Assembly (NCBI RefSeq): GCF_900110145.1
Contig: NZ_FOCP01000001.1
Coordinates: 124,001-188,000 of the forward strand
Reading direction: 5' to 3'
Source of the DNA: Nitrosomonas marina
GTDB taxonomy: Bacteria; Pseudomonadota; Gammaproteobacteria; Burkholderiales; Nitrosomonadaceae
Length of the DNA: 64,000 bases
Of the stretch, positions 1-64,000 are shown piece after piece. The notes under the pieces were generated by a model. It had not been told where the DNA came from and searched no databases. It saw only the letters and a list, made by a program, of their open reading frames with translations. Position 1 is the first letter of the stretch. Each line of letters starts with the position of its first letter. The position numbers were made by a program, and so were the translations under genes.

Positions 1-180
1 GTATTACTTCTACTAGGCGGTGATAGTTCATCTCGTCGATACGAAACTGCCAGTCTGCTTTCTCAAGGCCTGCCGAATAATCGGATAGGAATTCTGCATG
101 GACAGCAGCATAGCGCGATGAGAACAGCGCCCGATTTGTTTGCTCATGAAATTATGAAATTTTTAAAGGAACAGCCATAG
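1..180 (+). CDS. C-terminal fragment of an alpha/beta-hydrolase-like protein (cut by window edge)
   Basis: Frame 1 is open from the first base to a TAG at 178-180, giving 59 residues with no start in the window. The end contains G-I-L-H-G-Q-Q-H-S-A-M and then a helix ending F-L-K-E, which resembles the last strand, catalytic-His loop and final helix of alpha/beta hydrolases (pattern G..H.......A......FL). It converges on the minus-strand transporter gene, with only 21 bp between the stops. The substrate cannot be inferred, and the family call rests on a short tail only. Confidence 0.5.
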   Translation, partial: VLLLLGGDSSSRRYETASLLSQGLPNNRIGILHGQQHSAMRTAPDLFAHEIMKFLKEQP

Positions 181-201
181 TTATCCGGACCATTCCAGAT
201 T

Positions 202-1422
202 CTATGTCGTCTTCTCTGTCAACCGGTCTGCGTGTTGCCGTCGGCTGAATGCCAATGCCAGCGCCAGAATACAAGCGCAAACAAATACACCTGACAACAA
301 TTTCCAGCCAAGCAGAAAACCGCTTGAATAATCAACCAGTAAAGCGTAAAGCGGCGGGCCCAGCGCAAAACCGCCAAAAAACGCAACGGAAATAAAACTG
401 GAAGCAGCCGTTACCGGGCCAAAAGCTGAATCCCGGATCACCATACTCATTGCTATCGCATTTGTACCGACTGCGCTGAGTCCTACACACGCGGCCCCAA
501 GCCACAGCAATTCATGACTGTTGATATCAGCGTACATAGTACACACGATGGCGCCGGCAGCTATTACTGCGAGCGCGCATAGCAACCAGGACTCATCTCT
601 AAGTTTTGCGCCCACCGGGGTCAGCACGATTCGTGACAGCATTCCCATAACGCCAAATACAGCAATCAGGCTGTCCGCCTTAAACAGTGTCATGCCTTGT
701 TGTATTGCAAATGTCGGCAGAAAAGTGACATAGGCTGATAGTGATATTCCAATGCAGAACTGAATACACATCAGCCAAAGGAGCAATGGATTCGGGAAAG
801 TATATTCAAAACTCTTCTTCACGCCGAATTGTACTTTCGGCGTAACAAAGAGTGTTGATAATAAAAAAATAACCGCTACCGGGACTACTGCTCCAAAAGC
901 TATGCGCCAGCCATACAGCAGGGCTATTCCCGGCAGCAATAAACCCGCAAATAGCGCCGCCAGTTGTACACCTGATTGTTTGATACCTACTATCTTTGCC
1001 CTTTTCTTTTGAGTAATTTGTTGTGCAATCAGTAAATTTGTAACCGGATTGGCCAGAGCTTGTGCAATTCCGCAAATCGCTACAGCAAATACCAGCCCGG
1101 TAAAATTCTGCGCAATGGCAATAAGCATAAACGCTACCGCGATCGTAAAGAAAATCACCAACAGCATGTTGCGTGCGCCAAAATATTCAACTATGACCCC
1201 TGACCATAGCGACAAAATAGCTGCAAGACCGAATGAACTCATTACCAGATAACCTAACATGGTGCTATCAAAGGTCAGGTCCTGACTCAGTAACGGTCCC
1301 AGCGTACTGATTGCATAAAGCACCAGCATGGGCAAAGCCATGGCAAAAATCAGAACGACAACGAACAGGTACCCTGTCAGGGTTGAATTTTGAATTTGCA
1401 AAATATTTTTTTCTTCAATCAT
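202..1422 (-). CDS. MFS transporter, last gene of the thiocarboxylate-type cluster
   Basis: This 406-residue protein is hydrophobic throughout, with a pattern fitting 12 transmembrane helices. The loop after helix 2 (around residues 80-86, V-E-Y-F-G-A-R) matches the family's G-x-x-x-D-R-x-G-R-R position in a degenerate form. Major facilitator transporters use the proton gradient to move small molecules across the inner membrane. The gene lies about 120 bp downstream of the acyl-CoA dehydrogenase-like gene on the same strand, so it may be co-transcribed with the sulfur-transfer genes. An exporter or importer of the cluster's product or its metal complex is the natural guess. Substrate is not readable from sequence. 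Start is ATG at 1422. Confidence 0.8.
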   Translation of the reverse strand: MIEEKNILQIQNSTLTGYLFVVVLIFAMALPMLVLYAISTLGPLLSQDLTFDSTMLGYLVMSSFGLAAILSLWSGVIVEYFGARNMLLVIFFTIAVAFMLIAIAQNFTGLVFAVAICGIAQALANPVTNLLIAQQITQKKRAKIVGIKQSGVQLAALFAGLLLPGIALLYGWRIAFGAVVPVAVIFLLSTLFVTPKVQFGVKKSFEYTFPNPLLLWLMCIQFCIGISLSAYVTFLPTFAIQQGMTLFKADSLIAVFGVMGMLSRIVLTPVGAKLRDESWLLCALAVIAAGAIVCTMYADINSHELLWLGAACVGLSAVGTNAIAMSMVIRDSAFGPVTAASSFISVAFFGGFALGPPLYALLVDYSSGFLLGWKLLSGVFVCACILALALAFSRRQHADRLTEKTT

Positions 1423-1540
1423 TTTGTTTCTGGGTCAAATAATTGATACAAACACTGTTATCCAGGCATTGCATCAATCATGTTCTTTAGGCAACCAAAA
1501 GGTCATGATTCAGTATATAAGTATGAGAAACGATACGCGG

Positions 1541-2743
1541 TTAATTGAAGTGATATGCACTTTGTTGCTGATAAAAATCAATCAACTGACGTCCCACCGA
1601 ACTGATCAGTGATTCATCTGTACCGTCAAGAATCCGAGTGGTCCGCGCAATGCGCATAATGTTTGAAAGCGGTGTCAGCTCACTGACACCTTCCGCCCCA
1701 AAAACCTGCACAGCGGAATCAGATGCAATGCAAAGTGCCTGGGATGCCGCCATTTTGGCGGTATTGATTTCGATATTACTGGAACACTGTGTATCTACAC
1801 CCCGGGCTGCTACTCTAATCATCTCCCGAGCGCTTGCAATTGCGTGATAAGCCTTTGCCATGTGCTGACGAACGAGCTGTTTTTCCTGAAGCCTTGCGGT
1901 CAAACCGCGCCGCGAATGAATTCTGGCACCCATCATATCCAGACATCTTTGTGCCAGGCCTACCCAATGCATGGAGCGTAGCAGCCTGCCTACCCCCAGT
2001 CGTTGATTCATCATGTTAATACCGTCACCGCAAATGCCCAGCAAATTCGATTCTGGCACTTTCACCTCGTTGAACGATATTTCGCTCTGCTTTAACGTAC
2101 TTTCCATGACAGTTATCTGACGTTCTATCCGAAAGCCCTTGGATTCCACAGGAACGATGATCATTGAAAGAGTTTTTCTAATATCAACCTCGTCATCAGT
2201 TGTGCGCACCAAAACAGTAGCAAATGTTGCATCGCTGGCATTCGAAACAAACCATTTTCTGCCGTTTATGTACCAGTTGCCGCCTGATAAACGGGCTTTT
2301 GCATTGATCAACCCTGGAATCGAACCGCTGTGATCGGGCTCGGTCATTGCATAACAAGGCAGTGCATTTCCAGTGGCCATTGGACGCAAAAATTTTGTGT
2401 GAATTGTTTTATTACCAAATCTTTGCAGCATTCGTGCGTCTAAAGCAGTATGACTGCCAAAAATTTCATGGGAAAACACAGTACGCCCCTCTTGCTCCGC
2501 TACTATCAGATAACTTTCCAGCGAATCTATTTTCCCACCGTACTCAAGGGGATAAAATAATCCCCACAATCCCGCTGAACGCGCCTCATTAGTGAGTTTG
2601 GTAAGTAATTCAGATGAATGACGCCCTTTGCTCGACAACCGCTGCTCATTCGGAATAATCATGTCATCCACAAAATTTCTGACCTCATTTGAAAGTGATT
2701 TGGCCAATGTGGCGGGTTCTTTCTTTTCTATTTCACTAAGCAC
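1541..2743 (-). CDS. acyl-CoA dehydrogenase family flavoprotein
   Basis: The 400-residue length and domain order (N-terminal helices, central beta domain with C-Y-A-M-T-E-P around residue 130, C-terminal helical bundle) are those of acyl-CoA dehydrogenases. The usual catalytic base motif Y-E-G-T reads L-D-G-T near residue 373. Asp at this place also occurs in other branches of the superfamily, so the gene need not be dead. The proposed start is GTG at 2743, with GGGGA about nine bases upstream. It is 26 bp downstream of the AMP-ligase gene. Within this cluster it could oxidise (aromatise) a CoA- or AMP-activated ring precursor, which is an inference from context. Confidence 0.85.
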   Translation of the reverse strand: MLSEIEKKEPATLAKSLSNEVRNFVDDMIIPNEQRLSSKGRHSSELLTKLTNEARSAGLWGLFYPLEYGGKIDSLESYLIVAEQEGRTVFSHEIFGSHTALDARMLQRFGNKTIHTKFLRPMATGNALPCYAMTEPDHSGSIPGLINAKARLSGGNWYINGRKWFVSNASDATFATVLVRTTDDEVDIRKTLSMIIVPVESKGFRIERQITVMESTLKQSEISFNEVKVPESNLLGICGDGINMMNQRLGVGRLLRSMHWVGLAQRCLDMMGARIHSRRGLTARLQEKQLVRQHMAKAYHAIASAREMIRVAARGVDTQCSSNIEINTAKMAASQALCIASDSAVQVFGAEGVSELTPLSNIMRIARTTRILDGTDESLISSVGRQLIDFYQQQSAYHFN

Positions 2744-2769
2744 GTTTACAGTCCCCGAATAAATGTGAT

Positions 2770-4404
2770 TTAGTTAATCATGGAAAATACTGCTTCGTCA
2801 GACAATTGTTTCTTGTCGACTTTCCCTGCAGGATTGAGCGGTAACTGACGGAAATATCGAAGATATTCTGGAAGCTTGTTGGTTTCCAGTCCTTTTTCCA
2901 GCAGGTATTTGGTAAATTGCGATAGTGATGGGCGGGCAGCGCCATCTTGCGATACCACGCAAAGACAGATTCTGTGCCCTAAGTCCGGGTCAGCAACAGG
3001 AACGCAAACAGCACTGACGACTGCCGGGTGAGATATGGCAATATTCTCGATCTGCGCAGGACTGATGTTGACACCGCCCCGGATGATGATTTCCTTTTTG
3101 CGGCCCGACAGCACCAGATAACCATCATTGTCTATATATCCCAGGTCTCCGGTGTATACCCACCCATCATCATCCCTGTACAATGCATCCAGCTCAGGTG
3201 AGTTAACATACTGCATTGGGCTGATTGGGCCTCTGGCTGCAATTTCACCTATTTCACCTTGGGATAGTTCCTGTTTCTGGTCATCAACAATTTTGATGGC
3301 ACAAATCCCGGGATTTGGTCGACCTGCTTTATGTAATATTGCATCCAGATCGTCATCAAGTGTCGTATGGCAGTTCACGCCATCAGCAGATCCATATAGA
3401 CTGATAAAACCGCACCGGAACGCTTCGGTACAACGGCGGATTGATACTTCATCAATTTTTGCGCCGCCACTGATAATAGCCATTAAGCTGGATGTATCCG
3501 CTGCTGATAATTCAGGGTCCGCAGCGATCCTCTGAAACATCGTTGGCACGCCGAAAATATAATTCGGCCTAAGGTGTGCAATTGCATTAATTGCCGCAGT
3601 TACTTCAAACTGGCGCATTAATAGTACGGTGCCACCTAGCCAGGATAAAATACCAAATGTGGCAGTTGACCCAAAAGCAGTTCCCAACGGCATCAGGTAC
3701 AGGCCCCGAAATGTTTCATTCGCTGGATGAATACGCTGCAAAAAACGGCCCCTTCCACCAATGATTGCATTATGGGAATACGCTACCCACTTGGGGTCTG
3801 ATTCAGTACCTGACGATACAAGAAAACGAACGGGAGAATCGGGGCAGACAATTGGGAATTGATCACTTTCAAGAGGCTCTGAGTTGAAAAAGTCATCCAG
3901 TGCGTGCCAGTTTTCCGTTGCTGCACCATTGACAACGAGTATGCGCAGTGACAGCAATGTCGGACGTATTGATTCAATGAGTTCGCAAAGATCAACACCC
4001 GCATGTTCCGGTTCTACAATAATCACGCGCGCATCACACTTCCTGAGAAGAGATTGAACATCAAGCATTCCGCGACCGGGTGGAAAAGGCGCCACAATGG
4101 CCCCTAGCGACGCCGCAGCCAGATCTATAGCGCAACTCCGCCAGTTATTATGAAGCTGATAGGCAACTACATCTCCGGTCACAACGCCATGCTCTTTGAA
4201 TGCAGCAGCAAGCCGCTGCACTTTGTCCAGCAACTGAACATACGTAATGGTCTCATGCAAAGTCACAACTGCCGGCTTACCGGGAGTTTGCAATGCACGA
4301 TCCACAAACAGCTCATAGACTGATTTATTTGGATAAATACCGCTTTTTATCCATTGTTGACGAACCTCAGTAGGTATCAGATCAATAATTCCTGCATGAT
4401 TCAT
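2770..4404 (-). CDS. AMP-forming acyl/aryl ligase (ANL superfamily)
   Basis: The 544-residue protein has the full set of adenylation motifs. These include the phosphate loop S-S-G-T-E-S-D-P-K at about 197-205, the Y-T-G-D-L-G motif and hinge S-G-R-K-K-E in the last third, and the C-terminal catalytic Lys in P-A-G-K-V-D near residue 529. Such enzymes activate a carboxylate as the acyl-adenylate, usually then passing it to CoA, a carrier or another nucleophile. The start overlaps the CoA-transferase stop by 4 bp, so the two are translationally coupled. In thiocarboxylate siderophore pathways this class activates the carboxyl group that later receives sulfur; that role here is inferred. Confidence 0.88.
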   Translation of the reverse strand: MNHAGIIDLIPTEVRQQWIKSGIYPNKSVYELFVDRALQTPGKPAVVTLHETITYVQLLDKVQRLAAAFKEHGVVTGDVVAYQLHNNWRSCAIDLAAASLGAIVAPFPPGRGMLDVQSLLRKCDARVIIVEPEHAGVDLCELIESIRPTLLSLRILVVNGAATENWHALDDFFNSEPLESDQFPIVCPDSPVRFLVSSGTESDPKWVAYSHNAIIGGRGRFLQRIHPANETFRGLYLMPLGTAFGSTATFGILSWLGGTVLLMRQFEVTAAINAIAHLRPNYIFGVPTMFQRIAADPELSAADTSSLMAIISGGAKIDEVSIRRCTEAFRCGFISLYGSADGVNCHTTLDDDLDAILHKAGRPNPGICAIKIVDDQKQELSQGEIGEIAARGPISPMQYVNSPELDALYRDDDGWVYTGDLGYIDNDGYLVLSGRKKEIIIRGGVNISPAQIENIAISHPAVVSAVCVPVADPDLGHRICLCVVSQDGAARPSLSQFTKYLLEKGLETNKLPEYLRYFRQLPLNPAGKVDKKQLSDEAVFSMIN

Positions 4405-6293
4405 TTAAAACTCCAGGGAGACATCACTTTGGTATAACAATCCGGGCTCAATTGCTGCTGCAGGTGGGCCTGATTTCGTATTGTTGCCAGATCTTCAATA
4501 ACCTGTGCGACAGGTACACCTGCGCGCTCAAGGATCAGAAGCCATTCTTCGGCCGTCTTGGTGAGTAGCAAAAGTTGCAAAAACTGATGAAAATCGATTT
4601 CATTCAGGTCATTCGCTATCTCCAATACATTACGCAGCCGGCTTACTGTGTTAAGGTCAGGACACTCAATTGCGAGTTTTCCTTGCTTTGTATCAAAAAC
4701 ACCATTGATTATGCTTTTTGATTTTATGCGGCTATTCAGCATGTTTTTATCTGGGAAATCATCTATACATAACAGTGTTGCTGCGCTTAACAGCGATGAA
4801 GTCACTTTTACACTGGCATTATCCAGATGCCGCTTGAGTAATGCCGCGGTAATCCCTTGAGCGGCAATAACCCCTCCCAAAACATCAAGGACTGTAAAAA
4901 GAGAACCGCCTCGAGTACCGGAAGCTTGAGAGATTTTTCTGGCAACTCCAGAGTAGGCTTGCGTCATGAAATCAGTCCCTGGCAATGTATTTGTTGCTGA
5001 TTCAGCGCTTCCATTTGTAGACCAGCCCGCTGCATAGGCATAAATGAGCGCGGGATTCAAGTCAACAAAATCACTGTAATCCAGACCGAGCTGCGCCGCC
5101 TTATCAGGCGCCCAATTGTGTAGAAAAACATCTGCAGATTGAACCAGTTCCTTGATTTCTGCGCGCCCTGCTGCTGACTTTATATTTATTTCCCTGATTG
5201 TTTTAAGTCGATTGAGCGCATCGAAACGGGCAGAGCAGCCATCGGCCATGGGTGGCATCCCACGTAGCGGGTCTCCTCCCGGCGGTTCAATCCGAATGAC
5301 GTCAGCACCTAGAAGCGTCAGTAAGTGACCGGCAAGCGGGCCCTGAATCCGTCGACAGGATTCAATCACCGTTAGACCGCTTAACGGAAGCTGATTTTCA
5401 GCTTTCTTTATATCCGTTCTGGCTCTGACATTAGGGTTGAACTCAAATGACCATGGTCCTTGCAGCCAGTCGTGCATAAAATGCTCATCCTGTTGTCTTT
5501 CTTCAACAGAACGTAACTGGCAGATGGACATTCCGGTGCGCGCGCACACTTCTGAAATGTGCTGAAAAGTATAATTAGAAAGCGCATCGACCAATTCAAC
5601 GGGTAGTGGAGAGATCGCCCTTGCATAGCGCAACAAAAATGCACTCCATCCTTTGCCTGACAGGGCCGAATTAATGCCAAACTGCGCCCAGAATTTTTGC
5701 CAGGGCTCGACATCAAGAGTTTCGAGTTCAAAACAAACGCCGTCCGACGACATGAAGGGAGGCGCTGTTTGACGAGAAGCTTTTTCAAACATAACAGAAT
5801 CTGGCATTTCAGCCGCGGTTGCATCTGCTAAATATTGCGATACGCTCAACAGTGCAGCGGATGAGACAGAAAGATTGCTGCCTGACACAGGCATTCCGCG
5901 CAATCGACCCAGTGCTGCTGCAAAACAACCCTGTAGCGCAAGCGCCCCCGTCAATGTAGACACATATTGCAATCCAAGCGGACGCGGTTCACCACTTACT
6001 CTTCCATGTACCGACATAATTCCACAAGCAGCCTGAATAATGTTCTCGGTAATGCAAGTCGATTTCGATGCATCACTCCATCTTGCTATATCACAGCTCA
6101 CTAACGAGGTTCGTGATGTCTCAAATTTAAATGACAACGACAAATCGTTCGAATACTCGTCAGTTGAAATGACGTTTAAACCCAGCATGCTCGCCTGATA
6201 GCGAAGAGATGCTGCAATTGACGCAAAATCATTTGCCACATTATTAAATGGGCCCGCAAGAGTGCAACCGGTTAACGGTCGATTCATTTCCAT
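4401..6293 (-). CDS. double-length class III CoA-transferase (CaiB/BaiF family)
   Basis: The 630-residue protein is longer than the usual ~400 residues. Residues ~305-620 are a normal CaiB/BaiF domain, starting L-S-G-L-T-V-I-E and containing the R-I-E-P-P-G-G-D-P motif. The catalytic Asp lies in P-G-T-D-F-M-T-Q-A at D441. Residues ~1-250 look like a second, partial copy (T-E-N-I-I-Q-A-A-C-G-I-M around 85-100) without an obvious catalytic Asp, so it may be structural. The family moves CoA between carboxylates through glutamyl/aspartyl-CoA intermediates. It is preceded closely by the sulfur-carrier gene and overlaps the ligase. No strong ribosome binding site is seen at ATG 6293; ATG 6287 is an alternative. 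Confidence 0.85.
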   Translation of the reverse strand: MEMNRPLTGCTLAGPFNNVANDFASIAASLRYQASMLGLNVISTDEYSNDLSLSFKFETSRTSLVSCDIARWSDASKSTCITENIIQAACGIMSVHGRVSGEPRPLGLQYVSTLTGALALQGCFAAALGRLRGMPVSGSNLSVSSAALLSVSQYLADATAAEMPDSVMFEKASRQTAPPFMSSDGVCFELETLDVEPWQKFWAQFGINSALSGKGWSAFLLRYARAISPLPVELVDALSNYTFQHISEVCARTGMSICQLRSVEERQQDEHFMHDWLQGPWSFEFNPNVRARTDIKKAENQLPLSGLTVIESCRRIQGPLAGHLLTLLGADVIRIEPPGGDPLRGMPPMADGCSARFDALNRLKTIREINIKSAAGRAEIKELVQSADVFLHNWAPDKAAQLGLDYSDFVDLNPALIYAYAAGWSTNGSAESATNTLPGTDFMTQAYSGVARKISQASGTRGGSLFTVLDVLGGVIAAQGITAALLKRHLDNASVKVTSSLLSAATLLCIDDFPDKNMLNSRIKSKSIINGVFDTKQGKLAIECPDLNTVSRLRNVLEIANDLNEIDFHQFLQLLLLTKTAEEWLLILERAGVPVAQVIEDLATIRNQAHLQQQLSPDCYTKVMSPWSFK

Positions 6294-6322
6294 TTTTTTA
6301 GCGAGGTGAAATTATGATCAAC

Positions 6323-6595
6323 TTATCCTCCGGCTACCGCAGGCAATATTGTCAGGGCATCTCCATCTTTTAAATTTGTTTGAAGGCCGTCACAAAAACG
6401 AATATCGCTGTCATTCACATAAATGTTAATGAAACGATGCGGCTGATCTTCTGCAATCAACTTTTCCTTAATACCCGGATACTGCTGATCCATTTGATTG
6501 ATCGCTTCCAGTACATTTACACCAACCACTTCAACCAGTTTTTGATTATTTGTTATAGACCTCAGGATGGTAGGAATTGAAACTTTGACAGACAT
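6323..6595 (-). CDS. ubiquitin-like sulfur carrier protein (MoaD/ThiS/CysO type)
   Basis: This 90-residue protein has beta-grasp spacing and ends exactly in A-V-A-G-G, the di-glycine tail that is adenylated and converted to a thiocarboxylate. The internal N-I-Y-V-N-D-S-D-I-R segment and D-G-D-A-L-T-I-L-P before the tail match CysO/MoaD relatives. AAGGAG lies at good spacing before ATG 6595. It sits between the JAMM protease and the CoA-transferase genes, and the activating MoeZ-type enzyme is two genes upstream, so the complete activation set is local. No residues follow the Gly-Gly, so no proteolytic trimming is needed before activation. It is the likely sulfur donor for the cluster's product. 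Confidence 0.92.
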   Translation of the reverse strand: MSVKVSIPTILRSITNNQKLVEVVGVNVLEAINQMDQQYPGIKEKLIAEDQPHRFINIYVNDSDIRFCDGLQTNLKDGDALTILPAVAGG

Positions 6596-6715
6596 TTGTT
6601 CTCCTTCATAAAATATTACGAGTTGCTGTTAACCAAATACAGCAAACGATTAATTGATACGACTTCCCGGCATAAAGCTAGCGAAAGATTCACAAAGTGA
6701 GGAAGCAAAAACCGA

Positions 6716-7159
6716 TCAGGCCACTTTTAGCTGCTTCAGATCCGGTTCATAGGTTTTTACAATTTTGATCCTCTCTTCTATGACTATGTCATCAACAATC
6801 CGAAAACTACGAACACTCTCTCCTGATAATAATGCTGTTGAAATAATCACATAGTGTGCTCCTGGTTCCGCTGCATACTCGATATCCGTGCGGCTGGGAT
6901 ATGCCTGCGTACTGGTGTGTGAATGATAGATAACAATCGGTTCCTCACCACGCAATTCCATTTCTTTCCAGACTTGCAACTGTTGTTGTGGATCAAATTG
7001 AAAAAAATCCTCGGAATGCGCCGCATTTTCCATGGGTATTAAACGTTGTGGCAGATTAGAACCAAGCGCGCCGGCTATGACGCCACATGACTCGATAGGA
7101 TGATCTTTATTTGCCTGAGCAAGCATTGCTTCAACAAGTTTCGTATGGATGGTCAACAT
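6716..7159 (-). CDS. JAMM/MPN+ zinc metalloprotease (Mec/QbsD-like)
   Basis: The 147-residue protein has all JAMM ligands: Glu23 in E-S-C-G, then H79-x-H81, then S89 and D92 (H-S-H-T-S-T-Q-A-Y-P-S-R-T-D). Proteins of this size in bacteria cleave adducts from the C-terminus of small sulfur carriers, either removing cysteine made on CysO or trimming residues that mask the Gly-Gly end. AGGAG lies eight bases before ATG 7159. It lies between the MoeZ-type gene and the carrier gene, so the carrier is its probable substrate. No cysM-type synthase is present, so a role in ordinary cysteine synthesis is less likely than one in thiocarboxylate transfer. Confidence 0.9.
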   Translation of the reverse strand: MLTIHTKLVEAMLAQANKDHPIESCGVIAGALGSNLPQRLIPMENAAHSEDFFQFDPQQQLQVWKEMELRGEEPIVIYHSHTSTQAYPSRTDIEYAAEPGAHYVIISTALLSGESVRSFRIVDDIVIEERIKIVKTYEPDLKQLKVA

Positions 7160-7203
7160 CTACAGGTCTCCTGAAGATAAATTTATTGATACAAATCGAA
7201 CCG

Positions 7204-8376
7204 TTAGTAACTTGGCAGTGACTGATCTACATCATTGATCCAGGACAGAATCCCGCCATCAAGGCTTTTAGCATTTGTAAATCCATGCTTTTGCATTTCG
7301 ATCACTACATCTCTGGATCGCGCGCCCATTTTGCAATGTACAACGATAAAATCTCTTTTATTCATTCCGGACAGGACATCTTCCGTCATCATTTCACTCT
7401 TAGGAATGTGAGTGGCCCCGTCAATTCGCACAATATTCCACTCCTCGATACCGCGAACATCTATTAGCCTGATCTTCTCGCCTTTATCACGCATCTCCTT
7501 TAACTCCCGGGCACTGATTATCGGAATTTCTTTCTGGTGTTCTTCTGACTGTTGTCTGCCACCACAAAATTCTTGATAATCGATCAATTGTGTAATAGAT
7601 GTACGAACGGGTGCTTTCCTGATTGGTATAAATCTATAGCTCATATCCAATGCATCATAGACCGCCAGGCGGCCCAACAATGACTGACCGATTCCGGTGA
7701 TTAACTTGATAGCTTCTGTAGCCATCATTGACCCAATCGACGCGCACAAAATACCAAGCACGCCGCCTTCGGCACATGAAGGCGCCATTTCAGGTGGAGG
7801 CGGCTCTGGGTATAAATCGCGGTAATTTAGCCCTGCATCACCCGGCGCATTTTCCCAAAAAACTGAAACCTGACCTTCAAAGCGAAAAATAGATCCCCAC
7901 ACATATGGCTTTTTCGACAGCACGCAAACATCATTCACCAGATAACGCGTAGCAAAATTATCTGTACCATCCACGATCAGGTCATAATCAGAAATAATCC
8001 CGCGGGCGTTAGCCGCTTCGAGGCGTTCTTCATGCAGTTCCACCTGAACATGTGGATTAATTTCTTTAATTGTGTCCCGGGCACTCACCGATTTGCGTTT
8101 ACCGATATTGGATTGTTTATGGATAATCTGCCTCTGCAAGTTGGATTCATCCACAACATCAAAATCAACAATACCGAGTTTTCCAACACCCGCTGCGGCA
8201 AGGTAAAGCAGCACTGGCGACCCCAGCCCACCCGCACCAATAACCAATACCCTGCTGTTTTTTAATCGTTTCTGCCCTTCCAACCCAACTTCCGGGATAA
8301 GCAAATGTCGGCTATAGCGTAAAACCTCACTTTTACTCAATTCAGCTCCAGGTGCTACTAAAGGCGGTAGTTGCAT
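7204..8376 (-). CDS. MoeZ-type E1-like adenylyltransferase with C-terminal rhodanese domain
   Basis: The 390-residue protein has an N-terminal ThiF/MoeB domain with the nucleotide loop G-A-G-G-L-G-S-P near residue 50 and D-x-D/Q-R-Q motifs. Its C-terminal rhodanese domain has the active loop H-C-K-M-G-A-R-S (Cys348). It would adenylate the Gly-Gly tail of the sulfur carrier and deliver persulfide sulfur from the rhodanese cysteine. ATG 8376 is preferred over an upstream TTG at 8391 because GGAG lies six bases before it. It is the first gene of the minus-strand cluster and lies downstream of a putative Fur site. A housekeeping molybdopterin or thiamine role cannot be excluded from sequence alone. 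Confidence 0.9.
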   Translation of the reverse strand: MQLPPLVAPGAELSKSEVLRYSRHLLIPEVGLEGQKRLKNSRVLVIGAGGLGSPVLLYLAAAGVGKLGIVDFDVVDESNLQRQIIHKQSNIGKRKSVSARDTIKEINPHVQVELHEERLEAANARGIISDYDLIVDGTDNFATRYLVNDVCVLSKKPYVWGSIFRFEGQVSVFWENAPGDAGLNYRDLYPEPPPPEMAPSCAEGGVLGILCASIGSMMATEAIKLITGIGQSLLGRLAVYDALDMSYRFIPIRKAPVRTSITQLIDYQEFCGGRQQSEEHQKEIPIISARELKEMRDKGEKIRLIDVRGIEEWNIVRIDGATHIPKSEMMTEDVLSGMNKRDFIVVHCKMGARSRDVVIEMQKHGFTNAKSLDGGILSWINDVDQSLPSY

Positions 8377-8477
8377 AATTTCTCCAATCAATATCTGGTT
8401 TGTCGTTCAATTTTCATTAACAAATCGTTGAAAAACCGTCTGCTGTGCGCAAATCAAATTCTATTTATTAATAAAAA

Positions 8478-8492
8478 TAACAATCATTATGA
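8478..8492 (-). promoter_or_regulatory. putative Fur box upstream of the sulfur-transfer cluster
   Basis: On the minus strand the site reads TCATAATGATTGTTA. It matches the 7-1-7 Fur consensus TGATAAT-N-ATTATCA at 11 of 14 defined positions. It lies about 100 bp upstream of the ATG at 8376 in an AT-rich stretch suited to a promoter. Iron control would fit a siderophore pathway. No transcription start is known. Confidence 0.55.
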
Positions 8493-8752
8493 TTTCTATT
8501 AAAAATATTAGTACTTAATAACACTTTAATTAACAATTTTTATATCCTGAACAACGTTCAAATTCTCTTTAAAGAAAGCACATGCACAAATCCAGTTTTC
8601 CTCGCATATCAAATTTTCATACGCGGATCCGCGAATTTGTTTCTTAGTGATATTGCGTCATCAGCCATTACTCATCACAACTTCAGAAAAGTCAATTTGT
8701 ACTTCATGCCGAGGACTGCGGTAAATTTAAAGCAGATTATAAAATTTTGGAA

Positions 8753-8784
8753 TGTGACAAATTGTCGCGCGACAATTTGTCGCA
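8753..8784. repeat. 32-bp near-perfect palindrome (possible operator)
   Basis: Two 11-base arms, GACAAATTGTC (8756-8766) and GACAATTTGTC (8771-8781), are exact reverse complements around a self-complementary GCGC. Pairing continues for three more bases on each side after one T/G mismatch. No T-tract follows, so a terminator is unlikely. Such a long twofold-symmetric site suits a dimeric regulator, but no regulator gene is next to it. Confidence 0.6.
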
Positions 8785-9349
8785 TGCGTGATTGGAATTG
8801 CAAGGACTTCATAATTGCTACAGGCAGATCTGCGGCAAGGCAGACATTGTATAATTACAACTGCTGTGGCAACAGCACATTCGATGGCTGAAAAACACTC
8901 TGCCGAGAAAAACACGCAAACAAACGCTGTCTTAATAGGGACTGTATTTTAAACTGTGCAACTGCCTGGTTAACATATCCCATCATGCGATCCGCTATTT
9001 TGATCATAAAAAGTTCAAAACTGATGCTCAATTTTTTTCTGCATCGCCCGGCTCTAAATGCTACCTGGATTGTTTAGGAGATAATTCTCAAGGCAAACTA
9101 ATTGGCTGAAAAAATTTGAATTTTCTAGATTACTTTTCGCATATCTTCTTGATATCCGAAGAGTGTAGAAATATTGTCCCGATGTGCGCTCTACGACCGG
9201 TTGAACTGCAGTTACTAATGCCTGTACAAAGATTTGACTTCCGCTTCTGCTTTCAGATTCATCTCAAAATGATCACGAATCACGCTTCAAGTATCGTGGC
9301 GCCATAATAATTACTCGCCTAACGATATCATTTAATATAGTGGATTAAT

Positions 9350-9425
9350 TGGCGCCCTGAGCACGAATCGAACGTGCGACCTACCCCTTAGGAGGGGGTT
9401 GCTCTATCCACTGAGCTACCAGGGC
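9350..9425 (-). tRNA. tRNA-Arg(CCU)
   Basis: The reverse complement folds as a complete 76-nt tRNA. The acceptor stem is GCCCTGG paired with TCAGGGC. The D arm has GCTC/GAGC, and the anticodon stem ACCCC/GGGGT encloses a CTCCTAA loop with anticodon CCT. The T arm is GCACG-TTCGATT-CGTGC, and the CCA end is encoded. The 3' end points towards the thiocarboxylate-type cluster. tRNA-Arg(CCU) genes are frequent integration sites for genomic islands. Confidence 0.97.
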
Positions 9426-9694
9426 GTAGTTTCAAGACCGTTATTTTACGCTACTCTGTCATATTATCATAAGCCGCTTATACACTCACAATCCCGTTAC
9501 CACCTAGCGACCAAACCCTAACCGACTGTTTATAAATATACTTTATTAAAAATAATTACAACACATTATGTATATCTATCACTACATTATTTTTGGTTAG
9601 CGACCATGGACTGCAACCACAACTTGAGATCATGCGCGTTACTCAGTATAGTTGCCGGATTTATTTTGAATTTCATAGAAAAAGAAACACATAA

Positions 9695-10651
<957 letters not shown>

Positions 10652-10671
10652 AATTTGCGATAAACAACGCG

Positions 10672-11244
10672 ATGTCCAAGAAAAAAGAAGCGGCCAATGC
10701 AATGAATGACGACATAACAGAGTTCTATGAAGCAATGAAACATGTCGTACCGCTGACCGCTTCTGACAGAACTATATTGGAATCAGAGAAACCGGCTCCC
10801 CATCCCCGAAAAAAAAATCCTTTTACGCTATACGACCCGGTATTTGAAACTGCTGACGCAAATGACGCCAATCTTCCAAAGATAAGCGCCGACGATGAAT
10901 GGTCTTATTCAGGACCGGGTGTTTCGCACCAGACATTACGCCGGCTGAAACGCGGTTACTGGCGCATTCGTGACAGTATCGACCTGCACGGGCTCACTCA
11001 AGACATCGCAAGACGACACATGACAGATTTTCTGAATACCGCGTTGCAAAAGCGTCTTCGCTGCGTAAAAGTCATCCATGGTAAAGGCCTCAGCTCGCAA
11101 GACGGCATTCCCGTTTTAAAATACAGCGTCGGCAGCTGGCTGGCACAGCATCCAGCTGTCCTGGCGTTTTGTCAGGCCAGTCCGGAAAATGGCGGCGGCG
11201 GTGCAGTTATGATTTTACTCAAAAGCAAAGAGCATAAACAATAA
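10672..11244 (+). CDS. Smr (MutS2 C-terminal-like) domain protein
   Basis: This 190-residue protein has a variable, charged N-terminus and an Smr domain from about residue 100. The domain shows the conserved D-L-H-G (I-D-L-H-G-L-T) and H-G-K-G (I-H-G-K-G-L-S-S) motifs. Smr domains are small nucleases or nucleic-acid-binding modules; YdaT/SmrA-type stand-alone proteins have this size in proteobacteria. The start could be ATG 10672 or ATG 10702 (M-N-D-D). It follows trxB closely on the same strand and converges with the DksA-like gene. The exact substrate is unknown. Confidence 0.9.
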   Translation: MSKKKEAANAMNDDITEFYEAMKHVVPLTASDRTILESEKPAPHPRKKNPFTLYDPVFETADANDANLPKISADDEWSYSGPGVSHQTLRRLKRGYWRIRDSIDLHGLTQDIARRHMTDFLNTALQKRLRCVKVIHGKGLSSQDGIPVLKYSVGSWLAQHPAVLAFCQASPENGGGGAVMILLKSKEHKQ

Positions 11245-11260
11245 ACACGCCAGAGTACCG

Positions 11261-11632
11261 CTATAACGATGGATTTGACTCGTGCGGATATAATTTCTCA
11301 TATTTTCGCTGACACGCTATACAGCGCTGAGCGGAAGGATTGGCAATAAGCCGCTCAAAGCCGATTTCTTCACCGCAATCAACACAGTCACCAAATTCCA
11401 GCTCCATCAGATATTTCTCTGACATTTCAAGCTCCCGCATTTCGTTAATCTGCTTGTCAACCAGTGCAGTATCTACGTCAGCCAGGATATTATTGATATC
11501 ATCCGCCTGCCTGATATCAAATTCTTCGCCGCTTTGCACGAGCTCATTGCGAATTTCTTTCTGCAATTCGAGGTAGCGTTTATGTAACGCGGATTTGATT
11601 TGAGCCAGTTGTTCTTCTGTAAAATTTGCCAT
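11261..11632 (-). CDS. DksA/TraR-family C4 zinc-finger protein
   Basis: The 123-residue protein has an N-terminal coiled-coil region and a C-terminal zinc finger C-V-D-C-G followed by C-I-A-C-Q-R-K-Y-E. This four-Cys finger is typical of the DksA/TraR family, which binds the RNA polymerase secondary channel. It is shorter than classical DksA (about 150 residues), so it may be a DksA-like paralogue. D-D-I-N-N at the coiled-coil tip partly resembles the D-x-x-D-x-A tip motif of DksA. ATG 11632 has GGAG-like sequence upstream. It stands alone, between convergent Smr and the peroxiredoxin gene. Confidence 0.9.
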   Translation of the reverse strand: MANFTEEQLAQIKSALHKRYLELQKEIRNELVQSGEEFDIRQADDINNILADVDTALVDKQINEMRELEMSEKYLMELEFGDCVDCGEEIGFERLIANPSAQRCIACQRKYEKLYPHESNPSL

Positions 11633-11772
11633 AATATTCTCTCCTGCCCGGGATATAACGTCCTATTTAATCAGCGCAATCAGCGATTGCTGATCACAAT
11701 CAACGTAACGCATTATCCTATATGCTCAGCGAACACAAGACCTTCGGGCTTGCGGTACGCATCCAAAACCAT

Positions 11773-12330
11773 TCATGCCTCAACATGGGTCAAATGTTTC
11801 AGACGCTTCAAATCTGAAACAATCTCACCTGCGTTTTGCGACGCCTGTGCTGACCAGTAAACCTTGACTATGTTGCCAAGCGGATCAATCAGAAAAGTAT
11901 TGCGTTTAGCGAATTTTACTATACCCACATTCAAAAGCGAGCAGTAACGTGCGGCCGTTTCAGCAGTCGTGTCAGCCAGTAACGCAAAAGTCAAACCGAA
12001 CTTGCCTGCGAAACGATCATGGCTGCTGACTGTGTCAACGCTTACACCGACCACTTCGGCATCGAGTGTCTTCAGTTTTTCAAAATTGTCGCGAAAAGCG
12101 CACGCCTGACGCGTGCATCCCGGCGTGTCATCCTTGGGATAAAAATACAATACCAGCCATTTACCTCTGAAATCACCCAGACGTTGTGTATTACCATGCT
12201 GATCCGTCAGTTCAAAGTCAGGTGCAGCCTGGCCAAGTTTAAGCGACTCGCATTTATTTGCAAGTTTGAGTAGCCAACCTGCCAGTCCCAGTAATGCCAA
12301 TAAAATTACAACAATCAACCATTCCATCAA
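11773..12330 (-). CDS. membrane-anchored Bcp-type peroxiredoxin
   Basis: This 185-residue protein begins with one hydrophobic segment (about residues 3-22), followed by an AhpC/TSA domain. The motif P-G-C-T-R-Q-A-C-A-F-R-D supplies the peroxidatic Cys and, five residues later, the resolving Cys, as in BCP-type atypical 2-Cys peroxiredoxins. It would reduce organic hydroperoxides and H2O2 with thioredoxin. The N-terminal anchor suggests membrane attachment, and the side of the membrane is not certain. It is transcribed alone, towards the DksA-like gene. Confidence 0.92.
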   Translation of the reverse strand: MMEWLIVVILLALLGLAGWLLKLANKCESLKLGQAAPDFELTDQHGNTQRLGDFRGKWLVLYFYPKDDTPGCTRQACAFRDNFEKLKTLDAEVVGVSVDTVSSHDRFAGKFGLTFALLADTTAETAARYCSLLNVGIVKFAKRNTFLIDPLGNIVKVYWSAQASQNAGEIVSDLKRLKHLTHVEA

Positions 12331-12523
12331 ACGCCGCTCCGTCTATTGATAACAGATTGTTAACCCAAACCATAACGCTTATCATAGGCCAATTCACACC
12401 GGGATGCCAGATACGAAAAAAATGCGGACAGGCTTCCCTTCTACCAGATACAGACTCTATTTTATATAATTACAGGCTGAGAATACTGACTATTCAAGCA
12501 CTATTATTCATCGGTTAAATATC

Positions 12524-14107
12524 ATGATTTATACTCAGAAAAAACCTGCACTGCTTATCATGGGCTTGTTAATGCTTGCCATTTGGTTTGGTGCGGACAC
12601 AGGGTTATTAAACCCGGTACTGACGTACCTATCATCGGGAAAACCCTATAAATATCTGAACGAAATTAGCTCTCTGCCACTTTATTTTGGCGTCGTGGCC
12701 GTCGTCACGGGATGCTGGCATTGGCTGGGTCCACATCAAGAAGGTCAACTGGATTATTATTCCTCCACGATTGCGGGCGGCATGCTTATTCTGCTCATAA
12801 CCATGTTGATACGCTGGTTCATCGCACCGCAAATCGAGGTTGTCAGCGTGGATTTTGGCTTAATCGGCAACACCGGAAAATATATTCACGAATTGCTCGG
12901 CCTTAACTACGTCGTCCTTGGCATTGTCGCTGGCATTATTATCGCCAACGTTTTCAAAGTGCCGGATTGGGCCAGGAACGGCGTTCGCCTGTCCCGGCTG
13001 GGGCTCAAAACAGGTGTCATTCTGCTCGGCGCCCTCTACAGCGCAGCCGAACTGAAAAATCTGGGAGGCCTGTCTATTATCATGATAGGTTTTTTTGTGC
13101 TGGGCTCGGTAGGTATCGTGCTATGGATAGGCTCGCGACGCAACATTTCCAATTCAATGGGCGGCGTGCTGTCAGCCGGCATGGGTGTTTGCGGGGTATC
13201 AGCCACTGTAGCAGTCGCTCCCGTCGTTCAGGCAAAGCCTGTTGAAATTGCCTATACGATTGGCACCATCTTATTGTGGGGCGTAGGCTGCATGTTTGCT
13301 TTTCCCATTATTGGCCACTTGCTGGACATGAGTCATGTACAGTTTGGTGCATGGGCTGGCACGGGCATTTTGAATTCGGCACAGGTCGCGGGTGCGGCGC
13401 TGGCTTTCCAGCCCGACGGTATAGAGACGCTGATGGTGGCTGAAATTTTCAATATCACTCGCGTCCTGATCCTACCGGTTATCGTGCTCTGGCTGGCCAT
13501 CTGGTACGTCAAAAGAGAAGGCACAACCTCATCCGGAATTAACGTTGGTCACGTTATCATTACAAAATTTCCTGTGTTTGTACTGGGTTTTATCCTTATG
13601 TTTGCATTATCCACAACAGGAATGTTTGCGCCGGCCAGCCATTACCAGGGTAAATATTTCGGCAATACGCCAGCACAGGGATTCAAACAGGAGAACCTGT
13701 TAAATTCCGAACAGACCGAGCAATTGCATGCTGAAATAATTGGTATCGACAAAAATGAGCACCGCGTTGCAGTAAGCCGCTTGATCGAAAATGGAAAAAT
13801 CATGACGATTGAAGATGATAATGCCATTCGCAGCATTATCAAAACCGGCACTTTGTCCGATGAAGCCATTGCCATTCTTAGCGCCGCACATGATGCGGTA
13901 CGACACACCGCCAGGAAAATCGAGGCATTCCGTCAATGGATTACCTGGCTGTTTGCATTTGGATTGGTCGGCCTCGGTATGCAGATCACGGTCAGCTCAA
14001 TGAAGCAGGCGGGCGGAGAACCAGCGATTATCGGTGGCATTGTCGGTTTTATCAAAGCGGCCTTGTCGCTGATTGTGGTCGTCCTGCTCATTGGTGAAAC
14101 CGTATAA
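12524..14107 (+). CDS. long YeiH-family transporter (putative sulfate exporter family)
   Basis: The 527-residue integral membrane protein carries the YeiH/UPF0324 core. Signatures include G-L-K-T-G-V-I-L-L-G-A, G-V-C-G-V-S-A-T-V-A-V-A-P-V and G-T-G-I-L-N-S-A-Q-V-A-G-A. It exceeds the usual ~340 residues through two extra N-terminal membrane segments. A polar insert (about residues 375-465) precedes the last two helices. The family is annotated as sulfate or sulfonate exporters with little biochemical proof. A 43-residue membrane protein gene follows 26 bp downstream and could be a partner. ATG 12524 is used. Confidence 0.85.
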   Translation: MIYTQKKPALLIMGLLMLAIWFGADTGLLNPVLTYLSSGKPYKYLNEISSLPLYFGVVAVVTGCWHWLGPHQEGQLDYYSSTIAGGMLILLITMLIRWFIAPQIEVVSVDFGLIGNTGKYIHELLGLNYVVLGIVAGIIIANVFKVPDWARNGVRLSRLGLKTGVILLGALYSAAELKNLGGLSIIMIGFFVLGSVGIVLWIGSRRNISNSMGGVLSAGMGVCGVSATVAVAPVVQAKPVEIAYTIGTILLWGVGCMFAFPIIGHLLDMSHVQFGAWAGTGILNSAQVAGAALAFQPDGIETLMVAEIFNITRVLILPVIVLWLAIWYVKREGTTSSGINVGHVIITKFPVFVLGFILMFALSTTGMFAPASHYQGKYFGNTPAQGFKQENLLNSEQTEQLHAEIIGIDKNEHRVAVSRLIENGKIMTIEDDNAIRSIIKTGTLSDEAIAILSAAHDAVRHTARKIEAFRQWITWLFAFGLVGLGMQITVSSMKQAGGEPAIIGGIVGFIKAALSLIVVVLLIGETV

Positions 14108-14133
14108 AATACAATTAATCACGGAGATGTTTT

Positions 14134-14265
14134 ATGCAGAACAAAGAGATTAAAACTTTTGAACGAGGTTCAGCATTGTCGATTTTCAGCAGCGATCGTA
14201 AAGAGGATGTGATAGCCCTTATTCTGGCTTTTATTCTGGCCATGGCGATTTACTTCATCTATTAG
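14134..14265 (+). CDS. 43-residue single-span membrane microprotein
   Basis: A short open frame with GGAG eight bases before its ATG encodes a polar N-terminus (M-Q-N-K-E-I-K-T-F-E). One hydrophobic helix follows (about residues 26-42, V-I-A-L-I-L-A-F-I-L). It starts 26 bp after the YeiH-type gene and is followed by a terminator-like hairpin, so the two probably form one transcript. I do not recognise a named family. Its position suggests a small accessory subunit of the transporter, which is inference. Confidence 0.7.
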   Translation: MQNKEIKTFERGSALSIFSSDRKEDVIALILAFILAMAIYFIY

Positions 14266-14289
14266 GCAGCCGTCGATTGCCTGCTTTTT
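14264..14289 (+). terminator. possible rho-independent terminator
   Basis: AGGCA (14264-14268) can pair with TGCCT (14278-14282), and a CTTTTTC tract follows within three bases. The stem is short, so confidence is modest. It would end the YeiH-microprotein transcript. Confidence 0.4.
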
Positions 14290-14320
14290 CATTCTAAGAC
14301 TTTAAAACTTTCCTAACGCG

Positions 14321-14791
14321 ATGCTGTTCAGACATATTCTGCTTGCAAGCCACGGCACTCTGGGTGCCATTGCGGCTGAAGACACGGCTTTGCAGATTTG
14401 CGCTGACAACGGAATGATCGATCACCTGATCGTAGTACCCGAATTCTGGCAAGGGATGACCGGCGATGACTGGCTCAATAACGGTGTTACCCGGGATCAG
14501 TTCCGAAACTATCTGCAAGCCGAATTGGGCAGGGAAGTCGACCAGCAATGCGAACGACTGCACCGCAAGATTTCGGCATCCGCCTGCACATACAGCAGCC
14601 TGATTCAGTTTGGCAGACCCGATCAGGCCTTGTTGCAATGCACGAAAAAGCAGACATACGATCTGGTTGTCCTTGGGTCGCCACGACCACGACGCATGTC
14701 TGATTTGATGGCGTTACGATCCAAAATGCTGACCAAACAGCTCATGACTGCCATGCAGACAGCAATGCTGATCGCACCCCACCCAAAATAA
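14321..14791 (+). CDS. universal stress protein (UspA family)
   Basis: This 156-residue protein starts with F-R-H-I-L-L-A-S-H-G-T, the first strand of UspA folds. Near the C-terminus it has D-L-V-V-L-G-S-P-R, corresponding to the family's L-I-V-x-G-S nucleotide-loop region, and ends with a typical last strand (A-M-L-I-A-P). The classical ATP motif G-x2-G-x9-G-S/T is not clear, so it may not bind ATP. It lies on the plus strand after the YeiH unit and before a membrane-tethered hypothetical gene. It may act with them in stress physiology; direct evidence is absent. Confidence 0.75.
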   Translation: MLFRHILLASHGTLGAIAAEDTALQICADNGMIDHLIVVPEFWQGMTGDDWLNNGVTRDQFRNYLQAELGREVDQQCERLHRKISASACTYSSLIQFGRPDQALLQCTKKQTYDLVVLGSPRPRRMSDLMALRSKMLTKQLMTAMQTAMLIAPHPK

Positions 14792-14806
14792 CACTGCAAA
14801 AGCACC

Positions 14807-15472
14807 GTGATATCACAGCGCGAGAATGAAAAATTATCCACATTACACAGACCAAGCAGCTGTCAGGATGCTGCATGGGCTATTTTACACACGCCACTGG
14901 AAGCCGCTGAGCTTACACTGTTCTGTCACGATATCGAACGTTTATTTCGTATCAACCCGATGATCAATTTCAGCACATGGCATAAGACCGGTCTCAATCG
15001 CTACCATTGCACAGGCCAAAACATCAGCCAACAACCGCCATTCAATTTTGAACTGACATTTACTGTCAGGCACTTACCCGATGGTGTCCAGATCGACTAC
15101 GAACAAGGCTTAAAAACCCGAACAACATTTGTTATTGAACCAGTATCACCTCCTCAGGGGAGTCAGCATCCCGGTCAAACAAAACTGACAATTACCGATT
15201 TTTATGACGGCATGTCCGAAGATGAACGCAAACAATGTTTGCACCTTGTAGACAAAAGCATCACCGCCTGGGCTGGCGATTTACAGCAGTATCTGATCAA
15301 CTGGAACAAATGGTCGCGTTATCGGTTGTGGCGCACCTACATGCAGTATGTCTGGCAGCCAATGAGGCCCATGGGTCGACGCATCGTCGCCATCCTGATA
15401 TGGTTGACCGTTTTCGAAATGATTTTGATTTTACTGGGTGCAGCGGTATATTATCTGGAAAATAGTCAATGA
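14807..15472 (+). CDS. hypothetical protein, SRPBCC-like domain with C-terminal membrane anchor
   Basis: The 221-residue protein begins at GTG 14807, since the nearby ATG is out of frame. A soluble domain (about 20-180) alternates beta strands and ends with a long amphipathic helix. The pattern resembles START/SRPBCC ligand-binding folds (L-E-A-A-E-L-T-L-F-C-H-D-I-E-R-L-F near the N-terminus). One strong hydrophobic segment (about 195-215) closes the protein. I do not recognise a specific family. It lies 15 bp after the stress-protein gene and before a small cysteine-containing protein, suggesting one operon. Confidence 0.6.
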   Translation: MISQRENEKLSTLHRPSSCQDAAWAILHTPLEAAELTLFCHDIERLFRINPMINFSTWHKTGLNRYHCTGQNISQQPPFNFELTFTVRHLPDGVQIDYEQGLKTRTTFVIEPVSPPQGSQHPGQTKLTITDFYDGMSEDERKQCLHLVDKSITAWAGDLQQYLINWNKWSRYRLWRTYMQYVWQPMRPMGRRIVAILIWLTVFEMILILLGAAVYYLENSQ

Positions 15473-15499
15473 CAATATTTAACGTAACGAGGATGAATC

Positions 15500-15670
15500 A
15501 TGAATGAAGAACTTAAACCGATCGACCCGGAAATGGTTGCCTGCGAAGTGTGTTTAAAAGAAATTCCATTATCCGAAGCTAAAAGCAGCGAAGCCAGTGA
15601 CTACGTTCTGCATTATTGCAGCCTGGAATGTTACGCGAAATGGAAAGAGCAACCCAAAGACAAAGAATAA
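15500..15670 (+). CDS. 56-residue cysteine-motif protein (DUF3330-like)
   Basis: The gene starts at ATG 15500 (the ATG at 15493 runs into a stop after four codons), with GAGGA just upstream. The protein contains V-A-C-E-V-C-L-K-E-I-P and then Y-C-S-L-E-C-Y-A-K-W. These two Cys pairs probably form a treble-clef-like zinc site. The pattern resembles the small DUF3330 and MYM/TRASH-type metal-binding proteins. It is the last plus-strand gene before a convergent pair. Function is unknown. Confidence 0.75.
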   Translation: MNEELKPIDPEMVACEVCLKEIPLSEAKSSEASDYVLHYCSLECYAKWKEQPKDKE

Positions 15671-15697
15671 TAATATCAATGCTTCCCTTGCGTTCAT

Positions 15698-16099
15698 TCA
15701 CTCCGACTGCTGCCGCTGCAGTTGATTGATCTGTTCCATCAACAACTGCCGTTCTTCCTCCAATGCCCTGAAACGCGCATATAACCTGTCAAGATCTACT
15801 GTGTATTTTTCAATACGGTCTTTTCTGTCCTGCTGTTGCTGCTGCGCCTCTTCATATTTTGGTGCAGGTCCGCTTTTTATGTTGACTTCCGGATATTCCG
15901 CCAGTTGCGAACCCAGCATTTCATGTCGACGTAACTCCTGAATCATAAGAAATTGTTGATGAGCAGCCTGCGCATCCTGCTGGACGCGCATCAACGCCCG
16001 TTCCAGTTCTGAAATCTGCTGTTCCTTTTCAGTCCGGCCATCAAGGGGAAATGCCAGCAACACTAGCAACATCATTACCATGCTTGATTTCAAAACCAC
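15698..16099 (-). CDS. exported coiled-coil hypothetical protein
   Basis: The 133-residue protein has a cleavable-looking signal peptide (residues 1-22, M-V-M-M-L-L-V-L-L-A-F-P). Two long Glu/Gln-rich heptad-like helices follow at about 25-65 and 85-132, with a run of five Gln between them. No enzyme motif is visible. Proteins like this act as periplasmic scaffolds or linkers, but none can be named. The gene is 14 bp downstream of the thiolase gene on the same strand. Small size and low complexity make its role uncertain. Confidence 0.65.
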   Translation of the reverse strand: MVLKSSMVMMLLVLLAFPLDGRTEKEQQISELERALMRVQQDAQAAHQQFLMIQELRRHEMLGSQLAEYPEVNIKSGPAPKYEEAQQQQQDRKDRIEKYTVDLDRLYARFRALEEERQLLMEQINQLQRQQSE

Positions 16100-16113
16100 A
16101 CCTCCTTTGTGCG

Positions 16114-17292
16114 TTATAACCGTTCAAACACTGCCGCAATACCCTGTCCTCCGCCTATGCACAGCGTTACGAGCGCGAATCGTCCGCCTGTGCGGTGCAG
16201 TTCATAGATCGCTTTAATCGTCAGTATTGCGCCGGTAGCGCCGATGGGATGCCCGAGCGCGACCGCACCACCGTTGGGATTGGTTTTCATCGGGTCGAAG
16301 TGCAACTCTTTTGCCACTGCGCAGGCTTGTACTGCAAATGCTTCGTTAGATTCTATAATATCGATAGCGTTCATCTTCAAATGAGCGCGCTCAAGCGCCT
16401 GCTGTACCGCCAGAACCGGCCCGATACCCATATAACGCGGGTCTACACCGGCATGCCCATAAGACACCAGACGTGCAATAGGCTTCAAATTACGTTTTTC
16501 GGCTGTTCTCCCTTCCATTAAAACAACCGCGGCCGCGCTGTCATTGATGCCGGATGCATTACCCGCCGTCACCGTGCCATCTTCGCAAAAAACCGGTTTG
16601 AGTTTCGCCATGGCCTCCAAGTCAACAGCTTCACGCGGATGTTCGTCCGTATCAAACATAGTGACGCCAGTACGCGTTTTTATTTCGACCGGCAGAATCT
16701 GCTCCTTAAAATATCCCTGACGAATTGCATGAATAGCACGTCGATGACTCTCAACCGCATAGACATCCTGCATTTCACGGCTGATTTGCCATTTGCGCGC
16801 AATGTTTTCTGCAGTAATGCCCATGTGCACATGATCAAACGGATCCGTGAGCGCGCCAACCATCATATCGACTGCACCAGTGTCCCGCATCCGCTGGCCC
16901 CAGCGCAATGCGGGCAATAAATATCCGCCACGGCTCATTGATTCCGCACCGCCAGCGATTGCGGCATCGGTATCATTAAGTGTAATTGCCTGGCTTGCAG
17001 AAATAATGGCCTGCAGGCCGCTGCCGCATACGCGATTGACGGTTAATGCTGCTGTTCGCTGTGGCAGCCCGCCATTGATACAGGCCACCCGCGCCAGATA
17101 CATGTCCCGCGTTTCACTGTGAATCACATGACCGAAAACGCCATGACCAATTGTTTCGGGATCGACCGCAGCCCTGTTTACCGCTTCCCTGACAACCTGT
17201 GCGGCCAGATCAGCCGGTGCAACACCCTTGAGTGCACCGCCATAATCGCCAATCGCAGTCCGCACACCGCTCAGTACATACACTTCTCGCAT
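16114..17292 (-). CDS. acetyl-CoA acetyltransferase (beta-ketothiolase)
   Basis: This 392-residue protein matches the length of biosynthetic thiolases. It shows the acyl-accepting cysteine in V-N-R-V-C-G-S-G-L-Q-A near residue 90. The histidine is in A-L-G-H-P-I-G-A-T-G near 350, and the second cysteine in T-L-C-I-G-G-G-Q-G near the end. It condenses two acetyl-CoA to acetoacetyl-CoA, or runs in reverse, feeding polyhydroxybutyrate or isoprenoid-related pools. No PHA synthase or reductase is adjacent, so the pathway is not settled. The coiled-coil gene follows. Confidence 0.93.
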   Translation of the reverse strand: MREVYVLSGVRTAIGDYGGALKGVAPADLAAQVVREAVNRAAVDPETIGHGVFGHVIHSETRDMYLARVACINGGLPQRTAALTVNRVCGSGLQAIISASQAITLNDTDAAIAGGAESMSRGGYLLPALRWGQRMRDTGAVDMMVGALTDPFDHVHMGITAENIARKWQISREMQDVYAVESHRRAIHAIRQGYFKEQILPVEIKTRTGVTMFDTDEHPREAVDLEAMAKLKPVFCEDGTVTAGNASGINDSAAAVVLMEGRTAEKRNLKPIARLVSYGHAGVDPRYMGIGPVLAVQQALERAHLKMNAIDIIESNEAFAVQACAVAKELHFDPMKTNPNGGAVALGHPIGATGAILTIKAIYELHRTGGRFALVTLCIGGGQGIAAVFERL

Positions 17293-17408
17293 GAAAATCC
17301 CTTTATTGTATTTACACGGTGTTTATGGGTATTTCAGCCGATACCCGGCAGTACGACTTTCCCCATCAATTCATTTAATCACAAAACCGACATCAAGCTC
17401 GATCTGTT

Positions 17409-19817
17409 TCAACCGTTTACCACTTGTTCCTCATTCAGTCTGTCTAGCTGCTCGCCCTTTATTGAGTCAGGCAGCCATTTTTCCAGCATCGCTCGCAGTT
17501 GCGCCAAAGAAAAAGGTTTCGCCAGCAAGTCATTCATACCGGCATCCAGACATTTTTGCAGATCGCCCGACAGCGCATTGGCTGTCAAAGCCACGATCGA
17601 CAACTCAGCGTATTCTGGCAATTGCCGGATCAAGCGGGTAGCCTCATAGCCGTCCATAACCGGCATTTGGCAATCCATGAATATCAGATCATACTGTTGA
17701 TGCTGTACCATCTGATAGGCTTCCTGACCGTTGAGTGCAAATGCTACTTCAATTCCGACATTCTGCAACATGGAACTGGCGACCTGTTGGTTCACCAGAT
17801 TATCTTCCACCAATAACACCCTGCCCCGCAGTAATTTTTCCTCCTGATGCTGCAGCCTCACCGATGCCTGGTTCTCAACAGGAGCTTGCGACAGTAGATT
17901 TGCAATGACATGATAAAGATCGGCATGCCGTACAGGCTTATAAATAATACGTGCTATACCCACATTCCTGCTTTCTTCAATCTGTTCCCTGCTGGCGACT
18001 GCTGAAGCCAGCATCAACAGGCTGGGTCGGCCATATTGAGAATTTGCCTGTATGGCGTGCGCAAGCTGCAGCCCGTTCATTCCGGGCATATGCAAATCTA
18101 CAATAACCAGCCGGAATAATAAATTATTCTGCATGGCCCGTTCCATAGCCTGGAGTGCCTCACCGCCATCAGCTGCACAATCAACCCGCATTTTCCAGCT
18201 TGTCAGCTGATTCATCAGAATTTCACGATTGGTCCGGTTGTCATCGACGACCAAAACCGGTACGTCGGTGAATGGTTCGCCTGCATTTTGATCAAGTATC
18301 GGCTCTAACGCCTTGTCTAATTGCGCTTCAATATAGAAACGCGATCCTTTTCCCGGACTACTGTCGACCCAGATACGGCCACCCATTAATTCTACAAGTA
18401 ACCGGCAAATTGCCAAACCCAGACCTGACCCACCATACTGCCGCGTTGTTCGGGCATCCGCCTGGGAAAAATGCTCAAATATTTTTTCAATAATCTCAGG
18501 TGCGATTCCAATGCCGGTATCCTCTACACAAAACCGTATTTTGATTTGTTTTTCAGTTTCGTCTATCTTCACCGTTCGCACGATGACCTCGCCCTGCTGT
18601 GTAAATTTAATGGCATTATTGATCAGATTAATGATAATCTGCCTGAGTCTAAATGGATCGCCACGCAGATTTAATGGCGTATTCGGCGGTTTAAACTCAA
18701 CTGCCAGCTCCAGCCCCTTGTTTTTAGCTTGTTGCGAAAACATGGCGACAGCGTCATCAACAAGATGCACCCAATCGAAATCGACCGACTCCAATTGCAT
18801 GAAACCGGATTCTATTTTTGAAAAATCAAGGATATCGTTAATGACTGCCAGTAAGTGCTGACCGGATGTCTGCACGGATTCAGCCCAGACCATCTGCTGC
18901 GGACTCAATTCACTGTTCAGCAGCAATTCACTCATTCCAAGTACACCGTTTAACGGTGTACGGATTTCATGGCTCATGGTCGCAAGAAATTCACTTTTGG
19001 CGCGACTGGCAGTTTCCGCAGTTTCTTTGGCCGCAACCAGTTCGGTTGTACGTGCAGCAACTTCCGCTTCCAGCAGGCTTCTTCGGTTGGCCAGGCGTTT
19101 GTCTCGCTGACCAATTTGTTCCACCATATGATTAAATCCACTGGCCAGTGTATTGAGCTCCGCAATAGCGCTCTGTTCAGCGCGCACCGTAAAATCGGCC
19201 TTTCCGGAAACATGTGTTATTAATTTACTCAGTTCGGTCAATGGATTCAATACGGTCGTATTTAACCGGTACAACAAAACATGGCTAACCACCAATGCGA
19301 TTGCAGCGGTTACCAGAATAACCAGCGCCAGCCATGCAGTTTGCCAGTAAATGGCGGACAAACTTGTCGCGAGATAAAAGTTTCCGTATTTTACTTGCTG
19401 GAAAAAAATTGGCGTGGTCAATCTGATATGGTTGAGCGAAATTTCCAGTGTCTTTTCAGGCAGCATCTGCAAATCCTGAGGGAAATCCTGCCTGATTTGA
19501 GAACGGGCAAACAGCTTGCGATCTTGTGTAAATACCATCGCCACCAGCACGTCATTCGAGCTGGCCAGTGTATTTAGCAATTCCTGCGCCGAACCGACAT
19601 CATCGAATACCAGTGATGCAGCTATATTTTCAGCAAACGCCGTCGCCCTGGATTCATTCGATTTGATCAGCGATAACAGGTTGAGCGTAAAATTCCCTGC
19701 GATCAGCGCAACTGCAACAATAATCAGCGCAGCACCCAGGGTTATCCTGGCGATTTTCAGCAAACGCTCATTCAGCGTGGATTGAACGATTTTCTCGGTT
19801 TTTTTTTTGCTTCCCAT
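17409..19817 (-). CDS. hybrid sensor histidine kinase with two receiver domains (BarA-like)
   Basis: The 802-residue protein has a membrane helix at ~23-48 and a periplasmic sensor of about 100 residues. A second helix lies at ~160-182, then a HAMP linker. The HisKA domain has His283 in [10 protein letters not shown], and an HATPase domain with G-x-G-L-G-L follows. Two receiver domains (about 530-650 and 675-795) have acceptor aspartates in V-D-L-H-M-P and M-D-C-Q-M-P. There is no C-terminal Hpt domain, unlike BarA, so it needs a separate phosphotransfer protein. A free Hpt protein is encoded at 30.6 kb, but linking them is speculative. Confidence 0.9.
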
Positions 19818-20078
19818 TGAGATACCTTCACGGTCAAACCAGGCAATGATGCGCTGTCTGTGTATGAAATTAATGTGATTGTGTTCTGATATTAACGGCC
19901 AATCGTGAAAAAAAGCGAGCTTTGTCCCTTTTTGAATTGATCATACTGCTTTTAGAACTGCGCCAACAACATTAAAAACACTATAAACCAGTGACAAATC
20001 ACTATTTGTGTTTCAGCAGCAGAATTCGGGCATTACTGGAAGCAACTCATTATGTAAAAGAAATACTGCGCAAATCCA

Positions 20079-23095
<3,017 letters not shown>

Positions 23096-23106
23096 GCAAT
23101 AGAGCA

Positions 23107-23379
23107 ATGAACGACAGGCAGTTAAGAAAAACTGTTGAAAAACAGATCAAGCGGATGAAAAAGGCCGAAAAGGAACGATCGACGCTCATCGCACAAACAA
23201 TCTTCATGGGTACATTGTCATTATTGTTCATATTACCGGTCCTGGCGGGAATTTACCTCGGCATCTGGCTGGACGACCGGACGGATGGCTATTCCATCCA
23301 CTGGACAATAGGTTTAATGCTACTCGGCATTATTATTGGCGTTGTTAATGTTTACCTGTTCGTGCGAGAACACAAATAA
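23107..23379 (+). CDS. atpQ: N-type ATPase AtpQ membrane protein
   Basis: This 90-residue protein has a basic, Lys-rich N-terminal helix and two membrane helices joined by the loop G-I-Y-L-G-I-W-L-D-D-R, typical of AtpQ/gene1-type proteins. ATG 23107 is chosen because a short, well-placed start follows the atpC stop. The stop overlaps atpB by one base. In known N-ATPase operons AtpQ is followed by AtpR; here the next gene is directly atpB. AtpQ is thought to assist c-ring assembly or cation supply. Confidence 0.88.
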   Translation: MNDRQLRKTVEKQIKRMKKAEKERSTLIAQTIFMGTLSLLFILPVLAGIYLGIWLDDRTDGYSIHWTIGLMLLGIIIGVVNVYLFVREHK

Positions 23380-24056
23380 TGGAAACAACCGCTACCGCAT
23401 TCTATATCGGACCTTTCGGCATTACTTCCATCGTCATCACGACATGGGGAATCATGCTGGGGCTTGGTGTCTTTTGCTGGCTGGCCACCAGAAACCTGTC
23501 ACTTGAACCCGGCCCCATGCAAACGTTACTGGAAGGCATTATTTCGGCCAGCGAAGCCGCCATACAAATCGTATTACCTGAACATGCGCGCGAACTGCTG
23601 CCGTTTATTACAACCTTGTGGATTTATCTTGTGATAGCCAATCTGACCGGCCTGATTCCACTGTTGCACTCGCCAACCGGCAATCTGTCCGTCACAGCCG
23701 GTCTCGCGCTGCTGGTCTTCTTGTCAGTACACTGGTTTGGCATCTACCACAACGGCATCCGCCACTATTTGAAACATTACTTAAGTCCAACACCCCTGTT
23801 GCTGCCTTTTCATGTGATCAGTGAAGCAACGCGCACAATCGCACTGGCCGTACGTTTGTTTGGCAATATCATGAGCCTGGAGCTGGTGGCGCTGCTGGTA
23901 TTAATCGTCGCCGGGTTACTGGTGCCGATTCCATTACTCATGCTGCATATTATCGAAGCATTGGTACAGGCTTATATTTTCGGAATGCTGGCACTGATTT
24001 ATGTTGCCGGCGCTATGCAATCTCAATATAGTAAAAAGGAAAACGACAATGAGTGA
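23379..24056 (+). CDS. atpB: N-type ATPase a subunit
   Basis: The 225-residue membrane protein has five or six helices and the essential half-channel arginine, R159 in L-A-V-R-L-F-G-N. The segment I-E-A-L-V-Q-A-Y-I-F lies near the C-terminus. It forms the ion half-channels against the c ring. It starts one base inside the atpQ stop and overlaps atpE by 8 bp, so it is tightly coupled. Nothing that could be AtpR lies between atpQ and this gene. Confidence 0.94.
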   Translation: METTATAFYIGPFGITSIVITTWGIMLGLGVFCWLATRNLSLEPGPMQTLLEGIISASEAAIQIVLPEHARELLPFITTLWIYLVIANLTGLIPLLHSPTGNLSVTAGLALLVFLSVHWFGIYHNGIRHYLKHYLSPTPLLLPFHVISEATRTIALAVRLFGNIMSLELVALLVLIVAGLLVPIPLLMLHIIEALVQAYIFGMLALIYVAGAMQSQYSKKENDNE

Positions 24057-24315
24057 CATGGCCTGGTTTACCATACTTTCTACCGTATGCGCTGCGCTGG
24101 CTGTTGCTATCGGCATGATGCTACCGGCGCATGCAATGGGACGCACAATCAGCCAGGCGCTTGACGCACTCGCCCGCCAGCCCGAAGCTGAAAAATCCAT
24201 TATTCGTACATTGTTTATCGGTCTGGCAATGATCGAATCGCTGGCAATTTATGTACTCGTAGTAGTGCTGATTATTCTGTTCCGCAATCCGTTGCTGGAA
24301 TATCTCGTTCAATAA
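24049..24315 (+). CDS. atpE: N-type ATPase c subunit with altered ion-site residues
   Basis: The 88-residue hairpin has the loop A-R-Q-P-E-A (residues 42-47) and the ion-carrying Glu63 in M-I-E-S-L-A-I-Y of helix 2. Counting from the RQP loop, the helix-1 ion-site position is Met30 (in A-H-A-M-G-R). Sodium-binding c subunits have Gln there, and other N-type c subunits have Glu (G-E-G-R). Residue 65 is Leu, where sodium sites have Thr. ATG 24049 overlaps atpB by 8 bp. These changes suggest proton rather than sodium binding, which is inference. Confidence 0.93.
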   Translation: MSDMAWFTILSTVCAALAVAIGMMLPAHAMGRTISQALDALARQPEAEKSIIRTLFIGLAMIESLAIYVLVVVLIILFRNPLLEYLVQ

Positions 24316-24341
24316 CTCTCGACAGTATTCGTACACAGCAG

Positions 24342-25091
24342 ATGGATTTCGACTGGACCACATTTACTCTTGAGGTTATCAATTTTCTGATTCTGATCTG
24401 GATCCTGAAACGGTTTCTTTATCAACCCGTATTAAATATTATCGATAAACGACGCGCCGATATCGATCAGGCCATGGCGGATGCAAAACGCATTGAAGCA
24501 GAAGCCGTTTCACTCAAAAAGCAGAACGAACAATATCTGATCGAGTGGGAAAATCAAAAGGAAGCAGCACATGCACAGCTGGCTGCGGAACTGGCAGAAA
24601 TTCGCAAGAAAAAACTTGCCGAACTGAATCAGAAATTCGATGAAGAAACTGATCGCCGTCGAATACTTGAAGAGCGCCGACGCATCGAATATGAAAAAAA
24701 GATTGAAGAAAAAGCGATTGCGCAAGGTACCAAATTTGTCAGCAGGCTACTGTCGCGGCTGGCAACACCCGAACTCGAAACACACCTGTTTGCATTACTG
24801 CTTGAAGATCTTGCCAATCTTGATGAAGCGGATAAGCGTGTCATTTCTGAAGCAGTTACTGACCATGCAACATCTATACTGGTACAAAGTGCCTTTCCTC
24901 TGACAGACACTCAAAAACAGACCCTGTCCAGCGTTTTGTGTGAACCATACCAGACCGGATTCTCCATTGATTTTCAATGTAATGACACGTTGCTGGCCGG
25001 TTTCCAAATAACAGTCGGTCCCTGGGTATTACATGCCAATTTACGTGACGAACTGAAGTTTTTCAGTCAACCGCTGCAGCATGAAAAATAA
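24342..25091 (+). CDS. atpF: N-type ATPase b subunit with delta-like C-terminal extension
   Basis: The 249-residue protein has one N-terminal membrane helix, then a long charged coiled coil (about 40-140) typical of b. An additional ~100-residue C-terminal region ends [10 protein letters not shown] and [11 protein letters not shown]. That end closely resembles the C-terminal motif of delta subunits. No separate atpH is present, so this fusion-like b probably supplies the delta function, as described for N-ATPases. It overlaps atpA by 11 bp. Confidence 0.9.
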
Positions 25092-26592
25092 AACCCCTTC
25101 GTCCAAGGCACAGCTAGTTGAATCTCCGATGACCAGACGAGCCGACTGGTTGTCCCGATATTCCTACAGGTTGCGCCTGTCTGAACAAGGCACGGTCATT
25201 TCAGTCGGTGACGGCATAGCCTGGATCAGCGGATTACCGTCCGCTTGCCTGGACGAAATGGTTCGCCTTGCAGATGGCAGCACCGCCCAGATTTTTCATC
25301 TGGGACGTAACCGGGTAGGTGCTATCCTGTTGGAGCAAACGGCCCGACTCACCGCTGGCACATCTGTTTTTCTAACAGGCAACCGTTTGCGAATTGGCAC
25401 CGGGGATATATTACTGGGTCGTGTTATCGACCCGCTGGGCAGACCTCTGGATGGCGCGGGTTCGTTAACATTCGACGCGTACCGCTTACTGGATATGCGC
25501 TCACCGCCAATTATTGCACGCGATTTTGTTTCCCAACCCATCTACACCGGAAACAAAATCATTGACACACTCATTCCCGTAGGCAAAGGCCAGCGTCAGT
25601 TGATCATCGGCGATAACGGCTGCGGAAAAAGTACACTTGCAATCGATACCGTCATCAATCAACGCGGAAAAGAAGTTTGCTGCGTGTATGTACTCATCGG
25701 TCAGAAGCGCTCTGCCGTTGCCAGCACTATTGACTTGCTGCGCCGATCAGGCGCCTTGGCTTACACCGTGGTTGTCGTTGCCGAGGCAAACGCCATGCCG
25801 GGACTGAAATATCTGGCACCTTTTGCCGGGTGTACAGTCGCCGAAGCCTGGATGACACAGGGGCGCGACACGTTGATTGTGTATGACGATCTCAGTACAC
25901 ATGCGCGCAGTTATCGTGAATTGTCCCTGTTATTACGCAGACCGCCTGGGCGTGAGGCCTACCCGGGGGATATATTTTACTTGCATTCTCGTCTGTTGGA
26001 ACGCTCAACGCGCCTTTCAGCCAATCAGGGTGGTGGAAGCATGACAGCCTTGCCCATCATTGAAACTGAACAGGGCGAAATTGCCACGTATATCCCCACT
26101 AATCTAATCTCGATTACTGACGGCCAGATCTATTTGGATCATCGCCTTTTTGTGCGCGGTTTTTTACCCGCAATTGATGTCACCCGTTCGGTCTCGCGTA
26201 TCGGCGGCAAAGCGCAGCACCCGGTGATAAAAAAGGAAGCCGGACGTATGAAACTGGATTATCTGCAATTTCTGGAACTGGAGATTTTCACGCGCTTCGG
26301 CACCAAGCTGGATAAAAGCATGGAAAAACGGATACAGCGTGGGCAACTCCTTCGCGAAATCCTCAAACAGGAATCGCTGTCTCCAGTAACCATCGAATTT
26401 CAACTGGCATGGCTGATTGCCTACAATGAAGATTTATTCGATACAATCCCGCAAGAACACATCAAGTCCGCACTGAAATATCTGCAGGAACAAGTGGACA
26501 ACTCGGATCTGAATATTGATTCAGGACGCGATCAATGGAAGCGGCTTATCAACGCCTGGTTAAAACAGTATCGCAATGAGCAAGCGGCATGA
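25081..26592 (+). CDS. atpA: N-type ATPase alpha subunit
   Basis: The 503-residue protein has the alpha-subunit layout. [12 protein letters not shown] lies in the N-terminal barrel. The nucleotide loop is [10 protein letters not shown], a variant of the usual [17 protein letters not shown] and [10 protein letters not shown] complete the set. Alpha subunits bind non-catalytic nucleotide. The start may be ATG 25081 or ATG 25129 (M-T-R-R). The stop overlaps atpG by 17 bp, showing tight coupling. The loop variant may simply be family divergence. Confidence 0.94.
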
Positions 26593-27448
26593 TATAAAAA
26601 CACATATTGGCACCCTGGGTGAAATAAAAGGAATCCTAAGCGCCATGAAAAATCTGGCGCTTCTGGAAATCCGCAAGCTGGATGTTTTTTTGTCTACCCA
26701 GCACCGAGTGATCACCAGTATCGAATCCTTATCACACGATTTTCTCGGTTTTTATAGGCACCTGCAAACTGTACCGGACGATTTCGAGCATCTTTGGATT
26801 GTGATCGGCTCAGAGCGTGGTTTTTGTGGCGACTTTAATAAAATGTTAACCGAGTTTGTACAAACTCATGATAACCTGGACGATAATTCGCTGCTCGTAA
26901 TTGTCGGGAATCAGTTGCTGACCAAATTTACAGATGATAGGCGCGTGGTGGCAAGTATCAGCGGTCACAGCGTATCCGAAGAAATCCAGGTTACATTGCT
27001 GCACCTGGCGGAGATACTCAACCAGTTACAGCAGCAATTCAAATTTGAAAAAATTGGCCGGATCAGTGCTGTCTATCATGATAATTATGAAAAAGCAGTA
27101 AGATTCCGGCAATTACTGCCACTCGAAACACCACAGAAAGCACCCGATTTCGCATACCCACCGCAGCTGCAATTAAAACCCTCTCAATTTTTGGCGCAAT
27201 TGACCGATCAGTACCTGTATGCTGCACTGCACCAGATATTTTATTCATCCCTGATGGTGGAAAACCACATGCGCCTGGAACATATGGAAAACGCCATACA
27301 TCGTCTGGAAAAAAACGTGGAAAAATTACAATTGCAATATAACAAGGTACGACAGGAAGAAATTACCGAAGAGATAGAGATCATTCTGCTCAGTGCAGAG
27401 GCATTATCAGATACACAGACGTCCGCACCTCCCCGGCATTCACAGTAA
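26576..27448 (+). CDS. atpG: N-type ATPase gamma subunit
   Basis: This 290-residue protein is mostly helical at both ends. Its N-terminus ([18 protein letters not shown]) and C-terminus ([12 protein letters not shown]) match gamma subunits' rotor coiled coil. The internal [10 protein letters not shown] replaces the familiar S-D-R-G-L-C-G-x-N. It is the last gene of the operon and transmits rotation from the c ring. About 150 bp follow before the FkbM gene. Confidence 0.92.
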
Positions 27449-27598
27449 TCCACGTCGCGCGCTGACAACCATCTCTTGCCAAACGAAACATCAGACATAT
27501 GAAAAATAGTATACTGGCGCAACAAATAGACAAGGCCGCACAAAACCGTAGTCGATTCCTTACTTGAGAAACAATAACAAGCTGTTATAGGTAGCCAT

Positions 27599-28465
27599 AT
27601 GAAATCAACTATTTCAAGCCCTCCATGGTATTTTCGTCTGGGAAAATGGATGATCAGGAATCATATTCGGGGCGGTTACCGCCTGCTGAATACTGCCGGA
27701 AATCTGGGACTGCTCGATAAAACCGCAGAATACCGGTTGAATGAACGCATCACGATCAATGTTCCACTCAACCGCTCAGGCACATGGTGGGATGGGGAGG
27801 ATGTTTTGCAATACGATGCACCAACCGTCCGGTTGCTTGCCAGCACAATCGATACACTTGCTGACCCCGCTGTATTTGTCGATTGTGGCGCAGATATCGG
27901 CATGATGTCGTTACTTACAGCAATCCACACCGACAACATAGAACGCTTCATCGCGATCGAACCAAATAAAAAAGCCTTTGACATCCTGACTGAGAATTAT
28001 CGCCGACTGCCAGTCGCTTCAGAAGCAAAATTTGGTGCAATAGGTCGCATCAAGGGCACAGGCAAGCTGAACAGTCCCGATTATCTGCCGGACGACGATC
28101 ATGCCCGATTCATCTCTGAGTCAAAAGACGGCGATATTCCAATATATACCATAGACGACCTGGGGATAGCGCCACAGAAAAGTGTAGTTTTGAAGCTCGA
28201 TGTCGAGGGCAGCGAACTGGACGCCATATTGGGCGCCACCAACACACTGGCCAATGCCAGAAAATTTGTAGTGGACCTGGAAGCACACCCATTGGTTGCC
28301 AAGAGAACACATATCGACCCGATTGAAATACTGCGTCAGCTGAACGAAATTAAACCCTGTCAGTTTACAATCTGCGAGAAACCCGAAATTACTCTGCAAC
28401 TGGATAAAGATTTTTTTTCACAGGTCGAAACAGTCAACTACGACATCATCGCAGTTTCCAAATAA
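27599..28465 (+). CDS. FkbM-family methyltransferase
   Basis: The 288-residue protein has an SAM-binding core with V-F-V-D-C-G-A-D-I-G-M at about residues 97-107 and I-A-I-E-P-N-K near 120. K-L-D-V-E-G-S-E in the second half is characteristic of FkbM O-methyltransferases. These often modify sugars of surface polysaccharides or secondary metabolites. A flippase gene follows 46 bp downstream, so a role in capsule or lipopolysaccharide decoration is likely but inferred. It is probably transcribed separately from the ATPase operon. Confidence 0.85.
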   Translation: MKSTISSPPWYFRLGKWMIRNHIRGGYRLLNTAGNLGLLDKTAEYRLNERITINVPLNRSGTWWDGEDVLQYDAPTVRLLASTIDTLADPAVFVDCGADIGMMSLLTAIHTDNIERFIAIEPNKKAFDILTENYRRLPVASEAKFGAIGRIKGTGKLNSPDYLPDDDHARFISESKDGDIPIYTIDDLGIAPQKSVVLKLDVEGSELDAILGATNTLANARKFVVDLEAHPLVAKRTHIDPIEILRQLNEIKPCQFTICEKPEITLQLDKDFFSQVETVNYDIIAVSK

Positions 28466-28511
28466 TTAATTCCAATCCTTTCAAGACATAACGCAGTTAT
28501 TTGTTTATTCA

Positions 28512-29963
28512 ATGTCACAATTTCCTGCAGTGGACATAAAAGCTAAGGTACTGTCCGGGCTTCGCTGGACGATTAGCGCCCGTTTTGCCAGTCAATTAAT
28601 CAGCTGGATGGCTACCATCTTTGTGATAAGGCTGTTGAATCCAGAGGATTACGGTTTGCTCGCCATGGCAACTGTTTTTATTTCGTTTCTGGTTTTACTG
28701 AACACACTGGGTCTGGACGCACCACTGGTACAAAAAAAAGATCTGACCGAGGAAGAGCGGCGGCGCATTTTCGGTGTGATTATCGTAGCGAATTTGACTA
28801 TTTTCACCGGTCTGTTTCTTTCTGCACCGTTCATTGCGTCATTCTTTGACGAACCATCTTTGACTGCAATCGTCAGAGTACTGTCAACCACGTTCCTGAT
28901 CGATATTTTCATGACGTTGCCCCTCGCAACACTGGACAGGGAAATTGCCTTCAAGCATCGATCGATTATTGAGTTTGTTACTACAATTGTATCCAGCCTG
29001 TCCACTCTGGCACTGGCTTATTATGGGTTTGGTGTCTGGTCTCTGGTTTATGGTTCGCTGTTATCGCATCTCTTAAAAACGATTGGGCTCAATCTGATTG
29101 CGCCTAGCTGGTGCAAGCCCGACTTCTCCCTGACCGGTCTAAAATCCCTGTTTTTATTTGGCAGTTTCGTGACGCTGGAACGCGGTTTATGGCATATCCA
29201 TTCTGAATCCGATAAACTGATCGGCGGCCGTATCATGGGAGCCGACCTTCTGGGATACTTTGCCGTTGCTTCACATCTGGCGTCATTCCCGATTCAGAAG
29301 CTTTCCAGCCTGATCCAGTCCATAGCTTTCCCTGCCTTCTCGAAAGCCAAGCAGATTACTGACAAAACCGGCATATATTTCCTGAAAGCCAGCCAGGTGG
29401 CCAGTGTCATTACATTTCCTGTCTTTTTGGGGATTTCATGCATAGCGCCCGAACTGGTTAAAATTTTTCTGGGCGAAAAATGGGAGCCGGCAATCCTTCC
29501 CTTACAGATTCTGGTACTTGTCATGCCATTTCGAGCACTAGGCAACATTATTACACCTTTACTATGGGGAATTGGCATGCCACGGGTCAGCGCAACCAAT
29601 CTGCTAATCGCTGCCATCGTTATGCCGATCGCTTTCTTGATCGGTTCTCAGTGGGGTCCGGTTGGACTCAGCCTCTGCTGGATACTTGTTTTTCCCTTCA
29701 TCTACCTAGTGTACCTGGTCAGAACCTGCCCACTCATTGGAATTAAAATAACCGATTGTTTAAAAACAATTACCGGGCCAATGATCTCAAGTATTCTTAT
29801 GTATCTGTGCGTGACCTCCATTAATCCATACCTGTTCGGATCATCGGGCGACATACCGCATTTGATGCAATTGATTGCGATCGGTGCAGTTACCTATCTA
29901 TCTGTAATGCTGGCTTTCTTTCGTAACGATTTACTCACGGCGCTCAATTCGCTCAGAAACTAG
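28512..29963 (+). CDS. polysaccharide/O-antigen flippase of the MOP superfamily (Wzx/WzxC-like)
   Basis: The 483-residue protein has about 12-14 hydrophobic segments. Its N-terminus (V-L-S-G-L-R-W-T-I-S-A-R, then N-P-E-D-Y-G-L-L-A-M-A) is typical of lipopolysaccharide biosynthesis flippases. It would move lipid-linked oligosaccharides across the inner membrane. It follows the FkbM methyltransferase, forming a short surface-polysaccharide pair with no glycosyltransferase in the window. ATG 28512 is used. No specific glycan can be named. Confidence 0.88.
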   Translation: MSQFPAVDIKAKVLSGLRWTISARFASQLISWMATIFVIRLLNPEDYGLLAMATVFISFLVLLNTLGLDAPLVQKKDLTEEERRRIFGVIIVANLTIFTGLFLSAPFIASFFDEPSLTAIVRVLSTTFLIDIFMTLPLATLDREIAFKHRSIIEFVTTIVSSLSTLALAYYGFGVWSLVYGSLLSHLLKTIGLNLIAPSWCKPDFSLTGLKSLFLFGSFVTLERGLWHIHSESDKLIGGRIMGADLLGYFAVASHLASFPIQKLSSLIQSIAFPAFSKAKQITDKTGIYFLKASQVASVITFPVFLGISCIAPELVKIFLGEKWEPAILPLQILVLVMPFRALGNIITPLLWGIGMPRVSATNLLIAAIVMPIAFLIGSQWGPVGLSLCWILVFPFIYLVYLVRTCPLIGIKITDCLKTITGPMISSILMYLCVTSINPYLFGSSGDIPHLMQLIAIGAVTYLSVMLAFFRNDLLTALNSLRN

Positions 29964-30644
29964 AACTATCTGTTTTTTCAACTCTATCAACTGTCTTGCC
30001 GGTCGGCTGGTTTATAGCGACTGCAATGACAATTTTCATGCCATAAGCAACTGTTTCCCTTGCCGGGCCAAAGGTTTGTTTGGACCCATTGGAAGCAATT
30101 TGACAAAAACCCAAGTATCGCAATACAGGTCAACAGGCGATACCAAGGCGCTTTGAACTGACCGTTTTGCTTCTCTGAATCCGCATCAACTAGAGCAAAC
30201 CTTGCTTTACATTTCTTAAACCGGCTGCTGTTCCAACTGGTTTTGTAGCAAGCGAGGCACTCAACAAATCACTGTTTTATAAATTGAACAGTCATTTTGC
30301 TTCTATTATAAGTATCAGTACAAAAAAAAATACTATTATAGCGTTAATGCCCTTTAGGCTGATTTTTTCAGGATCGCGGATATGCACATTGCTCAGTAAA
30401 AAAACTTTATCAATGCCGCTATTAAATCTCTCAGCAACAAATTCTGAAAAGTACAGGCATAAAACCCTAGACTTTAATAGCCCAGTGCACTGACTGCGTG
30501 TCATTACTTTATGGATCAAAGAATTTTGTTCTTTCGACAAATAAATTTACATAACATAATCTTTGCTCAAATTAAACATTGCATTTCAATGCCAAGCAGA
30601 ACCAGTCAACTTAAAAGCAGTATGTAGGGGGTAAAAAACCAAGC
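29964..30644. other. 680-bp intergenic region without a recognisable gene
   Basis: The stretch has no open frame with supporting features. A 69-codon frame near 30284 has unusual composition and no recognisable motif. No clear promoter or hairpin was found. It may hold remnants of a lost gene, but nothing could be identified. Confidence 0.5.
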
Positions 30645-31019
30645 ATGACACCAGAACATAACCATCAGTCCATTCTTAATCTGATCCAGCTTGATTCAAT
30701 ACGTAGTTTGAACCCTTCAAATGGCGATGAATTGGTCACAAAGATTTTAGGAATCTTTCTCGAAACCTCTATCGATCAAATCAGACAAATTGAACGCGCT
30801 TTAGAAGATGAAGACTGCGAAAACTTGTGTAATGCCGCACATACGCTTAAGTCCAGCTCCGCAAATATTGGCGCTGATAGTTTATCAAGTGTAGCCAAGA
30901 GACTTGAATTACACGGACGTTCGCGCGAACTTGCACAGGCAGTGCAACTGCGCTGCGATCTTTCTCAGCAATATCAGCTGGTAGTTTCCGAAATTGAAAA
31001 AATGCGCGACAGATCATGA
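30645..31019 (+). CDS. stand-alone Hpt (histidine phosphotransfer) protein
   Basis: The 124-residue helical protein has the Hpt motif with its phospho-accepting histidine: A-A-H-T-L-K-S-S-S-A-N-I-G around residues 64-76. It would shuttle phosphate between hybrid kinases and receiver domains. It overlaps the next gene by 4 bp (ATGA), whose product begins with a receiver domain, so phosphotransfer between the two is likely. The kinase that feeds it is not in this operon. A hybrid kinase without its own Hpt lies at 17.4-19.8 kb, and that link is untested. Confidence 0.9.
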   Translation: MTPEHNHQSILNLIQLDSIRSLNPSNGDELVTKILGIFLETSIDQIRQIERALEDEDCENLCNAAHTLKSSSANIGADSLSSVAKRLELHGRSRELAQAVQLRCDLSQQYQLVVSEIEKMRDRS

Positions 31020-33136
31020 CCTCTGATTCATTTAAAGTCTTGCTGGCTGATGATGATGCAACCATCAGATACCTGATGCAGATTGCTCTGGAGCGGGCGG
31101 GGCTTATAGTATCCCTGGCGCAAAACGGTGAAGAAGCCATTCGTTTGTTCAACGAATCACCAGCAGATATGGTTTTACTTGATGTGGAAATGCCCGGTAA
31201 AAGTGGCTACGAAGTATGTTCTTATTTGAGAAAAAAAGTCGGCAGCGAATTACCGATCGTCATGGTCACCGGAATGGATGATGTTCAATCAATTGATCAT
31301 GCATTTGACCTAGGTGCTACAGATTTTATCGTCAAGCCCATAAACTGGAGTTTGATTCCGTATCATATTTTATATCTAAAACGCGCGTATCTGAATCTGA
31401 TCGAACTCAAGCATGCCAATGCACGCAGCAAAGCAATATTCAATACCATACCGGATGCAATGTTCATTTTGAATGAAAACGGAATGGTGATCGAGGTACT
31501 TAGTCACACTCCTCAAACATCGTGTTTGACGATTCAATCAGGCAAAGTATTGAATCAATCATTTCCCGAACAGATTGTAAAAAAATATCTTGATGCAAGT
31601 TTGTCGGCACGCAAACAGCAAAGAACCGAACATTTCGAGTTTCAACTCAAATTTGACCAGCAGATTATTCGATATTATGAATGCCGTATCGTCACAATCG
31701 ACTTGAATGAAACACTATGCCTGGTTCAGGACATCACCGATCGAATCAATAGTGAAAACAAAATCTACCGCCTGGCCTATTTTGATGGCTTAACAGGGTT
31801 ACCTAACCGCCAGGCCTTTATGAAACGGTTAAAGCGGGAAATCTCACGTGCACAGTTTGCCCACAACCAGCTGGCTGTATTGTTTCTGGATCTTGATGGA
31901 TTCAAGTGTATTAACGATGCGATGGGCCATAATACCGGTGATCGCATGCTGCAATCAGCCGCCGACCGTCTGCAAAAAGATATGCGTACAACAGATTTTC
32001 TGGCTATCAACCCGCAATATGTAAATAACACACCCACAGCCGAACTTGCACGCATCGGTGGCGATGAATTTACCATTATCATCTCCAACTTTCTCCGTAC
32101 GGAAGATGCCTTAATGATGGCACATCGTATACGTGAAGCGATGCAGCAACCATTTCATATTGACAATCAGGACGTTGTACTGACAGCGAGCATAGGAATT
32201 GCGCTCTACCCGGATGACGGCTCAGATGCGGAAACGTTACTTAAGCATGCCGACACCGCCATGAATCATGCAAAAAATGAAGGTCGCAACAACTGCCAGT
32301 TTTACAGCAGCACGCTTACGCGTCAGGCTGAAAAAAGATTGCAACTGGAAAACGGCATGCGTCGTGCATTACTACAACATGAATTCTATCTTACCTATCA
32401 ACCACAGCTGGATATTGCGAGTGGACAATTTAAATCGGTTGAAGCACTGATTCGGTGGCAACATCCCACACAGGGCCAAATCTCACCAGGTGACTTTATT
32501 TCCCTAGCTGAAGAAAACGGATTGATAATCCCGATTGGAGAATGGGTACTGCGAACGGCCTGCATCGAAGCCATGAAATGGAAAAACAGAGGACTTCATT
32601 CACGAATTTCTGTCAATCTTTCGCCAATGCAGTTGAAGAATCCGGATCTAGTAAAAAACATACTGAATATTCTCGTCGAAACAAATTTTTCACCTGATGC
32701 GCTTATTCTGGAAGTGACAGAAAGTGCGCTTATGAATTGCAACCAGTCAACTTTGAATACATTGCATAGTTTACGCCGTCACGGCATTGAAATATCTCTG
32801 GATGATTTCGGCACAGGCTATTCCTCAATGAATTATTTAAAACACCTTCCGATCACTAACATCAAAGTCGACAAAATCTTCGTGAACGGCATGCTGGATG
32901 ACGACAAAAGCCTGGCCATTATTCGATCCATTATTTCCTTGTCCAAAAATCTGGGTTTCACTGTGACGGCAGAAGGCATCGAGTTTCTGGAACAGGCAGA
33001 TTTACTGAGAACCCTGGGCTGTGATTATCTGCAAGGTCATTATTTCAGCAAACCGGTGAGAGCCGTTGAAATTGAAGCAATATTCACAAAACAGCACCCT
33101 ACCAAGGCCGCTTATACTTTACATAGCATAGCATGA
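31016..33136 (+). CDS. response regulator with GGDEF and EAL domains (c-di-GMP metabolism)
   Basis: The 706-residue protein has an N-terminal receiver (1-120; acceptor in L-L-D-V-E-M-P-G) and a PAS-like region (about 135-245). Its GGDEF domain has an intact R-I-G-G-D-E-F near residue 347. The EAL domain has V-E-A-L-I-R-W near 475 and D-D-F-G-T-G-Y-S-S further on. Both motifs look catalytically competent, so it could make and break cyclic di-GMP depending on phosphorylation. It overlaps its neighbours on both sides by 4 bp, so Hpt, this protein and the HDOD protein are translationally coupled. Confidence 0.93.
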   Translation: MTSDSFKVLLADDDATIRYLMQIALERAGLIVSLAQNGEEAIRLFNESPADMVLLDVEMPGKSGYEVCSYLRKKVGSELPIVMVTGMDDVQSIDHAFDLGATDFIVKPINWSLIPYHILYLKRAYLNLIELKHANARSKAIFNTIPDAMFILNENGMVIEVLSHTPQTSCLTIQSGKVLNQSFPEQIVKKYLDASLSARKQQRTEHFEFQLKFDQQIIRYYECRIVTIDLNETLCLVQDITDRINSENKIYRLAYFDGLTGLPNRQAFMKRLKREISRAQFAHNQLAVLFLDLDGFKCINDAMGHNTGDRMLQSAADRLQKDMRTTDFLAINPQYVNNTPTAELARIGGDEFTIIISNFLRTEDALMMAHRIREAMQQPFHIDNQDVVLTASIGIALYPDDGSDAETLLKHADTAMNHAKNEGRNNCQFYSSTLTRQAEKRLQLENGMRRALLQHEFYLTYQPQLDIASGQFKSVEALIRWQHPTQGQISPGDFISLAEENGLIIPIGEWVLRTACIEAMKWKNRGLHSRISVNLSPMQLKNPDLVKNILNILVETNFSPDALILEVTESALMNCNQSTLNTLHSLRRHGIEISLDDFGTGYSSMNYLKHLPITNIKVDKIFVNGMLDDDKSLAIIRSIISLSKNLGFTVTAEGIEFLEQADLLRTLGCDYLQGHYFSKPVRAVEIEAIFTKQHPTKAAYTLHSIA

Positions 33137-35064
33137 AAATCGCAAACACAGACCAACTGGGAATCAGTCAACTGCTGCCAACACCCAGCGGCGTGGCCCT
33201 TGCTCTAATGACTGCCTGCCGCAAAGAAAGTGTCACCATCAACGAAATCACCAGGCTGATACAAACCGATCCTGCCTTGTCTGGCCGTTTAATCAGGAAA
33301 GCCAACATGGCCTGCCAGGGCACACGAAAAATCACATCTGTTCCAGAGGCGATAGCCCGTGTCGGTTTAAACGCTGTTAAACAGCTTGCAATGGGCTTCT
33401 CGCTGATTGATCAGTACCGGGAAGAGACTTGCAGCCAATTTGATTACCAGAAGTTCTGGTCCCATTCATTACTTATGGCAATTGCAGCACAGGAGTTGAT
33501 CAAGTTGACGAGGCTATGTTCACCTGATGAATTGTTTGCCTGCGGGTTAATGGGACGAATCGGAAGTTTGGCACTGGCCACGATACATCCGGAAAAGTAC
33601 GGCGAATTACTCCAGCAACAGTCCCATAACGTGGCGTTGGCAGAACTGGAAAAACAATATTTACAAACCAGTCATCAGGAATTAACTGCCGCAATTCTCA
33701 ATAACTACGGATTCCCGAAGATTTTCGTTGAATCTGTCTATTATCATGAAACACCCGAAGAATCCGGTTTCTCCGAAGGATCTCGTCCATATAAAATTGT
33801 CCAGGTGCTTTACATGGCGAAACTGATTGCCGATTTTGGCTTGAGTTCGGAATCAGAGCAGAACAAATCCACATCCGAGCTTATATTACTTGGCGGCAAG
33901 ATGAGTCTTGACACAGAATCTCTCGGATTCTTAATCGATCATACCATCAGGGAATGGCAGGCCTGGGGAGAACTGCTAAAAATACCTGCAACCGGATTGC
34001 CCCCATTTAACAAAATAATCAATAACCCGGTCACACGTTCCGAGAATACGGATAACAGATCTTCGCTTCGAATACTTGTAGTCGAGGATGACCTATCCAG
34101 CCTGGCCATTATTGAGGAGCTATTATCGAATGTTCTCGGCCACACAGTATTCTCAGCAAGCAACGGCAAAGAGGCCTTGTCTTTATCGGTCGAAGTAATG
34201 CCGCATATTGTAATCACCGATTGGCTCATGCCCGTCATGGACGGCCTCAAACTGACACATGCTCTACGCGCAACTGACTGGGGACAGAACTTATATATCA
34301 TTATGCTGACAAGTCTCGATGATGAGGAAAAAATTATCAAGGCTTTTGACTCAGGTATTGACGACTATGTCACAAAACCCATTAACATTCGCGAATTTCG
34401 TGCCAGAATGCGCGCTGCATGGCACTATCGCAAGTTGCAGGAGTCATGGGAACGCGACCATGAACAACTCAAACGATTTGCTGCCGAGCTGGCCGTTACA
34501 AATCGCAAACTGGAGCATATCGCACTCACCGATATGCTCACCGAATTACCCAACCGGCGCGCAGCTACAGAAGCAATCGAAAAAGCATGGAACGACACCA
34601 TCAGGTCCAGCCAAAAAATGTACATCGTTTTAATCGATATTGATCATTTCAAAAAAATCAATGATACACATGGTCACGCTATCGGTGATATGGTACTCAG
34701 AAAAGTCGCTGAAGTCTTTCGCTCCACAGCAAGAAAAAACGACATTTTTTTTCGCATGGGAGGCGAAGAATTTATGGCCATTCATTTGAATAACGATATC
34801 GATGCCAGGTCGGTTGTACTTTTTGCTGAAAGACTGCGCCAGCACATAGCCGCACTAGAGATAAACATCGATATGTTCAGCATTCACATTTCGATCAGCA
34901 TAGGTATAGCAATCAAAGAGAAAAACATGAAAAATAAAGATCAGTTATTAAGTACAGCTGATAAAGCACTATATGCAGCCAAGAAAACTGGCAGAAACAA
35001 AACCTGCTTGTGTGTTCAAAATAAAATTGTGGACTGCGTCTCCAGTTTGTCTCAGTACGTTTGA
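33133..35064 (+). CDS. HDOD-receiver-GGDEF protein
   Basis: The 643-residue protein joins an HDOD domain (about 10-215; I-S-Q-L-L-P-T-P near the start, with I-A-R-V-G-L-N in the middle) to a receiver domain. The receiver acceptor is Asp361 in I-T-D-W-L-M-P-V. A GGDEF domain follows, with R-M-G-G-E-E-F near residue 542, an active-type variant. It ends with the usual A-D-K-A-L-Y-A-A-K tail. HDOD domains are non-enzymatic signalling modules, so this is probably a phosphorylation-controlled diguanylate cyclase. It is the third coupled gene of the operon. A decayed YfiR copy begins about 30 bp after its stop. Confidence 0.92.
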   Translation: MKIANTDQLGISQLLPTPSGVALALMTACRKESVTINEITRLIQTDPALSGRLIRKANMACQGTRKITSVPEAIARVGLNAVKQLAMGFSLIDQYREETCSQFDYQKFWSHSLLMAIAAQELIKLTRLCSPDELFACGLMGRIGSLALATIHPEKYGELLQQQSHNVALAELEKQYLQTSHQELTAAILNNYGFPKIFVESVYYHETPEESGFSEGSRPYKIVQVLYMAKLIADFGLSSESEQNKSTSELILLGGKMSLDTESLGFLIDHTIREWQAWGELLKIPATGLPPFNKIINNPVTRSENTDNRSSLRILVVEDDLSSLAIIEELLSNVLGHTVFSASNGKEALSLSVEVMPHIVITDWLMPVMDGLKLTHALRATDWGQNLYIIMLTSLDDEEKIIKAFDSGIDDYVTKPINIREFRARMRAAWHYRKLQESWERDHEQLKRFAAELAVTNRKLEHIALTDMLTELPNRRAATEAIEKAWNDTIRSSQKMYIVLIDIDHFKKINDTHGHAIGDMVLRKVAEVFRSTARKNDIFFRMGGEEFMAIHLNNDIDARSVVLFAERLRQHIAALEINIDMFSIHISISIGIAIKEKNMKNKDQLLSTADKALYAAKKTGRNKTCLCVQNKIVDCVSSLSQYV

Positions 35065-35096
35065 TACGTTTATCTTCCCGACATTCTTCAGCAGGA

Positions 35097-35398
35097 TCCG
35101 TCAACCGACGAACAATAAAAGTATTGCGTTTGTCAACACTTGACAAAGCGAGCAATTGCCAGATGCTGTTTATCTCACAGTCTGAAAAAACAACCTGTCC
35201 AGTATTTTAAGCAGTATACGAGAGCAGACTATACTGACGATAGCTGACACCAGCCATGCAGCCAGAACAGGCATCATGACCAATCTGCAGTTGGTTGATA
35301 ACAAAATAAAGTTTGAAATCAATCTGGAGGCTGCATGCCGGGTTGGATTAAATATCAGTGCAAGATTGCTACAGCTTGCAACCCAGGCACATCAATAA
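35097..35398 (+). pseudogene. decayed YfiR-family (DUF4154) gene remnant
   Basis: Conceptual translation in two frames matches the C-terminal 100 residues of the intact YfiR protein at 38274-38846. Frame one (from 35097) gives S-V-N-R-R-T then C-Q-M-L-F-I-S-Q-S-E-K and stops at 35208-35210. The second frame (from about 35222) gives T-I-L-T-I-A-D-T, then K-F-E-I-N-L and G-L-N-I-S-A-R-L-L-Q-L-A-T, ending at 35396-35398. The intact gene has S-V-N-N-H-Q, F-F-S-K-S-E, V-L-T-L-A-D-S and F-E-I-N-L. A frameshift and stop inactivate it, and the N-terminal half is missing. Confidence 0.85.
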
Positions 35399-35818
35399 GT
35401 GGAACCTGCGTACATTCGTTAATCAGACATTTTACTGGAGCTGCCAAACGGCTTCTTTTCACCGCAGGTTCCTTCAGCGAAACTTTTAATATAAGCACTA
35501 TACACTGTAAACAGTCTCCGTCCTGCTTGCTTTTTTTGCACTCCTGTTCCAGTAAAGGAGTTATACAGAAATCAGCTCCTTAACTGGATTATTGTGGCGA
35601 TTCCATAACCTGAAGCGCCCCGGACTACAACCCTTTCTTCCAATATCAAAATCCGTAGTCAGCGCAAAAAACACTTTTCTTCACTATTAAAAAGAGGCCC
35701 TAAGTTTCTCTTTTCATGACTTTATTCCAACTGCATCACGGATATCATGGTTGTCTGGAAATAACCAGATATTCCAGTTCTTTGAATAAATTTATCAACA
35801 CTACAGAAAAATCGATGC
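35399..35818 (+). other. 420-bp leader region upstream of the TonB-dependent receptor
   Basis: No gene is evident. A 10-bp inverted repeat, GGAACCTGCG (35401-35410) with CGCAGGTTCC (35463-35472), flanks a 52-base loop. A second, TTTACTGGA (35431-35439) with TCCAGTAAA (35548-35556), interlocks with it. The structures may be regulatory, or leftovers of the lost duplicate copy. No Fur box was seen. Confidence 0.4.
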
Positions 35819-37870
35819 ATGTTTTCAGGTAACCGCAAAATAAAGCAACCAGGCTTTAAATTTTTGGTCTTCAGTATTATGTGTTGCTTTACACACATTG
35901 CAACCGCCGCTGGAAGGGGTATTGATAATCAATATTTTGGCCTCAGCATCGAGGAATTGATGAACATCGAAGTTACCACGGTATCCAGACAATCACAAAA
36001 GCTGATTGATGTTGCTTCTGCAATTTTCGTAATCACAAGCGATGATATACGCCGCTCAGGAGCAACCAGTATTCCTGATGCGTTACGCATGGCGCCTGGT
36101 GTTCAGGTTGCTCGCGTTGGTACCGATAAATGGGCCGTTAGTGTACGCGGGTTTAACGGTCTTTATGCCAATAAATTACAGGTTCTCATGGATGGACGAA
36201 GCGTTTATTCGCCGATTTTTTCTGGCGTTCTATGGGAACAGCAGGACACACTGATGGCGGATATAGAACGTATCGAGGTCATTCGCGGACCTGCAGCCAC
36301 CTCATGGGGCGCTAACGCAGTCAATGGTGTGATCAATATCATTACCAAAAAAGCGGCCGATACGCAGGGTACGTTTCTTACCGCCGGTGGCGGCAGTTTC
36401 GAGCATGGTTTTATTGGCGCACGCTACGGCGGAGAAATCAACGCGCAGACGCCCTTCAGAATTTATGCCAAAGGATTTACACGTGACAATACTACTGCTT
36501 TGTCAGGTGAGAACATTCACAACCAGTGGCACTCGGTCAGAGGCGGGTTTCGCGTGGATCACGCGCGTGGAAATGACGAATTCACCCTGCAAGGCGACCT
36601 TTTTTATCTGTCAAAAGGAGACACACTCAGCCGAGAAACTATTCAGCTTCCAAGCCACATACCAACCAATGGCTTGCGCGGACATCAGGAGGGCGGCAAT
36701 ATCCGTTTTCGCTGGAACCGGATATTTTCCGAACAAAATTCGATCTTGCTGCAAACTTATTATGACACTAATCAAACGCGTTTATTACCGATAGGAAGGA
36801 CACACGATGAGCGCTTTGACATTGACTTTCAACATCGTTTTCTCCTGTATGGTCGTCATGATTTAACCTGGGGTGCGAATTACCGACTTTATCACAACAA
36901 AATTTCCGAAACCGAATTAGTAAAATTCACGCCAGCCGAGCAAACCAACCATCTGATCAGTGCTTTTATCCGGGATGATCTTACGCTAATACCGGACCGT
37001 CTATTGCTCTCACTGGGTACACGGATCGAACACAATGACTTTACCGGATTTGAAATACAGCCGAATGGACGCCTTATGTGGACGCCCAACGCAAGAAATT
37101 CAATCTGGATGTCAGTTTCGCGCGCGGTACGTACGCCTTCACGCGCCGAAAATGATGTTACAAACACCGTAGGTCAATTGGACTCAGCGGGAACATTCGC
37201 ATTACCAATACCTATCTTGTTAACATTACAAGGCAATAGTAGCTTCAATTCAGAAAAACTGATTGCCTACGAACTTGGATACCGCCACCAGTTTTCACCG
37301 CAGGCATCCATCGATATCGCCGGATTCATCAATGATTACAGCCAATTGCGTGACTTAAGTTTTGGCGCATTAACGTTCAGCACTGGACTGCCGCAACAAT
37401 TCATACTCCCTGCAACGGTCAATAATCAGGCCTCGGCACTAACTTATGGTTTTGAAACCTCTATTGACTGGCGGCCACTGTCCAGTTGGCGTCTACAAAG
37501 CAGCTACAGCTTTCTGGACATGGACATTTCCTCAAATAAGGAATTAAAAAGACTTGACCCGATCACAGGCGGAGCAGACAAAATCAGTCCGCAGCATCAG
37601 CTGTCCCTGCGCTCAAACTACGATATCTCTGAAAAACTACAGCTTAATCTTTGGCTACGGTATATTAGCAAAATCGCATTTTACGATATTCCCGATTATG
37701 TCACGATGGATGCCAAACTGGCGTTCAAACCCTACAAAAACATTGAATTGTTTCTCGTAGGTCAGAATCTGTTTGCCGAAAGCCATAGGGAATTCGTCGC
37801 CGACACCATCCCCTCAATACCAGGCGTCATACCACGCGGGATTTATGCAGGGGCAAGGTGGCATTTTTGA
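35819..37870 (+). CDS. TonB-dependent receptor (outer membrane)
   Basis: The 683-residue protein has a signal peptide and an N-terminal plug domain (about 40-165, with N-I-E-V-T-T-V-S, V-L-M-D-G-R-S-V-Y and R-I-E-V-I-R-G-P). A 22-strand-type barrel ends in an aromatic residue (A-R-W-H-F). The T-V-S-R-Q-S-Q-K stretch serves as the TonB-box-like region, although no classical box is obvious. It would import a ligand across the outer membrane. In this genomic context (YfiR behind, c-di-GMP proteins in front) such receptors may act in signalling as well as transport. Ligand is unknown. Confidence 0.9.
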   Translation: MFSGNRKIKQPGFKFLVFSIMCCFTHIATAAGRGIDNQYFGLSIEELMNIEVTTVSRQSQKLIDVASAIFVITSDDIRRSGATSIPDALRMAPGVQVARVGTDKWAVSVRGFNGLYANKLQVLMDGRSVYSPIFSGVLWEQQDTLMADIERIEVIRGPAATSWGANAVNGVINIITKKAADTQGTFLTAGGGSFEHGFIGARYGGEINAQTPFRIYAKGFTRDNTTALSGENIHNQWHSVRGGFRVDHARGNDEFTLQGDLFYLSKGDTLSRETIQLPSHIPTNGLRGHQEGGNIRFRWNRIFSEQNSILLQTYYDTNQTRLLPIGRTHDERFDIDFQHRFLLYGRHDLTWGANYRLYHNKISETELVKFTPAEQTNHLISAFIRDDLTLIPDRLLLSLGTRIEHNDFTGFEIQPNGRLMWTPNARNSIWMSVSRAVRTPSRAENDVTNTVGQLDSAGTFALPIPILLTLQGNSSFNSEKLIAYELGYRHQFSPQASIDIAGFINDYSQLRDLSFGALTFSTGLPQQFILPATVNNQASALTYGFETSIDWRPLSSWRLQSSYSFLDMDISSNKELKRLDPITGGADKISPQHQLSLRSNYDISEKLQLNLWLRYISKIAFYDIPDYVTMDAKLAFKPYKNIELFLVGQNLFAESHREFVADTIPSIPGVIPRGIYAGARWHF

Positions 37871-38259
37871 GCGGGAACAACCACACCATGCACGACTTCT
37901 CTCAGCTCGTGAAATTATTACATCCGTTTGCCAACTTCAAACAGTTGTCATTGACATCAACAACCCAGCAGCACGTGAATGTCGGGCTGCTGTATAGTTT
38001 CGGAAGTAATTCAATTGCCAACCGCAGGATTGATGAAATGTGGTTGCACTTTACCAGCAGCAATGCAATTTACGGTATACCGGAATTTATCGCGACGGAT
38101 GCAAAGCTGGCATGCAACTCCGTCAAATACTCAGAGCTGTTACCCGTCGGCCGAAATTTATTCGGCGAGCATCACAGAAAATTCGTGCCTGATATTGCAC
38201 CATCCATGCCTGGGCGCATTTCGCGAGGCACTGATATAGGGGCGCAACAACGCTTCTAG
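37871..38259 (+). pseudogene. decayed C-terminal copy of the preceding TonB-dependent receptor
   Basis: The open frame after the receptor stop encodes a diverged repeat of the receptor's own C-terminus: I-Y-G-I-P-E-F-I-A-T-D-A-K-L versus F-Y-D-I-P-D-Y-V-T-M-D-A-K-L. The remnant continues V-G-R-N-L-F-G-E-H-H-R-K-F, against V-G-Q-N-L-F-A-E-S-H-R-E-F. It covers only about the last 100 barrel residues and lacks a signal peptide and plug. GTG 37858 could start it inside the receptor gene, but a functional product is unlikely. It directly precedes the intact YfiR gene. Confidence 0.8.
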
Positions 38260-38273
38260 AACAAAACGCGAAC

Positions 38274-38846
38274 ATGCATATCTTCAACCGATTCTTCAGA
38301 TTATTCAGTGCCTCAGCAAGAAAAACTGTTTTCTATTGCTTGTACGCTGTATGTATCGGTTATATGTCTTCATCGCTGCATTCTATGGCCAATGCAGATG
38401 AGCCGGTTGAATATAAAGTAAAAGCCGCATTCATTTATAACTTTATTGCATTTACACAATGGCCTGAGGAAACAGGTCAAACATTGAACGTCTGTTTCCA
38501 CGGAGAAGACTACTTTGAAAATGAAATTGATAAGCTGCAGCACAGGTCCGTAAACAACCATCAACTCAGTGTCATTCGCACTGACAGTATCGATCAGTTG
38601 CAGGACTGTCAGGTTGTATTTTTTTCGAAATCCGAGCGCGAAAAGTTTCCTGCTCTGTTAGATGCCTTACAGGATAAACCTGTTCTTACGCTTGCAGACA
38701 GTCCTGATGCAGCAGCACAAGGGATAGCCATCAATATGGTGCTTGTTAATGAAAAAATTGTTTTTGAAATCAATCTGAATAGAGCGCGCAGCTCGGGCCT
38801 GAATATCAGTGCAAGGCTATTGAATCTGGCCACCAAAGTGTATTAA
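38274..38846 (+). CDS. YfiR-family periplasmic protein (DUF4154)
   Basis: The 190-residue protein has an N-terminal hydrophobic segment (about 18-35) acting as signal peptide. The body contains V-K-A-A-F-I-Y-N-F-I-A-F-T-Q-W-P, the hallmark of the YfiR/DUF4154 family, and ends with G-L-N-I-S-A-R-L-L-N-L-A-T. In Pseudomonas YfiR represses the diguanylate cyclase YfiN from the periplasm. Here GGDEF proteins lie upstream and a TonB receptor directly precedes it, a common arrangement. ATG 38274 is used. Its cyclase partner is not identified. Confidence 0.92.
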   Translation: MHIFNRFFRLFSASARKTVFYCLYAVCIGYMSSSLHSMANADEPVEYKVKAAFIYNFIAFTQWPEETGQTLNVCFHGEDYFENEIDKLQHRSVNNHQLSVIRTDSIDQLQDCQVVFFSKSEREKFPALLDALQDKPVLTLADSPDAAAQGIAINMVLVNEKIVFEINLNRARSSGLNISARLLNLATKVY

Positions 38847-39000
38847 TGAAACGATGATCACACTGTTTCTAACGCATGAAATATTAACCTTTTATCAGTC
38901 AGATCCGACCTATGGTTTAACACTTAAACAGGTATGCTTGAAAAGTTATGTCAAAACTGAATTTTACAAAACCTGATTAATTAACCGGAGTTTTTCAACC

Positions 39001-39891
39001 ATGAAACAGCGTCTCAAAAACCTTATTCAACTGATTTGCTCACTTGTGCTGATCGCACATACGCACTTCGTAGCTGCTGAAAATACCGCCAGTGATACGG
39101 ACAACGTGCTTAACTGGGCTGAAAACACATATCCGGCGCTGTTTCCTGGTCATAAAGCCACGCAGAGTATCGATCCGTGGTTATTCCGGTTCTATCCAGA
39201 AACTGGTATTTATGCGGGCGTTAATGTGAATGACAACAATGTGTATGTACTTGGCGGCCCCTGGAATACCGCAACAGCGGTTGATACCCTGCCTAACCTG
39301 GTCAGTTTCATTCAAAATTCAGGCGGTAATACAAGTATCAGCGCCTGCAATACCACGAACGTACCTGACGGAATTTTTTATAGCCAGAGTGGCAATGTGG
39401 TTACAGTGACAACCAATGGTCAGTGCATACCCGCGCCGGACATGAATGACCCAACCAGCAGCAATCTTTGCGTAACCCCTCACCAAACTGAGGCAAGCGG
39501 CGTATCTGTACTCAGCAATAACACGATTACATCCTCGAGCCTCAACGGTATCACAACCACAATACCTGGTCTGCCCAACCCATTTAAATCCATTGTCGAT
39601 GCTGGCGCAAGCGTCAAACACTGTACCATCAATGCCGCGCCTGATTCGACCAATCTGGTCGTAAACTCCGATATTTGTTTTGATATAACAGACTCCCTGT
39701 CAGGCGCTCTGTCCAGCTTTCCCATTGACGGAATCCAGGTAACACCCCCTATCACTTATAGTTCGTCAGGCACCTATTCCGGCCAGGTTGTAGCCGACTG
39801 CTTCACCACGGACGCAACGACAATAAGCGATGCATTTACCGGTGAAGTCTGGGTCAGGCAAAACAACACTTTCGTCAAGATTGCAAACTAG
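39001..39891 (+). CDS. exported hypothetical protein of unknown function
   Basis: The 296-residue protein starts with a clear signal peptide (about 1-26, ending F-V-A-A-A-E). Residues 33-90 contain L-N-W-A-E-N-T-Y-P-A-L-F-P and W-L-F-R-F-Y-P-E-T-G-I-Y-A-G-V. I have seen this motif in other betaproteobacterial secreted proteins, without a function. The rest is Ser/Thr/Asn-rich with a few cysteines, fitting beta structure at the cell surface. It stands alone downstream of YfiR. No domain name can be given. Confidence 0.75.
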   Translation: MKQRLKNLIQLICSLVLIAHTHFVAAENTASDTDNVLNWAENTYPALFPGHKATQSIDPWLFRFYPETGIYAGVNVNDNNVYVLGGPWNTATAVDTLPNLVSFIQNSGGNTSISACNTTNVPDGIFYSQSGNVVTVTTNGQCIPAPDMNDPTSSNLCVTPHQTEASGVSVLSNNTITSSSLNGITTTIPGLPNPFKSIVDAGASVKHCTINAAPDSTNLVVNSDICFDITDSLSGALSSFPIDGIQVTPPITYSSSGTYSGQVVADCFTTDATTISDAFTGEVWVRQNNTFVKIAN

Positions 39892-40290
39892 CGCTGTTAG
39901 AACCAGGCTGGGAATTTCAAATCATTTTCTGGTTATGCATGTCGCCGTAAAAAATGCATAAGCTTTTTTTGTTGCATTAGCCGCTGTTTCTGGACAGCGA
40001 CTCTCGAATATCGCTCATGACAACAGCAACCCCAGTCCCGGGAGTACATGGATGCACTCGCAGCCGGCCGTTCTTCATCCTGATCCGAGTTTACTAATTA
40101 AAAGGCAAAGTCACCGATTAATCCGGCGATTAAATTTTGTTTTTTTCGTTAAGCTTGCACTATTCATCTGACAAATACAACTTCGCATCAAAACCGGCAG
40201 TTTCAATCAAATCCGTATGTGATTCGGAAAGGAAGGTTTATACTGGTTACTGCGTTTGCTAACAGTCATGTGATACAGGAGAACATTGTT
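39892..40290. other. intergenic stretch before the PP0621-pilS-pilR group
   Basis: About 400 bp hold no supported gene. A small hairpin TTAATC-CGGC-GATTAA at 40118-40133, followed by a T-rich run to 40146, could be a weak terminator for upstream genes. Otherwise nothing was seen. Confidence 0.4.
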
Positions 40291-40548
40291 TTGGGAAAAT
40301 TGGCTTTTTTCTTAATGATCGCCGTTCTGGTTTATTGGCTTATCAAAACACGGTCATCTGAAGATACAGACAATCTGGAAGATAACAGCGACGAGGAAAA
40401 TGCGGCGTCAATATCGCTCGAAGACATGGTGCGTTGCGCGCAGTGCGGCGTACACATGCCAAGAAGCGAAAGCGTTACCAGTCAGGGTGAATTCTATTGC
40501 TGCAATGAACACCGCCTCGAACATCAACGTGAGGATTCTTCCTCATAA
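40291..40548 (+). CDS. PP0621-family small membrane/zinc protein
   Basis: The protein has one N-terminal membrane helix (L-A-F-F-L-M-I-A-V-L-V-Y-W-L), an acidic linker and a Cys/His cluster, M-V-R-C-A-Q-C-G-V-H-M-P-R-S-E with Y-C-C-N-E-H. This matches the PP0621 family often found before pilS-pilR in beta- and gammaproteobacteria. TTG 40291 is preferred because AGGAG lies nine bases before it; GTG 40270 and 40219 are weaker. The product is 85 residues. Function is unknown, but genomic linkage with pilS is regular. Confidence 0.85.
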   Translation: MGKLAFFLMIAVLVYWLIKTRSSEDTDNLEDNSDEENAASISLEDMVRCAQCGVHMPRSESVTSQGEFYCCNEHRLEHQREDSSS

Positions 40549-40553
40549 TCACT

Positions 40554-42227
40554 GTGATTACGGATATTCATTCACCGCCACTGCTTGAATCCAAAACCGG
40601 ACTGAATAATCCGGCGCCCACCTATCCGGATTCATTCTGGCATTCGCTTCATCTATTCAACATTTCGCGCATTATCATAACCAGTGGGCTGGCCATATTC
40701 GCGTGGTCGTTTCAATATTCCACGCTGGGCTCACACGATGACACGCTTTTCTTTTATGCGGCGTCACTCTACTTGCTATTGAGCTGCCTGTTTACGCTGC
40801 TGATCAAATTGCGTAAACCCGATTTTAACTGGCAGCTAATCCAGCAGGTTTGCGCCGATGTTATTTTTATTTGCGTGATGAGTTACGCCAGTGGCGGACT
40901 GGCAGGAGGGCTGGGTATTCTACTCATGATTTCCCTGGCTGGCGGTGGCCTGATCAGCAAAGGAAAACTGGCGCTGTTTTTTGCTGCAATTGCCACGATC
41001 GGCATTTTATTGCAGGAAATCTATGCGTTTCTTTATATCGATTTCTATACTCCTCAGTTAACCCATGCCGCATTGCTTAGCATGGGTTACTTCGTTGTTG
41101 CCTGGCTTGCACACAAGCTGGCGTCACGTGCGATAGCCAGCGAGAAGCTCGCTTTTGAGCGAGGTATCGACCTGGCAAATATGGCGCAGATTAATCAGCT
41201 GATTATTCAGGATCTGCAGGAAGGGATTCTGGTTGTCGACAAAGATGGAAACATACGTCAAAGTAATCAATATGCTGAAAAACTGTTAAACCTGGAACCA
41301 CAGTTCGATTATTTCGAACCCTGCAATCTTGCCGACCATACGCCTGAACTCGCATCCAGATTATCCTGCTGGCGCGAGAGCACCAATATCGCTTTCGATC
41401 TGCTGCGCCTGCCCCAGAACAATACCCTGGTCAAGACCCGTTTCATTTCGATCAAAAATAACCCGCATGCCAGCGTTATCATTTATCTGGAAGACACCAG
41501 CCGCTTCCAGTCACAGATACAGCAGCTAAAGCTGGCCGCATTAGGTCGGCTTACAGCCAATATAGCCCATGAAATCCGGAACCCGCTGTCTTCCATCAGT
41601 CATGCAGCGGAACTGCTCGAAGAAGACGAACACTATGCCGGCAACGCCAGTCACAGCGAAATTGACAGTAATCGCCGTCTGCTGCGAATTATTCACGACA
41701 ACACACAACGCCTAAACAGGATTGTCCAGGACGTTCTGCAGCTGAATCGTCGTGATAAAGTCAAATCAGAAATTATCGATGCCACGGAATTTATCCGGCA
41801 TTTTGTGAACGATTTCTGCCTGACGGAAAAAATCGACAACACGGTTTTTCAGTTTGACACCACATTTGACAGCTCTGCATGCCGAATCGACTTTGACCGG
41901 AACCATCTGCACCAGATTCTCTGGAATTTATGCCGCAATGCCTGGCGGTATTGCCGACAACAACAAGGCAGTATTACAATCGGGATCGACCGCTGCAGTC
42001 ACAGCAACAGTCTCTGTCTGGATATCCGGGATGACGGCCCCGGAGTCCCGGTGCACCAGGCCAAACAGCTGTTTGAACCTTTTTTTACCACGGCTTCCAA
42101 TGGTACCGGCCTGGGGCTTTATATTGCACGGGAGCTGTGCGAAGCCAATCACGCCTCGATTGAGTATGTTAATCTTGAAAACGGCTTTTTCAGAATACTC
42201 TGCAAGGATGCCAGTCGCCATGTTTAA
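40554..42227 (+). CDS. pilS: sensor histidine kinase PilS
   Basis: The 557-residue protein starts at GTG 40554, five bases after the previous stop. It has several membrane helices (about 45-190), a PAS-like region (about 215-320) and HisKA with the acceptor in N-I-A-H-E-I-R-N-P-L-S. An HATPase domain ends G-T-G-L-G-L-Y-I-A. It overlaps the NtrC-type regulator PilR by 8 bp, the classical arrangement for the type IV pilus two-component system that controls pilin transcription with sigma-54. Confidence 0.9.
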   Translation: MITDIHSPPLLESKTGLNNPAPTYPDSFWHSLHLFNISRIIITSGLAIFAWSFQYSTLGSHDDTLFFYAASLYLLLSCLFTLLIKLRKPDFNWQLIQQVCADVIFICVMSYASGGLAGGLGILLMISLAGGGLISKGKLALFFAAIATIGILLQEIYAFLYIDFYTPQLTHAALLSMGYFVVAWLAHKLASRAIASEKLAFERGIDLANMAQINQLIIQDLQEGILVVDKDGNIRQSNQYAEKLLNLEPQFDYFEPCNLADHTPELASRLSCWRESTNIAFDLLRLPQNNTLVKTRFISIKNNPHASVIIYLEDTSRFQSQIQQLKLAALGRLTANIAHEIRNPLSSISHAAELLEEDEHYAGNASHSEIDSNRRLLRIIHDNTQRLNRIVQDVLQLNRRDKVKSEIIDATEFIRHFVNDFCLTEKIDNTVFQFDTTFDSSACRIDFDRNHLHQILWNLCRNAWRYCRQQQGSITIGIDRCSHSNSLCLDIRDDGPGVPVHQAKQLFEPFFTTASNGTGLGLYIARELCEANHASIEYVNLENGFFRILCKDASRHV

Positions 42228-43641
42228 CAAAGACCTTTCCGGCTCCTCGCCAGCCGGTCACCAGTCAGCGCCACATGTTCTGATTGTTGATGATGAGCCG
42301 GATATTATCGAATTACTCGAATTGACGCTGGCACGCATGGGCATGCAAGTAATCAGCACAATGAATACCCAGGATGCCAGGACACTGCTGCAGTCTCGCC
42401 CGTTTCAACTTTGCCTGACCGACATGCAATTACCAGACGGCACCGGGATCGACCTGGTACAGTATATTTCCCGACACTGCGCCGGACTGCCAGTGGCTGT
42501 AATCACAGCATACGGAACAGCCGAGAATGCAGTTGCGGCGCTGAAAGCAGGCGCCTTTGATTACCTGACCAAGCCGGTTTCTTTGAAACAGCTTCGCGCC
42601 CTGGTCAAATCAGCACTGAGTCTGCCACCGATCCGCACCGAGACCATGCCTGAAAAAAATACCGGCAACCAGCGCACCCTGCTCGGCGAATCGGAGCCCA
42701 TGCGCGAGCTGCGTTTAACCATAGAGAAACTGTCACGCAGTCAGGCCGCCGTTTATATCAGCGGCGAATCCGGTAGCGGCAAGGAACTGGCCGCCCGCAT
42801 GATTCATGAGCGCAGCGCGCGTCGCGATCTGCCCTTTGTTCCCGTCAATTGCGGCGCGATTCCCGAAAACCTGATGGAAAGTGAATTTTTCGGTTATAAA
42901 AAAGGAGCGTTTACTGGCGCCGACAAAGACCACGACGGTTTTTTTCTGGCCGCCAACGGAGGCACGCTGTTTCTTGACGAGGTCGCTGATTTACCCCTTG
43001 CCATGCAGGTAAAACTGCTCAGGGTTATCCAGGAAAAGCAGGTACGCCGGTTAGGCGATACCCAGGAAAAAAATATCGATGTGCGCATCATCAGCGCTAC
43101 CCATAAAAAACTGGGCGAATGCGTTGAAAACGGGCAATTCCGCCAGGATCTGTACTACCGGTTGAATGTTATTGAGCTGGATATGCCCGCACTGCGCCAA
43201 ATGCGTGAGGATATACCACTCATCGCAAGCAGTATTCTGACCAAAATCTGTCGCGAAACGAACAGACCGCGCTCCCGACTCGATCAGGACGCGCTTGACA
43301 CACTTACCGGATACGACTTTCCCGGTAATGTGCGCGAACTGGAAAACATTCTGGAGCGTACACTGGCGCTGTCTTCCGCCGAAAAAATTGGTAAAGGCGA
43401 ATTGCAGCTCAAACCCAGGGAAATTCATCAAGCACCTGACAGCCTAGCGGCCACGGCGGGTCAGGAACTGCCGCTACAGGATTATCTGGACCGCCTGGAA
43501 AAAGAATCCATCGTCAAGGCACTTGAACAAACCCGCTATAACAGAACAGCTGCAGCAAAGCTGCTGGGTATAACGGTGCGATCCATGCGCTACCGTATGG
43601 ATCGCCTGGGGCTCGATCTGAAAAAACCATTCAGGTTATAG
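42220..43641 (+). CDS. pilR: sigma-54-dependent response regulator PilR
   Basis: The protein of 473 residues begins at ATG 42220; an upstream extension in frame is only pilS sequence read out of frame. It has a receiver domain (acceptor in L-T-D-M-Q-L-P-D) and an AAA+ sigma-54 domain with Walker A G-E-S-G-S-G-K-E and G-A-F-T-G-A. A C-terminal Fis-type helix-turn-helix (R-T-A-A-A-K-L-L-G-I) closes the protein. It activates sigma-54 promoters, typically pilA. No pilin gene is in the window. Confidence 0.93.
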   Translation: MFNKDLSGSSPAGHQSAPHVLIVDDEPDIIELLELTLARMGMQVISTMNTQDARTLLQSRPFQLCLTDMQLPDGTGIDLVQYISRHCAGLPVAVITAYGTAENAVAALKAGAFDYLTKPVSLKQLRALVKSALSLPPIRTETMPEKNTGNQRTLLGESEPMRELRLTIEKLSRSQAAVYISGESGSGKELAARMIHERSARRDLPFVPVNCGAIPENLMESEFFGYKKGAFTGADKDHDGFFLAANGGTLFLDEVADLPLAMQVKLLRVIQEKQVRRLGDTQEKNIDVRIISATHKKLGECVENGQFRQDLYYRLNVIELDMPALRQMREDIPLIASSILTKICRETNRPRSRLDQDALDTLTGYDFPGNVRELENILERTLALSSAEKIGKGELQLKPREIHQAPDSLAATAGQELPLQDYLDRLEKESIVKALEQTRYNRTAAAKLLGITVRSMRYRMDRLGLDLKKPFRL

Positions 43642-43718
43642 CCGCCACAGTTCTTTCTGCGCTTCTTGATATTGCAGTTGAACAATCGGCTGCGATGTAA
43701 TAAATTGGCGGTTTTAAA

Positions 43719-45113
43719 TTGAACATTTATCGTCGCTCAGGCTCCCTTTTTCTTATCATCTTCCTGATTCTGAACGGCGCAAGCATTCTGTTCACAAGCA
43801 GAGCGCTACAGGCGCAATGGTTACTGAACGATCTATTGCCACAAGGCTTTTCATTACAAGTCAATCATCGCAGTCGATACGAATTCATGGACGATGAATT
43901 CAGGGCCAATCAGACAGACCAAACAGATATTATCGCGTTTCGCACTCTGGTCCATGGCCGAATTCAACTGCCGGCCGGTTTTACAGTAGGCGGTGAATTA
44001 CAGGATTCACGCACGACAGTTGACAGCAATGCACTGCTCAATACGACCATTGTCAATTCCGCTGAACTGCTGCGCGCCTACCTGGAATACAATCGGCCAG
44101 ATACACTGGACGGAAATCTGACGATCCAGGCCGGCAGAATGACGCTGGATGTCGGCAGTCGCAGATTCGTTTCTCGCAACCGATTCCGCAATACCATCAA
44201 CAGTTTTACCGGTATCGACATTAACTGGCACAGCACTGCCGGCCTCAACGGCCTGCATCTGCGCGGATTCTGGACTCTGCCCGTCATTCGCCTTCCCGAC
44301 ACACCAGCGCTGCTGTACCAAAACAAAACTGTATTTGACGAGGAAGGATTCGATTTGCAACTGTGGGGAATTTTCGCCGCAACCAATATTTCCAGATACG
44401 GGCGTGGCGAATTGTTCGTATTCGGCTTGCATGAACAGAATTTACCGGGCAATCCAGCCCAGAACCGGCAGCTGTTCACGCCGGGTTTTCGAATTTTCAG
44501 GGCGCCAGCAGCGTCCAATATCGACTATGAACTCGAGTCTGCCTTTCAAATAGGACGGTCCCGCGCATCGCCGACCGATTACAGGACCCTGGAGCATTTT
44601 GCCCATTTTTATCATCTTGAAATCGGCTTTACATTGCCAATAGGCTGGTCGCCCAGAATCGCAGCGCTCTATGACTTCGCCAGCGGCGATGAAAATCCCG
44701 ATGATGGCAACAATGGACGTTTTGATACCTTATTTGGCTCGCGCCGCTTTGACTTTGGGCCAACTGGAATTTACGGCGCACTGTCACGCACCAACATGCA
44801 TTCACCCGGACTGCGTTTACAGTTCATTCCAAATACCCGGCTCAATGCGGCAGTGGATTATCGTGCGCTGTGGCTTGCCTCCGATCGGGATACATGGGGA
44901 AACAGCGGTCTCAGGGACGAAAGCGGCCGCTCGGGAAGTTTTGTCGGTTCACAGATCGATACACGCATACAATGGCAACTGTTACCGGGAAATATGGACA
45001 TTGAACTGGGGTATACGCACTTTTTTTCCGGTCAATTCATGCATCAGGCACCCAATGCGGCTCATCGAGACGATATCAACTATTTCTATACCCAGGCCAC
45101 AGTCAGTTTTTAG
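43719..45113 (+). CDS. outer-membrane porin-like protein of the alginate-export family
   Basis: The 464-residue protein has a long signal sequence (about 10-32) and alternating amphipathic strands typical of an 18-strand barrel, ending in F (V-S-F). Motifs such as [21 protein letters not shown] and R-N-R-F-R-N-T match the alginate_exp domain. Despite the name, these porins are often general or unknown channels. Start TTG 43719 lacks a strong ribosome binding site. The stop region overlaps the convergent lgt gene by 11 bp. Confidence 0.85.
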
Positions 45114-45945
45114 TTTTTTTTCTGCGGCGCCTTGTTGTTGTCGCGACCGGTATATCGTCAGCCTGCGGCTGTCGCCCCGCCCATACAATCAGAGCAGCAC
45201 CGGCCATTATCATTGGAAGCGACAGCCATTGCCCCATGCTGACGCCGAATGTAAGCAACCCCATGAAGCCTTCTGTCGGTTCGCGGAAAAACTCCGCAAT
45301 TGAACGCACCACGCCATAGCCGATCATAAATATACCTGTCACGGCGCCCATTGGGCGCGACTTTGACGAATATATCCAGACCAGCAGAAACAGTACAATT
45401 CCTTCCAGAAAAAACTGGTACAGCTGTGACGGATGGCGCGGCAAATCGTCGACATACGGAAAAACCATTCCCCAGGGCACATCAGTCGGGCGTCCCCAGA
45501 GCTCGCCATTGATAAAATTACCGATACGCCCCGCACCCAGTCCCAGCGGCACCAGCGGCACGCCGAAATCGGTAATGTTCAACCAGTGAACACCATGCTT
45601 GCGCGCCAGAACGACCATCGCCACAATGACTCCGAGAAAGCCGCCGTGAAACGACATGCCTCCTTCCCATATAACGAAAATACTCAACGGATTTTCCAGA
45701 TAGTAGCCGAACTGGTAAAACAGAACATGACCCAGCCGACCGCCGATAATCACCCCCAACATGCCGTAAAACAGAATATCGTCGAGCAGTTCATTGGTAA
45801 CGACCGTTTTCGGACCATATTTGATGCGATAACGTCCCAGCATGAAAAACAGCAAAAAACCGATCAGATACATCAATCCGTACCAGTGAATAGACACCGG
45901 CCCAAGGGAAACGGCTACAGGATCAATCTGAGGATGAACAAGCAT
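45103..45945 (-). CDS. lgt: prolipoprotein diacylglyceryl transferase
   Basis: The 280-residue protein has seven membrane helices and the Lgt signature [14 protein letters not shown]. The catalytic histidine region is F-H-G-G-F-L-G. It transfers diacylglycerol to lipobox cysteines, the first step of lipoprotein maturation. ATG 45945 (M-L-V-H-P-Q) is the normal family start. It is divergent from ilvD, a pairing common in betaproteobacteria. The end overlaps the convergent porin gene. Confidence 0.96.
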
Positions 45946-46072
45946 GGGTGATCGCCTTTTATTACGGTAAAATACGCTTATTATAACAAGGGCGCATATC
46001 ACAATAGAATGCTTTCTCTGTTACATTTTTTAAACACAGACACATTACAATATAAAAATTTCAGGAGTCAGT

Positions 46073-47746
46073 ATGCCAGACAACAAACGCAGCCAGGCCA
46101 TCACGCAAGGCACCCAGCATGCGCCAAGCCGTGCAATGTTACGCGCAGTCGGTTTTACCGATGGCGATTTCAACAAGCCTATCGTCGGTGTCGCGAACGG
46201 TTACTCCACAATCACACCGTGCAACAAGGGCCTGAATGATCTGTCGTTACAGGCTGAACAGGCATTGCGCCAGGCCGGCGCAATGCCGCAGATGTTCGGT
46301 ACCATCACCGTATCGGACGGCATTTCCATGGGCACAGAGGGCATGAAATATTCGTTGGTTTCAAGGGAAGTCATTGCCGATTCGATTGAAACCTGCGTAC
46401 AGGCCGAAAGCATGGATGGCGTCATTGCCATTGGCGGCTGCGACAAGAATATGCCCGGCGCGATGATTGCCATCGCCCGCATGAACGTACCCGCTATTTT
46501 CGTTTACGGCGGCACCATCAAGCCCGGCAAATACAGAGACCAGGATCTGACCATCGTCAGCGTGTTCGAAGCCGTCGGTCAGCACAGTGCACAAAAAATA
46601 GACGATAACGAATTGCTGCAGATTGAACGGCACGCCTGCCCCGGCGCAGGTTCCTGCGGCGGTATGTTCACAGCCAATTCGATGTCGTCCGCATTTGAAG
46701 CAATGGGTATGAGCCTGCCCTACTCCTCCACGATGTCGGCCGAAGACGAGGACAAACTGATCAGTTCGGGCCAGTCAGCCGAGGCGCTGGTAAACGCAAT
46801 AAAAAAACAGATCCTGCCGCGCGACATCATTACCCGCAAATCGATTGAAAATGCAATAACCGTCATTATGGCTGTCGGCGGATCCACCAATGCTGTTCTG
46901 CATCTACTGGCAATCGCTCATGCTGCTGAAGTCGATCTGACCATTGACGATTTCGAGACAATCCGCGCACGCGTTCCGGTAATCTGCGACCTGAAACCAT
47001 CCGGTCGCTACGTCACCGCAGATCTACACGAGGCGGGCGGTGTTCCACAGGTGATGAAAATGCTGCTGATAAACGGTCTGCTGCATGGCGACTGCATCAC
47101 TATTACTGGTCAGACAATTGCAGAAGTGCTGAAGGACATACCCGAAACGCCCCGTGCCGATCAGCATGTCATCCGTTCGTGGAGCAATCCATTGTACGCA
47201 CAGGGACATCTGGCCATCCTCAAAGGCAATCTGTCTTCCGAAGGGGCCGTCGCAAAAATATCCGGCATTAAAAACCCCAAGATTACTGGCCCCGCACGCG
47301 TGTTTGAATCCGAAGAAACCTGCATGCGCGCAATTCTGGACCGCAAAATCAACCCAGGCGACGTTGTCGTGGTCCGTTACGAAGGCCCTAAAGGCGGACC
47401 CGGCATGCGCGAAATGCTTTCACCGACATCCGCCCTTATCGGCGAAGGGCTTGGCGACTCCGTCGGTCTGATCACGGATGGCCGCTTTTCAGGCGGCACC
47501 TACGGCATGGTCGTCGGTCATGTCGCACCGGAAGCTTTTGTCGGCGGCACAATCGCACTGGTCCAGGAAGGCGATTCGATCACCATCGACGCCGGGGAAC
47601 GTCTGCTGCAGCTGAACGTGTCCGACGAGGAACTCGAAAAACGCCGCGCGGCCTGGCATCCACCCGCACCACGATACACCCGTGGCGTTCTGGCCAAATA
47701 TGCAAAACTGGTATCGGCGGCCAGCAAGGGAGCGATCACGGATTAA
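46073..47746 (+). CDS. ilvD: dihydroxy-acid dehydratase
   Basis: The 557-residue protein matches the IlvD length and carries the iron-sulfur cysteines in G-G-C-D-K-N-M-P-G (near 123) and [16 protein letters not shown] (near 190). It also has the [16 protein letters not shown] segment in the C-terminal part. It makes 2-keto acids for valine, leucine and isoleucine. AGGAG lies seven bases before ATG. A hairpin terminator follows the stop. Confidence 0.97.
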
Positions 47747-47763
47747 AAAAAACCAACCAGAAA

Positions 47764-47790
47764 GGTGCCATGTCATACAGATATGGCACC
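47764..47790 (+). terminator. stem-loop terminator after ilvD
   Basis: GGTGCCAT (47764-47771) pairs exactly with ATGGCACC (47783-47790), leaving an 11-base loop. A T-containing tail (CGTTTCGTTC) follows, less uniform than a classical tract. It sits 17 bases after the ilvD stop and before the VOC gene, so it may be an intrinsic terminator or attenuating hairpin. Confidence 0.55.
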
Positions 47791-47881
47791 CGTTTCGTTC
47801 ATTTACCCGGTCAGGCAACTCAATCAGCGCATTGTGTCTGTTCAGACAGGCAGGTTTCATCAACAGCACGAGGCAAGCGTA

Positions 47882-48301
47882 ATGTTCAGGATTAAGCATA
47901 TCGATCATGTAGTACTAAGAGTAATCGATGTAGAGCGGATGATGCGTTTTTATCTGGATGTGCTCGGCTGCGAACTCGAAAAGACCCAGGAAAGCGTTGG
48001 TCTGTACCAGTTAAGGGCGGGTTCTTCGCTGATTGATCTGGTACCGGTGGATAGCAAGCTCGGGAAAGCGGGAGGAGCCGCTCCCGGTATGGAAGGCCGG
48101 AATCTCGATCATTTCTGCCTGAGAATTGAATCGTTCGATGGCGAGTCAATTTTGAGCTACCTGCGTGAAAAAGGGTATGACGGAGGCCGTGTCGAATCAA
48201 GGTACGGTGCCGAGGGAGATGGTCCATCTATTTACCTGAAAGACCCGGAAGGCAACACGATCGAACTGAAGGGCGCACCCTGGGAAACACAGGAAACCTG
48301 A
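47882..48301 (+). CDS. VOC-family (glyoxalase/dioxygenase fold) protein
   Basis: This 139-residue protein starts at ATG 47882 (M-F-R-I-K-H-I-D-H-V-V), the usual first beta strand with its metal-binding histidine. It has two beta-alpha-beta modules, with L-D-H-F-C-L-R-I and, at the end, D-P-E-G-N-T-I-E-L-K as the second metal-ligand region. Members include lactoylglutathione lyase, dioxygenases and resistance proteins, so the reaction cannot be assigned. It follows the ilvD terminator and is probably expressed alone. Confidence 0.85.
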   Translation: MFRIKHIDHVVLRVIDVERMMRFYLDVLGCELEKTQESVGLYQLRAGSSLIDLVPVDSKLGKAGGAAPGMEGRNLDHFCLRIESFDGESILSYLREKGYDGGRVESRYGAEGDGPSIYLKDPEGNTIELKGAPWETQET

Positions 48302-48834
48302 AACCCTCCTTGGCGAGTACCCACAACCGAAACATTCGTTATGACGCCGGTTCAAATATCGCAAGGATTTAAAATTGAAAACCCATGTAACACAATGCAT
48401 ATCTATTATCGTTACCCGCCCTGTTTTACTCAGAAATTTGCAGCAAATCCGGACGACATCCAGAAGCGGAGCACCCTGTTCTCAATGTGATATGTTCGCC
48501 ACTCTCAAGTAAAAACAGTATAAAAACTGATATCTCGTATCCAGGTTACTTTCTTCTGAATTTCAAGCGACCAAACAGATTTTGCCTCTTCTCTGCTGAT
48601 AGACTCATACGTGTCAGTTTTTTTCAATACTCACAAGAAAACAACACTTTCATGATGTTTTTTGGTATTCATGAGGTAAATTATCATTTATACCCGACAA
48701 CCAATTGTAAAAGATAAATAAAAGTGCTATAAGCCAATCAAAAGGATCAGGGCTGCGGAATTATCGTTGAAATATATATAAACAATAATCACCGCCCGGG
48801 TCTTCGTGTAAACGTCTGTGTGGGTTGTACTGTT
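48302..48834. other. intergenic region without a supported gene
   Basis: The 530 bp separate the VOC gene from the deacylase-like gene. A 76-codon open frame near 48487 lacks a ribosome binding site and any recognisable motif, so it was not annotated. No hairpin or operator stands out. Confidence 0.5.
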
Positions 48835-50043
48835 ATGCAGAAAATAATAGCTGGATCAATATTGCTATTGACCGTATTGAACGGTTTTGCACATCAACCG
48901 CACACCGGTGACAGTCATCATGAACCGGCTGACCTGGACGGCACCGCGGCCATTGTTATGCAGCCGCATGAAAATAATTATGACGAAATTCCCGACACCG
49001 GAATCGCAAAACAACCGCAACAGTTCCTGAACATTCTTTCAACCGAAGTTCCTCCCGCACGCGCCATGCGTCTTTCCTGGCAACAGCAGCAATCCCTGGA
49101 CGGATTGCACTTGCCCACACCCGTGCTTGTCGTCAACGGCGCCTATACAGGGCCAGCAGTATGTCTGACCGCGGCAATCCATGGCGATGAATTGAATGGC
49201 ATCGAAATTGTTCGTCGCATCCTTCATGATCTGAACCCTGAAAACTTATCAGGAACGGTAATCGGCGTCCCAATCGTTAATATGCAGGGCTTTCACCGAA
49301 CATCACGTTACCTGCCCGACCGCCGCGATCTGAATCGCTATTTTCCGGGCAACCCTGATGGCAGTTCGGCTGCACGCATTGCACATTCCTTTTTTCAGGA
49401 AATCATTCAGCACTGCCATTTTCTTGTCGATTTGCATACCGGCTCCGCCTATCGTACGAATATGCCGCAGATCAGGGGAAATCTGAATGTTCCCGAGGTT
49501 GCCGCTTTTGCACATCTGTTTGGCATACCTGTCATTCTGCATAGCGAGGGAACAGAGGGCATGCTGCGCCATGCCGCAGTCAAAGCAGGCATTCCCTCGG
49601 TCACGCTGGAAGCGGGAAAATCCCAGACGCTTCAGGAATCCGCAATTCGCTATGGCGTCAAAAGCATACTGACATTACTCAACAAACTGAATATGATTGA
49701 TGTCGATAACGATCCGGTCATGCTTGAATCAGTTTTCTATCAGTCCGCCTGGATTCGCGTCAACCAGGGCGGCATTCTATTCAGTCATGTCCGGCTTGGC
49801 GAGCAGGTAATGAAAAACAGCGTGCTGGGTGTCGTGACCGACCCGATCACCAATGCGCGCAGCCAAATTGTTTCTCCTTATGACGGCCGAATCATTGGCA
49901 TGGCGGTTGACCAGGTGGTGATGCCGGGTTTTGCGGGTTTTCATATTGGCATTCAGCAAGCGGAAGAAAAAATGTCAACAATAAGCAGAATACCCGATTT
50001 ACCGTCTTTCCCGCTTTCAGGCCGCACCCCTGAATCGGAATAA
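48835..50043 (+). CDS. secreted zinc-dependent deacylase (succinylglutamate desuccinylase/aspartoacylase family)
   Basis: The protein of 402 residues starts at ATG 48835 with a signal peptide (Q-K-I-I-A-G-S-I-L-L-L-T). The zinc motif is I-H-G-D-E-L-N-G (His-x-x-Glu), with a third ligand in D-L-H-T-G-S. The catalytic Glu is in V-T-L-E-A-G. The fold is that of M14-like AstE/AspA enzymes, which split N-acyl amino acids. An exported location suggests processing outside the cytoplasm, but the substrate is unknown. It is transcribed alone and converges with the transglycosylase gene. Confidence 0.85.
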   Translation: MQKIIAGSILLLTVLNGFAHQPHTGDSHHEPADLDGTAAIVMQPHENNYDEIPDTGIAKQPQQFLNILSTEVPPARAMRLSWQQQQSLDGLHLPTPVLVVNGAYTGPAVCLTAAIHGDELNGIEIVRRILHDLNPENLSGTVIGVPIVNMQGFHRTSRYLPDRRDLNRYFPGNPDGSSAARIAHSFFQEIIQHCHFLVDLHTGSAYRTNMPQIRGNLNVPEVAAFAHLFGIPVILHSEGTEGMLRHAAVKAGIPSVTLEAGKSQTLQESAIRYGVKSILTLLNKLNMIDVDNDPVMLESVFYQSAWIRVNQGGILFSHVRLGEQVMKNSVLGVVTDPITNARSQIVSPYDGRIIGMAVDQVVMPGFAGFHIGIQQAEEKMSTISRIPDLPSFPLSGRTPESE

Positions 50044-50095
50044 GACATTCACACATTGGGTTGCTGCAAGCCTGTGCCTGCCATTATCATGTCAG

Positions 50096-50121
50096 AAACG
50101 GCTGTTATTGAATCGCCGTTT
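50096..50121. terminator. possible bidirectional terminator between convergent genes
   Basis: AAACGGC (50096-50102) pairs with GCCGTTT (50115-50121). It lies between the stops of the deacylase-like gene and the minus-strand transglycosylase gene. No strong T-run follows on either strand, so this is a low-confidence call. Confidence 0.3.
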
Positions 50122-50182
50122 GCCCGATTCAGGCAGCGCATGCAAAACCGTTATCCGCATTATTAGTAGCCAGAACACTCCA

Positions 50183-50863
50183 TTAACTGCAAAATGGCCA
50201 GAACTGGTACCAGCGCCTGCAGCGGAACTGTTCCTCGCAACGGCGCAGCTGGGCACCATATTCGCGTGCTGTATGATCGACGCGTTCGGCTGTCCGCAGC
50301 AGCCATTGTTTGTTGCGATAGGTGCCACGGCGGTAGCCGCCATGCCCTTCATGATATGCCAGATACAGGTTTTTCGGGTCCCACTTGGAAATACCAAGCT
50401 GTTGATTGCTTTTATGGTTATACCAGCCGACAAAATCCAGTGCATCCGCCATATCTGAACGGCTTTTGAACAAACCGCCGGTCGCCTCCTTGTAGTCCTT
50501 CCATGCCGGGTCCTGTACCTGGGCATAGCCACTGGCCGAAGAGGCCCTGCCCAGTGGAATAAACAGGAACCATTCGAACGGCGGTTTGGCATTGTGCCGA
50601 TAACTGGATTCATGCCGCACAAAAGCCATCAGTATATGTGCCGGAACGCCCCATTTGTCCTCTGAAGCTCTCGCATAATCGTACCAGCCAGGTTGCTGTT
50701 CAAATACAGCACACAAATCATGCTGCTGTCGTGGCGGGCTGGCGGCGCAACCGGCCAGCCCGGCTAACAGCAGCAGGACAACAACCGGTTTGAAACCCGG
50801 TCCGGTTGAACGCATTGAATGAAACAGTCTGGAAAAAAAGACGCGCATTGCTTTGTGTAACAT
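50183..50863 (-). CDS. lytic transglycosylase lipoprotein (SLT-type fold)
   Basis: The 226-residue protein has a lipoprotein signal with lipobox L-A-G-L-A-G-C-A-A-S near residue 37. A lysozyme-like domain follows, whose catalytic Glu lies in F-V-R-H-E-S-S-Y-R-H near 80. The motif S-A-S-G-Y-A-Q-V matches the family's G-L-x-Q region, and H-E-G-H-G-G-Y-R-R-G-T-Y follows. It would cleave murein strands at the cell envelope. The true start may be the internal ATG at 50815 (M-R-S-T-G-P), which shortens the signal. It stands alone on its strand, 76 bp from the DUF4156-like gene. Confidence 0.85.
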   Translation of the reverse strand: MLHKAMRVFFSRLFHSMRSTGPGFKPVVVLLLLAGLAGCAASPPRQQHDLCAVFEQQPGWYDYARASEDKWGVPAHILMAFVRHESSYRHNAKPPFEWFLFIPLGRASSASGYAQVQDPAWKDYKEATGGLFKSRSDMADALDFVGWYNHKSNQQLGISKWDPKNLYLAYHEGHGGYRRGTYRNKQWLLRTAERVDHTAREYGAQLRRCEEQFRCRRWYQFWPFCS

Positions 50864-50939
50864 ATTGAGTATTGATCGCTACCAGCGTATCGTCACAACA
50901 TTCAGTTATTCCACATCCTGACTTCACTGCAAGGCAGGG

Positions 50940-51281
50940 TCAAGGAGCGGGTGCCCGGTCTGCACCGGATTTGAAGCACTGATAGACGCCGAACCTGCGC
51001 CTGCCGTCATGAATTTCGGTAATCGGCACAATAGTATCGCCACCTAACAGCGCGGCTTCGTTGCGTGCAAGATTGGCCAGTTCTGCGGCAACTTTCTCGG
51101 CGTCGCGATCAAAAACGACTTTGCTGACCACCTTGGCGTTGACATTTCCCAGTCTTTTGCACGACTGGACCGCCCTTGTCGATTGAACCAGCCGAACACC
51201 TTCACCCAACGGACTCACCTTGACCCACGCACAGGAAAACAACATCAGACAGCAGCAAACAACAACCGCAATATTTCTCAT
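50940..51281 (-). CDS. small DUF4156-like lipoprotein
   Basis: The protein of 113 residues begins at ATG 51281 with M-R-N-I-A-V-V-V-C-C-C-L and a lipobox L-F-S-C-A-W. The body contains L-G-N-V-N-A-K-V-V-S and A-A-L-L-G-G-D-T-I-V-P, typical of DUF4156 proteins, whose function is unknown. The end includes two additional residues, Cys-Phe, in Y-Q-C-F-K-S. It probably sits in the outer membrane facing the periplasm. A longer start at 51344 is not supported. Confidence 0.85.
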   Translation of the reverse strand: MRNIAVVVCCCLMLFSCAWVKVSPLGEGVRLVQSTRAVQSCKRLGNVNAKVVSKVVFDRDAEKVAAELANLARNEAALLGGDTIVPITEIHDGRRRFGVYQCFKSGADRAPAP

Positions 51282-51682
51282 CGCGCACCTTGATTCAAAA
51301 AGCACTGATAAATTAATAACATGATGAATATACGAATCGAACACACGAACTACAGGACGTGTTTCAAACGCTTGACCGGATTCCGGAAATATTGAATAAA
51401 CACGAAAAAGTAAAAGCGGTCATAATCGTAATCATGCACATCGCCTCAATTCTGTATGCCGTTACTATATTTTAGCATCGACAGTTCAAACCAGACATAA
51501 CCTGTTTCGCCCTGGCAAAACTAACATTCACATGGGATTGATTTCAATCGTATTATAAAACAGCAACGTACCGACACCGGCGGTGCCGATACGTTACCGA
51601 TTGCAGTGGTCAGGCAGTAAATTATCAAGCCGTTTTGACTGACACAGGGTCAATGACTCAATTATTTATCACAATTCGCAGA
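51282..51682. other. intergenic region between the M23 gene and the DUF4156 lipoprotein gene
   Basis: About 400 bp with no supported gene. It holds the strong hairpin at 51565-51595 and AT-rich sequence that may contain the promoter of the lipoprotein gene. Confidence 0.5.
51565..51595 (-). terminator. strong hairpin, likely terminator of the M23 peptidase gene
   Basis: Two 15-base arms (51565-51579 and 51581-51595) match in 13 of 15 positions, around the core CACCG-G-CGGTG. Read on the minus strand, a GCTGTTTTATAAT tail follows. It lies about 90 bp after the stop of the M23 gene on that strand, so it can act as its rho-independent terminator. Confidence 0.6.
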
Positions 51683-53275
51683 CTACTTGCGCCACAGTCC
51701 CGCGTATCTGTGTTTTGAAGCAGCGCCGTCAAATGCAGTCAGCATCATGGTATTAAAACCGCTGTCCATGGCACTTTTCCATTCCTTCTGCAAAACGGAT
51801 GCACTCATGCTGTGCCTGGCTTTTAGACTGCCGCCGCCGTTATGTGCAAAAATCGCAGAAAAATAAGTAGTGCCTTTGTGTTTATAGGCGTTGAGATACA
51901 CGGGTGTTTTGCCTTTCTTCCTGAAGTCACGAAACACGTTTTGGTAATCGCTCTCTTTGATCCGGGATTTTATGTTCCAGCCACCATAGTTCCTGTTTCT
52001 GTAAAGTACCGTATATTTCAGCGTATTCCCGGCTGAAGCAACGGAAACGTTCACCGGTTCGAGGTTTCTTTTTTTGGCCGCTTCCATGACCTTCATGTGC
52101 TGGTCATAAGTCAATCCATGACGAGCCAAATAGTCCCCCGGAACTGCTTTCATAATTACGTTGTAACGAAGATTTCCCCCTATTGTGTAGCTGTCAACAA
52201 AAATGGGAGCCAGATGCTTGTTGGTGTTAAATCGCTTTTGATACGCTGTGCCGCTCAAACCGAAATATGCCTTCCATTTTTTTCCTGAAGCCGGTTTCCA
52301 GCTAAAATTGAGATACCCTTGATTTTTCACACTGTATCCATCGATCCACTCCAGTTCATAACCCGAATCAACCAGATGATCAAACAACCGCTGAAAATCG
52401 TCATCTTTATAACCAAACCGCGTGTACTCATTGAAAACTGTCCGCGGCGGCCAGATTAGAATCTTTCCATCAGGGATTTCTTTTTTGGCAAAACTTTTCC
52501 ATCCGTTCAGATCAGCGTCGGTGCTGCTTTTGTATAAACCGCGCTCAAAAAACATTTTTGCTGCTTTTCCGTTCTGTACCATATGAAGATGCAAATGCGG
52601 CCCTGAAGAACTTCCTGAATTACCCGCTTTCCCCAAAAACTGGCCTTTTTTAATCGTTACCGTTTTATTGGCCGGTAACATCACATAATTTTTCTCAGGA
52701 TTGGCATCGGATTTTGGCTTGGGAAACAGCTCTGCATTGTTAGCGCATAATTTACCGGGAATCGAGCCCGGAATCATATGAGCATACAGTGCTCTGGTTC
52801 CATCAGCATGATCCACCCAGAGCATGTTACCGCCACCCGGAATTTTATCTTTCTGGGCATGCCGCTTTCCGGGGCTCGGGTTTTCTGGTGCATTACGCCA
52901 GCAGCCGACTATCGTGCCATCCCCGATAGCATAGACCGGTTTGCCATATATCAGATAATCTGAATTTTTCTTGCCGTCAGCGCCCTTTTTGACAAAACTC
53001 CACTTTCTGTCGCCCAGATAACGCTTTACGTTAAAATCTTCCCCTTCGCCCTGTACCCCGCTGGCATGATCACCGGTGAAGATCCGCTCACCCGGTTTCA
53101 GATCTTCAGCTTTGAAAGGCAGTGCATAGTATGTCACTGATTTTGCATTGCTGTAAGCATCCTGCATATACCCGATAAACAAACCGATGCCAATGATCAT
53201 CGTCCAACAGAACCTGAATGATCGTTTCCAAAATATATCGTGGATTCCATACGTAGTGGTTTTATAGCTGTTCAT
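51683..53275 (-). CDS. M23-type peptidase domain followed by BTRD1-like repeats
   Basis: The protein of 530 residues starts at ATG 53275, with GGAGG nine bases upstream; an upstream extension is not supported. A membrane anchor or signal (F-C-W-T-M-I-I-G-I-G-L-F) comes first. The M23-like domain has L-W-V-D-H-A-D-G-T and S-S-G-P-H-L-H-L-H-M (zinc-ligand motif). Its first-ligand motif is not clearly canonical. Residues from about 310 on contain repeated G-Y and R-Y/K-Y-x-V-x blocks like bacterial tandem repeat domain 1. It may cut peptidoglycan or another peptide. I am not aware of this exact combination being studied. Confidence 0.75.
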   Translation of the reverse strand: MNSYKTTTYGIHDIFWKRSFRFCWTMIIGIGLFIGYMQDAYSNAKSVTYYALPFKAEDLKPGERIFTGDHASGVQGEGEDFNVKRYLGDRKWSFVKKGADGKKNSDYLIYGKPVYAIGDGTIVGCWRNAPENPSPGKRHAQKDKIPGGGNMLWVDHADGTRALYAHMIPGSIPGKLCANNAELFPKPKSDANPEKNYVMLPANKTVTIKKGQFLGKAGNSGSSSGPHLHLHMVQNGKAAKMFFERGLYKSSTDADLNGWKSFAKKEIPDGKILIWPPRTVFNEYTRFGYKDDDFQRLFDHLVDSGYELEWIDGYSVKNQGYLNFSWKPASGKKWKAYFGLSGTAYQKRFNTNKHLAPIFVDSYTIGGNLRYNVIMKAVPGDYLARHGLTYDQHMKVMEAAKKRNLEPVNVSVASAGNTLKYTVLYRNRNYGGWNIKSRIKESDYQNVFRDFRKKGKTPVYLNAYKHKGTTYFSAIFAHNGGGSLKARHSMSASVLQKEWKSAMDSGFNTMMLTAFDGAASKHRYAGLWRK

Positions 53276-53666
53276 TGATCTATCCTCCAATCCAGTCATT
53301 AATGAGTCACTGTCACCGCAAACCGATTGATCCAGCACAACTGTTTATTACGAACCGAATTCAGACAGCGCTGAAAGCGTTCTAGGCAGGCTCATCAAAT
53401 CCAGAGATAATCAAAAACAAAGAAAAAACGGACAGTTTTTTCTTGTCAGGAGTAAAACACTTTAACGGTGATACACAAGACAGGCAGTGGCAAATACCAC
53501 ATTTACATCACATATCGGACAATTTTTTGAATTAAATGCAAACGGCTTCGGCAAGTCAGAAATTTTCTTAAAAACCAAATGGCATTTAACCTGGCAGGAT
53601 CATACTGTCCGGTTAAATCCTGCTCAACCATGTCAAAGACACATCATAGGTACTTTAACGCTGGTC
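53276..53666. other. intergenic region between RND pump end and M23 gene start
   Basis: Almost 400 bp with no open frame that has supporting features. Both flanking genes read leftwards, so the M23 promoter lies here. No clear terminator for the RND operon was seen. Confidence 0.45.
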
Positions 53667-56600
53667 TCAGTTTATTCTTGCCCGCGACTCCAGTCGGGAC
53701 GACTTTTCATCATCCCTTCCATGAATCAGAAAATACACCACCGGAATCACCAGCAGGGAAAATAGTGTTGAGGCGAAAATGCCGAAAATGAAACTCCAGG
53801 CCAGCCCGGAGAATATCGGATCGAGAATGATCACGAAGGCACCGAGCATGGCAGCGCCGGCGGTCAGAAAAATGGGGCGCAGACGGATCGCACCGGCTTC
53901 GATCAGGGCTTCCGCCAGCGTCACATCGCCACGGGCACGGATACGCTCGATAAAATCGACCAGGATGATTGAATTGCGCACCACGATACCGGCCAGCGCA
54001 ATCATGCCAATCATGGCGGTTGCTGTAAAATAGACTGGATTGGAATAACCCCCGATGGGCGAGGCTGCAACCAGATTGAGCAGCCAGAAGCCGGGCATGA
54101 TACCGATTATCGTCAAAGGAATGGCGATCATCATGACCAGCGGCATGGTCAGCGAACCGGTTTGACCGACCAGCAGAATATAAATCATCACCAGCGCGGC
54201 CGCAAACGCCAGTCCCAGATCACGAAACACATCAACCGTGATTTTCCATTCTCCCTCACCAGCCAGCTCCACGGTGTACCCTTCCGGCAGTGGACGTTCG
54301 GCAAGTATGCCCTGCAGATCAAAAACCGCCTCAACAGGGCTGCGTCCCGCCATTTCAGCGATAACAAAATGCACCCGGCGCAGATTCTTGTGATAAACCG
54401 GCTGATCCGCATTCAACACGACAGCAGTCGCCAGCTCACTCAAAGCAATCAGGTCGCCTTGCGCATTTTTCACCCGCAACGCCAGTAAATCGGCAACCGA
54501 TGAGCGCGACGCACGCGGCAGTTGCAGCAGGATTTCAAGCGGCTGACGCTCGTTACCGGCATGCACAATGCCGACAGTATGGCCTGCGGCAGCCATACGC
54601 AGCGTTTGTGCAACCTGCGTTGCATTGACGCCGGCCAGCGCGGCTTTTTCACGGTTCAACTGAAAATGAATCTTGTCATGCACCGCTTCGGAAAAATCAT
54701 CGACATCCACCACGCCGTCTATCGTTTCGAGATCGGCGCGCACCCGTTTGGTGACAGTCACCAAATCACCAATACTGGCCTCGGGCGGACCGTAGATTTC
54801 CGCGACCAGGCTGGCAAGCACGGGCGGGCCGGGCGGGATTTCAACGATTTTCAGATTGGCACCGAATTGTTTTCCAATCCGCTCTATTTCAGGCCGGATT
54901 CGTAATGCGATTTCATGCGATTGATGCCTGCGCATGTCCTTGGGTAGCAGATTTATTCGAACATCACCCATATAACCGCCATTGCGCAGATAATACCGGC
55001 GTACCATGCCATTGAAATCCATCGGTGATGCCACGCCGGTATAGGTCTGATAATCGGTCACCTCATTGACGGTAGCAATATATTGTCCCAGGGCGCGTGC
55101 GACTTCGTCTGTCTGCTCCAGCGTTGAGCCGCGGGGCATGTCGATGACAATCTGCAATTCGTTTTTGTTATCGAAAGGCAGCAGTTTCAACGGAACTGCA
55201 CGGGTAACCGCCAGCATCACGGAAACCAGAAAAGCGACCAGAATAATCAGCAAGAAAACCCATGCCCGTGCGGACGTTGCCAGCAACGGCTGCAGCGTGG
55301 CGCGATAAATGCGGTAAACCGGCGTGTGCTCGAGTTCGTCAGACGCTGCATGCCTCGGCTTGTGATAGTCATTTTGCAGCAGTTTATAACTTGCCCAGGG
55401 GGTAACGGTAAAGGCAACAATTAACGAGATGAGCATGGCTACAGGAACATTGAAAGCCATCGGCGCCATGTAAGGTCCCATCATCCCGGTAATAGAAAAC
55501 ATTGGCAGAAATGACACGACGACGGTAAACGTCGCCAGTATCGTCGGCGGCCTGACCTCGTCAACGGCTGTCAGCAGGGCGTCCAGCGGCGGTTCCTTGC
55601 GCAGCTGATAATGCCGGTGAATATTTTCGACATCAACGATCGGATCATCTACCAGCAACCCCAACGACAGAATCAACGCAAACAGCGTGACCCGGTTGAT
55701 GGTATAGCCGGTAAGATAATCCAGCAACAGCGTCAGCGCCAGCGTCATCGGCACTGCAATCGAAACAATAAACGCTTCTTTTGGCCCCAGCGAGAATGCC
55801 AGCAGCGCCATGATTACCACAATCGCAAAGCACAGATGCTTGACCAGCTCGTTGACTTTGTGATTAGCGGTCTCCCCGTAATCCCGCGTCACGCTCAGCA
55901 AAATATCCTGTGGAATCAGCGTGCCATGCAGCTCCGCAGCCATCGCAAGGATGTCCTCGGCCACGGTGACCGCATTACTGCCCTTGCGCTTGGCGATGGC
56001 AACCGTCACCATCTGGCGTTCCTGTCCGGCTTGCGGCTGCTCACCCGCTGCCTGGCCGATCGTGACCATATTCTCAACCGCGGTCCCGAAACCGATGCGC
56101 GTATAATGTCCGACATCGGCAGGGCCATCGACAATGCGCGCTACATCACGCAGATAAACCGGTCGATTGTCCACACTTTTGACAACGACGCCTCCCACCT
56201 CAACTGCAGAACCGAAATGCGGTCCGGCTTCCAGCAGAATTTCACGATTACTGCGCTCAAAACTGCCGGCCTGCACATTGACATTGGTTTCCGTCAGCGC
56301 GCGCGCAACCTCAATCAAAGTCACACTGTGCGCTGCCAGTCGCGCAGGGTCGGCGTAAACCGACACGCGCCGCTGTTCGCCGCCTACCACCCAGCTTTTA
56401 CCGACGTCGTCGATACTCCTGAGCACGGTAATCAATTCATCTGCGATACGGCGCAACGCCATGGAATCATAGCGATTGTGTTGCGATGACAACGCCAGTA
56501 ATACGACAGGCACATCATCAATCTCGACCGGATTGACTCTCCAGCCGGTGACGCCCGGCGGAACCAGATGCTGATTGGACAGGAGCTTGTTCCAGGTTTT

Positions 56601-56960
56601 GATCAGACTGTCCTCATAACTCTGGCCGACATAATAACGGACGGTCACCACTGCAGCGCCTGGTCTGGAAACGGAATAGACATACTCCACTCCCTCAATC
56701 TGCTTCAGTAATACTTCCAGTGGCGTTGCGGCCAGCTTTTCCACCTCTTCACTCGACGCGCCGGGATACTCAAGCAGCACATCCATAACCGGCACGACGA
56801 TCTGAGGGTCTTCTTCACGGGGTGTCAGTGTGAGCGCGACAGCGCCCGCCAGCAAAGAGATAATCAGAAACAATATCGACAGCTGCGAGGTTGTAAATAC
56901 TTTGACGATTCTTGTCGTCAAACCATACTTTTTCACTTGTTTGTTTTCGCTGCCCATCAC
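53667..56960 (-). CDS. RND efflux pump inner-membrane transporter
   Basis: The 1097-residue protein has the 12-helix, two-loop layout of AcrB-type pumps. The N-terminal helix is followed by Y-P-G-A-S-S-E-E-V-E. The proton-relay aspartates lie in helix 4 (L-G-L-L-V-D-D-P-I-V-D-V-E-N-I). It shares an operon with the adaptor (4-bp overlap) and TolC-like genes upstream. The pump exports toxic compounds through TolC using the proton motive force. Substrates are not predictable, and no TetR or two-component regulator is adjacent. Confidence 0.93.
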   Translation of the reverse strand: MMGSENKQVKKYGLTTRIVKVFTTSQLSILFLIISLLAGAVALTLTPREEDPQIVVPVMDVLLEYPGASSEEVEKLAATPLEVLLKQIEGVEYVYSVSRPGAAVVTVRYYVGQSYEDSLIKTWNKLLSNQHLVPPGVTGWRVNPVEIDDVPVVLLALSSQHNRYDSMALRRIADELITVLRSIDDVGKSWVVGGEQRRVSVYADPARLAAHSVTLIEVARALTETNVNVQAGSFERSNREILLEAGPHFGSAVEVGGVVVKSVDNRPVYLRDVARIVDGPADVGHYTRIGFGTAVENMVTIGQAAGEQPQAGQERQMVTVAIAKRKGSNAVTVAEDILAMAAELHGTLIPQDILLSVTRDYGETANHKVNELVKHLCFAIVVIMALLAFSLGPKEAFIVSIAVPMTLALTLLLDYLTGYTINRVTLFALILSLGLLVDDPIVDVENIHRHYQLRKEPPLDALLTAVDEVRPPTILATFTVVVSFLPMFSITGMMGPYMAPMAFNVPVAMLISLIVAFTVTPWASYKLLQNDYHKPRHAASDELEHTPVYRIYRATLQPLLATSARAWVFLLIILVAFLVSVMLAVTRAVPLKLLPFDNKNELQIVIDMPRGSTLEQTDEVARALGQYIATVNEVTDYQTYTGVASPMDFNGMVRRYYLRNGGYMGDVRINLLPKDMRRHQSHEIALRIRPEIERIGKQFGANLKIVEIPPGPPVLASLVAEIYGPPEASIGDLVTVTKRVRADLETIDGVVDVDDFSEAVHDKIHFQLNREKAALAGVNATQVAQTLRMAAAGHTVGIVHAGNERQPLEILLQLPRASRSSVADLLALRVKNAQGDLIALSELATAVVLNADQPVYHKNLRRVHFVIAEMAGRSPVEAVFDLQGILAERPLPEGYTVELAGEGEWKITVDVFRDLGLAFAAALVMIYILLVGQTGSLTMPLVMMIAIPLTIIGIMPGFWLLNLVAASPIGGYSNPVYFTATAMIGMIALAGIVVRNSIILVDFIERIRARGDVTLAEALIEAGAIRLRPIFLTAGAAMLGAFVIILDPIFSGLAWSFIFGIFASTLFSLLVIPVVYFLIHGRDDEKSSRLESRARIN

Positions 56961-58045
56961 TGCGGTTGAATGGAACCGGTCATGACTATTTCACCTGCGC
57001 GCAAACCGGAAATCACTTCGATCCGGTCACCGATGGTTTTTCCTGTTCTGATGTGACGCATGGACTGACGCCCGTCCGACAATACCCGGACAATTTCCAG
57101 CTGCCCCAGATACTGCACGGCACTGACCGGTATCAATAGTGCCACGTGCTGACCGCAGGCCTGTTCCAGCCAGCCGAAATGGCCCGGCTTCAACCCTTCG
57201 ATGGCCGGCAATCCAATTTTGATCAACTGCGAGTGCGTCTGCGCATCCATTTCGGGAATAATTTCATCAACTGGCGCACTGAAAGTCTGGTTCAGCGTAT
57301 CAATCCGTACCGTGACTTTCTCACCGACACCGAATTCGCCGGCACAGGCAGCCGGAATTTCAATCTCTAGCCTGAGCCCGTGAGGTATCTGCAGCGTAAC
57401 CACGGGCACGCCCGGCAATCCCATGTCCCCCGGTTGTTTGAGTCGCTTGACAACGATACCGTCAAAAGGCGCCCGCAACAGCGTGTCCGTCAGTCTCGTC
57501 CTGATTTCATGCAACGTGCCGGCAGCCTGGTCGGCCCGCGCGCGCGCTTCTTTTGCCTGCGCAACTGCGGCGTCATAACTTTCGCGGGTTGCCGCTTCTT
57601 TTTCAAACAGGCTGCTGATCCGCTGCTTGTCTGCGCTGGCACGGACAGCATGCGCATCGGCACCGGCCAGTGCAGCAAGCGCCGCTTTTTCCCGGGCCCT
57701 GAGATCACGTTCATCCAGACGCGCTATCACATCACCTTTCTTAACAGCGTCCCCCGCATTAACGTAGATCTCTGTAATCAGGGCTGTCAATCTGGGAGCA
57801 ATACCTGCAACGGTTCTCGACTTGACGGTTCCGGGCCAGGCAAGCATATCGCCAACCAGTTCCTGTGCGACGACCGCCGTATGACTGGCTTGTGTTCTTG
57901 TTTCACCTGTCAATGAATTTGTCCCCGGGGCTACTTTGCTGACGAAGCCCCCCTGCATATAAACCAGCAAAAAAACCAGAGCCAGTGTCACTGCGACAAT
58001 CGACGCATATTTTTTGATAGTGTTCTGTCCACTTGCCCAAGACAT
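56957..58045 (-). CDS. RND efflux periplasmic adaptor (membrane fusion protein)
   Basis: The 362-residue protein starts at ATG 58045, where AGGA lies eight bases upstream and the start is ten bases after the TolC-gene stop. One N-terminal hydrophobic segment is followed by biotinyl-lipoyl halves (V-N-A-G-D-A-V-K-K-G-D and L-R-A-P-F-D-G-I-V-V). A helical hairpin (about 100-170) and a beta barrel complete it. It links pump and TolC. Its stop overlaps the pump start. Confidence 0.92.
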   Translation of the reverse strand: MSWASGQNTIKKYASIVAVTLALVFLLVYMQGGFVSKVAPGTNSLTGETRTQASHTAVVAQELVGDMLAWPGTVKSRTVAGIAPRLTALITEIYVNAGDAVKKGDVIARLDERDLRAREKAALAALAGADAHAVRASADKQRISSLFEKEAATRESYDAAVAQAKEARARADQAAGTLHEIRTRLTDTLLRAPFDGIVVKRLKQPGDMGLPGVPVVTLQIPHGLRLEIEIPAACAGEFGVGEKVTVRIDTLNQTFSAPVDEIIPEMDAQTHSQLIKIGLPAIEGLKPGHFGWLEQACGQHVALLIPVSAVQYLGQLEIVRVLSDGRQSMRHIRTGKTIGDRIEVISGLRAGEIVMTGSIQPQ

Positions 58046-58055
58046 CAGTATTCCT

Positions 58056-59462
58056 TTATTTCCAGTCGCCAATTGCTTTTTTTAGTGAAATTTCAGCGCT
58101 GAGTGCATCGTAATGCGCTGCGATGGAATTGGACTGCGCATTATTCCGCGCGACTTCAGATTCAATATAGCGTGTAACGGTCGCCATGCCGGCGCGCCGC
58201 TCTTCGTGCACCAGTCTAAACGCCTCCTCCGCTGCGACAACCGAAACCTCTGAAACCTGCAACCGCGCCAGCGCCTCTTTCAACCTTAAAAAAGCCGTTT
58301 TAACCTCCTGCTCTATCGCCAGCCTGGTTTTCCGCTCCATCTCGCGCATTTCTTTCACTTTTCGTTGCGCGGCGCTGACACGCTGCCTGGTGCTGAATCC
58401 TGAAAACAGATTCATTTCAACGGCGACGCCGACAGAGACATTGTCCTGCTGACCGGAAAAACCGGGCGACTGGCTGTTTTGACCGTAACTGACAAACGCG
58501 TCCGCCTTAGGCAGATAAGCGCCCAACTCGACTTTCAATTCACGCTCGCTGATCTCAACCTGTCTGGCAGCGGCCATGATTTCCGGGCGTTCAGTCAGAG
58601 CCCGTTCAAGCAGTTCGTTAAACGATGCGCGTATACCGGGTCTGTTCAGTCTGGATGTTGTCGCGACAGCAAACGCTCCGGGGTTTTCCAGACCGAGTAA
58701 ATTGGCAATACTGGTTTTGGACAGCTCTATACCGTTGGCCGCACGGATTTCCGCCTCCTTCGCCTCTGCCAGCTTGACGTCCAGCGACAGCACCTCGGAC
58801 TTCAGCGTGGTTCCCGCTTCGTACCGCAGTTTTGTCTGATTGAGTTCGCTGGAAATGGCATAAATGGAATCTCGCGCCACCTTCACCGCTTCCCGCGCGG
58901 ACAGATAGGCATAATAAGAAACCGTTACCGCCTCGACCAGCGCATTTCTTACCGACGAACGTTCGAATTCGGCTGCATCGACGCCGAGTTCAGCTGCCCT
59001 GCTTTTTTGATAATCCTGCCCTCCTCGAAACAACGATAATGAACCAATGATTTCTGGACGGAAGTTTTGCCGGTAACCGGGGCTGTTAATGTTCTGCATT
59101 GCACTGGCATCAAAATCACGCTGCGCCACTATCATTGCAAAAACCTGCGCCGGATTGTTGGAATGTTCGTAACTTGCCCTGGCTGAAATCTGTGGATAAA
59201 AAGCAGCCAACGCCACACCCAATCGGGCCTCGGCCTGTTTGATGCGTTCGATGGCGATTTGCAGATCGGGATTGTTTGACAGAGCATAGTCAATGGCCTG
59301 ATCCAGCGTAAACATCTGGGCAGTAGATTCTCTGGCTGCCGCTTCACCGGCATCAGGTGCAAACACGGCACTTTCGTCTGCCGACAATTGTGACGATATG
59401 ACAGTTAATATCAGAATTAATACCAGCTTGTTTTGAATTATTCTTGGCATATCTCCACGCAT
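58056..59462 (-). CDS. TolC-family outer-membrane efflux protein
   Basis: The product has a signal peptide (I-I-Q-N-K-L-V-L-I-L-I-L) and two TolC/OEP repeats, each with long helices (S-N-N-P-D-L-Q-I-A-I in the first; E-I-S-E-R-E-L-K-V in the second). It forms the channel tunnel of the RND system. ATG 59462 or ATG 59450 are both possible, and a longer TTG start at 59468 is weaker. It is the first gene of the efflux operon, ten bases before the adaptor. Confidence 0.9.
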   Translation of the reverse strand: MRGDMPRIIQNKLVLILILTVISSQLSADESAVFAPDAGEAAARESTAQMFTLDQAIDYALSNNPDLQIAIERIKQAEARLGVALAAFYPQISARASYEHSNNPAQVFAMIVAQRDFDASAMQNINSPGYRQNFRPEIIGSLSLFRGGQDYQKSRAAELGVDAAEFERSSVRNALVEAVTVSYYAYLSAREAVKVARDSIYAISSELNQTKLRYEAGTTLKSEVLSLDVKLAEAKEAEIRAANGIELSKTSIANLLGLENPGAFAVATTSRLNRPGIRASFNELLERALTERPEIMAAARQVEISERELKVELGAYLPKADAFVSYGQNSQSPGFSGQQDNVSVGVAVEMNLFSGFSTRQRVSAAQRKVKEMREMERKTRLAIEQEVKTAFLRLKEALARLQVSEVSVVAAEEAFRLVHEERRAGMATVTRYIESEVARNNAQSNSIAAHYDALSAEISLKKAIGDWK

Positions 59463-59655
59463 GAACAACGATTAGCGGTGACGTCCATGAAACCCGGACA
59501 AACTGTCGCTACACACGCTCGGCTGAGATTCAGGATTAATGTCATACCTCCTTTTACAGTCGTTCCATTCGCAGTCCTTACAAAACAGATCGATGATACA
59601 TAAATCGAACGTTTACCGCTTGCCGACCAGCCATAGGTTCGACCTTGACAGGCCT

Positions 59656-59865
59656 TCAAAAGGCGCTGCCGGGTTTGATGCCCAGTTTTTTAAGAAACAT
59701 GGCCATAGGGCAGAACCCGGTAAATGCCGATTGCAACAGGTTTGCACCGACAAAAGCGGTAAACCACAACCAGTTTACTGAATGAAAATGTGCCAGCAGC
59801 AGGCTGATTAAAATAAAGCTGCCGGCAACAGCCATTACCGCCCTGTCAATCGTCATTTCATTCAC
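59656..59865 (-). CDS. small DUF2892 (YgaP-type) membrane protein
   Basis: The 69-residue protein has two membrane helices separated by W-L-W-F. The second helix holds the [13 protein letters not shown] motif of DUF2892 proteins, found as stand-alone proteins or fused to rhodanese in YgaP. It overlaps the quinone-oxidoreductase gene by 8 bp and is therefore coupled to it. The linkage suggests sulfur metabolism, possibly moving or detoxifying sulfide-derived species. That is inference. Confidence 0.88.
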
Positions 59866-61144
59866 CTTTTTCCTTTAACCGGGTCAGCCCCATGAATTTA
59901 AGAACTAATTTTTCATAGTAAGGCTCGGTGATGCCTTTGCGTATTTTACGCATAAAGTATTTCTCGAAACCGATTTTGGCAAGATGCACCCATTTGCCTT
60001 CAGAAGACCATGTCGTATTGCGCGGAGGAATTTGCGGCTGCGCCAGAAAAGCCACGCCGGTATCGCCGAAATCGGCCAGGCATAATGCATTCCATGTCGC
60101 CTTGTGTGACGGTTCTTTGCCAGCCAATTCTTCGGCAATGTTATGCGCGACTGTCGTTACCATGGATTCAATCATGTAACCGGTTTTTGGCGCCCCAACC
60201 GGCAATGGTGTTTTTTCAATCGGTGGTATGGCGATGCAGACACCAACGGAATAAATATTTTTAAAAGCCGTGTTACGCTGAAATTCATCCACAAGCACAA
60301 AACCGCGCGGATTTACAAGACCTTCCGCCTTGACATGACGCACCGCATCGACACCTGTAAAGGCGGGCAGCATCATGGAATGCTTAAATGGCAGCTCGTG
60401 CTGCTTTTTGTCTTTTCCGTCGTCGTCGACTTCGGTCACAAAAACCATTCCAGGCTCGATCTTGTCGACCCGGGCATTTGTTATCCATTTAATCGTTTTG
60501 TCGCGCAGCGCGCTTTCCAGCAGCCCTTTGGTATCGCCCACGCCACCCAGACCAAGATGACCGATATAGGGTTCTGAAGTGACAAACGTCATCGGCACCT
60601 TGTGACGCATTTTGCGTTTACGCAGTTCCGTTTCAAGAATCATCAGGTATTCATAAGCGGGGCCAAAACAGGAAGCACCCTGCACTGCGCCCACAACAAT
60701 CGGGCCGGGGTCTTCGATAAATCTGCGCCAGTCTTCCGCAGCGGTGGCAGCGTGATCGACGTGACAGACCGAAGACGTATAACCTTCCGGCCCCAGACCG
60801 GGAATTTCGTCAAAAGCCAGGCGCGGCCCCGTCGCTATGACCAGGTAATCATAAACCACAGTCGACTGATTATCGAGCAGCACCTGATTGTTGTCCGGGT
60901 CGATGGATGCCGCCGCTTTCTGAATAAACTCAATACCCTTTTTGTTCATGACCGGCGCAAGCTCGATCTTCAAGGCTTCTGCCGTCCGCCATCCGGACGG
61001 GACCCATACATTTGACGGTACAAAATGAAACGTCGGTGTGTCGGAAATCACGGTCACTTCATGATGCTTGCCAACGACCTCCTTCATTTCATAAGCCATC
61101 GGTACACCGCCAATACCCGCACCCAATATTACAATACGCGCCAT
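59858..61144 (-). CDS. sulfide:quinone oxidoreductase-like FAD flavoprotein
   Basis: The 428-residue protein starts at ATG 61144 ([13 protein letters not shown]). It has the FAD loop and A-T-G-P near 115. Three cysteines characteristic of Sqr-type enzymes lie in [19 protein letters not shown] and V-G-V-C-I-A-I-P-P. The last two correspond to the redox pair of sulfide:quinone oxidoreductases. It would pass electrons from sulfide to quinone at the membrane. It is coupled to a DUF2892 protein. The subtype was not determined, and it could also be a related quinone reductase. Confidence 0.82.
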
Positions 61145-61641
61145 GCCTGCCCCCATTGACTGATACCAAACACATACCCAGCCGTTCAGAAATCTGACCG
61201 GGATCCCGTCCCGCCCGAATCCCCGCAAATCATGTTTCAACCAAGCATAAAACAAAACACCCAAAAAAGGAACAGTATTCAAGCGGAACCAATTTTGCTG
61301 CTGCAATCAACGATATACGAATGCCAACCACAAAACGATTATCACATGACTGTCTACATCTGAAAATTATGTTCCGCTGATTACAAAATCCTTGTCGACA
61401 ACACAGCCGCAGGGCGTTTTCAGGACTGAGAAAAGGTCAGAAACGGCTAAACCCCGTTTAGTATCCTGCTGTTATGTTTTACTTTTTTTGATAGCACCGC
61501 TGCTACAATTGATTGCCGGGCCAGCTTCGATAAAGAAAAATCTGCGACGGTTTAAAGTACCCGCCAAAGAAACAGTCGATAAACCGGTTGTAATTTGTGT
61601 ACTATGCAAGCTGGCATTTACACAAACATCGTGCATATTCA
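61145..61641. other. divergent intergenic region between Sqr-like and lipoprotein genes
   Basis: Some 500 bp carry no supported gene. An open frame overlapping the next gene's start (61392-61739) lacks a ribosome binding site and is mostly the lipoprotein read in another frame. Promoters of both flanking genes must lie here but no clear boxes were recognised. Confidence 0.45.
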
Positions 61642-62976
61642 ATGAAACCAACCAAGCTGATATCCTTCCTGTTTATTATTTTCTTACTCAGCGGATGCTT
61701 ATCGCCGCTCACGCTGAACAGAGCGGTCATAGTTTATGATGACGCGGTTACCAAGGCAGAATCCGAACAGCTATTGATCAATATTGCCCGGGCCCAGCAT
61801 CATGAACCGATTCATTTCACCAGAGTGCCAAACATTGCGGCCACGTTCGATTTTCGCATGAATGCAGGTGGAACACCTGCGCTGACAGGTGACTCAGGCG
61901 GGTTACTCATGCCATTATTCGGCGGCAGCATCGCCGAGAATCCCACGTTTACCATTATTCCGATCGAAGGCGAGGAATTTACCAAGCGATTGCTGACGCC
62001 GTTTCACCAGAGTAAACTGACCCTGCTGCTGCGTCAGCACTTTGATGTCGATCTGCTGCTGCGCATGATGGCACAGGAAGTACATCTGCATCCTCATCAT
62101 TCACATGACATGGAAAACAGCGCACCGGTCCATTTCGAGCGGCATTTTCGTTTCAAACGCAGGCATCGGAACGCCCTCGACAGGGCTACGATAGAACTGA
62201 CGAAGGAGCAGGCAAGTCGGGTGCGCACGCGTAGCCAAAGACATCAGAAACGGGTCACTTATCACAACAATCCATCCGATAAGTCCGGATACGAAATTTT
62301 CCGCAAGGTGGCATTGCATCTTTCTGCCATTCAGGACCAAAAACAGCTTTACGTTGAGCCGCTGACCTTTGAACGAAGCTGGACCATTCCAGCCGCGTCT
62401 GTGTCAGCGGAGGGATTTCAGGCTCTGGAGAAGGAATTTACCGTGCGTTACAACGCGGAAGACAGCACCTATACACTCAGCAAACAGTCGCTGGGGCCAA
62501 TTCTCATTACCAATTATGATCCCGATATCGTCTGCTGCGAGGAACGCGCGGAGCTGTTCGAAATGACCAGTCCGTGGATCACACATGATGTCGCCTTTGA
62601 TATCCACCCCGATTATGCAGGGGGAGACTGGCCCATTCAAGGATCTTTCCGGCTCAGAAGTTTTCATTCAATACTTAATTTTCTGGGTCACGCACTCGGC
62701 GAAAACCCGGAATACGACATTGAAAAAGATGCACGGACACCACCCATCGCCCACGATGAAAACCCCAGAATGACACTGGACCTTAAGGTATCGGACACAC
62801 CGCTGTCAGGCGCCGGACTGACCATCAAATCACACGACAAATACTATGCGATTAACACCGCGGAACCTGACGCGCACTGGAACCGGAACGCCTTTCAATT
62901 ACTGTATATTCTTTTTCGCATGACAATTACGGACGCGCCGCTCTTTGGCGCGCCCAGTATTACCATTGCCAAATAG
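61642..62976 (+). CDS. unrecognised 444-residue lipoprotein
   Basis: The gene starts at ATG 61642 (M-K-P-T-K-L-I-S-F-L-F-I-I-F). Its lipobox L-L-S-G-C gives an outer or inner membrane lipoprotein. The body contains a His-rich stretch (H-L-H-P-H-H-S-H near residue 150), a basic segment and the A-A-S-V-S-A-E-G-F-Q-A-L-E region. I do not recognise a named family. The conserved-looking E-S-E-Q-L-L-I-N-I-A-R-A-Q near residue 45 suggests a widespread but uncharacterised lipoprotein. It is followed 51 bp later by the ferritin-like gene. Confidence 0.7.
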   Translation: MKPTKLISFLFIIFLLSGCLSPLTLNRAVIVYDDAVTKAESEQLLINIARAQHHEPIHFTRVPNIAATFDFRMNAGGTPALTGDSGGLLMPLFGGSIAENPTFTIIPIEGEEFTKRLLTPFHQSKLTLLLRQHFDVDLLLRMMAQEVHLHPHHSHDMENSAPVHFERHFRFKRRHRNALDRATIELTKEQASRVRTRSQRHQKRVTYHNNPSDKSGYEIFRKVALHLSAIQDQKQLYVEPLTFERSWTIPAASVSAEGFQALEKEFTVRYNAEDSTYTLSKQSLGPILITNYDPDIVCCEERAELFEMTSPWITHDVAFDIHPDYAGGDWPIQGSFRLRSFHSILNFLGHALGENPEYDIEKDARTPPIAHDENPRMTLDLKVSDTPLSGAGLTIKSHDKYYAINTAEPDAHWNRNAFQLLYILFRMTITDAPLFGAPSITIAK

Positions 62977-63027
62977 CTAGCCCCCGACTCAGGCGCTATT
63001 GGAATATTTCATTCAGGAGGCTTAGTT

Positions 63028-63450
63028 ATGCACAATCTGACCGAGATTGAAATCAGCGCACTGAACGAGGCGCTGGATGATGAATACATGGCCTGGTCTG
63101 TCTATGATCAGGTAATCGCCGATTTTGGAACGATACAGCCTTTTAGCAATATTCGCGCAGCGGAAGAAAGGCATATCGCAGCGCTGCACACGCTGTTTAC
63201 ACAATACAATCTGCCAATTCCCGATAATTCGTGGCCCGGCAAAGTGGAGCGCTTCGCCAGCATACAAACCGCCTGCGAAGCCGCTGTGGCTGGCGAAATC
63301 GCCAATAGCAAAATGTATGACCGGTTAATGAAAGCAACAGAACGGCCGGACATCCTGGCAGTATTGCAGAACCTTCAGGAAGCATCACAGCAACGTCATT
63401 TGCCGGCCTTTCAGCGATGCCTTGAGCGCCACGTCCGGCAAAAGAAGTAA
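63028..63450 (+). CDS. DUF2202 ferritin-like protein
   Basis: The 140-residue helical protein has the ferritin-like metal motifs: L-D-D-E-Y-M-A near residue 16, F-S-N-I-R-A-A-E-E-R-H near 38, A-V-A-G-E-I near 90 and later Q-Q-R-H-L. These correspond to Glu and Glu-x-x-His pairs of the DUF2202 family, a stand-alone diiron helical bundle. Its role in iron or peroxide handling is probable but unproven. AGGAGG lies upstream of ATG 63028. It follows the lipoprotein gene and may share its transcript. Confidence 0.88.
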   Translation: MHNLTEIEISALNEALDDEYMAWSVYDQVIADFGTIQPFSNIRAAEERHIAALHTLFTQYNLPIPDNSWPGKVERFASIQTACEAAVAGEIANSKMYDRLMKATERPDILAVLQNLQEASQQRHLPAFQRCLERHVRQKK

Positions 63451-63532
63451 TCCCAGCCGGAAAATATCCCATGATTTACAAAAAAGCAGCGAGCGATAAG
63501 CGGCCAGCGAGCTTCAAAACGTGTATCAAACC

Positions 63533-63554
63533 ATATACGTATTAACACGTATAT
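63533..63554. repeat. 8-bp inverted repeat, possible operator
   Basis: ATATACGT (63533-63540) and ACGTATAT (63547-63554) are exact inverted repeats separated by six bases. They lie in the AT-rich gap about 170 bp before the last gene. The spacing would suit a dimeric regulator. No regulator is nearby. Confidence 0.4.
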
Positions 63555-63719
63555 ATTTGCCTAATCTGTTTTGATACACTGAAATACATAGTCTGGTGTT
63601 TATACCATTACAATAATGGATAATCAGCAAATGCTCTTACGAACGGCAAGGCAAAACGAGAAAAGTATCTTAATTGTTTTTTTGAGTTCCAGCTTGCCTA
63701 ATTTCTAAGGAGAAACATC

Positions 63720-64000
63720 ATGCGCAGAATTTATTTTCTTGTTCCGAATCTTTCCGTCACCAGAAAAATTGTCGAGGAATTGCTACTGGCCAAGGTCGAG
63801 GAAAAGCATATTCATGTCATCGCAAAACGCGGCACCCCGCTGGAAGATCTCCCCGAGGCCAACCTGCTACAAAAAAGCGACTTTGTTCCTGCCGTTGAGC
63901 AGGGTGCTGCTTTGGGCGGTGCGACCGGCCTGCTTGCAGGACTGGTTGCCGTGGCATTGCCACCCGCATCAACCGTTATTGCCGGCGGCGTTTTACTCGC
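63720..64000 (+). CDS. DUF1269-like membrane-associated protein, N-terminal part (cut by window edge)
   Basis: ATG 63720 follows AAGGAG at good spacing. The 93 visible residues run to the end of the window without a stop. They start M-R-R-I-Y-F-L-V-P-N and contain V-E-Q-G-A-A-L-G-G-A-T-G-L-L-A-G-L-V-A, a glycine-rich helix typical of DUF1269 and general-stress (17M-like) proteins. The remainder is outside the window. Function is unknown, with links to stress response known for related families. Confidence 0.75.
   Translation, partial: MRRIYFLVPNLSVTRKIVEELLLAKVEEKHIHVIAKRGTPLEDLPEANLLQKSDFVPAVEQGAALGGATGLLAGLVAVALPPASTVIAGGVLL

Follow-up and report, generated by a model that had tools for sequence, protein, structure and literature searches.

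Gene organization of the locus

The window, a stretch of 64,000 nucleotides from Nitrosomonas marina, contains a set of seven minus-strand genes at its left end. All seven open reading frames are intact, with the coordinates and order of the original prediction, and the main Pfam match of each protein is above the curated cut-off. The set runs on past position 202, where the original prediction let it end: a GH88-type gene and others lie further left. The features are listed below, with positions left of the window given on contig C20.

7204..8376, minus strand: E1-like adenylyltransferase fused to a rhodanese domain (PdtF/QbsC type); ThiF 271 bits, Rhodanese 58 bits
6716..7159, minus strand: JAMM/JAB metalloprotease (PdtG/QbsD type); Prok-JAB 102 bits
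6323..6595, minus strand: ThiS/MoaD-like sulfur carrier with an exposed C-terminal GlyGly (PdtH/QbsE type); ThiS 57 bits
4401..6293, minus strand: two-domain type III CoA-transferase (PdtI/QbsK/PtmU4 type); CoA_transf_3 221 bits
2770..4404, minus strand: AMP-forming acid ligase (PdtJ/QbsL/PtmA3 type); AMP-binding 189 bits
1541..2743, minus strand: acyl-CoA dehydrogenase (ACAD), ACAD11-like; Pfam ACAD domains
202..1422, minus strand: MFS transporter of the cassette; MFS_1 119 bits
1..180 (whole gene C20:123395-124180), plus strand: 3' end of a convergent alpha/beta hydrolase (esterase-like) gene; ORFs, Pfam, conserved order
C20:121697-123262, minus strand: porin, left of the window; ORFs, Pfam (Alginate_exp), conserved order
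C20:120550-121737, minus strand: GH88-type protein (unsaturated glucuronyl hydrolase fold), left of the window; ORFs, conserved order
C20:119109-120434, minus strand: amidohydrolase, left of the window; ORFs, Pfam, conserved order
8753..8784, no strand assigned: palindromic putative operator; two 17-bp boxes that overlap by two bases

The ligase and CoA-transferase genes overlap by 4 bp. The original prediction suggested looking left of position 1 for a receptor, an AraC-type regulator or a methyltransferase. The flank contains the esterase-like gene, the porin, the GH88-type gene and the amidohydrolase. Neither the locus nor its left flank, most of whose ORFs were Pfam-scanned, showed a recognisable methyltransferase or TonB receptor. 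The locus is larger than first seen: it gains a further enzyme and a control site common to the loci, and in some relatives a receptor for uptake.

Conserved features of the encoded proteins

Comparison of the homologous loci showed that the key motifs of the sulfur-transfer proteins are conserved. The rhodanese loop of the E1-rhodanese protein is HCKMGAR, and the residues that do not vary in 38 loci include C151, C201, C211 and C348. The window carrier ends with PAVAGG. Among 43 carriers, 27 end with GG, 11 have residues after GG, one is fused to the transferase, and four, all from transferase-less loci, have no GG. Fusion of the carrier to the CoA-transferase occurs in L051 and P0043, which argues for the metallophore reading set out below. 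The window carrier is uncapped, so the job of the JAMM protease is not obvious in this strain; this argues against that reading.

The CoA-transferase has 630 residues and matches CoA_transf_3 in two stretches, the best at residues 304-613. Its N-terminal half contains E83, H96, D184, E189 and E191, which are invariant in 38 loci. Scoring of 7995 candidates gave at least 1312 relatives with E ≤ 0.001. The best solved-structure matches of the ligase are aryl-acid-AMP ligases, and 172 of its residues are invariant across 37 loci. The ACAD is most similar to ACAD11 among solved structures (E = 1.8e-49), and D373 is invariant in all 39 full-length copies. The short ligase of L053 and the short ACAD of L067 were left out of these residue counts.

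The GH88-type protein has the GH88 fold, with 19% identity to the GH88 unsaturated glucuronyl hydrolase (UGL; 1vd5, 2fv0), and no Pfam family matches its single sequence. One Asp is kept (D178), whereas the position of UGL D88 is a serine; we take these two positions to be the catalytic Asp pair of UGL, for which the mutants D88N and D175N/D115N are on record. All 35 family genomes in which the CoA-transferase match is strong have the GH88-type gene, and in 10 of 11 Pseudomonas loci of this type it occupies the eighth position. A search of the open-access literature found no report linking GH88 or unsaturated glucuronyl hydrolases with thiocarboxylates.

The neighbouring genes for the Alginate_exp porin, the GH88 fold, the amidohydrolase, the CoA ligase and the ACAD might be read as an operon that breaks down a uronate- or aromatic-type acid: the CoA enzymes would degrade the acid, and the porin, the MFS transporter and the GH88-type protein would take it up. 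This reading is highly improbable. The hosts are chemolithoautotrophs, no beta-oxidation partner was recognised within the locus, serine replaces one of the two acids of UGL, and the E1, JAMM and carrier proteins would have no role.

Distribution, conserved order and decay

Thirty-four Nitrosomonadaceae loci were compared: L004 (the window), L005 and L026-L057; L058 is a repeat of L005 and was not counted. The order E1-JAMM-carrier-transferase-ligase is kept in 34/34 loci. The ACAD and MFS genes follow the ligase in 33/34; in the remaining locus (L042) the contig ends near the ligase end. The ligase is split by an insert in L053/L074. Such constant order across the 34 family loci excludes chance. 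The five core proteins of L049 are 56-75% identical to those of the window. Outside the family, three Burkholderiales loci have the same gene order as far as they could be read, and so do 10 Pseudomonas loci in which the GH88-type gene comes eighth. The MFS gene follows the ACAD in 10/10 of these eight-gene Pseudomonas loci.

A strong CoA-transferase match is present in 35/125 family genomes, and eight more have weak matches (E 1e-16 to 1e-20). Apart from the window's genome, wider genome samples searched with a transferase limit of E 1e-60 gave three matching genomes outside the family in the order sample (399 genomes), none in the class sample (369) and one in the phylum sample (398). No record of the plasmid collection covers 80% of the CoA-transferase. 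Outside the family, the nearest named transferases among the matches listed are from Methylobacter and other Methylococcales. The transferase tree was midpoint-rooted and carries no support values.

The JAMM gene is found in 34/35 genomes with a strong transferase and in eight others. Its HSHxxxxxYPSxxD-type motif is intact in 38/38 loci with the transferase, and in only two of the eight loci without it. In these eight loci, the JAMM serine is lost in six, and the GlyGly is lost in four of the five that keep a carrier. The sulfur-transfer genes decay together where the transferase is gone, which argues for the metallophore reading.

These results also bear on the idea that the genes relay sulfur into primary metabolism (for cysteine, tRNA thiolation or molybdopterin) and have their neighbours by chance. 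The E1-rhodanese, JAMM and carrier genes do occur elsewhere with cysteine synthase or alone, according to rows 4b and 4c of a published table (PMC1779556). However, the strong transferase is confined to a minority of family genomes, the JAMM gene is dispensable and lost together with the transferase, with six of eight leftover copies broken, and the synteny is strict across classes. The relay is very unlikely.

Comparison with known thiocarboxylate systems

Five core genes in one operon and a carrier ending with GlyGly place the locus with the thiocarboxylate (PdtF-J type) operons. The proposal of a thiocarboxylate-type gene set in an ammonia oxidiser is borne out; the closest named relative is Nitrosomonas aestuarii Nm36, with a 77% identical transferase. 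The original prediction took the compound to be not yet described. The genes themselves are already on record: row 4a of Table 1 of Iyer et al. 2006 lists the PdtF-PdtJ core in Nitrosomonas europaea and Nitrosospira multiformis, and groups it with the PDTC and quinolobactin operons (PMC1779556). That paper was the only one found in the open-access literature for Nitrosomonas and thiocarboxyl. Its operons share the E1-rhodanese, the JAB protein, the ThiS/MoaD-like carrier, the CaiB-like transferase and the AMP ligase with the window, while its operon description does not name the ACAD, MFS, GH88-type protein, porin, amidohydrolase, operator or receptor. The extra genes, the receptor, the operator and the co-decay are added here to the 2006 core.

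The pdt cluster includes a methyltransferase and a TonB receptor; pdtE encodes an MFS transporter and pdtK the receptor, so that both of these kinds of gene exist there. The window locus and its left flank contain neither a recognised methyltransferase nor a recognised receptor. By printed gene order, the cluster of strain F113 is pdtCKPELMFGHIJON, and no GH88 gene is named in that listing (PMC7415375). Both clusters have the core order F-G-H-I-J, as had been predicted, but the rest of the order differs: E and L lie upstream of F in pdt, whereas the ACAD and MFS genes follow the ligase in the window. No proven pdt protein was named among the best 120 matches listed for each query. A Pseudomonas locus of other make-up (L149), which we take to be pdt/qbs-like, is distant; its transferase and ligase are 40% and 37% identical to those of the window, with no ACAD, MFS or GH88 match within 20 kb. 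PDTC itself is quite an unlikely product, given the order outside the core, the lack of a recognised methyltransferase at the locus and the distance of L149; its substrate here would be pure inference.

The qbs cluster for thioquinolobactin (P. fluorescens) has the same carrier, JAMM, E1, CoA-transferase and ligase. Its skeleton is described as xanthurenate (PMC1779556). No kynureninase match (TIGR01814) was found in the window's genome, so this mark of a qbs-type pathway is lacking. Another related system is that of thioplatensimycin. Dong et al. 2018 report that a related ligase and a two-domain CoA-transferase (PtmA3/PtmU4) make thioacids with a sulfur-carrier system (PMC6006322). As there, a two-domain type III CoA-transferase adjoins an acyl-CoA ligase in the window, although the carrier machinery for thioplatensimycin is encoded outside the cluster and the scaffold differs.

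Putative operator and proposed regulation

The putative operator sits about 375 bp upstream of the operon. Its boxes follow the consensus TGYGRCAANWTGYCRCA, with one mismatch each at the shared centre. A box with at most one mismatch was found within 600 bp upstream in 34/34 family loci (0/1700 shuffles). The box also precedes regB in six other genomes and in the window's own genome, where it has one mismatch and lies 314 bp upstream (0/500 shuffles). The regB kinase of the window's genome (74% identical) carries GGSTNPF, and GGXXNPF is the RegB quinone motif (PMC8191878). The box also lies ahead of multicopper-oxidase and TonB-receptor genes of the window's genome. The genome box scan covered ten genomes, with the boxes of G093 left out; the box-bearing genes, mostly annotated by Pfam only or by eye, did not discriminate between copper and zinc as the metal. 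The patterns of the box suggest that a RegBA-type redox system, acting at the 8753-8784 palindrome, probably sets transcription of the operon. ChIP-seq of PrrA, as reported, gave no strong consensus, which counts against a RegA-type assignment.

Fur control was also considered. A total of 55 upstream stretches of 250 bp were scored against the Fur consensus of E. coli. Three (L004, the window; L045; and L062) had Fur-like sites at shuffle p ≤ 0.05, which is about chance level, and the others behave like shuffles. The low-iron control implied by the original prediction is not supported; a RegA-type box is found instead. Yet the window promoter has a Fur-like site (14/19 match, shuffle p 0.045) that is not shared by L005, so iron control may still operate there.

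TonB receptor and proposed function

One TonB receptor family adjoins the operon in 16/34 family loci, and in one Burkholderiales and one Pseudomonas locus (L063, L150). When the window's genome was searched with the receptor of one relative, the best match was 28% over 196 residues. The original prediction noted the receptor as absent here; it is a lineage trait, and no close relative of it was found in the window's genome. Siderophore-receptor models match this family best, far below their cut-offs, and there are three weak PDB matches. Both the poor match in the window's genome and these low scores argue against a metallophore. A different receptor near the cassette in L062 scored 382 bits against a siderophore-receptor cut-off of 223.5, which argues for one. 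A copper-type identity of the adjoining receptor was tried, and no copper model matched. L063 also has a short ORF with a stretch that is presumably OprC-like.

Taken together, it is very probable that the gene set produces and transports a small sulfur-containing acid, perhaps to capture metals. The preferred reading, with a probability of roughly 0.65, is that the cassette makes a metallophore, a small thiocarboxylic acid, under RegA-type redox control. The rhodanese domain would supply persulfide sulfur, and the E1 domain would adenylate the GlyGly end of the carrier for conversion to a thiocarboxylate. On carriers with a capped or fused end, the JAMM protease may free the GlyGly. The ligase would convert a carboxylic acid, perhaps aromatic, to its CoA thioester, and the two-domain CoA-transferase would swap CoA for the carrier sulfur and release R-COSH. 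The ACAD and the GH88-type protein may build or oxidise the ring, the MFS transporter would move the product, and the TonB receptor, which is kept in Nitrosospira-type relatives, might take back the metal complex. N. europaea, one of the hosts listed with the operon in 2006, is reported to make no siderophores by CAS assay (PMC3050691), which counts against the metallophore, and a 2022 review describes it as without siderophore or chalkophore synthesis (PMC9693385).

The thiocarboxylic acid might instead be made as an antibiotic or a signal. A thioacid cassette also serves the antibiotic thioplatensimycin (PMC6006322), and the distant receptor match in the window's genome, the chance level of Fur-like sites and the negative CAS result would all fit. 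Upstream ORFs were read in five Pseudomonas loci (L060, L144, L146, L147, L148); there the eight genes are preceded by an aminotransferase fusion, a Pfam-less protein of about 804 residues and an MFS gene, with a methyltransferase-like ORF in most of them, unlike a plain siderophore set. However, three distinct groups of loci link the operon with one and the same TonB receptor family, and this alternative is judged fairly unlikely.

The metallophore reading bears on how ammonia-oxidising bacteria supply their metal-rich energy chain with iron and copper. Thiocarboxylic acids are rare among known natural products. The cassette, present in 35/125 family genomes, gives a defined set of genes in hosts that can be cultured, and points to the chemical group to seek. 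A bolder version is decidedly speculative and improbable: ammonia-oxidising betaproteobacteria and a few methanotrophs might have in common a thiocarboxylate metallophore not yet described, whose assembly would use a GH88-type ring enzyme and whose control would lie with quinone-sensing RegBA rather than Fur. It would bring copper, or copper together with iron, to the energy chain that ammonia monooxygenase heads, as a non-peptide counterpart of methanobactin, and the loss lineages would keep only decayed remnants of its genes. Copper is guessed from the nearest named transferases, those of Methylobacter and Methylococcales, and from the box before the multicopper-oxidase and TonB-receptor genes.

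Gene content and extent of the cassette

The window lies at G000:C20:124001-188000. ORF and Pfam analyses confirmed seven intact genes on the minus strand (202-8376), where the original prediction had placed them. From the promoter side, they encode an E1-rhodanese enzyme, a JAMM protease, a sulfur carrier, a two-domain CoA-transferase, an AMP ligase, an acyl-CoA dehydrogenase (ACAD), and an MFS transporter. The best named relative is Nitrosomonas aestuarii Nm36 (77% identity in the transferase); the guess of an ammonia-oxidising host was thus borne out. A total of 34 Nitrosomonadaceae loci were compared, including the window (L004), the Nm36 locus (L005), and L026-L057. The order from E1 through JAMM, carrier, and transferase to ligase is conserved in all 34. 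The ACAD and MFS genes follow the ligase in 33 of them; the contig of L042 ends early. The L049 locus has the same gene set as the window.

The predicted extent of seven genes was too small. The conserved block continues past the MFS gene, beyond the left end of the window, with a reversed alpha/beta hydrolase, an Alginate_exp porin, a 395-residue GH88-type protein (no match in Pfam), and an amidohydrolase. The hydrolase is absent from several Nitrosospira-type loci. Searches of L029 and L030 revealed no porin gene, nor was one seen in the truncated L042. The amidohydrolase (L003:11109-12434 and relatives) bears a signal and a His-rich stretch, with 9-15 His per 40 residues in the copies read, except one short copy; a paralogue in L065-L067 is 41% identical and has 4 His. 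In L053 (11346-19277) and L074 (genome G051), an insert of about 8 kb interrupts the ligase gene. By eye, it carries a DNA cytosine methyltransferase-like ORF, and about 16 ligase codons are apparently duplicated at its two ends.

The available excerpt of Iyer, Burroughs and Aravind 2006 (PMC1779556) lists the five-gene core PdtF-PdtJ in N. europaea, Nitrosospira multiformis, Ralstonia solanacearum, Hahella, and three Pseudomonas, and suggests wide production of thiocarboxylate-type compounds. In the excerpted text of Dong et al. 2018 (PMC6006322), thiocarboxylic acids are made by a ligase and a two-domain CoA-transferase with a sulfur-carrier system, and such cassettes are described as widespread. 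Therefore, the "not yet described" of the original prediction may hold for the product, but not for the genes. The thiocarboxylate, pdt-type interpretation was right as to kind; the likeness to pdt did not extend to detail. The gene set of the window is worth chemical investigation.

Protein features and proposed steps

The carrier of the window already has a free GlyGly end. Elsewhere it is fused to the transferase (L051, 737 residues; protein P0043) or has residues beyond GlyGly (11 of 43 loci). In these cases, the carrier end would plausibly be liberated by the JAMM protease. The nearest solved structures of the ligase are aryl-acid ligases, hinting at an aromatic acid as its substrate. The ACAD is nearest to ACAD11, and the aspartate at the position expected for the base is invariant (39/39). 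The GH88-type protein retains one of the two acids of unsaturated glucuronyl hydrolase, and might catalyze ring hydration or dehydration.

Phylogenetic analysis and gene loss

In the midpoint-rooted transferase tree, shown without support values, the Nitrosomonadaceae form a single clade with Methylobacter alongside. The Nitrosospira-type loci and most Nitrosomonas loci are on separate branches, except L047 and L048. This branching would fit long residence with recurrent loss.

The JAMM gene persists in eight family genomes that lack the transferase. The JAMM motif serine is lost in six of these eight loci, and the motif is intact in all 38 loci with the transferase. The carrier has lost its GlyGly end in four of the five transferase-less loci that still have it, and L073 contains broken remnants of the porin and GH88-type genes. 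Thus, the cassette genes tend to be kept and lost together. This pattern favours a single function and a product that the cell can do without.

The Pseudomonas locus L149 is the most divergent row. It has a receptor, a methyltransferase, a transferase, and a ligase; ACAD, MFS, and GH88 matches are absent. The set of the window therefore belongs to a distinct ACAD-MFS(-GH88) type. In five other Pseudomonas loci (L060, L144, L146, L147, and L148), an eight-gene cassette is preceded by a protein of about 845 residues ending in a class III aminotransferase, a protein of about 804 residues (no Pfam match), and an MFS; most have a methyltransferase-like ORF further out.

The lack of a dedicated receptor, noted originally, is not a feature of the cassette in general; in the genome of the window, only short-stretch matches (28-37%) were found. 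A TonB-dependent receptor adjoins the E1 gene in 16 of the 34 family loci, comprising all 15 Nitrosospira-type loci and L026. A relative of this receptor follows the MFS gene in L063, and another (48% identity) is encoded divergently from the L150 operon; L062 and L057 have TonB receptors of other kinds nearby. The missing receptor is therefore a lineage trait.

Upstream palindrome and probable regulation

A 32-bp palindrome (window 8753-8784), consisting of two 17-bp boxes that resemble TGYGRCAANWTGYCRCA, lies upstream of the operon. It is inside a 1.3-kb gap (8377-9697, 37% G+C) in which no gene was recognised. All 34 loci have a box, with no more than one mismatch, in the 600 bp that precede the first gene of the operon, versus 0/1700 shuffled stretches. 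In ten genomes, the exact box has 56 forward- and 64 reverse-strand occurrences, mostly at the same places; the reversed control has 1 and 2. It precedes a kinase gene in six of the ten (L107, L119, L120, L129, L132, and L137); in L119 and L120, a response-regulator gene comes next. The kinase in the genome of the window is 74% identical, with a one-mismatch box 314 bp upstream (0/500 shuffles). The kinase motif is GGSTNPF, and GGXXNPF is given as the quinone motif of RegB in the available part of PMC8191878. Therefore, it is likely a RegA-type box. Other box-bearing genes in the genome of the window include those for a multicopper-oxidase pair (L102), two TonB receptors (L103 and L106), and a PEP-CTERM protein (L104).

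Fur-like sites, scored against the E. coli consensus, were at chance level across 55 upstream stretches; the promoter in the window has a 14/19 match (shuffle p 0.045). This site was counted as contrary evidence, together with the missing close receptor and the CAS-negative result for N. europaea (excerpt of PMC3050691), a species nevertheless listed with the operon (PMC1779556).

In L105 (G000:C37:202000-209000), another paralogue of the amidohydrolase, the second, also has a palindromic box; it is divergent from a MerC-family gene and close to a cation-efflux gene. The same box adjoins recurrent secreted proteins (MAHIGY..GRDFGTF) in L108, L125, L127, L135, and L067; the sole one tested (L125) is PEP-CTERM. 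Another secreted protein (AHTRLE..HGCG type; no Pfam match in two copies tested) is beside the box in L111, L113, L139, and L100, and its gene is divergent from that of a large membrane protein in three genomes.
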